Shown here: piece after piece, positions 1 through 64,000 of the stretch
Numbering within the stretch: position 1 is the stretch's first letter
Layout of the letters: each line of letters starts with the position of its first letter
Assembly (NCBI GenBank): GCA_030024085.1
Contig: JASEJE010000007.1
Coordinates: 18,644-82,643, forward strand
From: Bacillota bacterium
GTDB lineage: Bacteria > Bacillota > SHA-98 > UBA4971
Direction: 5' to 3'
DNA length: 64,000 nucleotides
Position numbers and translations under genes: made by a program
Notes under the pieces: generated by a model
The model's database searches: none
Seen by the model: the letters and a program-made list of their open reading frames with translations, nothing else
Told to the model about the DNA's origin: nothing

Positions 1-386
1 GAGCGCCACGGTGATGGTCACCTCCTGGACCGAACCGAGAGGCAGCGAGTGACCGCCCGTGGGCTGGTCCACGAGACCGGTAAGTGCCCCGGTATAGAGC
101 GTCGTTGTCGGCGGGCTTGCCACCACGCTCGCATTGAGCGAGCCTGCGAGAATCTGCGCCATGCTGGCCGTGGTGGGCGACACGGCCGCCCAGTCGGCGG
201 AGACGAAGTAGAGGCAGTTGACGTCGCCCGCATTGGATACGGCGACCGTCCGACCACGGAGGCCCCAGGCAGAAGCGCGGGGGACGCAAGTACGGCGCTC
301 TCAGGTGATATGGCAACGCTTACGGTGGCCGTAAGCACCTGGCTGGCAGTGTTGGCGGCATCTCCGGTGAACGTGAATGACGGCAT
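1..386 (-). pseudogene. Partial surface/secreted-type protein running off the window start, with an apparent 1-nt frameshift near 250
   Basis: ATG at 386 on minus strand preceded by GGGAGGGATCTGT; N-terminal frame MPSFTFTGDAANTASQVLTATVSVAIS..., then protein-like sequence continues in another frame (TVAVSNAGDVNCLYFVSADWAAVSPTTASMAQILAGSLNASVVASPPTTLYTGALTG) to the window edge. Confidence 0.5.
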
Positions 387-979
387 ACAGATCCCTCCCT
401 GGGGACGGGGCAATGGTCGCAGCAACGCGTCGGCGCATCTGGGGCGGCCCGATGCAAACCCGCCGGCCCGCTGCACGGGTCGCGCACGCGTAGCGCACAG
501 GCTGCACATCAGCCACGCGCGCATCGGCCGCCCGTGCGCGCCTCCCTTGCCCTCCTGCCTGCTTGCTTGTTTGCCTGCGAGCACTGCCGCGCGCTTGCAG
601 GTGTGCAGCTAGGCGAAGCCGCGACCGCTGTCCCTTCTGCCACATCCTATGCGCACCGCCTCAGGGGTGTGAAGGACGTACCCGGACCGTGCTGTTGGGT
701 TATCCCTGGGTATGGGTCTGGGTTTGGGTGCGTGCGGTCTCTGCAGGCATGGGCCGCTGGAAGAGCTGCCAGACCACTGGTCTTGAGGACGATAGCGAGA
801 ACCCGAAATGCATGGACGCAGCCTGCCCTCTCTGGCCGTGCGTCATCACCACGGGGCTCGCGAACTACGCCTACTGCGGGGATTACGTATGCGATAACCT
901 GAGAACGAGAATCGCGGAGTATGAGGGGATAGCGAGCACGTTGTTCAACCAGCCTTCATAGAATGTATCGGACAGGGGT

Positions 980-2566
980 ATGCTCAGGCGTTCCCCTCTC
1001 AAGTCAGCAATTGAAAGGATGAGACCAGTGTCTCGAAGGCTGTTCTACAACTTGTTCGCTACCGACGGCTTCATCCACCTTCCGATAGACCCGACGGGAA
1101 CCGAGCCTCGTCGGAAGGTCTACATCTTCGGCTTCGTCGGGGGACTATTCAAGGTTCAGCCGTTGGCGTTCGGGGTACCAACAGGCCCACCTACAATAGT
1201 GAACCCCCAATTCGATATCACCGTTCCGGCAAACCTCGACGCGCTCAGAGGCAAAGCGGTAATCCCCTCGCCGAGAATAGACATGGAAATCGGCGACGAA
1301 CTATACATTACGCTTGTGAACCTCGGTCTATACCTTACGACCCCGCCCATCCTCGACGTCCATACAGTCCACATACACGGAGGTCACGTGGCTACCCAGA
1401 TTGACGGTGTCCCCGAAACGTCCTTCGGTGTGCCGGTGACCCCGCCAGGTGAACCGGGAATCGCGGTGACCTATTACTTCAAGCCAGAGAAGCCGGGCAC
1501 GTACTTCTATCACTGCCACGAAGAAGCATCAGAGCACGTCCAAATGGGAATGTACGGCGCCCTGATCGTCTACCCGTCCGCGCTTAGCTTGGCAGAAGCA
1601 GGCATTGTAAAGAGCCCCATTAGTGGGCGCTGGTTCTTCAAAGGCAGACCATTCCCACAGATTCCTCCCACCGCTACTAACAGGAACTTTGCGTACAACG
1701 ACATTAACTCCTTCTTTAACAGCGATTGGGTGTTGCTTTTTTCGGACATCGACACGCGCTGGCACGATGCAGTATTTGCTCAGACCGACTTCAACCCTGT
1801 GGACTACAAGCCGGATTATTGGCTGGTCAACGGTCGGGCTTTCCCGGACACCTTACTGCCTACCGCGCTACCGCCGGAGCTTGTACCCAATTTCGGGTAC
1901 ACCATCCCGGAAGGATACGACTGCTATGTCAAGGTATCAACAGGGGACCCGGCAAGATGCATACCACCCGACAAGTTCCTGCTCCGGATGATAAACATCG
2001 GCTACCAGCCGGTGCCATTCCACGTTCATGGCTGGCATGGTGCTATCGTGGGGAAAGACGCAAACCCGAGAACAGCAGGTGAAATGAACTTCACGACGCT
2101 CGTGGGATCGGGCGAAAGCTACGACGTCCTCTACACCGCTGACGACAAGAGAGCGATCTATGCGGACTACATCTTCTGCGGAAAGGCAGGCTTCCCATCC
2201 TTAAAGAGTCAAATCGCTACGGCCACCGCTCAATCCAAAGCAGCCGGCACATTCATTCCGCCCTTCCCCGGTGCGAAGGACCTCTGGGCGAATACGGTTC
2301 TAAAGGATAGTTTGGGTCGAGGAACGTTCATCCCACCGTACAATTGGGTACCGTGGAACTACGGCTCGGAGACGGCAGACAACTTCATGTTCCCCCAATT
2401 CTATCTAGCCCATAACCATGACGACTACAAAGTCACCAACAACGGCGTCTATCCCGGCGGACAGCTGATCTTCATCGAGACCGACTTCCCGAGTTCCGAC
2501 TACAAAGCAACTCCGCCTGAGGTAGCCGAGCCCCCACACGTCTGTTTTCCGAAACTCACCCCGTAG
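980..2566 (+). CDS. Multicopper oxidase
   Basis: HIHGGH, YHCHEEASEHVQMGMYGALIVYP and FHVHGWHG copper-ligand type motifs; start may instead be 1019. Confidence 0.85.
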   Translation: MLRRSPLKSAIERMRPVSRRLFYNLFATDGFIHLPIDPTGTEPRRKVYIFGFVGGLFKVQPLAFGVPTGPPTIVNPQFDITVPANLDALRGKAVIPSPRIDMEIGDELYITLVNLGLYLTTPPILDVHTVHIHGGHVATQIDGVPETSFGVPVTPPGEPGIAVTYYFKPEKPGTYFYHCHEEASEHVQMGMYGALIVYPSALSLAEAGIVKSPISGRWFFKGRPFPQIPPTATNRNFAYNDINSFFNSDWVLLFSDIDTRWHDAVFAQTDFNPVDYKPDYWLVNGRAFPDTLLPTALPPELVPNFGYTIPEGYDCYVKVSTGDPARCIPPDKFLLRMINIGYQPVPFHVHGWHGAIVGKDANPRTAGEMNFTTLVGSGESYDVLYTADDKRAIYADYIFCGKAGFPSLKSQIATATAQSKAAGTFIPPFPGAKDLWANTVLKDSLGRGTFIPPYNWVPWNYGSETADNFMFPQFYLAHNHDDYKVTNNGVYPGGQLIFIETDFPSSDYKATPPEVAEPPHVCFPKLTP

Positions 2567-2694
2567 TCGTCGGGGGGCTGAACAAGAACGATCGGGGACC
2601 CGGGGATCTGGTCGAACTATGCGTTTTTCTCGGCGTCTGTCTGCACGCCTGTCCGTCTGTCCGCCGCTACCGGGCTTGCTCAGGCCGAGTCGTG

Positions 2695-3110
2695 CTACCA
2701 TGCCCGCTCAGGCTGAGTGAGGAGCCTCCCGGGCAGGGCCGGTGTGATCTCCGACAGGTCTATGCCCATCTGGCTCAGAATCGTTGGGACTATGTCCCTC
2801 TGGTCGCCTCTTGTCTTGATCCCCGGGTCGTTGGTTGCCAGGAACACGTATGGAGCCATCGCGTGGGAGGTCTTCCCCTCGTCCATGCCGTGGTCGGACG
2901 TGACGTAGATGCGTGTGCGTTCGTATATGCCGAGATCCTTCAACTTCGCAACTATGCGCCCAAGCCACTCATCCACGGTGATGATGGCCTTCGAATACTC
3001 GCTCGAGTTCTCTCCGTATCTGTGCCCTACGTGATCGGGGTCGGAGAACAAGAGGGCAGGCCGTAACCAATCGCGCGATCCACGAAGGCGAATGCAGCGA
3101 TGCTCCCAGC
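2695..3110 (-). pseudogene. 3' remnant of an alkaline phosphatase / type I phosphodiesterase family protein
   Basis: FSDPDHVGHRYGENSSEYSKAIITVDEWLGRIVAKLKDLG...TSDHGMDEGKTSHAMAPYVF matches the C-terminal metal-site region; N-terminus missing and AFVDRAIGY-type sequence sits in another frame. Confidence 0.65.
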
Positions 3111-3208
3111 CGGCAGTTCCGCTCAACCGGCAGGAGTTCCACATTCCCCGAGAGGAACAGCCGGCTACATACCGAAACTTGGTGTCTATGAGGGTTCTCA
3201 TGCTAGTG

Positions 3209-3830
3209 TTATCCCTTGACCGCCCCGGCGGACACGCCCCTGGTGATCTGGTTGCGGAAGATGAGGTAGAAGATAAGCATGGGAAGCATGCCGATCACCA
3301 GGGCTGCGAACTGCTTTCCGTAGTCCGAAGAGAGGGCTCCCGAGAACTTCAGGATCCCGACCGGCAACGACTTCAGAGAATTCTTCGACACAAGGATGTT
3401 TATCAGCATGAACTCGTTCCAAATGCTGGTAACATTCAGTATCGCCAGTGTCGTGATCACCGGCCTCGCCATGGGCACGACTATCGAGGAGAAGATCCTG
3501 AGATAGCTGGCGCCATCGATCCTTGCTGATTCGACGATCGAGTCGGGGATGCTCTTGACGTATTCCGTGCACAGGTACACGCCCAGGGGAAGCCCGATGC
3601 CTGTGTACGGAATGAGCACTCCAAGACGCGTGTCGTAAAGGTGCGTCGAGTTAGCCATCAGGAAGAGCGGCACCATGATCGACTGCAGCGTCAGCAGGAG
3701 GCCCACCACGAAGCTCCCATAAGGTATATCATGGTCTGAAAGAAGCCGGGCATCTTCACAAGTTTCCTGAAGAGGATATAGGCGAGTATGAAGCCGAGGG
3801 GGATCTGTCCGAAGGACCGAACGGTCTCGG
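3209..3830 (-). pseudogene. Sugar ABC permease remnant: MalF-type 5' piece joined out of frame to MalG-type 3' piece
   Basis: SFGQIPLGFILAYILFRKLVKMPGFFQTMIYL in one frame; GSFVVGLLLTLQSIMVPLFLMANSTHLYDTRLGVLIPYTGIGLPLGVYLCTEYVKSIPDSIVESARIDGAS (EAA motif) in another. Confidence 0.75.
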
Positions 3831-4006
3831 CGCCGGTGCCAGATCCGTGTCCCGGCCTACGTCCGTGTCCCGGTCTGCGATGGGGTCTCCGACGAGTGGT
3901 TCTAGAGCGGAGCATCCGTCCCCTTCCGCCTCCAGCCCGCCCGTCCGCCCATCGATCCTGTGGCATGCCAAGTCCGGGTCCAACCCGTCATGTTACTTCC
4001 GAAGCA

Positions 4007-5341
4007 TTACTTCTGCGTGGCCTTCCAGCTTTCAAAGGCCTTCTGGACCTTCGCCGCCACCTGCTCCGGCGTGGAGATCCCAAGCCCGATCTCCTGGAGG
4101 CCGACGTTCAGCGGACCGTATACCTGCGCGTGCAGCACATTGTCCAGTACGTACGTCCCACCGAACTTGCCGTAGAACCGCGCCCGTTCCTGAGCGAGGG
4201 GCTCCAGCTTGTCGCTGGTCACATCCTTCCTCGACGGGAAGGCCGCGCCGGTCTCGAGGCGGATCTTCTGAACCTCGGGAGAGGTGAGCCACATGATGAG
4301 CTTCCATGTGGCCTTCTCCTTCTCGGAACCGGCCGGTATGTCGGCGTTCATCCCGAAGCCCACACCTGGGACCGAAGACGTCGTATTGTGGTTTATCTGG
4401 CCGGGGATCTCGGGGAATACGGTCATGGCGAAGTTCTTCTGTTCCGCGGGCGGGATGAGTGCCTGGCTGGTGGTGGGGTCCGTCAGGAAGTTGCTTACCT
4501 TCCAGTCGCCGTCGATCATGAACGGAGCCTTGCCCGAGGCAAACAAGCCGTTCACCTCGTTGTACGGTGTCTGCAGAGCCTTCCTGCTGAGCACCCCGTC
4601 AGTGCAAAGCGACTGGTAGAACTTGAGCGCCTTCACGAACGGCGCGTCCGTGAACCTGACCTTCCCGGCCAACACATCGTCGATGTACTTGTCGCCGCAC
4701 AGCCTGCCCACGATCATGCTGAACAAGCAGGACTGCATCACCCAGTCGTCTTGAGCGCCCATGAGGATGACGCCCTTGCCGGCGGCCTTCAACTTTGGAA
4801 CCATGGCCTTCAAATCTTCGTAGGTCTTGGGAATGGTAAGCCCCATGTCGTGGAGCATCTTGGTGTTGACGTAGAGCACGTGGGTGCCAGTGACACCGAT
4901 GGGCAGCTCAGCCAGGTATCCACCGGCTTGGGGCACCAGTGCCGCCTCGGAGAACTCCTTCCGCATCTCCCCCAGGAACGGCGTGAGGTCCTTCACCAAG
5001 TGCTTGGTGTGGAGAGTGCTAGACCTTCCTCCAGGCCACATGTAAATGACGTCCGGCAACTGCCCCGCCGCCGCATAGGCCTCTGTCTTCTGGTGGAACG
5101 GTTCGTTGAAGAGGTCTTCGCGTTCGACCTTGATGTCGGGGTTGTTCCTCTCGAAGGCTTCCCAGACCTCGGTGATCTCCCGGTACGCCGAGGGGCTCGT
5201 AGCGTCGAGATAGTTAAGGACCCTGAGGACGATAGGCTTATCCGCCGCGATGCCGACGGTTCCTCCTGACCCAGCCACGAGCACACTGGCCAACGAGACA
5301 CAAACCAGGATCATGAGCGCCTTTGGCTTCCGAAACGACAT
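4007..5341 (-). CDS. Extracellular sugar-binding protein (ABC transporter family 1)
   Basis: Signal peptide MSFRKPKALMILVCVSLASVLVAGSGG; GGAGGGATTCAC RBS; typical MalE-like sequence. Confidence 0.88.
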   Translation of the reverse strand: MSFRKPKALMILVCVSLASVLVAGSGGTVGIAADKPIVLRVLNYLDATSPSAYREITEVWEAFERNNPDIKVEREDLFNEPFHQKTEAYAAAGQLPDVIYMWPGGRSSTLHTKHLVKDLTPFLGEMRKEFSEAALVPQAGGYLAELPIGVTGTHVLYVNTKMLHDMGLTIPKTYEDLKAMVPKLKAAGKGVILMGAQDDWVMQSCLFSMIVGRLCGDKYIDDVLAGKVRFTDAPFVKALKFYQSLCTDGVLSRKALQTPYNEVNGLFASGKAPFMIDGDWKVSNFLTDPTTSQALIPPAEQKNFAMTVFPEIPGQINHNTTSSVPGVGFGMNADIPAGSEKEKATWKLIMWLTSPEVQKIRLETGAAFPSRKDVTSDKLEPLAQERARFYGKFGGTYVLDNVLHAQVYGPLNVGLQEIGLGISTPEQVAAKVQKAFESWKATQK

Positions 5342-5450
5342 GTGAATCCCTCCTCGCCTTGTAATACTTGTAATGATGGACTCCCAGACCGTACCACTCT
5401 GCACGATTCCCCACGACGGTCCCACAAACGTTCTGGTAACTGTTGCATCT

Positions 5451-7124
5451 TCACATACTGACCGGGATCACCCCCTTAGGACTTGCTTCGCCAGCCAGCA
5501 CCCGTGCAAGTGCAGAGAGGACGACGCTTTCGGTACTGTAGGCGAAAAGCGCCGGGGCCCTGCGCGAAAGCGCCGCCTGCACCGGGCGCGCTTCACGTGG
5601 ATCCCTGATGCCTATCAAGAGCAAGTTCCATCTAGCTTCTAAGGCTGCCGCCAGCGCCGCCTGCCCTGGCGCGCCACCGCCGTTTCTGACGACGAGCGCC
5701 GCTCGCGGGAGAGGTACGCCAGCACCGTCAGCGCTCGAACTCTCAGACCTGTCGCAGTCTGCCCCAGCTGCCGCTCCGACGCGGTGTGGCCCTGTCATCG
5801 TGCGTCCTGTCATGGCGCGCCAGGAGTCCTCTACGAGCGAGATAACGTCCTGTATCTCCTGCGGGTCTGGATCCATTGAACAGCGCACTCTGGCGCACCG
5901 GACGCCGCAGCTCTCGAGCTCTTGGAGGAAGGGTGAGACGTCCATCGAGTCCTCGGCCAGGGTGATCTGATCCATGGCCGGCGTCACCAACACGAGTGCG
6001 CCTGGTCCGAATGTCCATGACCGCGGCCTCTCCCCATCGACAAACGTGACCACCCGCTCGCCCAGGTCATCCAGGGACAGGCTCTGCGCCACTGCCCGCG
6101 GCGAAGACGCGCGCGCCGCGACCGCAAGCCCCTGTTTCCACCTGCGGATTCTCGCGACGGATCGCTCCACCCTCTCGAGGCTGATCCTGCCGGACAGAAC
6201 CGCGTCTCGCACCGCCTCGAAAGCCGCCCCCTGAAGCTCTGGAGTGTGGCTGATGAGGACGATGTCGCAGCCGGCCTCTATCGCCATCACCGCAGCCTCG
6301 GGCACCGGGCCGACTTCTCGCACCCCACCCATTTCGAGGCAATCCGTGAGCACCACGCCGTCAAAGCCAATCTCCTCCCTGAGGAAGCCGGTCACCAACG
6401 GGTGGGAAAGTGAGGCAGGACGCTCAGGGTCCAGGTCGGTAAACCTGACGTGGGCGACCATTATCGCAGCCTGGGGGAGTCTGGCCACCTCGATGAATGG
6501 GACGGCATCCCCGGCGATCAGGTCGGCCTTCGGTATCCTGCATTCCGGCAGCGAGAAATGGGAGTCCTCCGACACGCTCCCGTGACCCGGAAAGTGCTTC
6601 GCTACGAAAAGAACTCCGGCATCCAGAAGCCCGTTGGCGTACGCCGCTCCAAACTCTGCGACCCGGCGCGGGTCATCGCCAAAAGAGCGGGCCCCGACCG
6701 CAGGGTTCAACGGCTCCCGGGCCAGGTCGAGAACCGGGGCGAAGTTGGCGTTGATCCCGAGAGAGAGAAGGTCCCGTCCGGTCACATGGCCTGCACACCT
6801 GGCGGCCTCGGGATCACCTGTGGCCGCGAGACCCATGTTGCCGGGAAGGGATGTGACCAGCCCCCTGAGTGGAGACAAAGTGCCACCCTCCTGATCGATA
6901 GCCACGAGCGGCGGCCCAAAGTCCGGACCGTGCTGCGATGCCAGGTCGGAGAGCGCACAGGTCAGCTTCTTTACCTGCGCCGGGTCATGTACGTTTCGAC
7001 CGAACAGGATGAACCCGCCGCACGGACAACGGGAATAGCGTGCTTCGAAGTCGGAGTCCGCTTCAAGTCCAGACAGGCCGGCAATGAAGAGTTGCCCGAC
7101 GAGTGACTCCACATCTGATTTCAT
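5451..7124 (-). CDS. nagZ: Glycoside hydrolase family 3 beta-N-acetylhexosaminidase (NagZ-like)
   Basis: AIDQEGG, KHFPGHG and DCLEMGG motifs. Confidence 0.88.
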   Translation of the reverse strand: MKSDVESLVGQLFIAGLSGLEADSDFEARYSRCPCGGFILFGRNVHDPAQVKKLTCALSDLASQHGPDFGPPLVAIDQEGGTLSPLRGLVTSLPGNMGLAATGDPEAARCAGHVTGRDLLSLGINANFAPVLDLAREPLNPAVGARSFGDDPRRVAEFGAAYANGLLDAGVLFVAKHFPGHGSVSEDSHFSLPECRIPKADLIAGDAVPFIEVARLPQAAIMVAHVRFTDLDPERPASLSHPLVTGFLREEIGFDGVVLTDCLEMGGVREVGPVPEAAVMAIEAGCDIVLISHTPELQGAAFEAVRDAVLSGRISLERVERSVARIRRWKQGLAVAARASSPRAVAQSLSLDDLGERVVTFVDGERPRSWTFGPGALVLVTPAMDQITLAEDSMDVSPFLQELESCGVRCARVRCSMDPDPQEIQDVISLVEDSWRAMTGRTMTGPHRVGAAAGADCDRSESSSADGAGVPLPRAALVVRNGGGAPGQAALAAALEARWNLLLIGIRDPREARPVQAALSRRAPALFAYSTESVVLSALARVLAGEASPKGVIPVSM

Positions 7125-7502
7125 CGGCTTGCTCCTTCGTTTCCGGGCTCAAAGGCGGGCCCGAATAGGATGGGGAAAACGCTGAGCGACTTATGTGCTG
7201 ACTGCAAATAAGTGGGCCAGAAGCACCACGCGCACTTGCCGTATCCCCGGGTCGCCCGCTGCATCCAGGGCAGCGCCGCCGCAGTCGTCCCCAAGTATGG
7301 TGCCATAAGCTTGTGCCGCTCGTCCCGACGGTGTCGGGGTGGCCCGTGCTTGCCAGGGCGGGGCGCCTGGAATTTGGCTAGCCCTTGCGCCAAATTCGAA
7401 CGAGGCTCACCGCAAGCGCGCCGTCCCCGGAGGGCAACACCGGCAACCCTGGACAGGACTCACCCGCTGAAGAGTAGCGCGAACTTGTGGCGATCTACTC
7501 AG

Positions 7503-7694
7503 ATGGGTGACATACGGGGCTACGGTGGCAGGACGTGGACGTGGATGAAGTCTCTCGGCATCGCCGACGAGACGTTCGATGGCTTGCGCCACGCGCACAC
7601 GAGCCGGCTCATCGCCCTCGGCATGCACCCGAAGGATATCCAGGAGCGCCTGAGCCTGAGGCATGCTGACATCTCCACGACGATGATGCTCTAG
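7503..7694 (+). pseudogene. Tyrosine recombinase/phage integrase C-terminal remnant
   Basis: FDGLRHAHTSRLIALGMHPKDIQERLSLRHADISTTMML* resembles the HxLRH...H/W core; no N-terminus, stop before the catalytic Tyr region. Confidence 0.65.
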
Positions 7695-7801
7695 ATCCAG
7701 CAGGCCATCGACGGGGATAAACCCCGCGAGTGTGCTGGCAGGAGATGACACGGCATCGATCCGGCACCGACCACCTGCGCACATTCGGGCACCGCGATGC
7801 A

Positions 7802-7831
7802 AAAAGCGCCGCAAACCCTTGCGGCGCTTGA
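7802..7831 (-). terminator. Intrinsic terminator downstream of tRNA-Thr
   Basis: Minus strand AAGCGCCGCAAGGGTTTGCGGCGCTTTTT. Confidence 0.75.
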
Positions 7832-7838
7832 AAATTCA

Positions 7839-7913
7839 TGGAGCCGACGACCGGACTTGAACCGGTAACCTGCGCATTACGAGTGCGCTGCTCTACCGTT
7901 GAGCTACGTCGGC
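7839..7913 (-). tRNA. tRNA-Thr (anticodon CGT)
   Basis: GCCGACG/CGTCGGC acceptor stem, GGTTCAAGTCC T-arm, CTCGTAA anticodon loop, encoded CCA. Confidence 0.92.
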
Positions 7914-8299
7914 ACCAAGAGAGAAAGCCCATTTGATTCGGCCGGGTGCTGAACATCAAGGACCCTGGACACAGCGTCCGTCTCGCATTGAGAGTATAGC
8001 ACAGGCGTGCTAGCGTGTAAAGACCTCGTCAGCGCACGTCGGCGCATGACGCCGAAGCGCGGTCGCTGAGGCATCCCGACGGGGCGGTCGCGAAGCGCGG
8101 AGTCCCGGGGTGCGGAGGTACAGGGGCGCAAGGATACACTCGAGCGCCCCAGCCAACAGCCAACTGGTGAAGTGGCGGCGACTCGCATCCCCGGGTAGTC
8201 GCGCTGGGCCACCGCTGCCGCGGGACAGTAAGCACGTCGCCTGCATCTCAACCGCGACTGTCAGGCACCGCCGCGCTTCGCCCGCGGCGCCGTCTGCTC

Positions 8300-9574
8300 T
8301 TACAGCTCCGCGCCCGCCGCCGCCACGCCCGCCTCCCGCGAAGCTGGGGCGATCCCCACGACCTCTCCGCGTCTCACCCCAAGCATGAGGGCGAACGCCG
8401 CCGCGAAGCTCACGAACGCGCATATGAACAGGACCTGCTTCCCCATGACGTCCATGAACCAGCCGAACACGGGCGGAGCGACGATGGCTGCGAGGGCCGA
8501 GAAGAAGTAGTAAAGGCCTGTGTACGCCCCTATCTTCGCCGTGGTGGTCATGTCCACGACCATCGGATACGAGTTGATGTTGATGAGCGCCCATGCAACG
8601 CCCCCCACGAGCAGCAGCGCCGTGAGCGTCGCACCTGGGCGCGCGAACCTCATCGCGAGGAGCATCAGCGAAAGGCCCACGATCCCCGCCAGTATCGTAC
8701 GCCGCCGCCCGATGGCCGTGGCGATGAACCCGCTCGGGATGGCGAAGACCAGGAAGGACAGGGAGAAAAACCCGAGCGCGAACGAGGCCGCCGCGGGGGT
8801 CATCCCCCACACTTCGACGCCGTACAGCGTAAACAGCGCTTCGACCCCGCTCCACCCGACAAACCAGAAGAAGATCGCAAGGAGCAAGCACAGGGCGCTC
8901 TTGTCCCGATCGGCCAGGACCTCGCCCATGGCCTGGACGATGCCGACACTCCCCTCCTTGCCGCCGCCGGCGTTGCCGGAACTGTCCGCGTGGCGCGGCT
9001 CGCGAATGGTCCTGAGCAGAACCAGAAAGACGACAACCATGAGCGCGCTGGTCACGACGAACGGCAGGCCGGGGTCCACCTTGAAGAGCTGCGAGAACAC
9101 GAAGAAGGCGAGGAGTGCGCCCAGGCCGCCCATGAAGTTGATTATGCCGTTGGCCTTGCTGCGAAGCGGGGACGGTGTAATGTCAGGCATGAGAGCCACT
9201 GTGGGTGCCCGGAAGGCCGTCATGGCGACGTTCATCACGATGATGACCGGAATCATCGCCGCCAGGGCGAACCTTGTGAGTGGAATGAGCGCAAAGAACA
9301 CCGCCGCCACGGGCACTCCCGCCAGCAGGAAGGGCATCCTGCGCCCCACCCTGGTCCACGTCCTGTCGCTGAGTGCGCCAAAGTAGGGCTGTAGCGTTAT
9401 GGCGGCGATGTTGTCAAAAGTCATGATGATGCCGACAAGCGTGGTGCGGTAGGCGACGTCCTTGAGAAGATCGGAGAGAAAGATAGGCACGTAGGAGTTG
9501 TAGATGGACCAGCTCAGCGATATGCCGAAGAACCCAAGGCCGAGGACGAAAGTCCTGAGGTAATTCAGCCGCAC
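8300..9574 (-). CDS. MFS transporter (GPH/SLC45-like sugar transporter)
   Basis: 12-TM-like sequence with PYFGALSDRTWTRVGRRMPFLLAG. Confidence 0.85.
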   Translation of the reverse strand: MRLNYLRTFVLGLGFFGISLSWSIYNSYVPIFLSDLLKDVAYRTTLVGIIMTFDNIAAITLQPYFGALSDRTWTRVGRRMPFLLAGVPVAAVFFALIPLTRFALAAMIPVIIVMNVAMTAFRAPTVALMPDITPSPLRSKANGIINFMGGLGALLAFFVFSQLFKVDPGLPFVVTSALMVVVFLVLLRTIREPRHADSSGNAGGGKEGSVGIVQAMGEVLADRDKSALCLLLAIFFWFVGWSGVEALFTLYGVEVWGMTPAAASFALGFFSLSFLVFAIPSGFIATAIGRRRTILAGIVGLSLMLLAMRFARPGATLTALLLVGGVAWALININSYPMVVDMTTTAKIGAYTGLYYFFSALAAIVAPPVFGWFMDVMGKQVLFICAFVSFAAAFALMLGVRRGEVVGIAPASREAGVAAAGAEL

Positions 9575-9763
9575 GGGGTCATCCTCCTTTCAAGCCCTCA
9601 TACTGGGCTTTCATGCCTCCTGCTTTCTGCTTTCGCGACAGAGAGCCCGCCCTCTCGTCTCTCGTCGGTTCTGCCCGGGGGCGAAGGGACATGCCGACGC
9701 TCGCGGGGCCATGAAGAGGCGCCTGACGTCGTGCGCCCCGTCCGGGCGTGCCGCGGTGCCTCT

Positions 9764-10696
9764 TCACGCGGACGCGGCCCTGACAACTTCGAGCATCGCC
9801 GCAGGATGGTTGGTTATCACGGCGTCGACACCCCACGCTACCATCCTGCGCATGTCGTCGGGATTGTCGACGGTCCACGTGTTGACCGCGAGGCCCGCGG
9901 CGTGGGCGCCAGCCACGATCTCCGGGACAACCGCATAGAACGCCGGGTGCAGCGCGTCCGCCGGGACGTGCTTGGCGTACACCCACGGGTCCACAAGCCC
10001 CTCCATGTACAGAACGCCCGTCCTGATCGACGAGTCCAGGGCCTTGGCCGCCCTCAAAGAGAAGTGATTGAACGACGACAGGACGGTCTTCTCGACGATG
10101 CCGAAATCCTTCAGCACGGCAATGGTCTTCTCCTCAATGCCAGGGTAGAGGACAAGCCCGCTCTTAATCTCGATGTTGATGAGGCTGCACTTCGCGGCCA
10201 CAAGCTCCAGGACCTCTTCGAGGGTTGGGATCTTCTCCCCTGCGAATGGAGCGTCGGCAGTGCCGGTACCGCCACTGCGGCCGTCAGCGCCGTCGTTACC
10301 GGCACTGCGGGCGTCGCCGCCGAAGGGGCCGCAGCCGCTGCCACTACTTGCGCCGCCGCTTTCTTGCTTAAACCATGAGCCTGCATCAAGCGCTTTCAGC
10401 TCGGCAAGTGTCATGTCCTTCACCCATCCCTTGCCGTTCGTCGTCCTGTCCACGCGCTCGTCGTGGATCACCACCAGCTTCCCGTCGCGGGAAAGCTGCA
10501 CGTCAAGCTCGAAACCGTCTACACCGGCATCGAGGCCGGCCCTGAACGCGGCGAGGGTGTTCTCCGGCGCCACGTCAGGTGCGCCCCGGTGCCCGAGGAC
10601 AAGGGGCTTCGCCGCCACGTTCCCACCCACCTCCCGTTTACAGGTCTCTTCTCGCACGCGCAGGGCGCCGCTCGCACGCAGCGCCCTGCGAAGCAT
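9764..10696 (-). CDS. Glycerophosphodiester phosphodiesterase with a low-complexity insertion
   Basis: GHRGAPDVAPENTLAAFRAGLDAGVDGFELDVQLSRDGKLVVIHDERVDRTTNG. Confidence 0.92.
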   Translation of the reverse strand: MLRRALRASGALRVREETCKREVGGNVAAKPLVLGHRGAPDVAPENTLAAFRAGLDAGVDGFELDVQLSRDGKLVVIHDERVDRTTNGKGWVKDMTLAELKALDAGSWFKQESGGASSGSGCGPFGGDARSAGNDGADGRSGGTGTADAPFAGEKIPTLEEVLELVAAKCSLINIEIKSGLVLYPGIEEKTIAVLKDFGIVEKTVLSSFNHFSLRAAKALDSSIRTGVLYMEGLVDPWVYAKHVPADALHPAFYAVVPEIVAGAHAAGLAVNTWTVDNPDDMRRMVAWGVDAVITNHPAAMLEVVRAASA

Positions 10697-10749
10697 GGCC
10701 TTTCATCTATTCAACGGGGGTCCCGCGATCCCTGCTTGCCCGCGCCTGA

Positions 10750-12678
10750 CTATATCTCGTGGGCCACGCGCATGCCCTCGAACACGGCATGGGTTATGCG
10801 GCGCGGCCTCCAGGCGTCCCCGATGACGTAGTAGTCTATCCCGGCGCCTTCGAGCTGCTTTGCAAGGCCATCCTCCGGCGCCGACCCCACCGCAATGACC
10901 ACAGAGTCGAAACCCGAAAGGGTCTCGCTCTTCCCGTCCTTCTGCACCGTGACTTCGCGCTCGCCAATTGAGGCGAGCTTCGCGCCGGTCACGATCTTCA
11001 CGCCCCGCCCCGCCAGGCGGTCCAGCAGGAGCGCCCCCACGAGCGGCCCGACGTCGGAAGCCACGCGAGGCAGCATCTCGATGACGGTGACCTCGTGCCC
11101 TTTCTCGGCAAGGTGCTCGGCGGTCTCGCACCCTACGAGGCCGCCGCCTATGATTGCGACCTTTTTCCCCACGGTCGCCTTGCCAGTCAGCACGTCCCAC
11201 GACATCACCACATTGGGCCGGTCAGCCCCCGGCACGTTAACGCGCGCCGGACGAGCACCCGTTGCGACCACCACCACGTCGGGATTCTCGGTGCGGATGG
11301 CATCCAGGGTCGCCTCCCTGTTCACCTGGACGTTGACCTTGAGCCTGCCCATCTCCCTCATGAGGAAGTCCCTGAACGTGGCGATCTCACCCTTCTCGGG
11401 CGGCGTCGCCGCAAGCGGCAGCTGCCCGCCCAGGCTGGGGCCCTTCTCCCACAGCGTGACCTGGTGGCCGCGGAGCGCCGCCACGCGCGCGGTCTCCATG
11501 CCGGCTGGCCCGCCGCCTACCACGAGGACCCTGCGGGCGGCCGGCGCCTTTGCCAGCGTGAACTGAGACTCAAAGCCGACCCGGGCGTTGACGGTGCAGC
11601 CGATGGGATGATCCTGGAACAGCTCGTCGATGCAGCCTTGACAACACGCGATGCACCTCCGGAGTTCGCCCACGCGTCCCTCCGCGATCTTGCGCGGCGT
11701 GTCGGGGTCCGTGAGTAGCTGGCGCCCCATGGCAACAAGGTCGGCTTTACCCTGGGCGAGCAGCCCTTCCGCGACCTCGGGGTCGTTGATGCGCCCCACC
11801 GCTATGACCGGGATCTTCACGACAGACTTTATCCCGCTCGCAAGGTCCGCAAGGCACGCACGCGGAAGCGACATCGGCTGGATGATCCACACTGCGGACT
11901 CGTATACGCCAGCCGAGACGTGCAGAGCGTTGACGCCCTCGCGCTCGAGGCGCTTCGCCACCTCTTTCGTTTCGTCCAGGGTGAGCCCGCCCGGCACCTT
12001 CTCGTCGGCGCTCATGCGGTACAGCACCGGGAAGTCAGGCCCGACCGCCTGCCGCACGGCGCGCACCACCTCGAGCGGAAAGCGCAGCCGGTTTTCGAGG
12101 GGTCCGCCGTACTCGTCGGTTCTCTTGTTGGCATACGGGGACAGGAACTCATCGATGAGGTAACCGTGGGCGCCGTGGATCTCCACGGCGTCGAAGCCTG
12201 CAGCCTTCGCGCGGCGCGCCGCCTCGCCGAAGGCCCGCACGATCATGGCGATCTCGTCCTTCGACATCTCTTTGGGCGTCTCGCCCTTCGTCGGGTCCGG
12301 TATCGGCGACGGGGCCAAGAGCGGCTCGCCCGTCACATCGGAGGTGGTCTGCCTGCCGCCGTGGTAGAGCTGGATGGCGATCTTCGCGCCGTGGGCGTGG
12401 ACGGCGTCCACCAGGCTGCGCAGACCGCGGATGAACTTGTCCGAGTAGATGCCGACCTCGTTCTGAAAGCCCTTTCCAGACGGGTGGACGTACGAGGCCT
12501 CCACGATGATGAGACCCACCCCACCCTTCGCACGCTCCGCGTGGTACGCGCGCAGCCTGTCGGTGACCGACCCGTCCTCATAGGCGTAGTTGGTCACCAT
12601 GGGCGGCATAACCACCCTGTTTCGGAGGTCCATGTTCCCGATCTTCGTCGGGCTCGTGAGATTCGGAAATCCTGCCAT
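10750..12678 (-). CDS. NADH:flavin oxidoreductase / 2,4-dienoyl-CoA reductase-like
   Basis: OYE-type barrel (QLYHGGRQ, HGAHGYLIDEFLSP) + CIACCQGC Fe-S motif + FAD/NAD domains. Confidence 0.92.
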   Translation of the reverse strand: MAGFPNLTSPTKIGNMDLRNRVVMPPMVTNYAYEDGSVTDRLRAYHAERAKGGVGLIIVEASYVHPSGKGFQNEVGIYSDKFIRGLRSLVDAVHAHGAKIAIQLYHGGRQTTSDVTGEPLLAPSPIPDPTKGETPKEMSKDEIAMIVRAFGEAARRAKAAGFDAVEIHGAHGYLIDEFLSPYANKRTDEYGGPLENRLRFPLEVVRAVRQAVGPDFPVLYRMSADEKVPGGLTLDETKEVAKRLEREGVNALHVSAGVYESAVWIIQPMSLPRACLADLASGIKSVVKIPVIAVGRINDPEVAEGLLAQGKADLVAMGRQLLTDPDTPRKIAEGRVGELRRCIACCQGCIDELFQDHPIGCTVNARVGFESQFTLAKAPAARRVLVVGGGPAGMETARVAALRGHQVTLWEKGPSLGGQLPLAATPPEKGEIATFRDFLMREMGRLKVNVQVNREATLDAIRTENPDVVVVATGARPARVNVPGADRPNVVMSWDVLTGKATVGKKVAIIGGGLVGCETAEHLAEKGHEVTVIEMLPRVASDVGPLVGALLLDRLAGRGVKIVTGAKLASIGEREVTVQKDGKSETLSGFDSVVIAVGSAPEDGLAKQLEGAGIDYYVIGDAWRPRRITHAVFEGMRVAHEI

Positions 12679-12934
12679 GCAGCGCTCGCTTCCTTTCCTG
12701 GAGCTGTTGAACTCTTGGACCGCTAGACGCGCCCCGCAATAGGTTTTGCCAGGGTGCGGAAACGTATGCTTAGCGTGATGTTGCACCGCGTTCTGCAGGT
12801 AGAGTGCTCCACGCTGCTATTACCAACGGCGCTCACACTCGAGGCTCTGCAAAGGATTGCCGATTAATGATTCTATAACAGAGTTCTATGGAGCCACAAA
12901 CCACGACGCTCCGCCATGTGTCAAGTCCTACATG

Positions 12935-13441
12935 TCACCTGCTCCGCCACCGGGCCAGCCGCGCGGCGCATTCCTGTTGTGGCAGCCGGCTTCCCGCAGC
13001 AAGCATCATCCCAAGGGCGGTCGCTGCTGTTCCCATATCGATGACTTGCAGTCTCACCATTTCATCGAGGAGCCACAGGACTCCATGGACCGTCACGCCG
13101 TGTTCTTCTGCCGCGCGCCTGAGGTGGTTGTCACCAGTGAGAAGCGCAGCCTTGAGCCGCATCGCGAGCACCAGCGCAAAAAGGTCGTTGGTAGACACTG
13201 CTCGATACCGTTCCCGGCACCGCAATTGCGACACAAAGCGCACCTCACTGCCTGATAGCTCGTAGCTTGCCAGGCCGTATCCAATGAGCTCGGCTCCATC
13301 GGGGACCAACAGTTCTTGCACGATGACATCTGGTGCGGCAAATCTGGCGGGGAGATCGAAGACTCTGCGCGCCAGCCCGCCCGCATGAAGGTCGATCCAG
13401 ATATTGGCGTCAGTGACGTAGGTCTGCCGGTAGTCCATCAT
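12935..13441 (-). CDS. PIN-domain protein (putative toxin)
   Basis: YVTDANIWIDLHAGGL, conserved acidic residues and LLTGDNHLRRAAEEHG; start overlaps the end of the upstream XRE/ImmA gene. Confidence 0.75.
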   Translation of the reverse strand: MMDYRQTYVTDANIWIDLHAGGLARRVFDLPARFAAPDVIVQELLVPDGAELIGYGLASYELSGSEVRFVSQLRCRERYRAVSTNDLFALVLAMRLKAALLTGDNHLRRAAEEHGVTVHGVLWLLDEMVRLQVIDMGTAATALGMMLAAGSRLPQQECAARLARWRSR

Positions 13442-14504
13442 GCTCCTCCGCAATCTGTTTGCGGAAGTCACTGAGGGATATGCCTAGCAACTCAGACGCA
13501 CGGGCGTGTGAAATGATACCTTCAGCCACCGCCCGCAGGGCGAGCCTCCTCATTCGACTGGGCTTTTCGGGCGGCAACTGGTCACCAGGCTCTGCCTTGT
13601 GCCATCCGCGGCTGCGAAACGTCTTGAACAGCCGCACTGCCGCTGCCTCCGATAGGACGCCGGTATCTTGCGCCCGGCGAACCCAAGCCTGCATGCTCAG
13701 GCCGTACTTGTGCTTCAAGAGATGTAGTTCGAGGAGGCCCAGGTTCCGGCGTTGTTCTCCGAGCTCCAACTTTACAACGCTAGCTGGTACCAGGAATGCA
13801 CCCGCAAACCTGTGGGCGGCCGCTTCTGCTGATAGCGCTGGCACTCCGGACTCCTTTTCATCGACTTCTAGCACAATGTGCCCCAACTCGTGGGCGAGGT
13901 TGAACCTCTGCCGGTCTCCAGGAACGTCATCCCTGACCACGATCACTGGATCATGCCCGGCCCAGAAGGTGCAAGCGTCGAAGTCGGGATAGCCATCAAC
14001 AAGGCCAACCTTGATGCCGTGGTCCTCCAGCACTTCCATGAGGTTCTCGATGGGGGAAAGGCCGAGGTCCCATCTCATACGCAAGTTCTCTGCAGCATCC
14101 TCGATCTCCTCCAGCCTGCTAACACGGTAGCGCAGGTCCTCCGGGAATCGGGGTCTTGCGCAACAGCCAAACGGTGTCAGGGTCTCGATTTCCACATAGC
14201 GCTCCAGCCATTCCTGGATCCGCGCCGCAATGGAGTCTTCCTCTGCACGCGTAAGCCTAGACCGCTTGCGATGGTACGCAGGCACGATGGTGACTTCGGA
14301 CGAAGGTCGGAGGAAAAACTCCACCTTGACCCCCAGCCCAGCCGCCAGGCGCAGCAGAGCTCTCGAGCTCGGGACGTCAAGATCTCTCTCGTACTTTGAA
14401 ATCGCCTGCGCGCTGAGACCTGCCTTCTCCGCCAGGCCGCGCAGACTGAGCGCCGCCGTCCTTCGGGCAAGTCTTATCCGTTGGCCGATCGACACCAGCG
14501 TCAC
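13410..14504 (-). CDS. XRE-family HTH / ImmA-IrrE metallopeptidase domain protein (putative antitoxin)
   Basis: HTH IGQRIRLARRTAALSLRGLAEKAGLSAQAISKYE; HELGHIVLE zinc peptidase motif. Confidence 0.88.
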   Translation of the reverse strand: MTLVSIGQRIRLARRTAALSLRGLAEKAGLSAQAISKYERDLDVPSSRALLRLAAGLGVKVEFFLRPSSEVTIVPAYHRKRSRLTRAEEDSIAARIQEWLERYVEIETLTPFGCCARPRFPEDLRYRVSRLEEIEDAAENLRMRWDLGLSPIENLMEVLEDHGIKVGLVDGYPDFDACTFWAGHDPVIVVRDDVPGDRQRFNLAHELGHIVLEVDEKESGVPALSAEAAAHRFAGAFLVPASVVKLELGEQRRNLGLLELHLLKHKYGLSMQAWVRRAQDTGVLSEAAAVRLFKTFRSRGWHKAEPGDQLPPEKPSRMRRLALRAVAEGIISHARASELLGISLSDFRKQIAEEHDGLPADLRH

Positions 14505-14513
14505 CTCCTTTCA

Positions 14514-14555
14514 CCGGTTTACATTGTACTGTACTTGCGGCTATTTGTAAACCGG
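14514..14555 (-). promoter_or_regulatory. SigA-type promoter inside a perfect 10-bp inverted repeat upstream of XRE/ImmA gene
   Basis: Minus strand CCGGTTTACA-N22-TGTAAACCGG; TTTACA-17 nt-TACAAT; followed by GGAGGTGA RBS. Confidence 0.75.
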
Positions 14556-14569
14556 CAGGGGCAATCTCG

Positions 14570-15085
14570 TCATCCGTGGATGACCCGGGGCAGGCATCGC
14601 ACGCATACCCAAAGGCTGTCGCCCTTGAAGCGGCACGGTATGAGGACCTCAGCGCCCTCGCGCGCCCCGCACAGGAAGCATCCCTGGGTGATGTGCGCCT
14701 GCGGCCGCAGTTGTGGTTGCGGTTGCAGTTGCGCCTGCCCACGCGTCTGCGGAGGCAGTTGCGGCTGCGGCTGCATATGCGCCTGTAGTTCGGGCTCCGG
14801 CTGCGGCTGCATGTGCACCTGCGGCTGGGATTCCGATTGCAGCTGGCTCGTTGCGTGCTGTCCTGCGGCCCCCCGCGAGAATTCCCGCGCTTCCCTTTCC
14901 TCGATGGACAGCGCTCCCGTGGGACAGACGGTTAGGCAGAAGCCCGCGCCGTCGCACAGCTCCTCGCGGACCACCCTCGCTTTGCCGTCCACGATCTGGA
15001 TGGCGCCTTCTGCGCACGGGGTCACACAGAGGCCACACCCGTTGCACTTTTCCTCGTCGATTCTGACGATCTTTCTTATGGGCAT
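14570..15085 (-). CDS. 4Fe-4S ferredoxin-type protein with Q/P-rich repeat linker and C-terminal CxxC pairs
   Basis: CNGCGLCVTPCAEGAIQ; CDGAGFCLTVCPTGAL; QPQPEPELQAHMQPQPQ...; GCFLCG...VCVRCLP. Confidence 0.8.
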   Translation of the reverse strand: MPIRKIVRIDEEKCNGCGLCVTPCAEGAIQIVDGKARVVREELCDGAGFCLTVCPTGALSIEEREAREFSRGAAGQHATSQLQSESQPQVHMQPQPEPELQAHMQPQPQLPPQTRGQAQLQPQPQLRPQAHITQGCFLCGAREGAEVLIPCRFKGDSLWVCVRCLPRVIHG

Positions 15086-15474
15086 ATCCCTTGATAGCCA
15101 ACCTCGAACCTGAACGACCCCAGGGAAGCGACTCACGCTTTACGAGGACACGGCAAGACAGCATGACAGTCATTGGACTTTGAGGCTGGCTATCCACAGT
15201 CCCCCCTCCTTGTGGTTCTCTGCGAGTGCCGCTACCTCACTCAGGAACCGTGTCCTACACTCCAGAACCGCGTCCGACAGGACGTTTGCGCTACCGAGAG
15301 GCAGAATCCGTGCTTCCCGCGAACGTTCGTGGACCGGGGGCCGAGCGCCAGTTTATCAAGCCGGACGCGAGTTTCTCGGACCGAGCGCTAGTGCGACAAC
15401 GGGCGAAGCCGCCTGCCAGTTCTTCAGCAAGGGGCGGAAATGGGCGGATTTCGACCACCTCCCATGTGCTCGGT

Positions 15475-15690
15475 GGTCATTTTGCTACCACCTTGTGCTC
15501 GTCAGGGGCCGATATGAGCGCTTTTTGACCAGGTTCGGCGGGACGGTGGACGCCAAATGGCCACCGCCCGCCGTCACCCTGGTCACTTTTCCGCCAGTTC
15601 GCCGCGTCCGCCCGGTAGGGTGGGCATTTCTCAGCCAGACCGCGCGCGACAGGTGGTCAGAGACTTACCTCTGCGCACCCATCGTGGTCA
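15475..15690. repeat. Degenerate TGGTCA(C)TTTT motif array, possibly a decayed IS21-like end
   Basis: TGGTCATTTT 15475, TTTTTGACCAGG 15523 (inverted), TGGTCACTTTT 15580, TGGTCA 15654, TGGTCA 15685. Confidence 0.35.
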
Positions 15691-15761
15691 CCTGGTTACC
15701 ACTTTGCTGCGTTGCGACGACATACCTATGCCCGCCCGGGACCACAGCCACGCCTGTCATG

Positions 15762-17630
15762 CTATATACCCAGCGCTTGTCTCTTGCCATTGATGTGCCT
15801 CTCGATGCCGTCCACAGCAGCCACAGGGTCGGTCTCGACGGCGAGTTTGCCGCCGGTCAGGCCCTCCACGTCGCGCGTAAGGAGGTTCACCACATCGGGC
15901 GCGCCGGTCACCGGTGGGACCGGTGACACGTGGGTGTAAAGCCCCAGCGCCACGGCGGAGAATGCATCGATTACGGCCTTCTGCTCCATGTACTCGGGCG
16001 CCGTCACCGCCACCGGCAGGGCGGCCGTGTCCACGCCGAGCGCGTCGGCCACCGCTCCCACGAGAAGCGCGAGGCGCCCCGTGTCGGTGCACGTCCCGAA
16101 GCTGAGCACCGGCGGGATGCCGAGCGCCCTGCACACGGCCTTTAGGCTGTCGCCCGCAAGTTCTTGGGCCTCCAGCGAATTGAGCCCGGCCACCTGGCAC
16201 GCCGCGTTGCCGCATCCGGCCGAGAGCACGAGGAAGTTGCGCCGGATGAGCTCCTTTGCCACCGCCACGGTCATGGTGTCCTGGCCGCCGCCCTTCAGCG
16301 ATGTGCAGCTCACGAGGGCCACCACGCCCCTGATGTCGCCCTTCTTGATCAGGTCGAGCAGCGGCTCGAGCGTGCCACCGAGGGCGCCGAGGACGGCCTC
16401 GGTTGAGAAGCCCGTGAGTATCTTCGTGCGCTTCAGGTTGCGCGCCACCCGGTTTGCCTCCCGGCGCTTGAAGTTTTCGATGGCGAGGTCGATGATCTCC
16501 AGCGCCTGTTCGCGCACCTTATCGGGATCGTACACGATGCGCTTCTCGACGCCTGGCACGCCAACGAGCCTGGACACAGCCACGAGGGTCGCGCCGTACT
16601 TCTCGGCTATGGGTGCGAGTGATGGCAGCGAGCAGTTCATGTCCATGGCGAACACGTCAACCGCCCCGGTGGCGAGGACGAACTCTTGGTTGAGCCAGTT
16701 GCCGGTAAGGCCCACGAACACGTCGTCGCACGGGGTGCGCTGCATGATCTCCTGGCCCGTCTCGATGGACCCCACGATGCGGAGGCCCTTCGCCCCCGCC
16801 TCTCGCGCCCGGCGCTGGACGTCCTCGGACCGAGCGGCCTCGATGAGCGCCATCCCGACGAACGGCTCGTGACCGTTGGGAAGGATGTTGACATAATCCG
16901 GGTCAAGTATTCCAAGGTCCACATATGCCTCGTGCGGCGTGGGCGTTCCGAAGAGCGCGTCTTGAGCGATCTCTAGCGGCACCAACGCACCGTAGCAGCT
17001 CGCGACGCCAAGGCGCAGGGCGGTCTTAGCCAGAGACACGTAGTCGCCGTCGATGTTGGTCATGGCGCGCGCGGTGGAATCCACGAGCTCACTGATGGGG
17101 CCTCCAGGGAATATGCCGAGATCTCGCCATACCTTCTTTCGCGTCTCGGGCGCAAACGATGCGACGACCGCCGACTCGTCAGCGCTGTCCTGGTAGAGCG
17201 CAGCGAGCATCGCGTCCGCGGTGGCGGCCTCGTAGCCCTGGCTCCCTACCTCGACGCTGAGGGCCCGCGCGAGAACGTCCAGCTTCGCCCTGTCGCGGAT
17301 CTGGAACGGCGTCTTGCCCAGCGCCGTGGCCTTGAGGGTCTTCGCCACCTCGCGCGCGTGGAACGCGTAGGCCGCGAGCCCCAGGTTGGCCCTGTGCACC
17401 ATGTTCCGCATCACCATGCCATTCGCATCGATGCCACACGCTCCCCGGTCGGCGCGCTTCGTGATCCTGCACGGTCCCATGGAGCACAACTGACAGGTGG
17501 TGCCCTGCTCGCAGAAGGTGCAACGCACCCCCTGCGCCTCAAACCGCTCAACCACGCTCGTCACTCCTGCCCCCTGCATCTCATCGTGCATCTTCCGCAC
17601 AGACTCGTGCTCGCTCACCCGGTCAAGCAT
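15762..17630 (-). CDS. cooS: Anaerobic carbon monoxide dehydrogenase catalytic subunit
   Basis: RCTFCEQGTTCQLCSMGPCRI cluster-binding region; full-length CooS-like sequence. Confidence 0.95.
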   Translation of the reverse strand: MLDRVSEHESVRKMHDEMQGAGVTSVVERFEAQGVRCTFCEQGTTCQLCSMGPCRITKRADRGACGIDANGMVMRNMVHRANLGLAAYAFHAREVAKTLKATALGKTPFQIRDRAKLDVLARALSVEVGSQGYEAATADAMLAALYQDSADESAVVASFAPETRKKVWRDLGIFPGGPISELVDSTARAMTNIDGDYVSLAKTALRLGVASCYGALVPLEIAQDALFGTPTPHEAYVDLGILDPDYVNILPNGHEPFVGMALIEAARSEDVQRRAREAGAKGLRIVGSIETGQEIMQRTPCDDVFVGLTGNWLNQEFVLATGAVDVFAMDMNCSLPSLAPIAEKYGATLVAVSRLVGVPGVEKRIVYDPDKVREQALEIIDLAIENFKRREANRVARNLKRTKILTGFSTEAVLGALGGTLEPLLDLIKKGDIRGVVALVSCTSLKGGGQDTMTVAVAKELIRRNFLVLSAGCGNAACQVAGLNSLEAQELAGDSLKAVCRALGIPPVLSFGTCTDTGRLALLVGAVADALGVDTAALPVAVTAPEYMEQKAVIDAFSAVALGLYTHVSPVPPVTGAPDVVNLLTRDVEGLTGGKLAVETDPVAAVDGIERHINGKRQALGI

Positions 17631-17783
17631 CTTTCTCCTCCCCTTTGCCTACATGTTATATGGATCGCCCGCCCGGCAGATTCACCTGCCAGGCCCGACC
17701 GCCTGGCCCGTCTTGCACGCCCTGTTGCTGGCGCGCGCTCCAGGCTCAGCGTCTGCTGTCGGCGGGCGTACCATCCGCTTCGG

Positions 17784-18281
17784 TTACTTGCTTCGCGCGG
17801 CGTCGCGGTCTCGCGACGCTACCCACCCGTCGCGTCCCCCCGAACCCGCCTCTCGGTCCTCGCGTCCCGGCTTTGCCTGCTGCTCGACAAGGCCTTTAAC
17901 GGTCACTCCTTTGAGAAACGCCACGAACCCTTCCTGGATTCCGACCCAGCTTTGCCGCAGGCGACAGACATCCCACCGCTCGCACGCATCGCGCCCGAGG
18001 AGGCAGCGGTTGACTGCAACCGGTCCCTGGATGGCCTCGACGATCTCGAGAGCGGTGATTTCGCCAGGATCATGTGCAAGCGAGAAGCCGCCGCGAGGAC
18101 CGCGGTGGGAAGTAACGATATCCGCCACCGCCAGCTTCTGAAAGATCTTGCGCAGGAATCCCTCCGGGATCTGCTCGGCACGGGAGACCTCCGACACCGA
18201 GAACACCGTCCCCGCTGGGTAGGTCGCCATGTATGACAGTGCTCGCAACGCGTAATCAGTGTTTCTCCTGATGAACTCCAT
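17784..18281 (-). CDS. Rrf2-family transcriptional regulator
   Basis: MEFIRRNTDYALRALSYMATY...FLRKIFQKLAVADIVTSHRGPRGGFSLA; Cys cluster CLLGRDACERWDVC. Confidence 0.92.
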   Translation of the reverse strand: MEFIRRNTDYALRALSYMATYPAGTVFSVSEVSRAEQIPEGFLRKIFQKLAVADIVTSHRGPRGGFSLAHDPGEITALEIVEAIQGPVAVNRCLLGRDACERWDVCRLRQSWVGIQEGFVAFLKGVTVKGLVEQQAKPGREDREAGSGGRDGWVASRDRDAARSK

Positions 18282-18317
18282 GTAAGGCAGCAGTCTCCCT
18301 TCCAATGCGTCGTTACA

Positions 18318-18351
18318 GGACTATTTTAGTCCTATATATTTCACTTGTCAA
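18318..18351 (-). promoter_or_regulatory. Promoter with palindromic operator upstream of rrf2-type gene
   Basis: Minus strand TTGACA-17 nt-TAAAAT; GGACTAAAATAGTCC (perfect 6-bp arms) covers the -10. Confidence 0.78.
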
Positions 18352-18594
18352 TAGTGTCATGGGGTCCTCATGAGGTTCGGCGAACAATACGCGCACCTCT
18401 CTCCAGGCGCCGGTTTCGAAGTGAGAGCGCAGAGATGGTCCCGACTTTATACCAACATGTCAACGCAGCCCGGCTAAACCGCGCAAAACCATTGCCATGC
18501 TCGGCCAAACTGGCAGTTGCCAGAAAAGTTCAGCAATCTCACGAACCCTCACTTAGCGCGAGACGCCTCCCCTGAGCAAGCGGGTAGCGCACGT

Positions 18595-20268
18595 TTACTT
18601 GCTGAATCGAACTCCGACCGTTTCCGCCAAGGCTTGCACCGCCGTTCTATCGCTTATCATGATTCCGTGAGCCTGTGCGTAGTTGAGAGCTGAGTCCTTG
18701 AACCCCAGCCGCGAGATAAACCAGAGTTTATCCGCCATTCCTTTGGCCTTGTCATGGAAGCGCTTTAGGTCCGCGACACTGGCCTCGCGTGTTCCGCATT
18801 TTACCTCCACGGCCCACTTCTCCCCGTTCTCTGCCAAGACATCGATCTCCGTTTGCCCTGCCGCTGTTTTCTCTTGATAAGGCCTAATAACGGTAAATCT
18901 CGGTAGACGCATTCTCCCTGTGCGTCCAAAGATGCCCCCGTCTACCACCTGATCGGCAAAAGAAGCCATTAGCTCTCTAATCTGGCTTTCCTTCGCAAGC
19001 CCCAACTCACTTGCAGTACGTTGGAACTTTTCGCCCAGACCCTCCAGCAGTCTTTGCCAGGTTTGTACAGGGGTAAACTCCGTGACCTCAACCCCCAAAG
19101 AGACCTGTGACAACCAATACCGGAGGACCGGGTCGCGGAAGTAGTAGCGCCGGTCTTGCTCCAAAACCAGATCCACCTCCTGCAGCCAGTGGAGGTAATT
19201 CCGGGACGAAGCCGCGCTGGTGTGCTGTTTGCGCGCGATTTGGGAAAGAGTCAAGCCTTCTTCTTGAGCCAGAATCTCCAGGACCGTGATCAGGCTTCCG
19301 TAGCCGCGCGCCTGGTGAAGGGAAAGATCATAGAGGTAGCGACAAAAACTGTAAATGCTACCCTCGGGCCGCAACGTCTCCAGGAGAAAAGCCTGCCGAA
19401 TGAGTTCCTGTGACGGTGGGAATTCCTGTAGATGGCGTAGTCTATGGGCTTGCTCGCAAACCCGAGTTATGTAAAAGGGGTGGCCGAAAGTAAGCAAATA
19501 GAGTTCTTCCGCCATTGGGCGATCCAAATCAGGGAGGATTTTCCGGCCCAGTTCCCAGGTATCCTCGAAACCAAAGGGCGCCAAAGTGATCCTGCTGAAC
19601 TGCATAAAAAGAGGGCTTTCATGTCGGACCACCAGCTTCTCTAGCGTAGTAATGGCAGAACCTGCCACCAGCCAAGAACATCGCTCCTGTTGCTCGATAT
19701 GTTTACGCAGAACCGCGATAACGTGCTGCGTTTGGGGGTAATTAGCCAGGGTCATAATACTTTGAAACTCGTCAAGAAGCAGTAAAAGATTGACTCCAGC
19801 TTCTCTGGCGACGGCTTCGGGCAAGGCGAAAGCCAGATCGAGAAGAAAATGCCGATCAATCTCAGCCTTTTCCAACTCCGCATTCAACCTGAGAACGGCG
19901 TCTCTCAAACTCTGTCGGTCGCCGGTCAGGGTCTCGGTCAGCAATTCCGCCCGATTAAGGAAATGGCTAATATCCCCCTCCCCTCGAGTCAGCACCCAAA
20001 AGGCAATGTTACCGATGAATTTGAGCGTAAACAGCTCAGGAGACCCGCACATATCTTCGAGGTTGATGTAGACAGGGATGACATCCGGTTCCTGAGTTTG
20101 TGCCACGAATTCTTTAAGCAATAGGGTCTTCCCAATCCGTCGTAGCCCAAAAAGGGCCAAATTAGAAGGACAACCTTGCCAAGTCTGCTCTTTCCAATAA
20201 TGGAGATGCGCCAGGGGCTGTTTACGGTCGGTGAAGCGTTCACGCAACGCTGGTGCATAGAAGGCCAA
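18595..20268 (-). CDS. AAA/STAND-like ATPase with C-terminal PD-(D/E)XK-like nuclease domain
   Basis: FGLRRIGKTLLLKEF (Walker A), NLLLLLDEFQSI (Walker B), C-terminal TEIDVLAENGEKWAVEVKCG. Confidence 0.82.
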   Translation of the reverse strand: MAFYAPALRERFTDRKQPLAHLHYWKEQTWQGCPSNLALFGLRRIGKTLLLKEFVAQTQEPDVIPVYINLEDMCGSPELFTLKFIGNIAFWVLTRGEGDISHFLNRAELLTETLTGDRQSLRDAVLRLNAELEKAEIDRHFLLDLAFALPEAVAREAGVNLLLLLDEFQSIMTLANYPQTQHVIAVLRKHIEQQERCSWLVAGSAITTLEKLVVRHESPLFMQFSRITLAPFGFEDTWELGRKILPDLDRPMAEELYLLTFGHPFYITRVCEQAHRLRHLQEFPPSQELIRQAFLLETLRPEGSIYSFCRYLYDLSLHQARGYGSLITVLEILAQEEGLTLSQIARKQHTSAASSRNYLHWLQEVDLVLEQDRRYYFRDPVLRYWLSQVSLGVEVTEFTPVQTWQRLLEGLGEKFQRTASELGLAKESQIRELMASFADQVVDGGIFGRTGRMRLPRFTVIRPYQEKTAAGQTEIDVLAENGEKWAVEVKCGTREASVADLKRFHDKAKGMADKLWFISRLGFKDSALNYAQAHGIMISDRTAVQALAETVGVRFSK

Positions 20269-20622
20269 ATTAGCTCACCTCGGCTATAGCCCATTTAAGC
20301 TACTATCAATCATAGACGAACCGAAGCCAGATGTGTCAACAGGCGAATGAGACACGACGACAAGTATTAGAGCAGCCCAATCCCGGATGCGCCGTAGCAG
20401 CCTGCCAACCTTTGTGATGCCCCGGCACACCTGAAGGGTTGCTACCACAGTGAGGATGTCCTGACGCATGGTCCTGCGCGACAATCCCTACGCCAAGGTA
20501 TACTCCCCGCAACGCCCGGTGATGGTGGCGCTGCCCTCGGCCGGAGCGAGAAGATTGAGGCTCAAGAACCACCCAATCGGAGGATGGTATGGCTGCCCTG
20601 ATCATGATAAAATTGACTCGAC

Positions 20623-21249
20623 ATGAAGAGCACGATACTGGCTTCTCTGGAGGGGAGTAACGTGACCGATCCCGACCGCATTGGCGAAGCAACGCCCGAG
20701 TATATCAGACCCTCTCCGCGCCTCACCTACGATGACTATTGCCAGATACCGCCGGGGCACCAACGCTACGAGCTCATAGGGGGGGCAATAAGAGTGGTAC
20801 CGTCGCCCAGTGTGTCTCACCAGGAGGCCTCAAAGCGCCTGCTCATGGCTTTAGCCCGGTGGGTCGAGGGCCACGGCCTCGGTCAGGTGTACTGTGCCCC
20901 TCTTGACGTAGTCCTGAGCGAATATGACGTAGTCCAGCCCGACCTTGTATATGTGTCGAAAGAGCGCTCCAGCATTATCAAGGAGGCAAACATCTGGGGC
21001 ACCCCTGATCTGGTGGTGGAGATCCTTTCCCCCGGCACCGCCAGATGGGATCAGGAAATCAAGCGTCAACTGTACACGCGCTTCGGTGTCCGGGAGCTTT
21101 GGCTTGTGGATCCCCAAGCCCATACCGTCGAGGTTGCGACTCTCGCGGACGGAGCCCTCCTAACCTCCCAGGCATATTGCGTCGGCACCACTCTGACCAG
21201 CCCCTTGTTGCCGGGGTTTGCGCTGGACGTAGAGCGCCTCTTCGCGTAG
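20623..21249 (+). CDS. Uma2 family (DUF820) PD-(D/E)XK protein
   Basis: LTYDDYCQIPPGHQRYELIGGAIRV...VVQPDLVYVS...TPDLVVEILSPGT. Confidence 0.9.
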   Translation: MKSTILASLEGSNVTDPDRIGEATPEYIRPSPRLTYDDYCQIPPGHQRYELIGGAIRVVPSPSVSHQEASKRLLMALARWVEGHGLGQVYCAPLDVVLSEYDVVQPDLVYVSKERSSIIKEANIWGTPDLVVEILSPGTARWDQEIKRQLYTRFGVRELWLVDPQAHTVEVATLADGALLTSQAYCVGTTLTSPLLPGFALDVERLFA

Positions 21250-21289
21250 TCCTCTTCGCTCAGGAGGAGAGCGGTTCATCTGCGATTGT

Positions 21290-21659
21290 GGGGATGGCAC
21301 CGTGCAGGGACGAGCACCGGTACTTCGTGGTCTTCCTTTCTCCCCATGGGTGCCATCTTATCTATGTTGTCGGCACGATGTACGTGAGGAAGCCTGAGCG
21401 TCTGGAGGCTTTGGCGTACGTGGTGCCGCTCGCGGCGTTTGTGCGGGCGATCATTGAACGACGTGCGAGGCGATATGCAGAGGCCACCGGCAAGGAGCTT
21501 CCGCTCCCAGGCAAGAGAAACTCAACGCGGCCCACAGCACGTATGGTCCCCGATTCGTTTGATCCAATCACTGTGGTCATGACGTCCGACGGCATCCGGG
21601 CGCCGGCCGAGTCTCCGCTGTGTCCCGATAAGATGTTTAAAGCTTTGGGCGTATCCTAA
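21290..21659 (+). pseudogene. C-terminal remnant of an IS1634-like transposase
   Basis: GTMYVRKPERLEALAYVVPLAAFVRAIIERRARRYAEATGKELPLPGKRNSTRPTARMV; 5' part absent. Confidence 0.6.
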
Positions 21660-21741
21660 TCAGCATACCTGTGCGCTCTGCAGCAAAAGGCTGGCTCTTG
21701 AAATCCGAGGAGCCGCACAGGCAAGGGTGGGAAAGATCGAA

Positions 21742-21770
21742 TTGACACCCGTTCCTGCGATGTATATCAT
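21742..21770 (+). promoter_or_regulatory. SigA-type promoter for vapBC-like pair
   Basis: TTGACA-17 nt-TATCAT, followed by AGGAGGTGAT RBS. Confidence 0.75.
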
Positions 21771-21804
21771 AAATCGTAATGTATAGATAGGAGGTGATCG
21801 CCCA

Positions 21805-22149
21805 ATGCCCGGAATGGTGCGAAAGCAGTTCTATGTAGAACCCAGGCAGGACGCCCTTCTCAAGCAACGGGCCAAGGACCTCGGCATCACCGAGGCAGAG
21901 CTTGTGCGCGAGGCGCTGGACGCGTATGCAAGTAAAGCTGTAATGCCCCGCCTCGATCCTGCAGCGTGGCAACGTGAGAAGGCGTTCATCGAAGCCCTGA
22001 CCGGCAAGGTGTCTCTGGCCGCCACAGACCCCAGGAAGGCCCGGATGGCAAAAGACACGGAGGATGCCCAGGCCCCGGAAGCCGCGAAAGCGGGAGAAGC
22101 CGCCAAGGCCAAGAGGGGCTGGACGAGGGATGATCTCCATGAGAGATAG
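21805..22149 (+). CDS. Ribbon-helix-helix-like antitoxin (VapB-type)
   Basis: MVRKQFYVEPRQDALLKQRAKDLGITEAELVREALDAY; overlaps downstream PIN gene. Confidence 0.78.
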   Translation: MPGMVRKQFYVEPRQDALLKQRAKDLGITEAELVREALDAYASKAVMPRLDPAAWQREKAFIEALTGKVSLAATDPRKARMAKDTEDAQAPEAAKAGEAAKAKRGWTRDDLHER

Positions 22150-22591
22150 GATCCTCGTGGACACCAATGTGCTCGTCTACGCGTACGACCGGAGTGAGGC
22201 GCCGAAGCAACAGAGAGCGGTTGAAGTTCTCGACCTTCTCATTGCCTCCGGCAAAGGCGTCATCAGCACTCAGGTATTGTCAGAGTTCTTCAACGCCGTC
22301 ACCCGCAAGATAAGGATGCCGCTCACTATCGAGGATGCGATGGCGAGCGTCGAAAACCACACCCGGGCATGGCGGGTGCTTGATGTCACGACCTTCATCA
22401 TCCTCGAGGCCATCCGCGGCGTGAGAGACCACCAGCTCGCCTTCTGGGACGCCCAGATCTGGGCCACCGCCAGGCTGAATCAGGTCCCGGTGGTCCTCAG
22501 CGAAGACTTCGCGTCGGGCAGAACGCTCGACGGAGTGCTCTTTGTGAACCCGTTTGCGGACGGCTTCGAGCCAGCCGCCTGGGCGACTTAG
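22130..22591 (+). CDS. PIN-domain toxin (VapC-type)
   Basis: RILVDTNVLVYAYDRSE...FWDAQIWATARLNQVPVVLSEDF. Confidence 0.9.
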   Translation: MISMRDRILVDTNVLVYAYDRSEAPKQQRAVEVLDLLIASGKGVISTQVLSEFFNAVTRKIRMPLTIEDAMASVENHTRAWRVLDVTTFIILEAIRGVRDHQLAFWDAQIWATARLNQVPVVLSEDFASGRTLDGVLFVNPFADGFEPAAWAT

Positions 22592-23234
22592 CAGCCTCGT
22601 CCCGTGTCTCTCCCGCATTCCTCGGCCCTCGCCCCCTTTGCAGCTCTTGCCCGGGCGCAATGCCTTCCGGCTTTGCAGTTGTGCACAGGCCGGCCTGAAG
22701 CCGAGTCACCGAGCGCCAAAGCCCATTCCGTCACCGATGGCACCGCCGAAGTCACCCGTCCAGGCCAACCACCCCTGGGGAATCCCGTCATCCAAGCCGC
22801 AATCTCTTCGTTCTCGCCACCCGACGGCACCCGCCCGGGAACTCTTGGGCATCCTTGTGCACCGACGGCGCCGACCGGTAAGGGGCCGTGCCGTGGGGAA
22901 CAACTCTTCTGAGACGTGCCGTTTGAGGCAATGACATGCGCAACGTGTTGCACATCGGTTTTGCACGGACCGGAAGGATCAGAGGGTTCGAGCGCGAAAC
23001 CTATACATGAAGATCCCTTGCTGGCAACGGTCGCATCGGCCTTTGTGCCAGGGACGCACGGGTCAGTGGGCTGGGCCGGCAGATGACAGGACCGCACTCG
23101 CCAGCCCGAACGGTGTTGCACGCATGTTGCGCACAGCCAACTGGCCTGGCCGACCGCCCGGCCTGGCCGGCCGACCGGAGGCCCATCGCGTCTCGATTCA
23201 CACTGTGGTGTTCCCATTCCAGGAGGTCAGCCTC

Positions 23235-24299
23235 ATGCCCGTGACCATACGTGAGCTTGCCCGCATGGCTGGGGTTTCCCCTTCCACGGTGTCGCGGGCC
23301 CTCTCGGGGAATTCGAGGATAAGCCAAACCCGGAGGGAGCAGATCCACCGCCTTGCCGAGGAGAAGGGGTATCGTTTTCCCGGGTCCACCGTCACTCGCG
23401 AGAAGAGCTTCGCGATAGGCGCAGTAATCGCAAACCCCCTCGGCGGACTATCCTCGGATAGCTTCTTCAGCGAGGTTGTTGGAGGGTCCGTCGGGTATGT
23501 GAAGGAGCACGGGCATTACCTCGTCGTCGAGACCATCACCGAATCCGCCCCACCTGACTCCCACGCTGACCTGCCCAGGATTGTCAGTGAGAAGCGGGTT
23601 GATGGGCTCTTAGTGGGTGGTATCCCAATCGAAGAACGATACATCCGCCTGCTCCTCGACTGCGGCTTACCGATAGTCTTCATAGGAAAATACCTCAAAG
23701 ACCCCGCCCCGTGTAATGCTGTCATCCCGGACAATGTGTCCGGAGGACAGCTCATAGGCAAGCATTTCGTCGATTGCGGCTACGACGAGTGCTACTTCAT
23801 AGGCGGGGACCTTTCCATCCTCACGTTCGCCGACAGGCTTGCCGGCTTCCGCAAAGCCATCAACGACCACGGCACCGCCCTCCCGGACGACAACATCATC
23901 CTCACATGCGGCATCGATCAGGCGGCGGGCTCGCAGGCGACGGTGCAGCTTCTGCCGCGCCTTCAGAGGAGAGGCAAACGCATCGGGATCTTCGCCGCGA
24001 CCGACTGGATGGCTGCCGGAGTCATCCGTGTGCTCAAGGCGCACGGCATTGCCGTGCCAGAGCACGTCGGAGTGGCCGGCTACACTGACCTCGAGCTTGC
24101 GGCCCATCTCTACCCCAGCCTCACCACGGCGCACGTGGACAGGCTGCAGCTTGGATTCCTCGCGGCTCGCACACTCGTGGACCTCCTGAACCGGAACATG
24201 ACCGGACCCGTGCAGATCTATCTGCAGCCATCACTAGTGGTGCGCGAGTCCACTCGTTGCGGGCAGGAGAAGCCACGGAGCGGAGGCGTCGGCTCTTGA
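23235..24299 (+). CDS. LacI-family transcriptional regulator
   Basis: TIRELARMAGVSPSTVSRALSGNSRISQTRREQI; AGGAGGT RBS at 23221. Confidence 0.95.
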   Translation: MPVTIRELARMAGVSPSTVSRALSGNSRISQTRREQIHRLAEEKGYRFPGSTVTREKSFAIGAVIANPLGGLSSDSFFSEVVGGSVGYVKEHGHYLVVETITESAPPDSHADLPRIVSEKRVDGLLVGGIPIEERYIRLLLDCGLPIVFIGKYLKDPAPCNAVIPDNVSGGQLIGKHFVDCGYDECYFIGGDLSILTFADRLAGFRKAINDHGTALPDDNIILTCGIDQAAGSQATVQLLPRLQRRGKRIGIFAATDWMAAGVIRVLKAHGIAVPEHVGVAGYTDLELAAHLYPSLTTAHVDRLQLGFLAARTLVDLLNRNMTGPVQIYLQPSLVVRESTRCGQEKPRSGGVGS

Positions 24300-26065
24300 A
24301 GATCGGGTTCGTTCCGCTCGATGATCGCCCATGCACCAGAGACTTCGCCGCCGCAGTTGCGCGCATAGCAGGCGAAGACCTCATGATGCCCCCTGCGCCC
24401 CTGCTGGGCCATTTCCTCACCCCCGGGTCGCCGGAGGGTATCATTGACTGGCTCAAAGAGGTAGGCCCGGAACTCGATGTCCTCGTGGCGTCCATCGACA
24501 TGCTCGCCTACGGCGGCCTCATCGCCTCTCGGTCCCCTGAGCCAGAGCACAGCGTCGCACGGGAGAGGGTAGCGGCGCTCAGCAGGATCAAGAACACAAG
24601 ACCAGACATGCGCATCCTCGCCTTCAACGTGCTCATGAGAATATCGATCACATGCTCTGACGCGGCATCGGCGAGACACTGGGATATGGTCCACAGGCTC
24701 AGCATCCTCGAAGACAGGGCCTCGCTTGGACTTTGCTCCCCGACGGAACTTGCAGAGAAGGACCGTCTTCTGACGGCGGTCCCTGCGGAGGTGCTCGGTC
24801 GATACAAGCGGGCCCGGACGCGCAATCACGCTGTCAACTTGTTCTGCCTGGACCTCGTGAGCGCAGGCGTCATCGATTTTCTGTCATTCTGCCAGGAGGA
24901 TGCCCACCTATTCGGCCCCCACAGGGCGGAGCAAGGGGACCTGAGGGGTCGAGTGCGCGCGCTTGGCCTCGCCCCGGACCGGGTAACGATCTACGCAGGG
25001 ACCGACGAAGCAGGGATGCTCCTCGTCGCGAGGGCGATAAACGAACGCCTCGGCCTCGTCCCCCGGTTCCGATTTCTTTATACGCCACCAGGGGGCGGGC
25101 GAAACGTGGCGGTCTTCGAAGACCGGCCCGTCGAGGAGAACATCCGCCTTCAGGTGTCCGTCGCCCGTGGCGAGGTTGCCCCACCATGCGAGCCCCTTCG
25201 CGAGCTTGACTGCTTCTGCCTGGTCAATTGCCCGCGCAGCTCCGGCCCTGAGGACTGGGGGGACGACCCTGCGACCGCTGCAACCGCAACGGGAGCGCAG
25301 CCCGGTCCCATGCCGGACGGCCATGATGGCACGATGAAAACAGGTCCGGGCGGCCGCCCCCGTATCGCTGACTGTCCGCCACTTCCTGACGGCGGTCTAC
25401 CGCCCGCCGATGTGGCTTCCAACCCGCTCGGGCAGCTCCAGGATGCCATACACGCCGGCGTTCCTGCGGGCGTTCTGGACATCGCGCGGCCCAACGGGGC
25501 GGACCCCGCGTTCATGGCTGACCTCCTGCACCAGGTGGACGTAGCCAGGCTAGCAGCGTATGCCGCCTGGAACACGGCGGGCAACTCAGCAGGAACCGTC
25601 GTGGCAACCCTCGCCGCCACCCACGCCGCATTGAAGTCCGGCGCCCTGAAGCCCAGCGATTCCGGTACCAGCGGGTACGGCGACCCTGGGGCGAGCGCGG
25701 GGTCCCTCGATGTCCTCTGCCAGTTTCTTTTCGAGCGATTCGTCGACGACTGGCTCTACCAGTCCGTCGTGAGGTCCGAGGTTAACTCCCATTTCGCGTC
25801 CGTTCCCGGCGTGAACCTTCATAACCTACAAAAACTCCGGCATTACGAGGAAGTGGACAACATGGTCCGCGAAAGGCTCGGCGGGCTCGCGCGCGACTTC
25901 TATGCGCAGTTCTTCTCAGGCCGCCCGGCGACGGCCCTGTCAGGTCAGGGGCAAGCTGGAGATGCGCACTCGGCCGCAAGATGGCCAGAGGCAAGCCGCG
26001 TCAAGATAGAAATGCGGCTGCCGTGGGAGCGCACGTTCGAGGTTCAGGTTCGGGTCTCCTGGTGA
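24257..26065 (+). CDS. DUF4127 family protein
   Basis: LKIGFVPLDDRPCTRDF...DMLAYGGLIASR; start may be TTG near 24295. Confidence 0.85.
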   Translation: MRAGEATERRRRLLKIGFVPLDDRPCTRDFAAAVARIAGEDLMMPPAPLLGHFLTPGSPEGIIDWLKEVGPELDVLVASIDMLAYGGLIASRSPEPEHSVARERVAALSRIKNTRPDMRILAFNVLMRISITCSDAASARHWDMVHRLSILEDRASLGLCSPTELAEKDRLLTAVPAEVLGRYKRARTRNHAVNLFCLDLVSAGVIDFLSFCQEDAHLFGPHRAEQGDLRGRVRALGLAPDRVTIYAGTDEAGMLLVARAINERLGLVPRFRFLYTPPGGGRNVAVFEDRPVEENIRLQVSVARGEVAPPCEPLRELDCFCLVNCPRSSGPEDWGDDPATAATATGAQPGPMPDGHDGTMKTGPGGRPRIADCPPLPDGGLPPADVASNPLGQLQDAIHAGVPAGVLDIARPNGADPAFMADLLHQVDVARLAAYAAWNTAGNSAGTVVATLAATHAALKSGALKPSDSGTSGYGDPGASAGSLDVLCQFLFERFVDDWLYQSVVRSEVNSHFASVPGVNLHNLQKLRHYEEVDNMVRERLGGLARDFYAQFFSGRPATALSGQGQAGDAHSAARWPEASRVKIEMRLPWERTFEVQVRVSW

Positions 26066-26124
26066 GGATCCAGCGCTATGCTGCACCGGGACTTGGGTCA
26101 CAGCGTGCGGATGTCGGAGTGCGG

Positions 26125-26161
26125 GTAGAGACGTCTACGGCAAGCGGGTAGAAACGTCTAC
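26125..26161 (+). repeat. Tandem 14-bp inverted-repeat units GTAGARACGTCTAC, 23-bp period
   Basis: GTAGAGACGTCTAC at 26125-26138 and GTAGAAACGTCTAC at 26148-26161. Confidence 0.7.
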
Positions 26162-26190
26162 ATCGATACGTAGAGGAGGCGCCTCCAGGA

Positions 26191-26886
26191 ATGAGCCGGT
26201 TTGTCGCGCTGTTGAAGAAGCAGCCGTTCACGCTCGTCGCCTCGCTGCCTACCAACGACTGCGATCTCGCAAAGGCGGCGCTCGACGGCGGCGCCGAAGT
26301 CATCAAGGTCCACATCAACGTGCACCACAGGGCAAGCGGCACCCTCTTCGGGTCGCTCGACGAGGAGCGGGACCGGCTGACCGGGATACTCGAAGTGTGC
26401 GGCGGAAGGGCACCTGTCGGGATAGTGCCCGGCGGCTCGCCCGTGGTCGAGGCCCTGCTTGTCGAAACCCTGCGCGATATGGGGTTCGACTTCATCTCAG
26501 CCTACGCGCACCATCTTTCGCCTGACTGCCTCGACGTGGACGGGATCGGCAAGATGGTCGCCGCCCACTTCTCGTATACTGCGGGTGACGTGGCGACTCT
26601 GGCTGCCATGGGCTTCGACGTGTTCGAGGCTTCCGTCATGCACCCGGAGACGTACGGCCAGCGGATGTCCCTGAAGGATCTCGCCGCATACAAGCACATC
26701 TGCGATACCGTGTCTCAACCCGTGGTTATCCCGACCCAGTGCGCGGTCCGCCCCGAGGAGGTCCGCCAGCTTGCCGCGGCAGGCGCAAGGGCGATCATGG
26801 TGGGTGCCGTGGTCACGGGAAAGACACGTGAATCAATCTGTGACTCGATCCGCGCCTTTCGGCGGGCGATATCCGCGCTATCTTGA
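26191..26886 (+). CDS. TIM-barrel-like protein of unknown function (NanE/KDPG-aldolase-like look)
   Basis: Uninterrupted ORF; KAALDGGAEVIKVHINVHH, AAAGARAIMVGAVVTG. Confidence 0.6.
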   Translation: MSRFVALLKKQPFTLVASLPTNDCDLAKAALDGGAEVIKVHINVHHRASGTLFGSLDEERDRLTGILEVCGGRAPVGIVPGGSPVVEALLVETLRDMGFDFISAYAHHLSPDCLDVDGIGKMVAAHFSYTAGDVATLAAMGFDVFEASVMHPETYGQRMSLKDLAAYKHICDTVSQPVVIPTQCAVRPEEVRQLAAAGARAIMVGAVVTGKTRESICDSIRAFRRAISALS

Positions 26887-26964
26887 AGCCAAACGCGAAT
26901 CAAACATCGCGTGCCACAAGCGAAAGAAAGCCGAAACCAGGAGTAATGGGGAGAAAGTGGTGAG

Positions 26965-28401
26965 ATGCGGTTGATTTCCGAACAGCCAGACGTCTACCAA
27001 GCCGAGAACGATGATAGACACGAGATCACAACGGACGTGCTCGTTGCGGGCGGAGGGCCCGCCGGAATTGCGGCCGCAATAGCGGCAGCGCGCGAGGGCG
27101 TGTCGGTGGTTCTCGTCGAGCGTTACGGCTTCCTCGGCGGTATGCCCGCAGCAGGGCTTGTGTACCCCATGATGACTTTTCATAGCAAGAAAGGCCAGGT
27201 TGTGGGTGGTATAGGCGAGGAAGTTGTCTCAAGGCTGGTGGCAGCCGGAGGATCACCGGGGCATGTGCGAGATACCATCGGTTTCGTCCCGTCCGTCACC
27301 CCGTTCGATCCTGAAAAGCTGAAGCTGGTGCTGCAGCAAATGGCCGAAGAGGCAGGCGTCCGACTCATCCTGCATGTGGACGCGCGCGCCGACATGGGCG
27401 CCACATGCGGGCCGCTCCCGGCCCGCCCCGCCGTGAGAAAGGTGCTGCTTCATCACCGGGGGAAGCGCGGGTCTGGGGCGTTCGCGGTCGGGTGCCGGGT
27501 GGTGGTGGACGCCACCGGTCATGGCGACATTGCGGCGTCGGTTGGCTGTCCGGTTGCGATGGGCCGCGCCGGGGACGGACTTACGCAGCCCGCTACGCTC
27601 ATTTTCCGGGTTGCGAACGTGGACCTCGAGAGAGTGAGACAATACGTCGCGTCGAGACCAGACGACTTCGTGCTCGCGGACCCCAGGATGGACCTCAGAT
27701 CCGCCCAGTATCTTTCGGTCGCCGGCTTCTTCTCCATTGTGAAACGGGCGGCGGCTGAAGGTCTCCTGCGTGTCCCCAGGGACAGGGTCCTGTTCTTTCA
27801 GGGCTTTCACCCCGGGGAGGTGGTCGTGAACATGAGTCGCGTCACCGGCGTGAACCCGCTTGACGTGATGGATGTGACAAGGGCGGAACTCGAGGCTCGC
27901 AAGCAGGTCGAGGAGATACATGCTTTCCTACGCCGGTACGTCCCGGGCTTTGCAAAATCGTACGTGGTGCAGACCGGCGTCGAGACAGCCTTCAGGGAGT
28001 CCAGGCGGGTGTTGGGCTCATACGTTCTGAGCGCGGATGATGTAGTGCGCGGCGCGCGCTTCGCAGACGCGATCGCAATGGGGGCCTTCCCCATAGACAT
28101 CCACGATCCGGACGGCAACGGCCTCACCACCGTGGCGATGCAGGCTGACGCGGGCTACGAGATCCCGCTGCGGTGTCTTCTGCCACGGGGCTCGAGAAAC
28201 CTGATTGTGGCAGGCAGGTGCATCTCCACCACGCACGAGGCTTACTCTTCGGCCCGCGTGGCTGCCACGTGCTTCGCGACCGGCCACGCGGCGGGAGTCG
28301 CAGCGGCGCTCGCAGCCAGGACAGGTGGGGACATCTCAGCCGTCAGCAAGGACGAGGTCCGCACGAAACTTCGACAGGGGGGCGCCATCTTTGAGTCTTG
28401 A
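26965..28401 (+). CDS. FAD-dependent oxidoreductase
   Basis: DVLVAGGGPAGIAAAIAAAREGVSVVLVERYGFLGGMPAAGLV; C-terminal GRCISTTHEAYSSARVAATCFATGHAAG. Confidence 0.92.
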   Translation: MRLISEQPDVYQAENDDRHEITTDVLVAGGGPAGIAAAIAAAREGVSVVLVERYGFLGGMPAAGLVYPMMTFHSKKGQVVGGIGEEVVSRLVAAGGSPGHVRDTIGFVPSVTPFDPEKLKLVLQQMAEEAGVRLILHVDARADMGATCGPLPARPAVRKVLLHHRGKRGSGAFAVGCRVVVDATGHGDIAASVGCPVAMGRAGDGLTQPATLIFRVANVDLERVRQYVASRPDDFVLADPRMDLRSAQYLSVAGFFSIVKRAAAEGLLRVPRDRVLFFQGFHPGEVVVNMSRVTGVNPLDVMDVTRAELEARKQVEEIHAFLRRYVPGFAKSYVVQTGVETAFRESRRVLGSYVLSADDVVRGARFADAIAMGAFPIDIHDPDGNGLTTVAMQADAGYEIPLRCLLPRGSRNLIVAGRCISTTHEAYSSARVAATCFATGHAAGVAAALAARTGGDISAVSKDEVRTKLRQGGAIFES

Positions 28402-29479
28402 CGCGGTGCAGGCACAGGACGGACTGAAGACGCCCTGCCGCGTTCCGGCGGGCATATCTGTGCACTATTACGATTATGACCTTGAGAGTGAAGTGGTCGA
28501 CCTCTGGAACGAAAGCTTTCCGCGACGCTTCACAATGGCCAGGCGACTTTTTCGGCAGAATACCGCTCTTGACAGGAACTTCGACACGGCGACGGCATTT
28601 GTGGCAAGAAAAGGCGGGGAACTTGCGGGGTACGCGTCCGGCAAGGTCCTGCGGGAGCCCGTTGGGAACCTCGGGCTCCTGCCGGGGACAGGGTGGCTCA
28701 GCACGGTATTCGTGGCGCCACATCTGCGCCACGTAGGGATAGGCCGGGCTCTCGTCCGGAGCGTCCTGGAATCCCTCAGGTCCCGCGGGGCAAACCGGAT
28801 TCTGGCCGGACAGGACATCTGGCACTTCTTCCCGGGGGTCCCCGCGTCGTGCAGCGGTGCGGCCCGTTTCTTCGAGCGCCTTGGATTCAAGGCCACTGGA
28901 GCGTGCGCCTTTGATCTGCGCGGGAACATAGCTGATTTCAGATTCCCCCCAGATGCCAGAGAATACGTGCGAGAGCTCGAAGGCAGTTACGCGTTCCGCC
29001 CGGCCAAAAGCGACGAAAAGCAATCTATCATCGAGTTCTTTGCGATGGAGTTCCCAGGACGGTGGCTCTACGAGGTAGCGGAGTTCTTTGAGCGTGGGGG
29101 AGCAGCGGAGGACGTCATCGTTGCGTGCGCGGGCAGCGATATTGTGGGAGCCGCCCGCATCTATACCCGGGACTCAGCCGTTATCGGACCTAGCCTGTAC
29201 TGGCTTTGCGATAGGGCAGACGGGGGCGGCCTCGGCCCCATGGGGGTCGCGGCAGGTCACCGGGGCAAGGGGCTAGGCCTCGTCCTCCTATCGACAGCGC
29301 TCTCGGAGCTTTCTAGCCGAAGGGTCACAGTGTGCAACATAGACTGGACCGTTCTTGTGGACTTTTACGGACGTACAGGCTTCCTTCCCTGGGAAAGGTA
29401 CCTGGCATACGAGTGCGGCGTCGCGGCAGAGGCTGCGGTCCGGCCCGACGCCGCGCCCCAGCACAAACGCGTGGTATGA
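28390..29479 (+). CDS. Tandem GNAT-domain acetyltransferase
   Basis: VFVAPHLRHVGIGRALVRSVLESL and MGVAAGHRGKGLGLVLLSTALSEL; TTG start inferred. Confidence 0.82.
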
Positions 29480-29659
29480 CATCGTCCTTGCCCATCTGAT
29501 AGCTCCCCGTTCGGGGCTTCCTTCGTCGAGAAGCAGGCGGAAGCAGTGGGACGAAGGACTACCAGGACTACGAGGACTGTGAGGAGTTGTGACAGTCAGG
29601 GACATCTACCTCATGAAGCAGGAACCTCTCAGCATGAGCGAGCGGGTGGGTCATTGAGG

Positions 29660-31369
29660 ATGAAACGCATGGAGCCGGACAGGCCTGCAAACCGACACAT
29701 ACCGATCACGCAGCCTGGCGCGTCATACGCAGCCGTGGACAGGATCACCGCCTCGCTGTCCGTCGAGCAAAAGGCGGCTCAGCTCCTCATGGTCGGCCTC
29801 CCGTCGGGTGAGATCGACCCGGACACGGAAACCATGGTGAGAAACCTGGGAGTGGGCGGGGTCATCCTTTACCGCCGCAACGTCAGGGGAGCGCACGAGC
29901 TTGCGGCACTGACCAGCCAGCTTCAAGACATGGCGTGCCGTTCGAAAGCGGGCATCGGCTTGTTTGTTGCCATCGATCAGGAAGGGGGCACCGCCGTCCA
30001 GCTCTGGGAAAGCGAGGTCGCCACGCCGCCCGGCGCGATGGCGATAGGTGCCGCCGGCTCAGAGGAACTGGCGCACCGCGTCGCCCATGCGAGTGGCACG
30101 GACCTCCGAGCGCTCGGCATCAACATGAACCTCGCGCCGGTGCTTGATGTCAACAGCGATGTTCTGAACCCGGTCATAGGCGTGCGCTCGTTCGGGGCGG
30201 ACCCGCACCTGGTAGCAAGGCTCGGCGCGGCCGCCATCCGGGGTTTCAGAGATGCTGGCATCCTGTGCTGCGGCAAGCATTTCCCAGGGCACGGCGACAC
30301 GCGCGACGATTCCCACCTGGATCTGCCGGTTGTCCCCCACGACCGAAGGCGGCTGGAACGTGTGGACCTCGTCCCGTTCAAGCACGCCGTCGCCGCCGGC
30401 GCAGATGCTATTATGACCGCGCACGTCGCCTTTCCGGGGATCGAGCCTGACGCGACGGTCCCTGCGACTCTGTCACATGTAGCTGTCTCCGGGCTGCTCA
30501 AAGGCGAGCTCAGATTCCCGGGCGTGGCGATGAGCGACCTCATGAGCATGAAAGCGATAGCAGACCGCTATGACACGGGCGAGGCGGCTGTCAGAGCGGT
30601 GGCCGCGGGAATAGACCTGTTGCTAGCCGCAGACGACCGGGATCTCCAAAGAACGACGCTCGGGGCGCTCGTGTCGGCGGCCCGGGCCGGGAGCTTGAGT
30701 TCCGCGAGGCTTGACGACGCCGTGCGTCGCGTCCTGCGCGCGAAACTCCGGGTGGGTCTCCTTCCCGCGTCCCGCGGTGCTCTCTCTCGACATCTAGGGG
30801 TCGCCGGAGCGTACCGCGAGCCATTGGAGCCAGCTCAGAGCCCACGAAGCGTGGCGCACGAGCAGTTCTTCGCGAACGTGTTTCGAAGCGCCATAACCGT
30901 GGTCCGCGACAGGAGGAAGCTCCTGCCGTTTCGCCTTAGCGATGAGTGCCTGCTCGGCATCGTCTTCATCGCTCATGAGAACGAGTTGCAGGGCGAGCGG
31001 TGGCAACGTGCCAGAGAGAAACTCCTGCAGGCCTTTTCTCGCAGGCACGGCAGGTGCACCGAAGTGCGCGAGGCCACCGGCTCTGACATGGGCACGCGGG
31101 CCGACGCTTTCATCGCGGCGTTCTGCACAAGAAAAGATCTGAACCCCGGCGAGGTGGAAATGGCGAGGTCCCTCACCTGCTCTGGCAAGCCGGTGATAGG
31201 GCTTGGCCTCTTCAATCCCTTCATCATCAGGCACATCCCCGAGATGGACTGCTTCGTAGCAGCGTACGATTACTGCACGCCAGCGATAGAAGCGGCTGTC
31301 GAGGCGATCTTCGGCGAGAGCGAACCGAAAGGGACTCTCCCTGTAGAAACAGCGGTCGAACGGAGGTGA
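29660..31369 (+). CDS. nagZ: Glycoside hydrolase family 3 beta-N-acetylhexosaminidase (NagZ-like)
   Basis: AIDQEGG, KHFPGHGDT, VLDVNSDVLNPVIGVRSFG. Confidence 0.92.
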   Translation: MKRMEPDRPANRHIPITQPGASYAAVDRITASLSVEQKAAQLLMVGLPSGEIDPDTETMVRNLGVGGVILYRRNVRGAHELAALTSQLQDMACRSKAGIGLFVAIDQEGGTAVQLWESEVATPPGAMAIGAAGSEELAHRVAHASGTDLRALGINMNLAPVLDVNSDVLNPVIGVRSFGADPHLVARLGAAAIRGFRDAGILCCGKHFPGHGDTRDDSHLDLPVVPHDRRRLERVDLVPFKHAVAAGADAIMTAHVAFPGIEPDATVPATLSHVAVSGLLKGELRFPGVAMSDLMSMKAIADRYDTGEAAVRAVAAGIDLLLAADDRDLQRTTLGALVSAARAGSLSSARLDDAVRRVLRAKLRVGLLPASRGALSRHLGVAGAYREPLEPAQSPRSVAHEQFFANVFRSAITVVRDRRKLLPFRLSDECLLGIVFIAHENELQGERWQRAREKLLQAFSRRHGRCTEVREATGSDMGTRADAFIAAFCTRKDLNPGEVEMARSLTCSGKPVIGLGLFNPFIIRHIPEMDCFVAAYDYCTPAIEAAVEAIFGESEPKGTLPVETAVERR

Positions 31370-31491
31370 TGCCTGGGGAAGCAGCGCAAGCGGTGATTCC
31401 TGGATAGGCGTTGCGTCGTTTACGGAGAGATAGGGTTTTTGAGGATCCCGCAACACAGATCATCAAGAACACCAAAGGAGGGAACCCGACC

Positions 31492-32751
31492 ATGGTACGG
31501 AGGTTGGTGCAAGCGCTGGTAGTAGCGATGCTTGTGGCCTGCATCGCGGTCCCGGGTATGGCCGCTGACAAGGTCAAGATCAATCTCTGGTTTGCCGGCA
31601 ACCCCAAGCCCATGATGGACGCCGTTAACAACGAGCTGGTCCCTGATTTCAAAGCGGCGAATCCCGACATCGACCTTGAGGTCACGTTTGTCCCGTGGGG
31701 CGATCTCTCGACCAAGCTCGCGACATCGTTCGCCGGAGGGGTCGCGCCTGACGTCTTCATGCACGGGCAGGCCGCAACCGCGGGGTTCGCCTCGAGCGAC
31801 CAGGTGGAGCCGCTGGATGGCTACATCGCCGCAATGCCTGACGCGGCCGACTTCGGTGTAACGCTCGACGCGGGAGTCTACTTCGGCAAGCGATACATGA
31901 TGCCTATCTTCGGATCAGGGTGGCTGCTCATGTACCGTGCCGACCAGTTCAAGGAGGTCGGGCTTGACCCGAACAAGCCGCCCGCCACATGGGAAGAGCT
32001 TCGCGATGCCGCGAAGAAACTCACCATCTGGCAGGGCGGACGCCTGGTCAGAGAGGGTCTGGACCTCCCGTCCACGGGAGTGAACCCGCCGCAGATCTGG
32101 GCGTGCCTCCTGTGGCAGAACGGCGGGGATTTCTTCAACCAGGACTTCACTAAGTGCGTCTTCAACAGCCCCGAGGGGGTTGAGGCGCTGCAGTTCATCG
32201 TGGACCTCATCCACAAGGACAAGACCACAGATACAAGCATAAACATGGGACAGGGCAACATTCCGTCCATCGCCACAGGCGAGGTCGCGATGCTCTTCGC
32301 GGTCCCGGGCGACTGCGCCGCGGTGAAAACGTATGCGCCGGACGTGTACAAAGAAGTCAGAATCGCTCCGCCGCTCGCACGCAAGAAGCAGGTGGCTCTG
32401 TATGCATTCAACGGGTTCTTCATGTCGAAGTCCAGCAAGCACAAGCCCGAGGCATGGCGGACCATGACATACTTCAGTTCTCCCAAAGCCATTGAGACAA
32501 TCTGCGGATCCCTCCGCAGCCTGCCGCCGCGCCAGTCCCTTGCGAACATGAGCTTCATAGCGGAAGACGCGAACCTCAAGACATACGTGAAGGGGATGCC
32601 TTCCGCACGTGGAAACCCCAACATTCCGCAGTGGGTGAAGATACGTGACGTGCTCTCGCGCTACATCGAGAAAGCGATGTACGGCGCCATGGCACCGAAG
32701 GAGGCGCTGGATGCCGCTGCGAAAGAAGGGGACGAAATCCTCAAGAAGTAG
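31492..32751 (+). CDS. Extracellular sugar-binding protein (ABC family 1)
   Basis: Signal peptide MVRRLVQALVVAMLVACIAVPGMAA; MalE/UgpB-like sequence. Confidence 0.92.
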   Translation: MVRRLVQALVVAMLVACIAVPGMAADKVKINLWFAGNPKPMMDAVNNELVPDFKAANPDIDLEVTFVPWGDLSTKLATSFAGGVAPDVFMHGQAATAGFASSDQVEPLDGYIAAMPDAADFGVTLDAGVYFGKRYMMPIFGSGWLLMYRADQFKEVGLDPNKPPATWEELRDAAKKLTIWQGGRLVREGLDLPSTGVNPPQIWACLLWQNGGDFFNQDFTKCVFNSPEGVEALQFIVDLIHKDKTTDTSINMGQGNIPSIATGEVAMLFAVPGDCAAVKTYAPDVYKEVRIAPPLARKKQVALYAFNGFFMSKSSKHKPEAWRTMTYFSSPKAIETICGSLRSLPPRQSLANMSFIAEDANLKTYVKGMPSARGNPNIPQWVKIRDVLSRYIEKAMYGAMAPKEALDAAAKEGDEILKK

Positions 32752-32775
32752 ACGGCAAGTAGACGATAAGGAAGG

Positions 32776-32807
32776 CCCGGCAACACGTGCGAGCACGTGT
32801 TGCCGGG
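32776..32807 (+). promoter_or_regulatory. Intercistronic hairpin between binding-protein and permease genes
   Basis: CCCGGCAACACGTG-CGAG-CACGTGTTGCCGGG, 14-bp perfect stem, no T-tract. Confidence 0.85.
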
Positions 32808-32828
32808 CGGAAGGAACGGTGGTCTCTC

Positions 32829-33737
32829 ATGAGCGCGAGCCACAGCGTGTCGTCATACTGGAAGAACCGTGCCAGGCGACACACCATGCTGATGGGCTAC
32901 CTTTTCGTTGCCCCCGTGGCGTTGTACGTCCTCATTGTTCACTTCATCCCCATCGCGTCGTCGCTGTACCTAAGCTTCACAGATTACAACATCCTGACCG
33001 CACCCAAATGGGTGGGCGTGGCAAACTATGTCCAGCTGCTGTTCCGTGACGATCTGTTTCGCAGGGCCATGAGGAATACAGCCCAGTATGCCCTGGAGGT
33101 CCTCCCGCTCAATATCGCGATATCTCTCGCGCTCGCGCTCCTCGTGAACCGGGCCACCCGGGGGATAGTCATCTTCAGGACGCTATTCTACCTGCCGGTG
33201 GTGACGTCCATAATAGCCGTGAGCATGATATGGCTCTGGCTGTATGAGCCGCGGTCGGGCCTCATCAACCTCCTCCTCGGAAAACTCGGAATCGGCCCGG
33301 TCAACTGGCTGGGAAACCCAGCCCTCGCGCTCCACTCGCTCGTGCTGATGCGCGTCTGGAGGGGCGTCGGATGGAACATGGTCATTTACCTCGCGGGGTT
33401 GCAAGGCATCCCGCAGTACCTGTACGAGGCCGCCGAGGTCGACGGCGCATCGGGCCTGGGCAAGTTCCGCTACATCACCTGGCCCATGCTGAAGCCGGTG
33501 ACGTACTACATCATTGTAATGGGCCTCATCAGCACGTTTCAGACTTTCGGCGAGGTGTACGCCATGACCGGCGGCGGGCCGCTTGACAGCACGACCACGG
33601 TGGCGTTCCTCGTATACCAGCGAGCGTTCCAGTACTTCGAGATGGGAGAAGCATCAGCCGTTGCATTCCTGCTATTCGGCGTGATCCTTGTGCTGTCGCT
33701 GGTCAATATCAGGTACTTCCAGACGAGGCTCGACTAA
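32829..33737 (+). CDS. Sugar ABC transporter permease (MalF-type)
   Basis: EAAEVDGASGLGKFRYITWPMLKP motif. Confidence 0.92.
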   Translation: MSASHSVSSYWKNRARRHTMLMGYLFVAPVALYVLIVHFIPIASSLYLSFTDYNILTAPKWVGVANYVQLLFRDDLFRRAMRNTAQYALEVLPLNIAISLALALLVNRATRGIVIFRTLFYLPVVTSIIAVSMIWLWLYEPRSGLINLLLGKLGIGPVNWLGNPALALHSLVLMRVWRGVGWNMVIYLAGLQGIPQYLYEAAEVDGASGLGKFRYITWPMLKPVTYYIIVMGLISTFQTFGEVYAMTGGGPLDSTTTVAFLVYQRAFQYFEMGEASAVAFLLFGVILVLSLVNIRYFQTRLD

Positions 33738-33996
33738 CCCGCGGGCGCAGGGTGGCGATGTGGGAAGCGAAGCACAGCATTGCCCTCCAGCGGGGAAACC
33801 TCGGAGCTACGCCATGGAATAACCCTGAAGCAAAAACAGCATTGCGACGCCGATGTGGATCGACATGAGTACGCATTGGGTAGTTCCTCGAGAACAGGAG
33901 GCCCCGCCGTGCAGTGTGCGAGGCGGGCATTGAAAGGCCGGTGAGCGTGCAGTGGGACCAACCCGTGAGTCTGCAGCAAGTGGAGGATGCGCGAAC

Positions 33997-34953
33997 ATGC
34001 GCGACGTGCGACAGGAGATATGTGGGTCTCGGCGATGGAACACCCCGGGCCCACACTCGAGAGCATCTCTCGAGAGGCGGCGAGCCCGTCTTCGCCGCGC
34101 CCTGGCCGGCGCCGCGGTCTACGTTGTCCTCGCGGCAATCGCCATCGTGATGGCCGGGCCTTTCGCCTGGATGCTCATGAGCTCTTTTAAGCCCAACCAA
34201 GAGCTATTTGCATACCCGCCGGTATGGATACCGACGAAGATAACCTTTGAACACTTCGTGAACGCGTTCAGGTACACGAATTTCGCCCGCTACTTTCTCA
34301 ATAGCGCTGTCGTCTCGGTGACAGCCACGCTGCTGAACCTCTTCTTTTGCTCGCTCGCGGGATACTCCTTCGCAAGGCTCGATTTCCCAGGGAAAAGCCT
34401 CATTTTCTTTGCAGTCCTGGCAACCATGATGATACCTGTGTACGTGACGCTCATTCCCCTGTTCATTCTTGTGAGGAGATTTCCCCTTGCGGGCGGCAAC
34501 AACTTGTTCGGCCACAACGGCACAGGCCTCATCAACACATACTGGGGCCTCATCCTTCCATACATCGTGAGCGTGTTCGGAGTGTTTCTCACGCGCCAGT
34601 TCTTCACGTCGATTCCAACCGAGCTCAACGATGCAGCAAGGGTTGACGGGGCGAGTGAGTTCACGATCTACTCCAAGATCTATCTCCCGCTCAGTCGCCC
34701 GGTGCTCGCCACCCTGGCCATATTCTCCTTCACCGGCGTGTGGGACGACTTCCTGTGGCCTCTCGTGATAACGAACTCAGAGCACATGCGGACGGTGCAG
34801 CTCGGTCTCCAGATCTTCAGGTCTCAGTTCCTCGTTGACTGGGGGCCCCTGATGGCCGCAACGCTCGTCGTGACCCTCCCCGTGCTCCTCATCTTCATCT
34901 TCAACCAGCGGCACTTCGTGAAAGGCGTGGTCACGACGGGGCTCAAGGGATGA
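33997..34953 (+). CDS. Sugar ABC transporter permease (MalG-type)
   Basis: ELNDAARVDGASEFTIYSKIYLPLSRPVL; C-terminal FVKGVVTTGLKG. Confidence 0.92.
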   Translation: MRDVRQEICGSRRWNTPGPHSRASLERRRARLRRALAGAAVYVVLAAIAIVMAGPFAWMLMSSFKPNQELFAYPPVWIPTKITFEHFVNAFRYTNFARYFLNSAVVSVTATLLNLFFCSLAGYSFARLDFPGKSLIFFAVLATMMIPVYVTLIPLFILVRRFPLAGGNNLFGHNGTGLINTYWGLILPYIVSVFGVFLTRQFFTSIPTELNDAARVDGASEFTIYSKIYLPLSRPVLATLAIFSFTGVWDDFLWPLVITNSEHMRTVQLGLQIFRSQFLVDWGPLMAATLVVTLPVLLIFIFNQRHFVKGVVTTGLKG

Positions 34954-34999
34954 TAGGCCCCTCAATGCGTTCCTCCATTCACAAGGGTCACGTGTGGCA

Positions 35000-36114
35000 T
35001 CACCGACCGCTTTCGTCGCTTCTCTGACGAATCGTGCTTACGACCAGCAACAGAAGAGTCAGGCATGCCTCCACCGCCAGCGCGTACCAGACGAGCGTCC
35101 CCGTGACGTACCGGTCCATGTGGGGGCCAGATCTGAATCCCAGAAAAGCCCTGGCGGCCACAGCGATACCGACGGAAGGGACCACGTAACGAAGGGTCTT
35201 GAGGCCAATGATCTGAGCGACGCCGATGCTCGTGCAATAGTAGAACACCGATATGGCCAGGAAGGCAGCGCCAGTCCAGAGGGGAAGGATCATCACCTCC
35301 ACATGCTCAAAGAAGCCGCGGACGGAGATCATCCGGGCCACATTGTAGTGGGTGTTGATGAGTGAAGAGAAGGCTTCCTCGCCAAAGAGCGCCACAGCCG
35401 TAGTGTACCCATACATCATCAACACGCCGGAGATCACCACCGCACCTGCTTTGACCTTAAGTGCTTTCGAAGGCTCGTTGACATATGCCATAAGGACCCC
35501 CATGACCACGCATACGCCGAAGAAGCTGGTCACGACGAGCCCCGTCTCAATGATGGCAAGAGGGGGCGTCTGGAGCAATGGCAGGAGATTGGCGGGGCGG
35601 ATACGGTTGCTCGTGAGTGATGGGACGGCCGTTGCGAGCAGCGAGACGATGGGTCCAACAAGCTCGGCCGCACGAGCTATCACTTCGAGCCCGCTCGAGA
35701 CGGCGTACGCTGCAAGAGCCACAAGGATCGTCGCGAAGACCCAGATAGGTGTCTCCGGCATAACCAGGAGAAATGCCTCGGCGAAGTTACGGGTCTCCAG
35801 CGCCGCCATTTCGAAGAACAACAGGACGTATGCCGCGGCCGCAAGCTTGCCAAGGAGCTTTCCGAGGACTCGCTCTGAGTAGCCGTATATGGTCATCCCG
35901 CGATACCTGCGGCCCAGCACAAAGAGAAAACAGCCCACAACTATGTCGAGCACGATGGCCATGAGAAAGGCTAGCCAGAAATCCTGCCTTGCGCGCCAGA
36001 GAACGAGGTGAGGAAGTCTGAACATGGACATAGTGATAATGATGACCACGATTGTCCAGAAGAACTGCCTTTTCGAGATCCGTCCTTCTTCAAGCAAGGT
36101 TCCTACCACCCGGT
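35000..36114 (-). CDS. Spore germination protein, GerAB/GerKB endospore permease family
   Basis: Multi-TM APC-type sequence; GTG start overlapping end of GerC gene. Confidence 0.85.
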
Positions 36115-37422
36115 GCCCGTCATGCGCCTCTTCAACGCTGGTCCGATCAGCCCTGATACATCCAATCTCGTGTTCACATCCAGGTTGACTTCCACGTGCG
36201 GGAAGTATGCATCCTCCCACGTCTCTGCCATGGCTTTCCACTGCCGCGGGTGCTTCCTATAGAAGGTGAGCCCGAAGCCGAAAACGTCGGTCCTGAGGTC
36301 ACGCTGCGCTCTCGTGACGACCATGCGGACCTCGTTCTCGATGGCCGACGCAAGCTCCCGTTCAAGCTCGTGCAGATGCTCGATCGTATACAGGCTAGAC
36401 GCTGTAGCCTGCTCGGCCAGGTTCGCGCTTGCGCTGATCTCCACCGTCACGTGAGGGACGCCGCCCTTGATCTCAGGACGGATCCTGCTCCTCGCCCGAA
36501 CGATTTCCAGCGTCACCTTGCCCCGACCCCCGGCCAGGGGGTCCACCACGATTGATGCGCCCCTCACCCGGTTCGTAACCCAGAGCAGACCCCGGGTCTC
36601 TTCCTCGTCAAGCCAGCCAACAAGCCTGTCACGTTTGAAGACCGCCGCGCCCCGCACCATGGGCACCAGCTTTGTCCCTCCGGCTCCCGCTCGTCCTCGT
36701 TCCACGTCTTCAGAACCTTCGTCGCCGCTCTCGCCGTCGTTTGGCGCCGATGGTCCACCCTTGCTCACCAGTTCCACAGCGGAAGCTGCCGGGGACTGGC
36801 CGGGGTTCTCCATTTCCAGAAGAAAGCCGTGAAGAGTCTGAGCGAGAGATGTGGAATTCTGGCCATACTCTTCCAATTGCCCCATTATTGTCTCCGCTGG
36901 CACCTTCTCCAGCTCCGAGTAGCCCTCAAGGATGCTCCTTGCCAAACAGCCCCGGGCAACGGCCAGCCACGCAAGGCGCCTTGGCATCGGGTTTCTCGCC
37001 AACACGTCGAGGAACGGCCCAAGGCCCTCTCGTGCAAGCGCTTCACTGAACAGGATGAGTCGTAGGTGCCCCCAGAAAGGCCTCCGGCCCGCGACATTGC
37101 TCATTTTCCACGCGGCATCGAAGAGCGAATCTCCCGTAGTGCTCAGCACCCAAACCCCTCTTCCCTGGCCCTCGCCGCCCCGCGCCGGCCTCGGCGCGCC
37201 TACTTCTGCAGGCTTGATGATCTGATAGCTCACCTCGAGTTTGCCCGGCTCCTTGGCCTTATCAATCCCCACCGCCACCACGATGGCACGCTTATCAAGC
37301 TCCCTCGCGCTCCAGCATCCCGGCGTTGCTATCATCAGTAACGTCAGAATTGCACTTGCGAGAGCGATCAACATCAGACGCTTCACATTACCCTTTCCCT
37401 TCCCCCACACCACCCCGAACAT
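36103..37422 (-). CDS. Ger(x)C family spore germination lipoprotein
   Basis: Lipobox-like MIATPGCWSARELDKRAIVVAVGID; C-terminal TFYRKHPRQWKAMAETWEDAYF. Confidence 0.9.
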   Translation of the reverse strand: MFGVVWGKGKGNVKRLMLIALASAILTLLMIATPGCWSARELDKRAIVVAVGIDKAKEPGKLEVSYQIIKPAEVGAPRPARGGEGQGRGVWVLSTTGDSLFDAAWKMSNVAGRRPFWGHLRLILFSEALAREGLGPFLDVLARNPMPRRLAWLAVARGCLARSILEGYSELEKVPAETIMGQLEEYGQNSTSLAQTLHGFLLEMENPGQSPAASAVELVSKGGPSAPNDGESGDEGSEDVERGRAGAGGTKLVPMVRGAAVFKRDRLVGWLDEEETRGLLWVTNRVRGASIVVDPLAGGRGKVTLEIVRARSRIRPEIKGGVPHVTVEISASANLAEQATASSLYTIEHLHELERELASAIENEVRMVVTRAQRDLRTDVFGFGLTFYRKHPRQWKAMAETWEDAYFPHVEVNLDVNTRLDVSGLIGPALKRRMTGTGW

Positions 37423-37424
37423 GA

Positions 37425-39110
37425 TCACATCCTTTTCCTCCTCACCGGAGCCTGAGGCATGCTGGTTGCGGGCTGTCTTCTCATATCTTGCCAGGTGATA
37501 TACCCGACTCTCTTCGTTCGCGCCCACAGCGGCCACCGCATCAGGATGTCCCGCGCTGCCAAGCTCGATGGTGCGAGCGGAGACATGTAGGGCACCCCGA
37601 ACGATCGCAGCGAAAGGAGGTGTATGTGTACGGCAATGAACCCTGTCATGAGGCCGAAAAGCCCGAGGATTGCGCTGAGCGCAAGGAGCAGAAAGCGCAG
37701 CAACCTCGCGATGGCGGTGATGTCAGGATAGGTGATCGAAAACGACGCAATGGCTGTGAACGCAACCACGATCACGGTGGGCGCCGATACGATGCCTGCG
37801 CTGATGGCAGCCTCCCCCAGCACTAGCGCTCCAACGATGCTCACTGCGGGCCCAATGACACGCGGCATCCGTAACCCGGCTTCCCTCAGAGTCTCAAAGG
37901 CAAGCTCCATCAGAAACGCTTCGATCGCTACGGGAAACGGCACGCCTTCTCGCGCGGCCGCTATGCTGACGAGAAGTGGAGTCGGCAGCATCTCGGGGTT
38001 GAAGGTGGTCACCGCCACATACAGCGAAGGCAGAGTGAGCGCCGCGAGAAGCGCCACAAGCCGAAGCCAGCGGCTCAAGGTGGCGGTATGGAAGTTCACG
38101 TAATAGTCCTCGGGCGATTGGAAATACTGCAGAAATGTGACGGGCATCCTGAGCGCAAACGGGGACCCGTCCACGAGCACGGCCACCTGGCCCTCCAGTA
38201 TGCCGGCTGCCACCGCGTCTGGTCGCTCGGTGTTCGCTACGGTGGGAAAGGGCGAAAGCGGCGCATCCCTGATGAGTTCCTCGACATACTGATCAGACAG
38301 GACGGCGTCGATCTTGATTCGCCGGAGCCTCGCCCATACCTCCTCGACCACCTTGGGGTTGGCAATGCCCTCCAGGTACACCACGGCTACTTGCGTTTGA
38401 CCTGCTGACCCAATGGTGAGAGTCTCTATGCGGAGATTGGGGCTGCGAATCCTCCTCCGCAGCAGCACGGTATTGGTTCGGAGATCCTCGACGAATCCCT
38501 CCCGGGGCCCCCTGATGACGCTTTCGCCTCGAGGTTCCTCAACATCCCGTGTCTTCCACCCTCTCGTGGATGCGAGCAGGGCTTGACCAGACGTCTGGAT
38601 GAATACGGCTGTGTCGCCCGACAGGATGCCCGAAACAACCTCACGCAGGTCACAAACGGCTCTGAGTTGCCCGAGGGAAATACCGCAGTCCCTGACGAAT
38701 TCAAGGACGTTTCCACGTGGGGCCGTTGCGTCGGCCTGCGCCTCGAAGGCACCTGACATCAGCGGCTTGAGGATATGCCGGCTTATGAGCCGCTTGTCTG
38801 CAAGGCCGTCGATCCAGATGACCCCGCATTCAAGCTGTTTTGTCCCCCCCAGCTTGAACGTCCTCGTCACGAGATCCTGCGGCTCGCCGAGGAAGCCGGC
38901 CACCGCTTTTGCGTTCGCCTGGACATCCCGAAGGACATGCACAGGTGGCTCGCCCGCACGCCCGCGAGGCGATCCCTTCGAACCAGGCTTTTTCCGCGCG
39001 CGGAGCAAATCCAGCAGCGTTGTTGCGACCCTAAGCAAGCTGGGCCTCACGTACGATTCACCGAGGCTATTATGTGCCGTCCCACGCCGCCGCATTACCG
39101 GGCAGAGCAT
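37425..39110 (-). CDS. Spore germination protein GerA/GerKA family
   Basis: CGVIWIDGLADKRLISRHILKPLM; NTERPDAVAAGILEGQVAVLVDGSPFAL. Confidence 0.93.
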   Translation of the reverse strand: MLCPVMRRRGTAHNSLGESYVRPSLLRVATTLLDLLRARKKPGSKGSPRGRAGEPPVHVLRDVQANAKAVAGFLGEPQDLVTRTFKLGGTKQLECGVIWIDGLADKRLISRHILKPLMSGAFEAQADATAPRGNVLEFVRDCGISLGQLRAVCDLREVVSGILSGDTAVFIQTSGQALLASTRGWKTRDVEEPRGESVIRGPREGFVEDLRTNTVLLRRRIRSPNLRIETLTIGSAGQTQVAVVYLEGIANPKVVEEVWARLRRIKIDAVLSDQYVEELIRDAPLSPFPTVANTERPDAVAAGILEGQVAVLVDGSPFALRMPVTFLQYFQSPEDYYVNFHTATLSRWLRLVALLAALTLPSLYVAVTTFNPEMLPTPLLVSIAAAREGVPFPVAIEAFLMELAFETLREAGLRMPRVIGPAVSIVGALVLGEAAISAGIVSAPTVIVVAFTAIASFSITYPDITAIARLLRFLLLALSAILGLFGLMTGFIAVHIHLLSLRSFGVPYMSPLAPSSLAARDILMRWPLWARTKRVGYITWQDMRRQPATSMPQAPVRRKRM

Positions 39111-39266
39111 TGCCAGGTCGGATCTCCCGGGTTCCCCGGCGACATGATTCCAAACGTGCTGCCCTCAGTCACCACGGCTACCCCTGCTATTGCATACTCC
39201 CGTTTCTTCAATAGCAGGTATCATCGGAAGAACACCGGGACGGGACGGCGGGACGGAGAGAACGCG

Positions 39267-40997
39267 CTAACCCGCGAGCAATAGCAGAAGCGCCTGCCGC
39301 TCAACATCGACCAGGCCCCGGTCGGTCACTTTGAAACCGGGGCTTGTGGCAAGCGTGAGCATGACGAGGAACAGCAGAGGCTGCCTGTGGGAAACCCCGA
39401 GTCGCACAAGGTCTGCCTCCAGGGACTCGAACTCCCGGGCGACCTCCTTGACAGGACGGTCGCTCATAAGCCCCGCTACAGGCAGCGGCACGTGGCGCAG
39501 GACCCTCGTGCCTTCCGCGACCGCGATCCCGCCGCCGGACTCTATGACAGCATTCGCCGCCGTAGCCATGGCGTCCGCGTCTCGCCCGAGCACCAGCAGG
39601 TTGTGGGCATCGTGGGCCACCGTGGTCGCACACGCCCCGCTGCGCAGGCCATATCCACGCACGAACGCTAGACCCTTCCCCTCCTGCCCGCGGCGCCTTC
39701 CGTGACGCTCGAGCACCTCCGCGAGCACCACGTCCGCATCCCCCGGCAACTCGGCAAAGCCGTCACGTACCGTGACTGTGCCCGTCCCCAGCGAGGTTAC
39801 AGTGTTGACAGAGTTGGCCTCGATCACGTGGACCCTGTGGACGCCGTCGGGTAGTGGCACCCGGAAATCGTCCCGGCTGAGCAGCGGCAGCTTCACCGTC
39901 TCGAGGACCCACCCAGGGAGGTCCTGGTCGCCGCCGCTGCCGCACTCGTTGCACACGCACACCCCATCCCGGGCAACGAGCCTGCCCGCCTTGTACACCG
40001 AGTTAACGTTCAGGTCAGCCAGGTTATCCAAAACAAGAAAGTCGGCGATGAACCCCGGGGCTATGATGCCGACATCGCACAGGCCAAGAACGGCAGCAGG
40101 CCGACACGTTGCACACGAAAGCGCCTCGTACGTGTCCATTCCCATCTCGATGGCCTTCTTGACGTTGTGAAGGAGGTGTCCTCGGAGGATGCGACTTGCG
40201 ACCACATCATCGGTGACGAAAACCACCCGGGAAAGATCGGGGACACTCCTCAACACATCTATGTTCTGGCGCGTGATGGACTTCTCCTGAATCTCGACGC
40301 ACACGCCTTTCGACAGTTGCTCGAGGATTTTCTCGGGGTATGCAAGCGTGTGGTCGGTCCTGACACCGTGGGAGAGATACCTGCTCAGGTCCTGGCCCGA
40401 AAGGGTAGGTACGTGACCCTCGATGAGAAGCCCCCGTCGTCTCGCCATAGCGACGATGTCCACAAGGCGCGCGTCGCCCTGGAGGACGCCCCGGTAGTTC
40501 ATCACCTCTCCCAGGGCTATCACCCTCGGATGGCCCACGAATGGCTCGAGGTCCCCCGCGGTGAGGATCTCCGCAGACGTTTCCAGATCCAGCGACGTTG
40601 CCGGCACACAGCTTGGAAGCGAGAGGTACACGTCGAGCGGGATATGCTCGCTCGAATCGAGCATGAACTGAATCCCTTGGCCACCCAGGACGTTCGCGAT
40701 CTCGTGGGGGTCCGTCAGCACAGTGGTTGTGCCCTGCGGAAGCACGGCCTCGGCGTAGCGCCTCGGCGTCACGAAACTGCTTTCTATGTGGGTGTGAATG
40801 TCGACAAGCCCCGGCATCACCGTGCGACCGGCAAGGTCCACACTCTCATCACACGGGGGCGCCGGAGAGCCCGCCTCTTCGACCAGCCAGAACCGGCCTT
40901 GCCTGACTGTAAACCAGCCGCGGAAGGTGCGTTGGCGCACGACGTCAAGGAGTTCCGCGTTGTGGTAAAGCGTAGTCCTCTGTTGCTCGTACAACAC
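39267..40997 (-). CDS. ade: Adenine deaminase
   Basis: GLVDIHTHIESSFVTPRRYAEAVLPQGTTTVLTDPHEIANVLG. Confidence 0.93.
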   Translation of the reverse strand: MLYEQQRTTLYHNAELLDVVRQRTFRGWFTVRQGRFWLVEEAGSPAPPCDESVDLAGRTVMPGLVDIHTHIESSFVTPRRYAEAVLPQGTTTVLTDPHEIANVLGGQGIQFMLDSSEHIPLDVYLSLPSCVPATSLDLETSAEILTAGDLEPFVGHPRVIALGEVMNYRGVLQGDARLVDIVAMARRRGLLIEGHVPTLSGQDLSRYLSHGVRTDHTLAYPEKILEQLSKGVCVEIQEKSITRQNIDVLRSVPDLSRVVFVTDDVVASRILRGHLLHNVKKAIEMGMDTYEALSCATCRPAAVLGLCDVGIIAPGFIADFLVLDNLADLNVNSVYKAGRLVARDGVCVCNECGSGGDQDLPGWVLETVKLPLLSRDDFRVPLPDGVHRVHVIEANSVNTVTSLGTGTVTVRDGFAELPGDADVVLAEVLERHGRRRGQEGKGLAFVRGYGLRSGACATTVAHDAHNLLVLGRDADAMATAANAVIESGGGIAVAEGTRVLRHVPLPVAGLMSDRPVKEVAREFESLEADLVRLGVSHRQPLLFLVMLTLATSPGFKVTDRGLVDVERQALLLLLAG

Positions 40998-41162
40998 CGC
41001 CTGAACTTGCGCCCCGCTTTTCTATCAGCATTCCTGCGCAACACAGGTCACAATCGGTCATCCCACGAAAGCCGGCGCAACCAACCCCCATGCTTTCGAT
41101 ACAGCTTTGCGCAGTCACTAGCGCCATGTCATGCAAGTGTCATCATCTGCCCCGCCGCAGGC

Positions 41163-41927
41163 TCAATGCGGCGAAGAAGGCTTGTCCACGGTTTCGCAAA
41201 GCAACCTGACGGCTTCCAGGGCGATTTCGATCTCAGCCTGTTCAGCAGCTTTGAAAAGGGCCTCCTTCTCGCTGAGCGAGGGCTGCTCCGCAAGCCATAT
41301 GTTGGAGTCGGTGCCCACCACCGCACCGGCCCGGGCCTTTCTCACACTTGCAACGATGAACAACGTGGCACATTCCTGTTCCGAACACACTACTCCCGCA
41401 TCGGTAAGAAGCCGAGCCAGACGTTCGTCCCTTACATAGTAAGCATCCCTGGTATAGCTGATCCCCTTTCGGAGGACTCTCCCCGACCTCCTCACTGCCT
41501 CGCACAGCGCCTGGGTGACGTCGAGGTCGGCTATGGCCGGATACGGGGGAGGAACGTACTCAGCGCTCGTTCCGTCCCCCCTGTAGGCCCCGGTCACCAC
41601 GATGACCTCTCCGATGCCGATGTCGGGCTGTCGGGCACCAGCGGAACCCACCCGAATAAACGTATCTGCGCCAGCCCTGATGAGCTCCTCGATGGCGATG
41701 GACGCAGAAGGCCCGCCGATCCCGGTGGAACACACGCTCACCGGGACGCCCTTGTACGACCCTGTGAAGACAACGTATTCACGATTTTCAGCGATCAGCC
41801 TTGCCTCGTCAAAACGCTGCGCTATGCGACGCGCCCGTCCCGGGTCTCCCGGGACCAGCACGTACCTCGCCACATCTCCGGGTTTGCACCGGATATGTTT
41901 CTGAACCTCCACCGTAGACACCGTCAC
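41163..41927 (-). CDS. Nucleoside phosphorylase (uridine phosphorylase-like)
   Basis: ARYVLVPGDPGRARRIAQRFDEA...GIGGPSASIAIEELIRAGADTFIRVGSAGA; GTG start overlapping SBP stop (GTGA). Confidence 0.88.
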   Translation of the reverse strand: MTVSTVEVQKHIRCKPGDVARYVLVPGDPGRARRIAQRFDEARLIAENREYVVFTGSYKGVPVSVCSTGIGGPSASIAIEELIRAGADTFIRVGSAGARQPDIGIGEVIVVTGAYRGDGTSAEYVPPPYPAIADLDVTQALCEAVRRSGRVLRKGISYTRDAYYVRDERLARLLTDAGVVCSEQECATLFIVASVRKARAGAVVGTDSNIWLAEQPSLSEKEALFKAAEQAEIEIALEAVRLLCETVDKPSSPH

Positions 41928-42964
41928 TTGGCTATCTCCCTGTTCCAGCGCTCCACCCAGGCATCCCAGTGCTGGAGGACGTAGTCCCAGTCGAGGAGCA
42001 CCAGATTCTTGATAACATCCTCGCCGTAAGTCAGGCCGGCTCGCGCATCCTCGGGTATTTGCACAAGCTTGTTCACCGGCGAGTCCTTGATCTTCATCGC
42101 GCTCTCGTACTGGACCTCCTTGCTCAGCATGTAGTTCACGTACTTCATAGCAAGGTCCTCGTGGGGCGCACCCTTCACCACGGCTATGACGTTGATGACA
42201 GCGGGAGTCCCCTCCACAGGGTCCACCCATGCCACGGGCAGGCCCGCCTTCACGAAGTCCCTGAAGAACATCGCCTGTGTAGGGGCCACCGCGACCTCGC
42301 CCCGGGTGAACATGTTTATGAGCTCCGAGGACTTCATGTAGAATTTCACGGTACCTTTCTTCAACTCGGCAAGCTTGTTGAAGACTGCGTCTATGTTTTT
42401 CAGGTCGCATCCCAGGATGCGCGCAGTCATTTCCATGACCATCGGTCCCTGGGTGGTCGTGACGTCCGGCAGCGCCAGCTTGCCCTGGACGTCGGCCCGC
42501 CACAGGTCCTTCCAACTGGTGATAGGCTGCTTGATCACGTCGGTTCGGTAGACGATCCCACAGCGCCCGATGGTATAAGCCGGGCTCGTGCCGTTCTTGA
42601 GCGGACGCTTCGCGAAATCATAGAGGTACGCGAGGTTCGGGACCTCTGCCTCAGTGATGTCCTCGAGTATGCCTTCGTTGGTCAACATCTGCGCGAAGTA
42701 GTCGGTGATCTGCACCACGTCCACCCTGGGGTTGTTCTTGAACATGCGCAGCTTGTTGGCCCTCTCTGAGTTGTTGCCGAATTCCCATGCGATCTTGCAG
42801 TCATACCTCTGCTCGAAAGGCTCCTGCCATATCCCCTTGAATATGTCATACCCATATCCCCATGTCGAGATCACAAGCTCCTGCTTTGCTGCGAGCGCGG
42901 GAGCTACAATCATCAGAAGGCCGACTAGCATCGCAGCACACGAACGGACGATCCATCGCTTCAT
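41924..42964 (-). CDS. Extracellular solute-binding protein, PotD-like
   Basis: Signal peptide; ELVISTWGYGYDIFKGIWQEPFEQRYDCKI. Confidence 0.88.
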   Translation of the reverse strand: MKRWIVRSCAAMLVGLLMIVAPALAAKQELVISTWGYGYDIFKGIWQEPFEQRYDCKIAWEFGNNSERANKLRMFKNNPRVDVVQITDYFAQMLTNEGILEDITEAEVPNLAYLYDFAKRPLKNGTSPAYTIGRCGIVYRTDVIKQPITSWKDLWRADVQGKLALPDVTTTQGPMVMEMTARILGCDLKNIDAVFNKLAELKKGTVKFYMKSSELINMFTRGEVAVAPTQAMFFRDFVKAGLPVAWVDPVEGTPAVINVIAVVKGAPHEDLAMKYVNYMLSKEVQYESAMKIKDSPVNKLVQIPEDARAGLTYGEDVIKNLVLLDWDYVLQHWDAWVERWNREIAK

Positions 42965-43127
42965 TTATGCTTCCCTCCCTCAATTGAGCGTCCTTCATCA
43001 CCCTCGCTCAGCTACGAAGTCAATCCCCGTCTCGCCACATGCGGAGCTTCTCCTGTCACCACCTCCTACGCCAGCTGGAATTACACTCGCTGCAGCACAG
43101 ACATACAGGAACTGCCGACAGCCTCAT

Positions 43128-44204
43128 TCACGAAGACTCTCCCAACCTCAAGAGACTCCCGGGCCGGAATGCCACTCCGACCTGATCTTGTTCCTTCCAT
43201 ACCTCGTTCTCCAACCCGCATATCTTCAATTCCCCCGCAGGGCTCTCGATGATGTACACGTCGCGTCTGCCTCGTCTCGCACGTATGGCCACTCGCCCTC
43301 TCAACGCTGCGTCACCGGATTCCGGGGTTACGAGGTAGGCGTCTTCGGCCCTGAAGACCACCTCGATCTCATCTGCCGCACACGTCATCTCGTCGAGACC
43401 CCTTATTAGCGAGGCCGGGAAGTCTATGCCGCCTGCGACGCTTGTGAAGGCAGGTCCCGCCTCCCGACAGGAAAGGCGCAGCCTCAGCGCGTTCTCGAAT
43501 CCGATGAACTCAGCAACAAACCTGTTCCGCGGGCGTTCCAGGATCTCCTCAGGGGTTCCCATCTGGACTATGGTTCCCTCTCGGACGATCGCCACCTTGT
43601 CGGCTATGGAAAAGCACTCATCCTGATCGTGCGTGACGAACACCATGGTGATGCCTGTCTGCCGCTGAAGCCGCTTGATTTCCGACCTCATTCTGATCCG
43701 GAGCATGGCGTCGAGATTGGACAGGGGTTCGTCGAGAAGCAGGACGTCCGGATTGATCACAAGGGCTCTGGCAAGAGCCACTCTCTGTTGCTGGCCGCCT
43801 GACAATTGCTGAGGATAACGTCGCTCCATGCCGTCGAGGTTGACAAGAGAAAGCGCTGCTGCAACTTTTCCCCTGATCTCATCCGCGGCCAGGCGCCGCA
43901 TCCTGAGGCCGAAAGCCACGTTCTCAAACACGGTGAGGTGCGGGAAGAGCGCGTAGTTCTGGAAGACGATCCCCATGTTGCGCCGATACGCAGGCAGGTT
44001 CGTGTAATCCTTTCCCCTGACGCGGACCGCGCCCCGGTCGGGCAGAACGAAACCGGCAACGACCCGGAGCGTGGTGGTCTTCCCGCATCCGCTCGGTCCC
44101 AACAGACATATCAAATCGCCCTCATCAACCGCGAGGTCTATTCCGTGAAGTGCTGTGAAGCTACCGAATCTTACCTGCACGCGCTCAAGCTCCAAGAAAG
44201 CCAA
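43128..44204 (-). CDS. ABC transporter ATP-binding protein, PotA-like
   Basis: GPSGCGKTTTLR, LSGGQQQRVALARAL, LLDEPLSNLDA, C-terminal TOBE-like region. Confidence 0.95.
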   Translation of the reverse strand: MAFLELERVQVRFGSFTALHGIDLAVDEGDLICLLGPSGCGKTTTLRVVAGFVLPDRGAVRVRGKDYTNLPAYRRNMGIVFQNYALFPHLTVFENVAFGLRMRRLAADEIRGKVAAALSLVNLDGMERRYPQQLSGGQQQRVALARALVINPDVLLLDEPLSNLDAMLRIRMRSEIKRLQRQTGITMVFVTHDQDECFSIADKVAIVREGTIVQMGTPEEILERPRNRFVAEFIGFENALRLRLSCREAGPAFTSVAGGIDFPASLIRGLDEMTCAADEIEVVFRAEDAYLVTPESGDAALRGRVAIRARRGRRDVYIIESPAGELKICGLENEVWKEQDQVGVAFRPGSLLRLGESS

Positions 44205-44307
44205 CTCGTGTCACCTCACCTGCCTGTCCCAGAGTTCGAGAGCGGCGGCTGCCGCTCGTCTCCATAACCCGCCATAACCCGGGGTTACTGCAACCGCGAC
44301 AGCCGTG

Positions 44308-45105
44308 TCACCGCGACGACGTAAAGTAGGCCAGGCCGATAGTCCTTTCCATCAGGTAAACCAGCATCATCGTCATGAGCAAAACGATCACCGAAAGCGC
44401 TGCGATGCTCGGATCAAAGTAGTACTCGCCATATATCATCATCTGTATTGGGAGAGTTGTTACGTTTGGGCCCGACAGGAACAACGAAACAGGCACATTG
44501 TTGAACGACGTTATAAACGACAGGAGCACGGCGCCAAGCAATCCCGTCTTGATATTGGGCAGCACCACCTTGAAAAAGGACTGCGTCCCCGTGGCGCCAA
44601 GGCTGAGGGCGGCCTCTTCCACCGACACCGGCAGGTTGACAAGGCTCGCAGTGGTTACCCTGACGGCGTACGGAATGACCAGAATAGTATGACCCAGCAC
44701 GAGGCCAGGGTATATCGGTATGCCTCCAACAATGACGAAGAACCGGAGAAGAGCGCAGCCGAGCACGATGCCTGGCACAACAAGGGGTGACAGAAAGAAG
44801 CTTTGCAGCACAGCCTTGCCTCTGAAATTGAACCGCACGAGAAGGTAGGCTGCGGGGACCCCCAGGATGAGCGCAACCAGGGTGGAAAGCAGAGCAACGC
44901 TGACGCTCGTTTTGAGCCCCACCATGAAGAGCTCCACGTCAAAGACGTGTGCGTACCAGCGCAGTGAAAAACCCGTCGGCGGGAAAGACATGTATTCTTT
45001 CGGGTCGAAGGACGACATCAATATCACGAGCATCGGAAACATCAGGAATGCATATACCAGGAAAGACGCGACCACGAACGACCGCCCGATCTCCGGCCTC
45101 TTCAT
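44308..45105 (-). CDS. ABC permease, PotC-like
   Basis: EEAALSLGATGTQSFFKVVLPNIKTGLLGA. Confidence 0.9.
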   Translation of the reverse strand: MKRPEIGRSFVVASFLVYAFLMFPMLVILMSSFDPKEYMSFPPTGFSLRWYAHVFDVELFMVGLKTSVSVALLSTLVALILGVPAAYLLVRFNFRGKAVLQSFFLSPLVVPGIVLGCALLRFFVIVGGIPIYPGLVLGHTILVIPYAVRVTTASLVNLPVSVEEAALSLGATGTQSFFKVVLPNIKTGLLGAVLLSFITSFNNVPVSLFLSGPNVTTLPIQMMIYGEYYFDPSIAALSVIVLLMTMMLVYLMERTIGLAYFTSSR

Positions 45106-45965
45106 GCGCGCACCCCCATTCTCCTGGATATCGCATTGAAGGACCATACGACGGCGAAGGTGACGAGCACCGACACCGCCGCGACTGTGGTCGCCGTCGC
45201 CCAGTCGAACACAACCATTGCTTTCTGGTAGAGCAAAGTCGCCAGGGTCATAACCCGCGAGCCTCCCAGCATGTGCGGGGTTACATATGCGGTCGTGCTC
45301 CCGGTGAAAACCAGCACGCTGCCGACCACAAGACCGGGCAACGTAAGAGGAACCACGACTTTGACAAACGCCCGCATCTCGCTGGCCCCCAGGCTCTTGG
45401 CAGCTTCGATGAGGCTCGGGTCCATGTTCTCCATCGCGCTTGTCAGTGACAAAATCATGAGCGGCAGGAAAAGGTGTATAAGTCCAATTGCGACCGCAAA
45501 CGGCGTATACAGTATCGGGATGGGATTACTGACTATCTCGAGCCTCTGCAGAAGACTGTTCACGAAGCCGTTCCTTCCGAGGACGACCATCCAGCTATAG
45601 GTGCGCACCACGCTGTTCGTGAGAAGAGGGAACACGACGAGCGCGAGGAGGACGGCTTTGCGCCTTTCTTTCAGGTGCGACAGGTGGAATGAGATGGGGT
45701 AGCCCATCAGGATGCATGCAAGAGTCACAATAAGCCCGAGCTCGACAGTCCGCCAGAAGATGGAACGGTAAAACTCGTCGCTGAAGAACTTCACGTATCG
45801 GTCGAGAAAGAAACCTTTGCCTGGCGAGTATACGGTCGTCACCAGGATCGAAACCAAAGGCCAGAGGAATGTTAGAACCAGAAACGCCGTCACAGGGACA
45901 GCGAGGAACCAGTATCGGCGGATGAACAACCGTTTCCACCTCCGTTGCGACACGCCCCTGCACAC
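45102..45965 (-). CDS. ABC permease, PotB-like
   Basis: IEAAKSLGASEMRAFVKVVVPLTLPGLVVG; 4-nt overlap with downstream permease. Confidence 0.9.
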   Translation of the reverse strand: MCRGVSQRRWKRLFIRRYWFLAVPVTAFLVLTFLWPLVSILVTTVYSPGKGFFLDRYVKFFSDEFYRSIFWRTVELGLIVTLACILMGYPISFHLSHLKERRKAVLLALVVFPLLTNSVVRTYSWMVVLGRNGFVNSLLQRLEIVSNPIPILYTPFAVAIGLIHLFLPLMILSLTSAMENMDPSLIEAAKSLGASEMRAFVKVVVPLTLPGLVVGSVLVFTGSTTAYVTPHMLGGSRVMTLATLLYQKAMVVFDWATATTVAAVSVLVTFAVVWSFNAISRRMGVRA

Positions 45966-46157
45966 CGGGTTTCTACGCGAATGAGCGATGAAGTCGTGAA
46001 AGCTGCAGCCAGCGACGAACTGCGCCTCATGATCCCGGTCGGGATGGTCAAGAAACGTTTAAGAGAAATTCGTCATCGGTGTCGCGAGTCCTGCTTCGTC
46101 ACAGATATTGCGCTGTGTTGCACGCAGACTCTTCGTTGTCCCGGCCGAGCGTTTGGG

Positions 46158-46754
46158 TTACAGGAGTTCAAGACCAGCCAGAGAGCGACCGTCGTGCCAG
46201 ACGGGGATCTCGGCCTCCTCGCGCAGCCGGTTGAGCACGTAGAAGCACTTGGGTTGTTCGATGTCCTCGAGGTTCACCCCGCCGAACGAAGGCTGCATCC
46301 ACTTGACCGCCGAGATTATCTCGTCGGGACTGCTGGTCGCGAGGCATATCGGAAAGGCGTCCACTCCGCCCAAGTACTTGAACAGAAGAGCCTTGCCCTC
46401 CATCACCGGAAGCCCCGCCTCGGGCCCGATGTTGCCAAGCCCCAACACCCTGGTACCATCGGACACCACCGCTACGGTGTTCCACTTGTTGGTGTAAGAG
46501 TAAACCAACTCCCGGTTCTTCTCAATCTCCTTGCACGGTGCTGCAACACCAGGAGTGTACCAAATCGCAAAGTCCTGAAAATCCCTCACTACGCACTTAA
46601 GCGTGGTCTCCATTTTCCCCCGATAGAATGGATGCAACCTCAACGCGTCCTGCGCAGGCTTCTTCGCCTTCGCGAGAAGCTCATCCTTCGTCCCCACCTT
46701 CGTACCCCCTTGCTCTGGATTTGACGAGCTGGATTTAGCGGGTTGCTTGAGCAC
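46158..46754 (-). pseudogene. Truncated malic enzyme (N-terminal domain only)
   Basis: MEttLKCVVRDFQDFAIWYTPGVAAPCKEI...YSYTNKWNTVAVVSDGTRVLGLGNIGPEAGLPVMEGK; ends EIPVWHDGRSLAGLELL* where HDDQQGTA normally follows; no NAD-binding domain. Confidence 0.8.
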
Positions 46755-46830
46755 CCGGATTGCGGACTTGTTTCCCCGAGTTCAACTTCTACGGTATGTG
46801 GGAGAACCACCAATTCCTCCAATGATCCGT

Positions 46831-47382
46831 TCAACTGACCTGGTATTTCCTCACGCCCTCTTCGTAGAGGTCGTTACCGTAGATATCGTTTACCACCACG
46901 GCCGGGAAGCCTTCAACCGTGAGTCTCCTAATGGCCTCAGGGCCGAGGTCTTCGTAAGCCACGAGTTCCGAGGCTTTAACGGACCTTGCAAGGAGAGCCC
47001 CTGCTCCGCCTATCGCCGCCAGGTACACCGCCTTGTATCTTACCATGGCATCCTTGACAGGCTGCGACCGGCTGCCTTTGCCGATCATCGCTTTGAGCCC
47101 CTGCTCCATGAGAATGGGAGCATACGGGTCCATCCGGCCACTTGTGGTCGGACCGGCAGAACCGATAGGCCTTCCTGGCGGAGCAGGAGTCGGGCCTACA
47201 TAGTATATGATCTGCCCGCGAACGTCCATCGGAAGCTCCTGGCCCTCCTTTATCAGAGCGACAAGCCTCTTGTGAGCCGCGTCCCTGGCGGTGTATATCA
47301 CTCCTGTTATGCTCACGTTATCTCCCGCCTTCAGACCGGCGATTACCTCATCCGTAAGCGGCGTTGCGACCTCTATTGCCAT
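46831..47382 (-). CDS. Fumarate hydratase (class I, two-subunit) beta subunit
   Basis: MAIEVATPLTDEVIAGLKAGDNVSITGVIYTARDAAHKRL...YYVGPTPAPPGRPIGSAGPTTSGRMD. Confidence 0.88.
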   Translation of the reverse strand: MAIEVATPLTDEVIAGLKAGDNVSITGVIYTARDAAHKRLVALIKEGQELPMDVRGQIIYYVGPTPAPPGRPIGSAGPTTSGRMDPYAPILMEQGLKAMIGKGSRSQPVKDAMVRYKAVYLAAIGGAGALLARSVKASELVAYEDLGPEAIRRLTVEGFPAVVVNDIYGNDLYEEGVRKYQVS

Positions 47383-47444
47383 CTGCCGTTCATCTCCCTG
47401 GGTACTGAGTTGTCTCTTACACGAGTACCCGCGCCACCGCAGGC

Positions 47445-48305
47445 CTATATTACAGCGCTCTCATGCGGCCCCACGTGACAGTTCAGGTTCACCGCAACCG
47501 GCATGCATGCGATGTGGCACGGTGCAAACTCGATGTTCACGGCAAGCGCCGTCGTCCTGCCTCCGAACCCCTGCGGCCCTATCCCGAGCTTGTTTATCTC
47601 CCCAAGCAGCTCCTTCTCGAGATCGGCATACATCGGGTGGGGATTACGCGAGCCCACAGGGCGCAGTAGTGCCCTCTTCGCAAGAACCGCCACCCTGTCG
47701 AACGTGCCCCCTATCCCTACCCCGACCACAATCGGAGGGCACGGGTTCGGCCCTGCCTTCTTGACCTGTTCTGTGACGAAGCTCTTGACGCCCTCCACTC
47801 CGGCGGCAGGCGTCAGCATAGCAAGCGCGCTCATGTTCTCCGCCCCGCCGCCCTTCGGGGCCACCGTTATCTTGAGATCATCGCCCGGGACGATGTCTAT
47901 GTATATCATCGCGGGCGTATTATCCCCGGTGTTCACCCGTTTGAAGAGAGGGTCAGCCACCAAGGACTTTCGCAGGTAGCCTTCTTTGTAGCCCTGCCTG
48001 ACCCCCTCGTTGATCGCCTCGTAAAGGTCTCCCCCGGTAAGATGCACATCCTGCCCTAGCTCAACGAAGACCATCGCCACCCCCGTGTCCTGACAAGCCG
48101 CTACGCCTTCCTCCCTCGCTATCCTGTGGTTCTCGAGGATCTGCTTGAGGATCTCCCTGCCAACCGGGGACTCTTCCGTCTCCACGGCTCTCTCTAAAGC
48201 AGCAATGGCCTCTCGTGGAACGTTGCAGTTGGCACTGATGCATAACCTTCTTACTGCAGATGTGACTTCAGCTACGGACACCTCACGCAAGTCAACCAGA
48301 TTCAT
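47445..48305 (-). CDS. Fumarate hydratase (class I, two-subunit) alpha subunit
   Basis: ACQDTGVAMVFVELGQDVHLTGGDLYEAINEGV...GVGIGGTFDRVAVLAKRALLRPVGSRNPHP. Confidence 0.9.
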   Translation of the reverse strand: MNLVDLREVSVAEVTSAVRRLCISANCNVPREAIAALERAVETEESPVGREILKQILENHRIAREEGVAACQDTGVAMVFVELGQDVHLTGGDLYEAINEGVRQGYKEGYLRKSLVADPLFKRVNTGDNTPAMIYIDIVPGDDLKITVAPKGGGAENMSALAMLTPAAGVEGVKSFVTEQVKKAGPNPCPPIVVGVGIGGTFDRVAVLAKRALLRPVGSRNPHPMYADLEKELLGEINKLGIGPQGFGGRTTALAVNIEFAPCHIACMPVAVNLNCHVGPHESAVI

Positions 48306-48522
48306 AACATCGCCCCCTGTCTCGTCACCGCTTTACCCTGATTCGGCCTTCCCCTTCTCTGAAAAATGGGGTCCGTTCGGACAGCGCAGGGCGCGGTCCC
48401 TCTGGGCTGCGATTCTCGCCTTTTCGACAGGCCGGGGTCAGGGTTCTGCACGCAGTAATTGGTGTCTAACCGGGCCCGACCGGTTTTCTGGACTTGCCGC
48501 AGAAGGATCGTGGCCCTCCCGT

Positions 48523-49818
48523 TCACCGCATAAGGAGATTGGGCAGGAAGAGAGAGACTTGTGGAACGTACGTCACAATCAGAATGCACCCTACCCAAAG
48601 CGCCACAGGGACCCACAGCCCCTTCAGGAACTTATCCAGCGGGACCTTGCAAACCTTTGCTGCCACAAACAGGGTTGCCCCGACAGGGGGCGTGACCATG
48701 CCAAGCGCCAGATTCGTTGCGAATATGGCGCCGAAGTGGATGAGGTCTATGTTCATCGCGCGGGCCACAGGCACCAGGAACGGCGCCAGCAACAGGGTAA
48801 TCGACGAGCCGGTCGTGAGACATCCTCCGATGATGAGTATGACGTTGACGATCAACAGAAACAATACAGGGCTGTGGACGTTCTGAACGAAGAACCCCGT
48901 GACGGCCTGGGGTATTCTCTCGGCAGCCATAACCCACGAGAACGGTCCTATCGCGGCGACGAGCAGCATTATGGCCCCACCGGCAACAGCGCTCTTCATG
49001 AGAATCGCCGGAAGGTCTTGCAGTCTGAGACTTCTCCAAACGAAAACGACGATGATCAGACTGTAGACGCACGCTACAACCGCTGCCTCTGTGGGAGTGA
49101 AGAGGCCCGAGTAGATCCCCCCGAGGATAATGACGGGGACAAGCAGTGCAAGGAGGGCCTCTCTCACTCTTGTCACGACTTCACGAGCGCTCACCTTGCT
49201 CGTGCAGACCTCTCCATACCCGCGCTTTGCGGATACGAAGTATTCCCAGGCAATCAGCGTTCCGCCCACCAGTAGTCCCGGGCCCACACCTGCGAGAAAC
49301 AGCCTTGCCACCGACTGGCCGGTAGCAGCGCCATACACAACCATCTGTATGCTCGGAGGGATGAGAATGCCAAGTGGGCCTGAAAGCGCTATGACCTGCG
49401 AGCTAAACACCCGATCATAGCCCTCGCGCTCCATCTCCAGCGCGGTACTCCCTCCGATGGCGGCGGCGGTTGCCGGTCCAGACCCCGAGACCGCGCCGAA
49501 CAGCATGCAGCCGAGCGTGGTTATGTAGGCATAGCCACCCCTCCTCCTTTTCGCGACGATGCCGACGAGGTCGAGCAGCACCTTGGACACCCGCCCCTGA
49601 TACATGAGGTCGCCGGCCAGGATGAACATGGGTATGGCCATGAACACAAAGGAGTTCGCGCTCGAAAACATGTTCTGCGGGACAGTGAGAAGGAAAGATG
49701 GGTCCTTGAGGACGAAGACGATGTACGCCACCGCCAGCAGCCCCAGGGCGACAGCGAGAGGCACGCCCACGGCGAGAAAGGCTAAAAGACCCGCGATGAG
49801 GATAACGAGGTTACTCAT
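48523..49818 (-). CDS. dctM: TRAP transporter large permease
   Basis: LFGAVSGSGPATAAAIGGSTALEMEREGYDR. Confidence 0.95.
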   Translation of the reverse strand: MSNLVILIAGLLAFLAVGVPLAVALGLLAVAYIVFVLKDPSFLLTVPQNMFSSANSFVFMAIPMFILAGDLMYQGRVSKVLLDLVGIVAKRRRGGYAYITTLGCMLFGAVSGSGPATAAAIGGSTALEMEREGYDRVFSSQVIALSGPLGILIPPSIQMVVYGAATGQSVARLFLAGVGPGLLVGGTLIAWEYFVSAKRGYGEVCTSKVSAREVVTRVREALLALLVPVIILGGIYSGLFTPTEAAVVACVYSLIIVVFVWRSLRLQDLPAILMKSAVAGGAIMLLVAAIGPFSWVMAAERIPQAVTGFFVQNVHSPVLFLLIVNVILIIGGCLTTGSSITLLLAPFLVPVARAMNIDLIHFGAIFATNLALGMVTPPVGATLFVAAKVCKVPLDKFLKGLWVPVALWVGCILIVTYVPQVSLFLPNLLMR

Positions 49819-49823
49819 CTTGA

Positions 49824-50381
49824 CTACCTCCCTCCATCTGCCCGGCCGCTGGCCGGCTTGGCAGCGCTCGGCATCTCCTGCGCCGGTGCAGGAACCTGTG
49901 TTGGCTTTGCTGCTCTGACGATGGCTTTCAAGTCTGATGCCAGATTAGCCGCCTCAAGGATCGCCATGAGCGCTCCACCGACCGCAAGCGCGACTGTGGG
50001 GACGAACATCGAGAACCTCAAGGTCACCGCCTGGCGCCCGAGGCTGAGCAGAGCAAACTGGAAGCCATAGAACGCAAGGAAAACATAGAACACGACTGCC
50101 GCTACCTGTTCGATGACCCTCAACGCAAGCGCGCGCCTCGGTGGCAGCACGGCCTGAAGGTATTCGATCCTGAGATGCTCTCTCCTTGCTACGGCCGAAG
50201 CTCCTGCCACAAATGCGAACCAGACCATGAGGTATCCTGCGAACTCGCCCGCCCACGGCAGGAAGAACCCAAAGATGTTTCGGTTCAGCACGTCAACAAA
50301 CACCACACAACCGGTTGCCACGAGAAGAAATGCCCCTGCCCAGTCCACTGCTCTTGTCAAGCTTCTTATAGTCAGCTTCAT
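49824..50381 (-). CDS. dctQ: TRAP transporter small permease
   Basis: 4-TM protein with NIFGFFLPWAGEFAGYLMVWFAFVAGASAVARREHLRIEYL. Confidence 0.92.
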   Translation of the reverse strand: MKLTIRSLTRAVDWAGAFLLVATGCVVFVDVLNRNIFGFFLPWAGEFAGYLMVWFAFVAGASAVARREHLRIEYLQAVLPPRRALALRVIEQVAAVVFYVFLAFYGFQFALLSLGRQAVTLRFSMFVPTVALAVGGALMAILEAANLASDLKAIVRAAKPTQVPAPAQEMPSAAKPASGRADGGR

Positions 50382-50575
50382 ATTGGGTGCTAGCCCCCCT
50401 TCGTCCAGGGCATCGTCTAAACAGATCGTTAGCTCGGTATCGCTTTACCAGAGGTTCACCCACTCCGGGTTCCCGGTCCTGTAACTCTCCTACCAAATGT
50501 CAACGGCTCTCTCGCGCAAGCACTGGCGACCTCACTCGACCGCCAGGCACCTGCGAACCTTCGCTTAGTAGTGCC

Positions 50576-50610
50576 GGTCGGCTGGGTTCTCTTCAGGGGC
50601 CCAGCCGACC
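50576..50610 (-). promoter_or_regulatory. Intercistronic hairpin between dctP and dctQ
   Basis: GGTCGGCTGGG-N13-CCCAGCCGACC, 11-bp perfect stem. Confidence 0.8.
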
Positions 50611-50659
50611 GCGTCCCACACGATCGATGCACGCCACGCACTAAGCCAGCCTTCCTGGG

Positions 50660-51682
50660 CTACTTGACATTCTTCAACCTTTCTATCAGGTCCTTGCCGT
50701 AAAACTCGTACGCCCAGCTTTCAATGTTCTTCCAGGTCGCATCCCAAAGGGCCCTGTCCGGCGAAGTGATGACCACTTTAGGCTGGGCTTTCAGGAACTC
50801 AAGATCCCTCACTTCAGCCTCTTCAGACATCTTCCTCTCATACGCGCAGGCCTCACGCCCCGCCTCAACGAGCGCTGCCTGGATATCCTTGGGCAACGAC
50901 TGGAAACGCTTCATGCTCACAACGAGCGGGTTTGTGGCGTACATGGTGCCCGTAAGACATATGTAAGGGGTGACTTCATAGAGCGTGGTGTCCCGGAGGT
51001 TCGTCACATTCTGCACCATGCCGTCCACCACTCCAAGCTGGAACCCGCTGTAGAGCTCGGAGTAGTCCACCGACGTCGACACCGTACCAAATGCTTTGTC
51101 CTGCATGACAGCCATAGCGCTCCCGGGTTTGCTCCGGAACTTCAGACCTCTCAGATCCGATGGTTTCTCCACTTTCTGGCGGGTGCAGACGTGGTACCAG
51201 CCGTTTCTGAACCAGCCCAGCACCTTGAAGCCGTGAGACTCCAGCTTCTTTGCAAACTCCTGGCCGACATCACCGTCAACCACCTTCCAGAAATGGTCCC
51301 AATCCCGGTAGAAGGAGAGCAACCCAAGCACGCCGAGCTCCTTTACGTAACCCTCGTAGAGGCCTGTGTGTTCGGCGGTAAAGTCGATGGTCCCCATTCG
51401 CACGCCGTCCACGGCCTGGACGCCGCCTCCGAGAACCGAGTTGGGGTATATCTGGACCTTGACCTTGCCCCCTGTCTTCTCGGCAACTAACTCTGCGAAC
51501 TTCTGGGCACCGATGTCGTATGGATGTCCTGTCTTCTGGCAATGCGCAAACTTCAGCACTACCGGAGCCTCTTTCGCAAGACCAGAACCCGGGACCGCCA
51601 TGGAACCCATGAGGATGACCGCCATAGTAAGAAGGGCCATCGTTCCCAGCCTTGCACCCGCTGTACCTCTCCAGGAAAACAT
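50660..51682 (-). CDS. dctP: TRAP transporter solute-binding protein
   Basis: VVLKFAHCQKTGHPYDIGAQKFAELVAEKTGGKVKVQIYPNSVLGG. Confidence 0.92.
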   Translation of the reverse strand: MFSWRGTAGARLGTMALLTMAVILMGSMAVPGSGLAKEAPVVLKFAHCQKTGHPYDIGAQKFAELVAEKTGGKVKVQIYPNSVLGGGVQAVDGVRMGTIDFTAEHTGLYEGYVKELGVLGLLSFYRDWDHFWKVVDGDVGQEFAKKLESHGFKVLGWFRNGWYHVCTRQKVEKPSDLRGLKFRSKPGSAMAVMQDKAFGTVSTSVDYSELYSGFQLGVVDGMVQNVTNLRDTTLYEVTPYICLTGTMYATNPLVVSMKRFQSLPKDIQAALVEAGREACAYERKMSEEAEVRDLEFLKAQPKVVITSPDRALWDATWKNIESWAYEFYGKDLIERLKNVK

Positions 51683-51845
51683 AGGCTTATCCCTCCCGCA
51701 TGTAAGTATGAACGCTGACTCAAGTGCCGCGAACACGCGATACGCCCTGCGTTCTCGGACGCTATAGCCTGCCCCGGGTTGCTTGCCGGCAGCCCCCGCC
51801 GACTCCATCGCGTCTTCTCCTGGCTACTGGCAAAGCCTGGCCCGT

Positions 51846-53192
51846 CTATCCCGCTACCCTGTCAACGTACAGCGGAGCAAGCCCGAGATACGAAGCAGGG
51901 TCCATGAGGTCCTCTATTTCCTGGCTAGATAGCACCTCGGTGACCCTCGAGTCCTCTTCGAGCACTTTCTTCAGAGGCCGCGCCTCCTCGAAAGCCTCCA
52001 TCGAGTCCTCGTACACGATTTCGTGGGCCGTTTGCCTGCCTACCGCACCAGCGAGCCTCATCATCACACGCTCTGATAGAAGCAGCCCGTGCAGCGTATC
52101 GAGGTTCCGCTTCATGTTATCCACGCGGACCTTCACTCGCGGGAGCTCACTATTGAGAATGGCAAGCCCCGCCGCGGAGATAACGAAGGACTCGGATATG
52201 AGCTTCATCTCCGATCCCCACGTTCTCCAATCTCGCTCGTGTTCCCCGCTCATCACCTCCAGCATCACATCTGCATTCGACCTTACAAACCGTGCGAGAG
52301 CCACAACATGCTCCAGTTGCATGGGGTTGCGCTTGTGCGGCATCGTGCTGCTGCCTATACGACCGGTAGCGTCCTGTTCCAGCTCTGCTATTTCCGTCCT
52401 CTGGAGTGTCACGACTTCGTTGGCTATCTTCGCAACAGTCCCCATGATCATGCCCAGCACCGATAGGAGCTCCGCGAAACCATCACGCGCGGAGTGCCAT
52501 GAGATCGACGGAACCCCAAGGTCAAGCTCCCTTGCGAGCTCCTGTTGGAGTGCAAAACCCATCTCAGGCCCTATTGTAGCGAGAGTCCCCGCGGCTCCGG
52601 AGAACTCCACCGCGAGAACCCGGGGTCTCAGTTGGGTGAGTCTCGCGATGTGTCTTCTCAGTTCCTCGACCCAAACAGCCACCTTGTAACCGAACGTAAT
52701 GGGCACGGCGTGCTGACCGTGCGTTCTCCCGACCATTACCGTCATCTTGTGCAGCCGCGCAAGGCCCACGCAAGTCTGCTCGAGGGCGCGCACGCTGCGC
52801 TCGATGGCTTCCAGGGCAGATCGTGTCTGGAGGATACAGCCGGTATCCATGATGTCCTGCGTGGTTGCCCCCCAGTGAATGTACTCCCCTGCGCTGGTCT
52901 CGCACGCCCTCTGCAGGGCGCGAATCATCGGCATTATCGGGTGGCCTGTTCTAACATAGCCTTCCCTGACCTCATCGAGGTGCAGGTTTTCTATCTTGGC
53001 CTTCGCGCTGATCTCCTGCGCTGCGGCCTCGGGAACCAGGCCGAGCCTTGCCTGGGCTCGCGCCAGCGCCGCTTCTACGTCGAGCCAGCTCTGAACGGTG
53101 GACTCATCGTCCCATATTCTCCTCATTTCGTCTGTCCCGTACGAATCCCTGAAGATACGAGAATCGATAAGGCTGGTCGCCACAAAATGCAC
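51846..53192 (-). CDS. Fumarase/aspartase-superfamily lyase (adenylosuccinate lyase / 3-carboxymuconate cycloisomerase-like)
   Basis: GSSTMPHKRNPMQLE signature; GRTHGQHAVPITFG; HWGATTQDIMDTG. Confidence 0.9.
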   Translation of the reverse strand: MHFVATSLIDSRIFRDSYGTDEMRRIWDDESTVQSWLDVEAALARAQARLGLVPEAAAQEISAKAKIENLHLDEVREGYVRTGHPIMPMIRALQRACETSAGEYIHWGATTQDIMDTGCILQTRSALEAIERSVRALEQTCVGLARLHKMTVMVGRTHGQHAVPITFGYKVAVWVEELRRHIARLTQLRPRVLAVEFSGAAGTLATIGPEMGFALQQELARELDLGVPSISWHSARDGFAELLSVLGMIMGTVAKIANEVVTLQRTEIAELEQDATGRIGSSTMPHKRNPMQLEHVVALARFVRSNADVMLEVMSGEHERDWRTWGSEMKLISESFVISAAGLAILNSELPRVKVRVDNMKRNLDTLHGLLLSERVMMRLAGAVGRQTAHEIVYEDSMEAFEEARPLKKVLEEDSRVTEVLSSQEIEDLMDPASYLGLAPLYVDRVAG

Positions 53193-53340
53193 CTCCCCAG
53201 CAGTTCGCCCTTAACTGAACCGATGAGCTGCATGATCTCACTGGCTCGCTATCAACAGCGATTCGTCGCCGAGCACCAGGCAACTCACCGTTTTCGTTGG
53301 AGCAGATCGTTCCCGGGAACTCCTCTCACTGTGCATGGGA

Positions 53341-53357
53341 AGCAAGATTCGTGCCGG
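53341..53357 (-). promoter_or_regulatory. Sigma-54 (-24/-12) promoter for the lyase operon
   Basis: Minus strand CCGGCACGAATCTTGCT versus consensus TGGCACG-N4-TTGCW. Confidence 0.78.
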
Positions 53358-53586
53358 GTTCCTGGGCAAGCACAAGCCATCCCTCTTGTTTTCCCAAAGC
53401 GCGTGCAGGCCTCTCGACTCAAATCCGTACCAGCCACTGAATGCCTGCCCCGCGGGCTTTTTCGCACGATGTGCTCACAAGGAATTGCCAGGCCAAAGAA
53501 GGACCCTCCACCACGGCAACAACGAACGAGACCCCGGACCTGCTCCCAGGATTCCAGGCCGGGGCGTTACATGTACAACGAAAGGC

Positions 53587-53622
53587 TGTTACAATGCAAC
53601 ATCTAAGTGTTACGCTGTAACA
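53587..53622. promoter_or_regulatory. Paired 15-bp near-palindromes with 21-bp period, candidate activator binding site (UAS)
   Basis: TGTTACAATGCAACA (53587-53601), TCTAAG, TGTTACGCTGTAACA (53608-53622). Confidence 0.65.
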
Positions 53623-53701
53623 GCCTGTTAAACGAAGACGTATCGCGGCAGGTCCTGTGACCCTTGCGGCTGGCTCAATCCGCTCTTGTGCTTCTTGTGT
53701 T

Positions 53702-55669
53702 TCAGAAGGTACCGGTGTCCTGGGACCTGCCACGCGACCTGAGCTTACGCCAGATTGTGACCCTGCTGACGCCGAGCAGCTCCGCAGCACGGCTCTTGTT
53801 GCCTCCGGCGGCAATGAGGGCCTTCGTCACAGCGTCAGAGGAGAGATTACGCGCCCTTCGAAGCGGATGCGCCTGGAACTCCGGCCCGCCGCCCGGCCTT
53901 CGCGAGATGAGAGGTTCAGTAGCGGTCTTCTTTGCGTCATCCAGCTCTGCCACGAGATCAGCCAGCAGTTCGTCGTAAATGGGACCGTCCTGTGCGAGGG
54001 CAGCCAGCCTTTCGACAAACGCCCTGAGCTGCCTCACGTTGCCCGGCCAGCGCAGGGTCTGCAGCATGGGCAGCACCCGGGGTGTGAGGCCTTGCACCCG
54101 TGCCTCCACCAGAGGGCCGTGCTCTTTGAGGAAATGGCTGAAAAGGTCAGGGATGTCCTCGGGGCGTTCCCGCAATGGCGGAACCTCAAGCCTCAACACG
54201 CTGATCCGGTAGTACAGGTCGCTTCGGAACCTCCCTTCGCGCACCTCGCGCGCCAGGTCTTTGTTGGTCGCGGCAATTACGCGTACGTCCACCGGGATCA
54301 GTTCCCTCCCACCCACCCTGAGCATCTCTCTTTCCTCGAGCACACGAAGGAGCTTCGCCTGCGCCGACGGAGAAAGGTCCGCGATCTCATCAAGAAAGAT
54401 GGTACCCGTATGAGCCAGCTCGAGGAGCCCCTCTTTTCCACCTCGCTTGCCACCCGTGAAGGCTCCTTCCTCGTAGCCAAACAGCTCGCTCTCGAGGAGT
54501 GTCTCAGGAAGCGCAGCGCAGTTGATAGAGACAAAAGGCTTCCTGGCGCGGGGGCTTGCATTGTGAATCCCTTGAGCGAAGAGTTCCTTTCCAGTGCCTG
54601 TCTCCCCGGTTATCAGCACCGTGGAATCGGTTTTCGCGAAACTGGCGGCCTTGTTTCGCACCCTCTGTATGAGGCCGCTCGTGCCCAGGACATCTTCGAG
54701 GGTCTTGTGTGCGGCGAAATCGACTCTCGCCCTCCTTGACCGCAACTGCGCCTCAACCAGGCTCACATCCCGGGCTTCATGTATGGTGAGAACAAAGCCA
54801 GTTGTGGCGCTGTCTGCAGAGATCCGCCGCACAGCAACCACGAGATCCTTGCCGACGGACTGGACGATCTGAGGGCGTGCCTGGGGCGAAGCAGATGTGA
54901 AGTCAAGGCCGGGGAGGACTTTCTCGACAGGCTTCCCCATGATCGCGCGAGACGTGGTGCCGAGAACATCGCATGCCATGGGGTTTGCAAGGGTAACAGT
55001 TCCGGACGCATCCGTGCCGACAATCCCTATCGGCGCGAAATCTCCGACTGCCTGGAGCCGGACGGCAAGGTCTTTCTGAAATCGGTGCAGATGGGCAAGG
55101 TGCGCAGCCTCTTCGATAGTCCCACGCAAGGTGGTTTCCGAGTATATGGGGATGCCATCGATGCCGAATTCCCTGGCCAGAAGGCAGGGAAGAGTCGGGG
55201 CTACAATGGTCTTGACAGTGTTACGTGCAAGACCCTCGACACATTGTCGGATGCCTTCGAGACTGTTGTACACTACCTGCCTGATTCGAAGGTCTGACAC
55301 CTGCGCCAGGTCATCGAGAACCGGTCTGGGACTACCGTAGAGAAGGACGACAATCTCCTCGTCGGGGCTGTGAGCGTAGGCTTTCAATATGGCCTCCAAG
55401 AGATCCGTGCCTTCGATCCTGACTTCCACGACCGGCGCGCGGACCCGCCGCCTGAGGCCTGGGGTGATGGAGGCACCGGAGATGAACGCATCGGCAAACG
55501 CCTCGTACTCCTTGGCCACCTTGATAGCTTCATCAAAAGAGCCACCGACCATCTGGAAATCAACTCGCTCGCTGAGCGGGTGCTCCTGGATAACCTTGCG
55601 GAACATCCCCTCAGAGAGAGCGTTGCCGATGATTACCACTCGTGGTTTCCCGCATACTGGTGCTGACAT
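53702..55669 (-). CDS. PrpR-N / PAS / sigma-54 AAA+ / Fis-type HTH transcriptional activator
   Basis: ITGETGTGKELFAQGIHNAS, ELFGYEEGAFTGGKRGG, RWPGNVRQL, C-terminal NKSRAAELLGVSRVTIWRKL. Confidence 0.93.
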   Translation of the reverse strand: MSAPVCGKPRVVIIGNALSEGMFRKVIQEHPLSERVDFQMVGGSFDEAIKVAKEYEAFADAFISGASITPGLRRRVRAPVVEVRIEGTDLLEAILKAYAHSPDEEIVVLLYGSPRPVLDDLAQVSDLRIRQVVYNSLEGIRQCVEGLARNTVKTIVAPTLPCLLAREFGIDGIPIYSETTLRGTIEEAAHLAHLHRFQKDLAVRLQAVGDFAPIGIVGTDASGTVTLANPMACDVLGTTSRAIMGKPVEKVLPGLDFTSASPQARPQIVQSVGKDLVVAVRRISADSATTGFVLTIHEARDVSLVEAQLRSRRARVDFAAHKTLEDVLGTSGLIQRVRNKAASFAKTDSTVLITGETGTGKELFAQGIHNASPRARKPFVSINCAALPETLLESELFGYEEGAFTGGKRGGKEGLLELAHTGTIFLDEIADLSPSAQAKLLRVLEEREMLRVGGRELIPVDVRVIAATNKDLAREVREGRFRSDLYYRISVLRLEVPPLRERPEDIPDLFSHFLKEHGPLVEARVQGLTPRVLPMLQTLRWPGNVRQLRAFVERLAALAQDGPIYDELLADLVAELDDAKKTATEPLISRRPGGGPEFQAHPLRRARNLSSDAVTKALIAAGGNKSRAAELLGVSRVTIWRKLRSRGRSQDTGTF

Positions 55670-55827
55670 GTGTACTCACACCTTCTGAGAGCGCGCAAGC
55701 ATGTATGAGATCCTTTCGTTTCGCCGGCCTCGGGCTACTGTTACTGATTCGCCCTGACGCCCGATACTCCTGCCCGACCTTGCTGCTATTACGCATTGCC
55801 ATCCTCGCGGTCATTCACCAGGAATCT

Positions 55828-57705
55828 CTACAGCCATGCCTGGCACCGGTCGATGGCCCACCGCAGATCGAGTTCAAGCAGCTTGCTCCTGGTCGGAACA
55901 CCGTCGGGCGTCCAGCCCATCATCGCATAGTGCAGTCGCACCGCCTCCTCGACCCGGTCGGGGTCGATCCCTGGCAGTTCCCCGGGGTCCTCCGGCGCAT
56001 AGAACCTGGCAGGCAGACGGTCGGTCGATGCGTCGATTCCCTCTCTCAAGTTGAAGAGGCGGGACAGGTTTGCCGCACGTTCGCCGGCTTTCAGGAGTTC
56101 CCAAACTGAAGTGTTCCAGCCGGTGGCGGCGGAGACAAGCTCGGCTGTCTGGTCTGGCCTCCACGGAACGAACATGCACATCACAAGCGAGTCCTGCGCG
56201 TAACGCCAGAGGAGCCAGTAGGTCAGAAGCCTGACCTTGGCCGGCCCGAGGTCCTCGAGGGGGACGGGTTCAAGAATACCAAGGCTTTTCGCGCCTTCGA
56301 AGTCCGGCGTCGGCTGGGCAAAGAGCGTATCGTGCAGGTTCGCCATGTGTTCGGCACCGGTCGGGGAAACCGCATACCCGATCCCGAGAGCTCGCTTCCA
56401 CCGCGGCTCATGCATTGGAACCTCCTGACCCTTGACATGAACGGCAAGTTCTTCGGCGCCTCTCCCGATGCGCTCGGCGGCCCTTGCAACTCCATCCGAG
56501 AGCAAAGCCCCTATCCCCTCTCGCTTCGCTATCAACTCCACGAGGCGCAACATCGCGCCCTGGTCGCCAAAACGCACCTCCAGGCCCCCAGCTTCGTCCC
56601 GGGTCAGCAGGCCTTTCTCGAAGCACTCCATGGCAAAGCTGACTGCGGCACCGGTCGATATGGTGTCCAGAGAATACGCGTTGCAGAGCTCGTGCGCTTT
56701 GGCAACCGCCCTGATATCACCGATGTCGCAGTTGGAACCGAAGGCAGCTATGGTCTCATACTCCGGCCCACCATAGGCGGGATCGACCCTGTACGGCTCA
56801 TCCATTCCCACAACTTTCTTGCACCTCATAGGGCAGGCGAAGCAGCCGCCCATCCCCTTCAAGATGTTGCCCCTCATCCGATACGGTACGAGGTCGGCTG
56901 CGCCAGCAAACGAACCACCTCTGAAGTTGTGCGTGGGCAGGCCCCCGAACCTGCTCATGACATCAATGGCCGAGCCGGTCCCGATGTCGTGGAACGCCGC
57001 TGCCAGCGTCCTGAAATTCCGGCCCATCCAGCGCGCGAGCTCCATGGCCCTGGAGGAATCGTGGAGATCGACTCGTCCCGACCCCTCAACCACGATCGCT
57101 TTCAGGTTCTTGGAACCCATCACGGCGCCGAGCCCACAGCGTCCGGCGGCATGCTTGAGGTCGGCTATGATACATGCAACCTTCACCTGATTCTCTCCTG
57201 CTGGGCCAATGAGGAGCATTTTCGAGGAATTGGATCCGAGTGCCTCCTGAATGTCCCGGCGTGCCTCACCGGTGGCCCTTCCCCACAGCTTTTCCGCACT
57301 TTGCAGTTCCACGGCCGAGTCGCGTATGACCAGGTACACGGGGTGGGACGCTCTACCTCCAATGATTATGCCGTCATACCCGGCCTTCTTCAGTTCCACC
57401 CCAAAAGAGCCACCAACCTCGGACTCACCGAAGCCGCCGGTCAGTGGAGATCTCGCGCCTACGCTGTTCCTGCCAGTCCCGGGGACTGGCACCCCTGTAA
57501 GGACGCCCGTGAAAACCAGCAGCGGGTTGCCTGGTCCAAGGGGGTCCGTCCGGGGGGGCACCTCGCTCAGCAGGTACCGGGAGATGAGAGCCCGCCCGCC
57601 CAGGTATTGCCGGTAAATGTTCTCTGGAGGCTCCTCCACTTCGACTCGCTCAGCATCAAGGTTGATCCTGAGCAGCTTGCCGGTATAGCTACGACCCACG
57701 TGCAT
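55828..57705 (-). CDS. Aldehyde:ferredoxin oxidoreductase (tungsten-type)
   Basis: YTGKLLRINLDAERVEVEEPPENIYRQYLGGRAL; GGCFACPMRCKKV. Confidence 0.92.
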   Translation of the reverse strand: MHVGRSYTGKLLRINLDAERVEVEEPPENIYRQYLGGRALISRYLLSEVPPRTDPLGPGNPLLVFTGVLTGVPVPGTGRNSVGARSPLTGGFGESEVGGSFGVELKKAGYDGIIIGGRASHPVYLVIRDSAVELQSAEKLWGRATGEARRDIQEALGSNSSKMLLIGPAGENQVKVACIIADLKHAAGRCGLGAVMGSKNLKAIVVEGSGRVDLHDSSRAMELARWMGRNFRTLAAAFHDIGTGSAIDVMSRFGGLPTHNFRGGSFAGAADLVPYRMRGNILKGMGGCFACPMRCKKVVGMDEPYRVDPAYGGPEYETIAAFGSNCDIGDIRAVAKAHELCNAYSLDTISTGAAVSFAMECFEKGLLTRDEAGGLEVRFGDQGAMLRLVELIAKREGIGALLSDGVARAAERIGRGAEELAVHVKGQEVPMHEPRWKRALGIGYAVSPTGAEHMANLHDTLFAQPTPDFEGAKSLGILEPVPLEDLGPAKVRLLTYWLLWRYAQDSLVMCMFVPWRPDQTAELVSAATGWNTSVWELLKAGERAANLSRLFNLREGIDASTDRLPARFYAPEDPGELPGIDPDRVEEAVRLHYAMMGWTPDGVPTRSKLLELDLRWAIDRCQAWL

Positions 57706-57762
57706 CACCCTTCCACGCTCTAGGTTGAGTAACATCCTCCACCGGCGGGCGCCTGTGAGGAG

Positions 57763-59124
57763 TCAAGAATCCACGGGTATCACCGCTCCTTCCGCCCGCT
57801 TGAGGCTTTCCTCCGCTCCCAGCGCACAGACAAGCGAGACGAGGCTCCCGATCATGGAGAGAGTAATCACGCTGCGAAAGACCGCTGCGTCAATAGCAGG
57901 CATGCTCCCACAGCCATCCAGAAGAAAACCCGTGATAGACTGAAACACCGCCGAACCAAGAAAGCCTGTTGTATTCACAAGCGCAACAGCGGTTCCGGCG
58001 CGCGCATGCTGCACGCTTTCCTTCGCCATTGAGAACGCCACTGCCCCTCCCCCGCCGGCAACGCCCATAACGAGAGCGAGACAGAACAACGAGAAAGCCG
58101 GCAAAGGGTTTCGCGCCGCCAGCAGAGGCACCCATCCCATGGCGCATACAGCCGTGCTCGCCACAAGCACGGCCTTGTGCCCGAGCAGCCGGTCAGACGC
58201 ATACCCGAGCGCAGGACCGCCCGCTGCATATCCGACCGACATAGCCATCAGAACGTTTCCCGCAACGACAGGGGACAGCGAGTGCACCGTCCTCAGATAG
58301 AGCGACCCCCAGACACCCAGGAACGCCACGTGAGGGCCATACCTCCCAGCAACCGTGAGCGCCGCCTTCACGAGAGTTCGACTTCCGAGAATCTCCCTTA
58401 CTGATGTGGCCGCCAGGTGGCTCTCCGGATTCCCACCCTTGATTCTGGGCACGTCCCTCACAGGACCGCCGCACATCTCGGGTTTGTCATCGATCAACGC
58501 CCATGCCAGCATGGCCACGATAAGGGACATCGCAGCCACTACCAGGAAGGTTGCTCGCCATCCCAGCATTGCGTTGAGGAAAACCAGCGGGGTGGTGGCA
58601 GCAAGCCCACCCGCATTGCCGACTGCAACCAGTATTCCCACCGCCGTCGCAAATCTCCGGGGAGGAAGACGCCTTGCGAAGAAACGAAGCGCCGACACGT
58701 AGGCGCCTGACACGCCGGCGCCGACCAGCAGTCGCCCGACCAGTGCCACCGGAAAGCTGGGGGCAAGAGCGAGCAAAACAGAGCCAATCGCCGCCACGAA
58801 GCTGAGACCTGCAGAAAGCAAGCGTACACCGTACCTATCTGCCAGCAAGCCAATGGGAATCTGCAGCGCGCCGTACACATAGAAGTATCCAGCCGAAAGC
58901 AAGCTCAGCGCCTGTGCGCCAGTGTTGAGGGACTCTTTGAGGTCGAGCGCCAGGACACCCAGGGAGATCCGATGGAAGTGCGCAAGGAAGTATGCAGATG
59001 CAAGGACCGCGAATGCCATCCCCAGATTGCTCTGTCGGGTCCGAGGAACCTCATTCGCGCTGGCTGTTGTTCTCAACTCTTCGGTTGCGTCCATTCTACC
59101 GTGCTTCCGTTGTCTTACCGTCAT
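57763..59124 (-). CDS. MFS transporter
   Basis: YFLAHFHRISLGVLALDLKESLNTGAQALSLLSAGYFYVYGALQIPIGLLADRYGVR. Confidence 0.9.
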   Translation of the reverse strand: MTVRQRKHGRMDATEELRTTASANEVPRTRQSNLGMAFAVLASAYFLAHFHRISLGVLALDLKESLNTGAQALSLLSAGYFYVYGALQIPIGLLADRYGVRLLSAGLSFVAAIGSVLLALAPSFPVALVGRLLVGAGVSGAYVSALRFFARRLPPRRFATAVGILVAVGNAGGLAATTPLVFLNAMLGWRATFLVVAAMSLIVAMLAWALIDDKPEMCGGPVRDVPRIKGGNPESHLAATSVREILGSRTLVKAALTVAGRYGPHVAFLGVWGSLYLRTVHSLSPVVAGNVLMAMSVGYAAGGPALGYASDRLLGHKAVLVASTAVCAMGWVPLLAARNPLPAFSLFCLALVMGVAGGGGAVAFSMAKESVQHARAGTAVALVNTTGFLGSAVFQSITGFLLDGCGSMPAIDAAVFRSVITLSMIGSLVSLVCALGAEESLKRAEGAVIPVDS

Positions 59125-59792
59125 GTTGAGGAAGGCACGTTACCTTTCTTGCGGCGAAGACCGGCGATCTCGCGAAGTTGCTCGTCTGATAGAACTACCG
59201 GCTCTCCAACTGCGAGGGCAAGGTGGTACACTCGCGCGGCCTCCTCCACCTTACAAGCCAATGCCATCGCCTCTTCCACATCCTTGCCGATAGTCAGCAC
59301 CCCGTGGTTCTGAAGCAGGACAGCCTTGTGATGAGAACCGAGAGCCGCAAGGGCGGACCTGCCGATGTCCTCAGTGGAGGGCAGGGCATACTGTGCGACA
59401 GGTATCCCCGTGCCGCTTATGATAGCTTCTATGCAAACCGGGGGGATAGGCCTTCCGACAACGGCAAAAGCAAGGGCGTACGGCGAGTGAGTGTGCACCA
59501 CCCCAAGAACGCCTGGTAGCTCCCTATAGATCAGGGTGTGCATGGGTGTCTCGCTCGACGGTCTGTGGCGCCCGTCAATGGGTCGTCCGAGGAGGTCAAT
59601 GATGCAGATGTCCTCTGGTGTCATCCCGTCGTACGGCACCCCGCTGGGCGTAACGGCCACCCAGTCGGCCCCGGGATCCCTCGCACTGATGTTGCCTGAC
59701 GTGCCTGTCACAAGCCCTTGCCGCACCATGACCAGGCATGCGTCAAGAACCCTCTGCCGGAGCGCCCCATATCTTTCGTCATTCCTCCGCAT
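59121..59792 (-). CDS. Class II aldolase/adducin family protein (fuculose-1-phosphate aldolase-like)
   Basis: GLVTGTSGNISARDP, VVHTHSPYALAFAV, LLQNHGVLTIG. Confidence 0.92.
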   Translation of the reverse strand: MRRNDERYGALRQRVLDACLVMVRQGLVTGTSGNISARDPGADWVAVTPSGVPYDGMTPEDICIIDLLGRPIDGRHRPSSETPMHTLIYRELPGVLGVVHTHSPYALAFAVVGRPIPPVCIEAIISGTGIPVAQYALPSTEDIGRSALAALGSHHKAVLLQNHGVLTIGKDVEEAMALACKVEEAARVYHLALAVGEPVVLSDEQLREIAGLRRKKGNVPSST

Positions 59793-59896
59793 ATCGAAAC
59801 CTCCCAAATGCGCCCGGGTGTGGGCGCGATGTTTTCGGGGGACGTTGCCCCGAATTGCCTCCCCCAGGACCAATGGCCTCCTGGGTTACCCCGGGC

Positions 59897-60943
59897 TCAT
59901 TCCGCGTTCAGCACCCGAAGCGGCTTTTCACCCTGCGTCAGCCGAAGAATATCCTCGTAGAGCATCTCGGCGCTTCGCAACGGAACTTCACGTGTGTGAC
60001 CGCCGATGTGAGGCAACAGAACAACGTTCTTGTGTCTCAGCAAGGGGCTGTCGCTTTGCAGAGGCTCTATGGTAAAGACATCAAGCGCCGCACCTGCGAT
60101 GAGACCAGTATCAAGCGCCTCAAGCAGGGCCGACTCATCCACGAGGCTGCCTCGTGCAGTATTGATAAAGTATGCGGACCTCTTCATTTGACTGAACTTC
60201 ACACGATCCATGAAGCCAGCCGTGTCCGCGGATTCTCTAAGGTGCAAGCTCAGAAAATCCGAGGTCTCAAGAACCTCCTCGAGAGCTGCAGCCTTCGCGC
60301 CGTATGCCTCTATCACAGCGGGCTCAACGTACGGATCATACGCACTGACCTTCATCCCGAACGCCAGCGCGAGCCTGCAGACCAGCCTGCCGACGAGGCC
60401 GAACCCGACGATCCCCAGAACCTTCCCATCGAGCTCGATGCCTACAAGCGGTCTTTTCACTGTGCTTGACCATGCCGCAGAGCGGTCCCGACGAAGGGCC
60501 TCCTCGGCTTCGCGGACGTGCCTTGCCAGCAATATCATCAGCCCGATGGTAAGTTCGGCCACTGCGTTGGCGTTTCGCCCGGGAGTGTAGAGGACGGGTA
60601 TTCCTCGCTCCATAGCAGCTTTCACGTCGACATTGACAGGGCCACCCCGCGCGCATGCTATGAATTTCAACATGGGGGCGGCTTCCATGACTTCCCGCGT
60701 TACCGGAGCAACGTGCACAACCAGCCCCTCTGCGCCACCGGCCGCCGCGGCAAGCTCACCCGGGTCCCCTCTGTACTCGCGAATCGGTAAAGCCGAAAAC
60801 GTGCCGCAAACGAAGCTCGTTTGAGTCCTTTGAAGGTCCACCACCTTAACACCTAGATGCGTATCCTGCTGTGCCTTTTCGCTGAAATACTCGCAGAGCA
60901 GTCGTGCAACTTCCGTCCCATCGTTGACAACCAGGACATTCAT
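59897..60943 (-). CDS. NAD-dependent D-2-hydroxyacid dehydrogenase family
   Basis: GKVLGIVGFGLVGRLVCRLALAFGMKVSAYDPYV; FINTARGSLVDESALLEAL. Confidence 0.93.
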   Translation of the reverse strand: MNVLVVNDGTEVARLLCEYFSEKAQQDTHLGVKVVDLQRTQTSFVCGTFSALPIREYRGDPGELAAAAGGAEGLVVHVAPVTREVMEAAPMLKFIACARGGPVNVDVKAAMERGIPVLYTPGRNANAVAELTIGLMILLARHVREAEEALRRDRSAAWSSTVKRPLVGIELDGKVLGIVGFGLVGRLVCRLALAFGMKVSAYDPYVEPAVIEAYGAKAAALEEVLETSDFLSLHLRESADTAGFMDRVKFSQMKRSAYFINTARGSLVDESALLEALDTGLIAGAALDVFTIEPLQSDSPLLRHKNVVLLPHIGGHTREVPLRSAEMLYEDILRLTQGEKPLRVLNAE

Positions 60944-60976
60944 GTCAGCACATCACTTCCTCTCACGTCTTCTATT

Positions 60977-62596
60977 TCATACAGGTCCCGCAATGCGGGC
61001 GCGATGCAGGCTTATCCAGTTGGCAAACAACTGGCGATACTGCTGCAAGCGCTCAGGGTCGGGGTACAGGGTCTTGCTCGGCCTAATCACCGTGTCCGCC
61101 GCTTCCTCCCAGCTTGAAAAGACCCTCCCTCCCACCATAGCGCAGAGAGCAGCGCCCACTGCAGCCGACTCAACCTCCAGAGGCACCCGGACCGGCAGCC
61201 CAAGCACGTCAGCCACCATCTGGCAAATCGCCTCGCTTCTTGCGAGCCCGCCCGTGAGCCACACCTCTTGAGAACGCGAGCCATACGCCTTATCAAGCTG
61301 CTCGACGTTGCCGGCGAACGAGAAGGCGATGTTCTCCATGAGTGCCCGCACGAGGTGGCCTTTGGTCGTAGCCCTGGGGCCCGTGTCGTGTATCCCGACG
61401 AGAGCCCCTTCTGCAGCCGAAAGCGCGCAGTGGATATCCATCACCCTCGGCCCCATGTCCGCTCGAAGCCCACCCGCTCCAGGCGGTGCATCTCTTGCCC
61501 ACTCGTCAGCCCGGGCGTAGATGTCCGCCATGGGAATGGGCACTGCCATGCCAAAAGAGCCCACGATGTCGCGCACGACGCCGGCAAACCACTGATAGAC
61601 GAACCCGGCGTGACCGGCATTACTCTCATAGACCCACATCCCAGGGACCACGTGAGAACTGGTCCAGATGTCAGTCGTGGCTCCCGTGTCCGTCGTGGCC
61701 GTTGGCCGAAGCGACGCCACCACCCGCTGGATGGGTGCTGTCGTTCCGGCCACGATGGCCGTATCACCAGGTCGAACCCCCTTGCACCCGAGGAGAGCAC
61801 ACTGCGTATCCGGGCCTGCCGCCACCACCGGTATGCCTTCTGGTAGCCCCACAAGATCCGCCAGTTCGCCTCGGAGACCGCCGATGCGAGCGCTTGCATG
61901 GATCAGGCGCGGGAACTCGATGTGCGACAGGCCGAAGTCTCCAAGCAAGTCCCAAGACCACTCGAGACTACGGATGTTTACAAGCCCCGACGATGTAGCG
62001 AGAGCCATCTCGCAGGCTGGCACCCCAGTCAACTGGAATGCCAGCCAGTCAGCTATCATGAGGAATAGCCTAGCCCGGCGAAGCCGCGCGGGCTCGTGCC
62101 GCGCAAGCCACATCAGCCTGAAGGGGGCGTGTATGCTTCCTACGGGAGGAAACACGGGTTGCCCGGTGAGCCGGAACAGCTCCTCGCCGCGGCACTCCGC
62201 AAACTCCTCGCACTCCTTCACCGCCCTACGGTCGATGTTCGGGCCGGCATACACCGTCTGCCCCTCAGAGTCGAGGAGGAAAAACCCCTCCCTCATGCTC
62301 GTGCAGGTTATCGCCTCCACCCTGCTCTCTCGGGGCAGCATGATTGCAACAGAGCGGAGCACGCTCACCGCCGTGTCCCATACGTCGTCTGCGAACTCGA
62401 CTCCACCCGGCGAAGCAGATGAGGGGTATACCAGGTTGAATCCTTTCTTATCGGAAACAACCACCCGTCCATCGTCGCCCACAGCGAGCGCCCGGATGCC
62501 ACTGCCTCCCAGGTCGAGAACGAGTATGGTCCGGCCCTCTCGACGCCCGGATGAACGGAGATACTCCTCGCTTGGTGCGTTGATATCAGGCAGCAT
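60977..62596 (-). CDS. FGGY-family carbohydrate kinase
   Basis: LVLDLGGSGIRALAVGDDGRVV; VWLTGGLARSEAICQMVADVLGLPV. Confidence 0.93.
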   Translation of the reverse strand: MLPDINAPSEEYLRSSGRREGRTILVLDLGGSGIRALAVGDDGRVVVSDKKGFNLVYPSSASPGGVEFADDVWDTAVSVLRSVAIMLPRESRVEAITCTSMREGFFLLDSEGQTVYAGPNIDRRAVKECEEFAECRGEELFRLTGQPVFPPVGSIHAPFRLMWLARHEPARLRRARLFLMIADWLAFQLTGVPACEMALATSSGLVNIRSLEWSWDLLGDFGLSHIEFPRLIHASARIGGLRGELADLVGLPEGIPVVAAGPDTQCALLGCKGVRPGDTAIVAGTTAPIQRVVASLRPTATTDTGATTDIWTSSHVVPGMWVYESNAGHAGFVYQWFAGVVRDIVGSFGMAVPIPMADIYARADEWARDAPPGAGGLRADMGPRVMDIHCALSAAEGALVGIHDTGPRATTKGHLVRALMENIAFSFAGNVEQLDKAYGSRSQEVWLTGGLARSEAICQMVADVLGLPVRVPLEVESAAVGAALCAMVGGRVFSSWEEAADTVIRPSKTLYPDPERLQQYRQLFANWISLHRARIAGPV

Positions 62597-62647
62597 ACTC
62601 CTTGCTCCTCACAAACGGCATCAAATCAACTGGTGTCAGCACGTTCC

Positions 62648-63256
62648 CTAAAGCATTCCTATGTTGAATGCGAAGAGCCCATAGAGCCCTGCAATGAGAA
62701 GGCACATTGAGCCCACGCTCACCGCGCAGTCGATTGGCGAGAAAGCGAAGCTCCTCACGGGAGCTACACGCCCCAGGCCAAACCCTCGGTTCTTCGAGGA
62801 CATCGTCATGACGTCTACCGACTTTATCACGTGCCGAACGACGGGCACAAACAGCGGGCGGAGCATGGCCACACGCTTGAAGGGATTCCTGGTTTCTACA
62901 TTCCATCCTCTCAGGGATTGCGCCGTCCGTATGATTTTTATCTGCCCCGTAAGTTCCGGTATGAACCTGAGAGCGACTGTTGCAACGAATACGACCGGAA
63001 ACGGCATCCGCATGGCTACGAGAATTGACACTATGTCGCTGAGCGATGTGGTGTGAACCAGCCCCGCCACAGCCAGAATAACCGTCACCACTGTAAGACA
63101 GCTTGCGAAGAGGAAGAGATAGAGCACAACTCCGTAGGTGACCCCGGTTTCACCGAAGATAGGGAGGCCCGCCGGAGTCAGTCGCAGCACCTCCACGGAG
63201 ACCCAGTCAGCAGGGTAGACTTCGAAGTAGGCCGACCGGTCCGGGCGCATGCTCAC
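62648..63256 (-). pseudogene. EcfT/CbiQ-type transmembrane component, apparently lacking its N-terminal third
   Basis: FVATVALRFIPELTGQIKIIRTAQSLRGWNVETRNPF...SSKNRGFG; start sits at the end of the upstream isomerase gene. Confidence 0.6.
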
Positions 63257-64000
63257 GTCTCCCCAAGAAGGAGACGAGACAGATACGCCATGATGTCATC
63301 GATCCGGCAGGAACCCTGCATAGCACGAAGCTGCTCGACATCGATACTCTCTGCAAGCCGCGCAAGAGCCTCGAGGTTCCGAATAGCCTGCACAGCGGCT
63401 TTAGCCGGATCCTCTCTCCTGGGCGCCTGGTCCACGGATATCCATCCGTCGTAGTTGAGCGCCTTCAGCTGAAAAAGAAACTCGAGGGTTTCCCACACAT
63501 GCACGGTTCCCGGGACGAGGTCATCGTCCCATTCACGGTAGTTATCGTTCATATGGACGAAGAAGAGTCGCCCGCGAGACGCAGCCGTCGTGGCCGCCTC
63601 CGCGGGGTTCTCCCCGGCATTGAGGGAATGGCCGAAATCCAGGACTATCCCAAGGTTGCTCGCCCCGACTTCTTCGCAAGCAAGAATCGTTTTGTCAACG
63701 TTACTCAGCAGTGAATGGGTCCGGGGCTCCTTCGGCTTGTACTCCAGGCCTACCAGGACGTCCGGGGCATAGGCGCACACTTCTCCTAGAGAGCGCACAA
63801 GTCGGTCCCATGCTCCGCCATAATCGAGCTGAAATGGGTAGTCGAACCCATCCTGACCCATCCACACCGTGACCCTGCTGCACCCCATGGCAACTGCCGC
63901 ATCACAGGTTCGTTTCACCTCATCCACGGCAGCCCGTCTGAGGCTCTCATCAAGGCACGAGAGCGACCCGAACTTCCACCGCGGCCCATTTATCGTGCCT
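63253..64000 (-). CDS. Sugar isomerase/epimerase (xylose isomerase-like TIM barrel), 5' end outside window
   Basis: NGPRWKFGSLSCLDESLRRAAVDEVKRTC...VLVGLEYKPKEPRTHSLL...VLDFGHSLNAGENPAEA; reading frame open to window end. Confidence 0.88.
   Translation of the reverse strand, partial: GTINGPRWKFGSLSCLDESLRRAAVDEVKRTCDAAVAMGCSRVTVWMGQDGFDYPFQLDYGGAWDRLVRSLGEVCAYAPDVLVGLEYKPKEPRTHSLLSNVDKTILACEEVGASNLGIVLDFGHSLNAGENPAEAATTAASRGRLFFVHMNDNYREWDDDLVPGTVHVWETLEFLFQLKALNYDGWISVDQAPRREDPAKAAVQAIRNLEALARLAESIDVEQLRAMQGSCRIDDIMAYLSRLLLGET

Follow-up and report, generated by a model that had tools for sequence, protein, structure and literature searches.

The gene cluster and its candidate regulatory signals

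The window (the whole 64,000-nucleotide stretch of DNA that was analysed) contains a lyase gene of the aspartase/fumarase superfamily followed by genes for a DctPQM TRAP transporter, a two-subunit fumarase and a fragment of a malic enzyme, all on the minus strand (Table 1). A preliminary description had listed this co-oriented set without a purine biosynthesis gene beside the lyase, and both observations hold, with the families now assigned by profile search. The genes may be co-transcribed; there are gaps of 278 bp between the DctP and DctQ genes and 217 bp between the DctM and FumA-type genes, neither of which contains a convincing terminator, and an Rfam search gave no match. The aldehyde ferredoxin oxidoreductase encoded nearby was set aside as a pathway partner, such genes being numerous in the genus.

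Table 1. Features of the lyase cluster, in window coordinates.
Feature	Position	Strand	Basis
Malic enzyme remnant, truncated to the N-terminal domain, 198 aa	46158..46754	-	PF00390 only
Class I (Fe-S) fumarase beta subunit	46831..47382	-	NF005310, 268.9 bits (cut-off 238)
Class I (Fe-S) fumarase alpha subunit	47445..48305	-	NF004885, 412.9 bits (cut-off 276)
DctM large TRAP permease	48523..49818	-	TIGR00786, 386.7 bits; PF06808
DctQ small TRAP permease	49824..50381	-	PF04290
DctP-type TRAP solute-binding protein	50660..51808	-	TIGR00787, 194.5 bits; PF03480
Lyase, aspartase/fumarase superfamily, non-PurB, 448 aa	51846..53192	-	PF00206 and PF10397
Candidate sigma-54 promoter CGGCACGAATCTTGCT	53341..53356	-	1 mismatch to TGGCACN5TTGCW; 149 bp before lyase start
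Inverted repeat AGGCTGTTACA..TGTAACAGCCT, 11-bp arms, candidate activator site	53583..53626	-	~230 bp upstream of the -24/-12 site
PrpR-type sigma-54 activator (PrpR_N, PAS, AAA+, Fis HTH), probable regulator	53702..55669	-	Profile matches

The TRAP transporter is complete, with all three subunits present. Its DctP has relatives of known structure that are DctP proteins with mixed ligands and give no clue to the substrate, and because DctP proteins bind many ligands the presence of the transporter does not fix what is imported. Both fumarase subunits pass the curated models for a class I heteromeric enzyme. The FumA-type subunit is 87% identical to a copy in the related genome G014, where it is part of a FumA-FumB-malic enzyme operon, and 84% identical to a further copy at C55 of the same genome, and the corresponding values for the FumB-type subunit are 81% and 82%; since the genome already encodes another class I fumarase, the pathway would not strictly require one of its own. 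The malic enzyme fragment of the preliminary description is present, and is more precisely a truncation: alignment with intact enzymes shows that it breaks at ..PVWHD and is missing the NAD-binding half. It shares 82% nucleotide identity with an intact gene of the same genome at C22, with the match ending at window position 46187, and intact malic enzymes are encoded at both C22 and C8.

The PrpR-type activator is 54.7% identical to the PrpR adjoining the lyase in G014, and the 509-nt gap between activator and lyase contains a -24/-12 site of a kind expected only about 0.016 times on that strand of the gap. Four relatives have a site of this type between PrpR and the operon as well, with one mismatch in L045 and L111 and two in L046 and L067, and the genome of the window contains a sigma-54 gene (rpoN). 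With activator, rpoN and promoter all found, the sigma-54 control suggested in the preliminary description is well supported as a prediction, and the end point chosen there (53357) agrees with the promoter site.

Relationships of the lyase

The lyase has the motifs YIHWGATTQDIMDT, GRTHGQHAVP and GSSTMPHKRNP and keeps the active-site residues of its fumarate-releasing relatives (H106, H158, S281/S282, K287 and N289). Members of the superfamily act by beta-elimination, in which a serine of the mobile GSSxMPxKxN loop is the base and a histidine helps the leaving group, and members of the same fold catalyse other chemistry, including lactonisation by CMLE and decarboxylation by Tad1. A confident predicted structure (pLDDT 93, superseding a poor earlier model built from 5 sequences, pLDDT 68) matches the folds of 3c8t, Tad1, CMLE, CreD and PurB. 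The best characterised matches are less than 40% identical. The closest solved structure by both sequence and fold, at 42% identity, is 3c8t, a fumarate lyase of Mesorhizobium/Chelativorans sp. BNC1 without an assigned function, which differs in belonging to a PcaB/Tad1 clade and in having SSTMPQKQNP and GRTHLQHA where the window lyase has SSTMPHKRNP and GRTHGQHA.

Automatic annotation would name this gene purB, because its product scores above the NCBIfam cut-off for that family (344.5 vs 326.2 bits to TIGR00928), and a position as sister to PurB is not rejected in topology tests (p-AU 0.49). It is nevertheless scarcely credible that the protein is a second, divergent adenylosuccinate lyase with incidental neighbours. 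The cut-off does not discriminate, since non-PurB relatives, such as a lyase from a Pantoea 2SL locus (383 bits), score higher still; nine PurB proteins form a clade with 100/100 support from which the window lyase is excluded; and where PurB has the motifs GxTSSDVxDT, HDVIAF and SHSSxER, the window lyase, which shares its fold, has WGATTQDIMDT, HPIMPM and TWGSEM. A canonical purB is present elsewhere in the genome (C11, 554 bits to TIGR00928). The placement and the genome search proposed in the preliminary description therefore both agree with its view that the lyase need not be PurB.

The closest solved structures include Tad1 and CMLE, which raises the alternative that the enzyme is a trans-aconitate decarboxylase or a cycloisomerase, with the fumarase-type hydratase acting on its product, for example mesaconate. 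We consider this very unlikely. The catalytic segment is GRTHGQHA in the window lyase as opposed to ARSNLKQA in Tad1 and GRTWLQHA in PcaB, the scores to the PcaB/CMLE models fall below their cut-offs (301.6 bits to TIGR02426, cut-off 355.75; 411.8 to NF006554, cut-off 595), and Tad1, its Bradyrhizobium sister and PcaB form a separate clade (100/99); a grouping of PcaB with the window lyase is rejected (p-AU 0.0097). Genes for an itaconate CoA-transferase, hydratase and CoA-lyase adjoin the lyase of locus L161 but not that of the window, and in several clusters the class I fumarase is swapped for a class II FumC.

EDDS lyase (6g3d, 6rx8) and argininosuccinate lyase are superfamily members that release fumarate from N-substituted aspartates, but the matches to the two structures are only 47-51 bits and the argH model gives 87.5 bits against a cut-off of 279.5. 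XcbD, a 3-sulfopropionylcysteine synthase, is the second-best NCBIfam model, but at 476 bits is under its cut-off of 600, and no other Xcb gene adjoins the lyase.

A further alternative is that the lyase cleaves the C-S bond of S-(2-succino)-type thioethers and that the cluster salvages succinated thiols. The 2SL enzyme of the yxe locus is a fumarate-releasing member of the same lyase family (PMC9706529), the Pantoea lyase, which is 42% identical to that of the window, is encoded in yxe-like surroundings with a GNAT protein, an amino-acid ABC transporter and an amidohydrolase, and related loci pair the lyase with sulfur-amino-acid PLP enzymes, resembling cystathionine beta-lyase in Campylobacter and CuyA/XcbE in Oceanobacillus; XcbD is itself a C-S forming member. 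We regard this reading as unlikely, although less so than a second PurB or a decarboxylase or cycloisomerase. Neither an acetyltransferase, a deacetylase nor a PLP enzyme is found beside the window lyase, and the yxe partners (acetyltransferase, ABC transporter and deacetylase) are missing. The 2SL proxy groups on a separate branch with a Campylobacter/Proteus/Comamonadaceae lineage, and a tree joining it to the window lyase has a poorer fit (delta lnL 22.9, p-AU 0.046), a comparison that uses the Pantoea protein as its only proxy and involves long branches. As far as this can be judged from sequence, the window enzyme is probably not an S-(2-succino) lyase.

Lyase clusters in other genomes

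The lyase is absent from five genomes of the same genus and recurs in more distant relatives. The preliminary description had made its reading depend on conserved synteny, and this is seen in G011, G053, G014 and G017, each with lyase and DctPQM genes, accompanied in G053 and G017 by FumAB. The genes near the lyase vary more widely at other loci. TRAP-DctPQM is also found in L054, L059 and L067, TTT/TctCBA transporters in L111, L060, L053 and L056, DctA in L157 and L159, and a TAXI-TRAP in L162. Class I fumarases lie near the lyase in the window and in L045, L047, L054, L056, L111 and L118, and class II fumarases in L054, L087, L111, L118, L157, L159 and L162; FumAB, FumC and malic enzyme occur together with the lyase in Synergistota (L054, L118) and Clostridia (L111), and lyase, DctA and FumC on plasmids. 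In the tree, the lyases from the DctA-FumC and TAXI-FumC clusters fall with PcaB, Tad1 and 3c8t and are thus analogues rather than orthologues. That one type of lyase is combined with transporters and fumarases that are not homologous to each other is a strong argument that a compound is taken up, fumarate is released from it and malate is then formed.

The associations exceed expectation, with a same-strand fumarase within 10 kb of the lyase at 10 of 82 genomic loci (~0.6 expected), MmgE/PrpD at 21 (~0.5) and malic enzyme at five (~0.24), where the expectations assume copy numbers per genome, the loci are not independent and the window itself is counted. Genes for fumarate-reductase-type flavoproteins are close to the lyase at five loci. 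An aspartase was considered as a linked partner and rejected: the class II enzyme beside the lyase in L111 passes the FumC cut-off, those of L054 and L118 look FumC-like by motif, that of L087 is ambiguous, and that of L080 is aspartase-like but on the opposite strand. Linkage to an aspartase thus lends no support to an aspartate leaving group.

MmgE/PrpD accompanies the lyase in many relatives and is missing from both the window and the whole genome. It lies within the operon in G053 and G017 and adjoins DctM in G014, and no remnant of it is present in the 217-bp DctM-FumA gap of the window. The G053 copy matches the iminodisuccinate (IDS) epimerase structures 2hp0 and 2hp3 at 5e-41. In G014, the lyase-DctPQM-MmgE genes and the FumA-FumB-malic enzyme genes are on separate contigs (C142 and C164) whose ends do not overlap, and that these are adjacent is only a guess.

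With half a malic enzyme and no MmgE/PrpD, the window cluster could be decaying, a degenerating remnant of a fuller lyase/TRAP/MmgE/FumAB/malic enzyme operon that has lost the ability to sustain growth on its substrate. This seems improbable to us, as the reading frames of the lyase, of DctP, DctQ and DctM, of both fumarase subunits and of the activator are uninterrupted and complete, the cluster has its promoter and dyad, and the intact malic enzymes at C22 and C8 remain.

A proposed pathway for fumarate adducts

A plausible scenario, and the one we think probable from the gene content, is that the cluster forms an operon for the catabolism of a 2-substituted succinate, or fumarate adduct. 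The PrpR-type activator, with sigma-54 RNA polymerase, would turn on the operon, and the TRAP transporter would take up the compound at the expense of an ion gradient. The lyase would then strip the substituent by beta-elimination to free fumarate, which the two-subunit fumarase would convert to L-malate, pulling the unfavourable lyase equilibrium forward. Because the cluster copy is truncated, the step from malate to pyruvate would fall to the intact malic enzymes encoded elsewhere. The preliminary description had proposed import of a dicarboxylate conjugate followed by fumarate release and hydration, and this is supported, with the reaction and the transported compound both deduced. Fumarate is very probably the product of the lyase, and it is likely, if slightly less so, that this TRAP transporter imports the lyase substrate. 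Among substrate classes an N-substituted aspartate is favoured, although tentatively; an S-succino compound comes next and is a doubtful candidate, and the collective class of O-succino, nitro, sulfo or other compounds is possible but not probable. The host bacterium is probably anaerobic.

The scheme resembles the iminodisuccinate pathway of Agrobacterium tumefaciens BY6, which, in work attributed to Cokesa et al. 2004, reportedly consists of an epimerase and a stereoselective C-N lyase. The likeness, drawn from the pathway scheme and the epimerase family, lies in a lyase that acts, in the window putatively, on succinate-substituted amino compounds, and in the presence of MmgE/PrpD, the IDS epimerase family, in most relatives. 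The window differs in having dedicated TRAP and fumarase genes, and neither it nor the genome encodes MmgE/PrpD. By analogy with iminodisuccinate breakdown, the MmgE/PrpD protein of many relatives is likely to epimerise the substrate; the present genome, which has none, should use one stereoisomer only.

Fumarate adducts also occur as chelators. They arise spontaneously from fumarate and thiols (PMC9706529). Related clusters, often with the additional stereo-correcting enzyme, are found in many distant bacteria and appear to be undescribed, and a literature search, with subscription papers mostly outside its scope, found no paper on this gene combination. A broader reading, which is possible but speculative, is that anaerobes and others share a widespread catabolic system in which natural fumarate adducts, such as N- or S-succinated amino acids, are imported as a source of carbon or electron acceptor by way of an epimerase, a dedicated lyase and a fumarase, acting on a substrate new to characterised lyases. 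Plasmid annotations label lyases of this subgroup PurB or PcaB, and such routine naming hides a catabolic family. If the proposed pathway is correct, many bacteria, as diverse as Synergistota, Clostridia, Burkholderiales and Campylobacter, would be able to feed on fumarate adducts by means of a recurring module that combines a lyase, an epimerase and a fumarase with a carboxylate importer.

Cluster organization and regulation

The genes of the lyase cluster and the elements that precede it are tabulated below. The malic-enzyme gene breaks off at a PVWHD motif, and intact copies are present on two other contigs of the genome (C22 and C8). There are four equally good -24/-12 sites in the whole window on both strands, such that about 0.016 would be expected in the activator-lyase gap on its strand. 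A sigma-54 gene is present in the genome. In two related genomes (G014 and G053) and at loci L067 and L111 of other bacteria, the stretch separating PrpR from the operon likewise holds a site with one or two mismatches.

Features of the lyase cluster and its upstream region
Feature	Position	Strand or placement	Basis
Lyase, 448 aa	first gene of cluster, 53192 downwards	-	profile models (family)
DctP, DctQ, DctM	after lyase, within 53192-46158	-	profile models (family)
Class I fumarase, alpha and beta subunits	after DctM	-	profile models (family)
Malic-enzyme fragment, 198 aa	cluster end, down to 46158	-	profile models (family)
PrpR-type sigma-54 activator, 655 aa (PrpR_N, PAS, AAA+, Fis HTH)	upstream of lyase	same strand (-)	
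Candidate -24/-12 site, one mismatch	53341-53356	in 509-nt activator-lyase gap	sequence match
Inverted repeat, 11-bp arms	53583-53626	~230 bp upstream of -24/-12 site	

Elsewhere in the window, a 210 bp sequence (7293-7502) has about 88% identity to two copies flanking the intact malic-enzyme gene on C22 and is, judging by these matches, an interspersed repeat. Upstream of PrpR is an aldehyde ferredoxin oxidoreductase gene (55828-57735) that has, within the genus, no relative exceeding 45% identity along its length; genes of this type are also near the lyase in the related genome G017 and at locus L118. Judged solely from its many aldehyde ferredoxin oxidoreductase genes, the source organism is probably anaerobic.

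Relationship of the lyase to PurB and other superfamily members

Besides the window lyase, the genome encodes four PF00206 proteins: ArgH, a pair of aspartase-type enzymes, and a canonical PurB, which is on contig C11, scores 554 bits on the purB model TIGR00928, and adjoins pyrimidine genes (neighbor sequences judged by eye). The window lyase scores 344.5 bits, slightly above the 326 cut-off, but this cut-off does not discriminate PurB, since non-PurB lyases from a Pantoea yxe-type locus (383) and Synergistota (375) also pass. A phylogeny built from 86 sequences unites nine PurBs in a 100/100 clade. The window lyase falls outside it on a long branch, with no well-supported nearest neighbor among the non-PurB sequences, and a position as sister to the PurB clade is not rejected by a topology test (p-AU 0.49). 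Where PurB has the motifs TSSDVxDT, HDVIAF and SHSSxER, the window lyase has ATTQDIMDT, HPIMPM and TWGSEM, respectively; H106, H158 and the GSSTMPHKRNP loop are retained. Identity with PurB is rejected from the tree position, the replaced motifs and the C11 copy, which supports the view of the preliminary description that the lyase need not be PurB.

Grouping with the cycloisomerase PcaB is also rejected (p-AU 0.0097); the window lyase has GRTHGQHA where true PcaB has GRTWLQHA and the trans-aconitate decarboxylase Tad1 has ARSNLKQA. Grouping with S-(2-succino) lyase (2SL) is weakly disfavored (p-AU 0.046), with a long window branch and with a single Pantoea locus, chosen by gene context, as the 2SL proxy. 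The predicted structure (mean pLDDT 93) matches, in order, the solved fumarate lyase 3c8t (42% identity), Tad1, CMLE, CreD and then PurB.

Related loci

The lyase was found in none of five same-genus genomes; one member of the family, G011, has a relative at 52% identity, and relatives at 48-51% occur farther away in the phylum. The preliminary description had grouped the cluster genes as a pathway, and their association is conserved in these relatives: DctPQM adjoins the lyase in all four (G011, G053, G014 and G017), and G053 and G017 additionally have FumA, FumB, an SdhA/FrdA-type flavoprotein, MmgE/PrpD and iron-sulfur proteins. PrpR adjoins the cluster in G053 and G014. The G014 lyase contig has MmgE/PrpD at its end, and another G014 contig ends in FumA, FumB and a malic-enzyme gene that is intact (identity to the window genes 87%, 81% and 76%, respectively); the two contigs may be neighbors, and no overlap between their ends was found. 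G014 also carries a second fumarate-type lyase on contig C164 (L189:1605-3110; 501 aa, ArgH/EDDS-lyase-like), accompanied by GntR and a TAXI-like binding protein and 2.4 kb from the FumA-FumB-malic operon.

Scanning genome contigs for lyase relatives gave 80 named loci. Consecutive genes in Clostridia L111 encode the lyase, TctC, TctB, TctA, two MmgE/PrpD, FumA, FumB, FumC and malic enzyme, and Synergistota L054 and L118 combine FumA, FumB and a FumC-type enzyme with malic enzyme, GntR, lyase and MmgE/PrpD being encoded close by. Methylobacterium and Paraburkholderia plasmids carry GntR, lyase, DctA and FumC, and a Cereibacter plasmid carries TAXI-TRAP, lyase and FumC; these plasmid lyases fall in the 3c8t/Tad1/PcaB clade of the tree and are thus analogues of the window lyase. 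On the same strand within 10 kb of the lyase, fumarase occurs at 10 of 82 loci (rough chance expectation 0.6), MmgE/PrpD at 21 (0.5) and malic enzyme at 5 (0.24); because the copy numbers and the 4-Mb genome size behind these expectations are assumptions, and the loci are phylogenetically non-independent and include the window, the enrichment gives direction and size and no exact probability.

The Paraburkholderia GntR-lyase-DctA-FumC block (L157:381-14847) has an IS91/integrase pair on either side, the two pairs being oppositely oriented, an arrangement suggestive of a mobile unit. On a Bradyrhizobium sp. CB82 plasmid (L161:761-6350), the lyase is the 100/100 sister of fungal Tad1 and is clustered with DctA, MaoC, CaiB and CoA-ester-lyase, a candidate bacterial operon for degradation of trans-aconitate via itaconate.

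Substrate and proposed pathway

Fumarases of two unrelated kinds recur with the lyase, as do transporters of several families, and the simplest reading of these gene contexts is that the lyase releases fumarate from a carboxylate imported from outside. By analogy, an N-substituted aspartate is tentatively favored as the substrate class, since pairing with MmgE/PrpD is familiar from iminodisuccinate. The MmgE/PrpD family epimerizes or isomerizes succinate-type carbons, and its members include iminodisuccinate epimerase and methylsuccinate isomerase (PMC12290011). Compared with solved structures, the G053 protein matches Bacillus IRG1/MmgE (3e-50) and iminodisuccinate epimerase (5e-41). Degrading all iminodisuccinate isomers reportedly requires an epimerase together with a stereoselective C-N lyase, a finding of Cokesa et al. 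in 2004. MmgE/PrpD is absent from the window genome, which would therefore use only one stereoisomer.

The main alternative is an S-succino compound, as 2SL is of the same lyase family and related Campylobacter and Oceanobacillus loci carry extra PLP enzymes of the sulfur amino acid type, but the window lyase has no such partner. The Campylobacter loci (L091:7009-12712 and others) contain a related lyase, MmgE/PrpD, a cystathionine beta-lyase-like PLP enzyme, RidA and a DcuC-type transporter, a gene content that suggests a sulfur-containing or amino-acid adduct as their substrate. The Oceanobacillus locus (L060:8993-16785) is a single cluster of lyase, MmgE/PrpD, a CuyA/XcbE-like PLP enzyme and TctCBA.

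In the proposed pathway, the imported carboxylate would be cleaved by the lyase to yield fumarate, which the linked fumarase would withdraw. Equilibria of superfamily enzymes favor the adduct (Kc about 0.005-0.007 for 2SL; PMC9706529), and a linked fumarase that removes fumarate therefore makes chemical sense. The intact malic enzymes on C22 and C8 could then finish the route to pyruvate.
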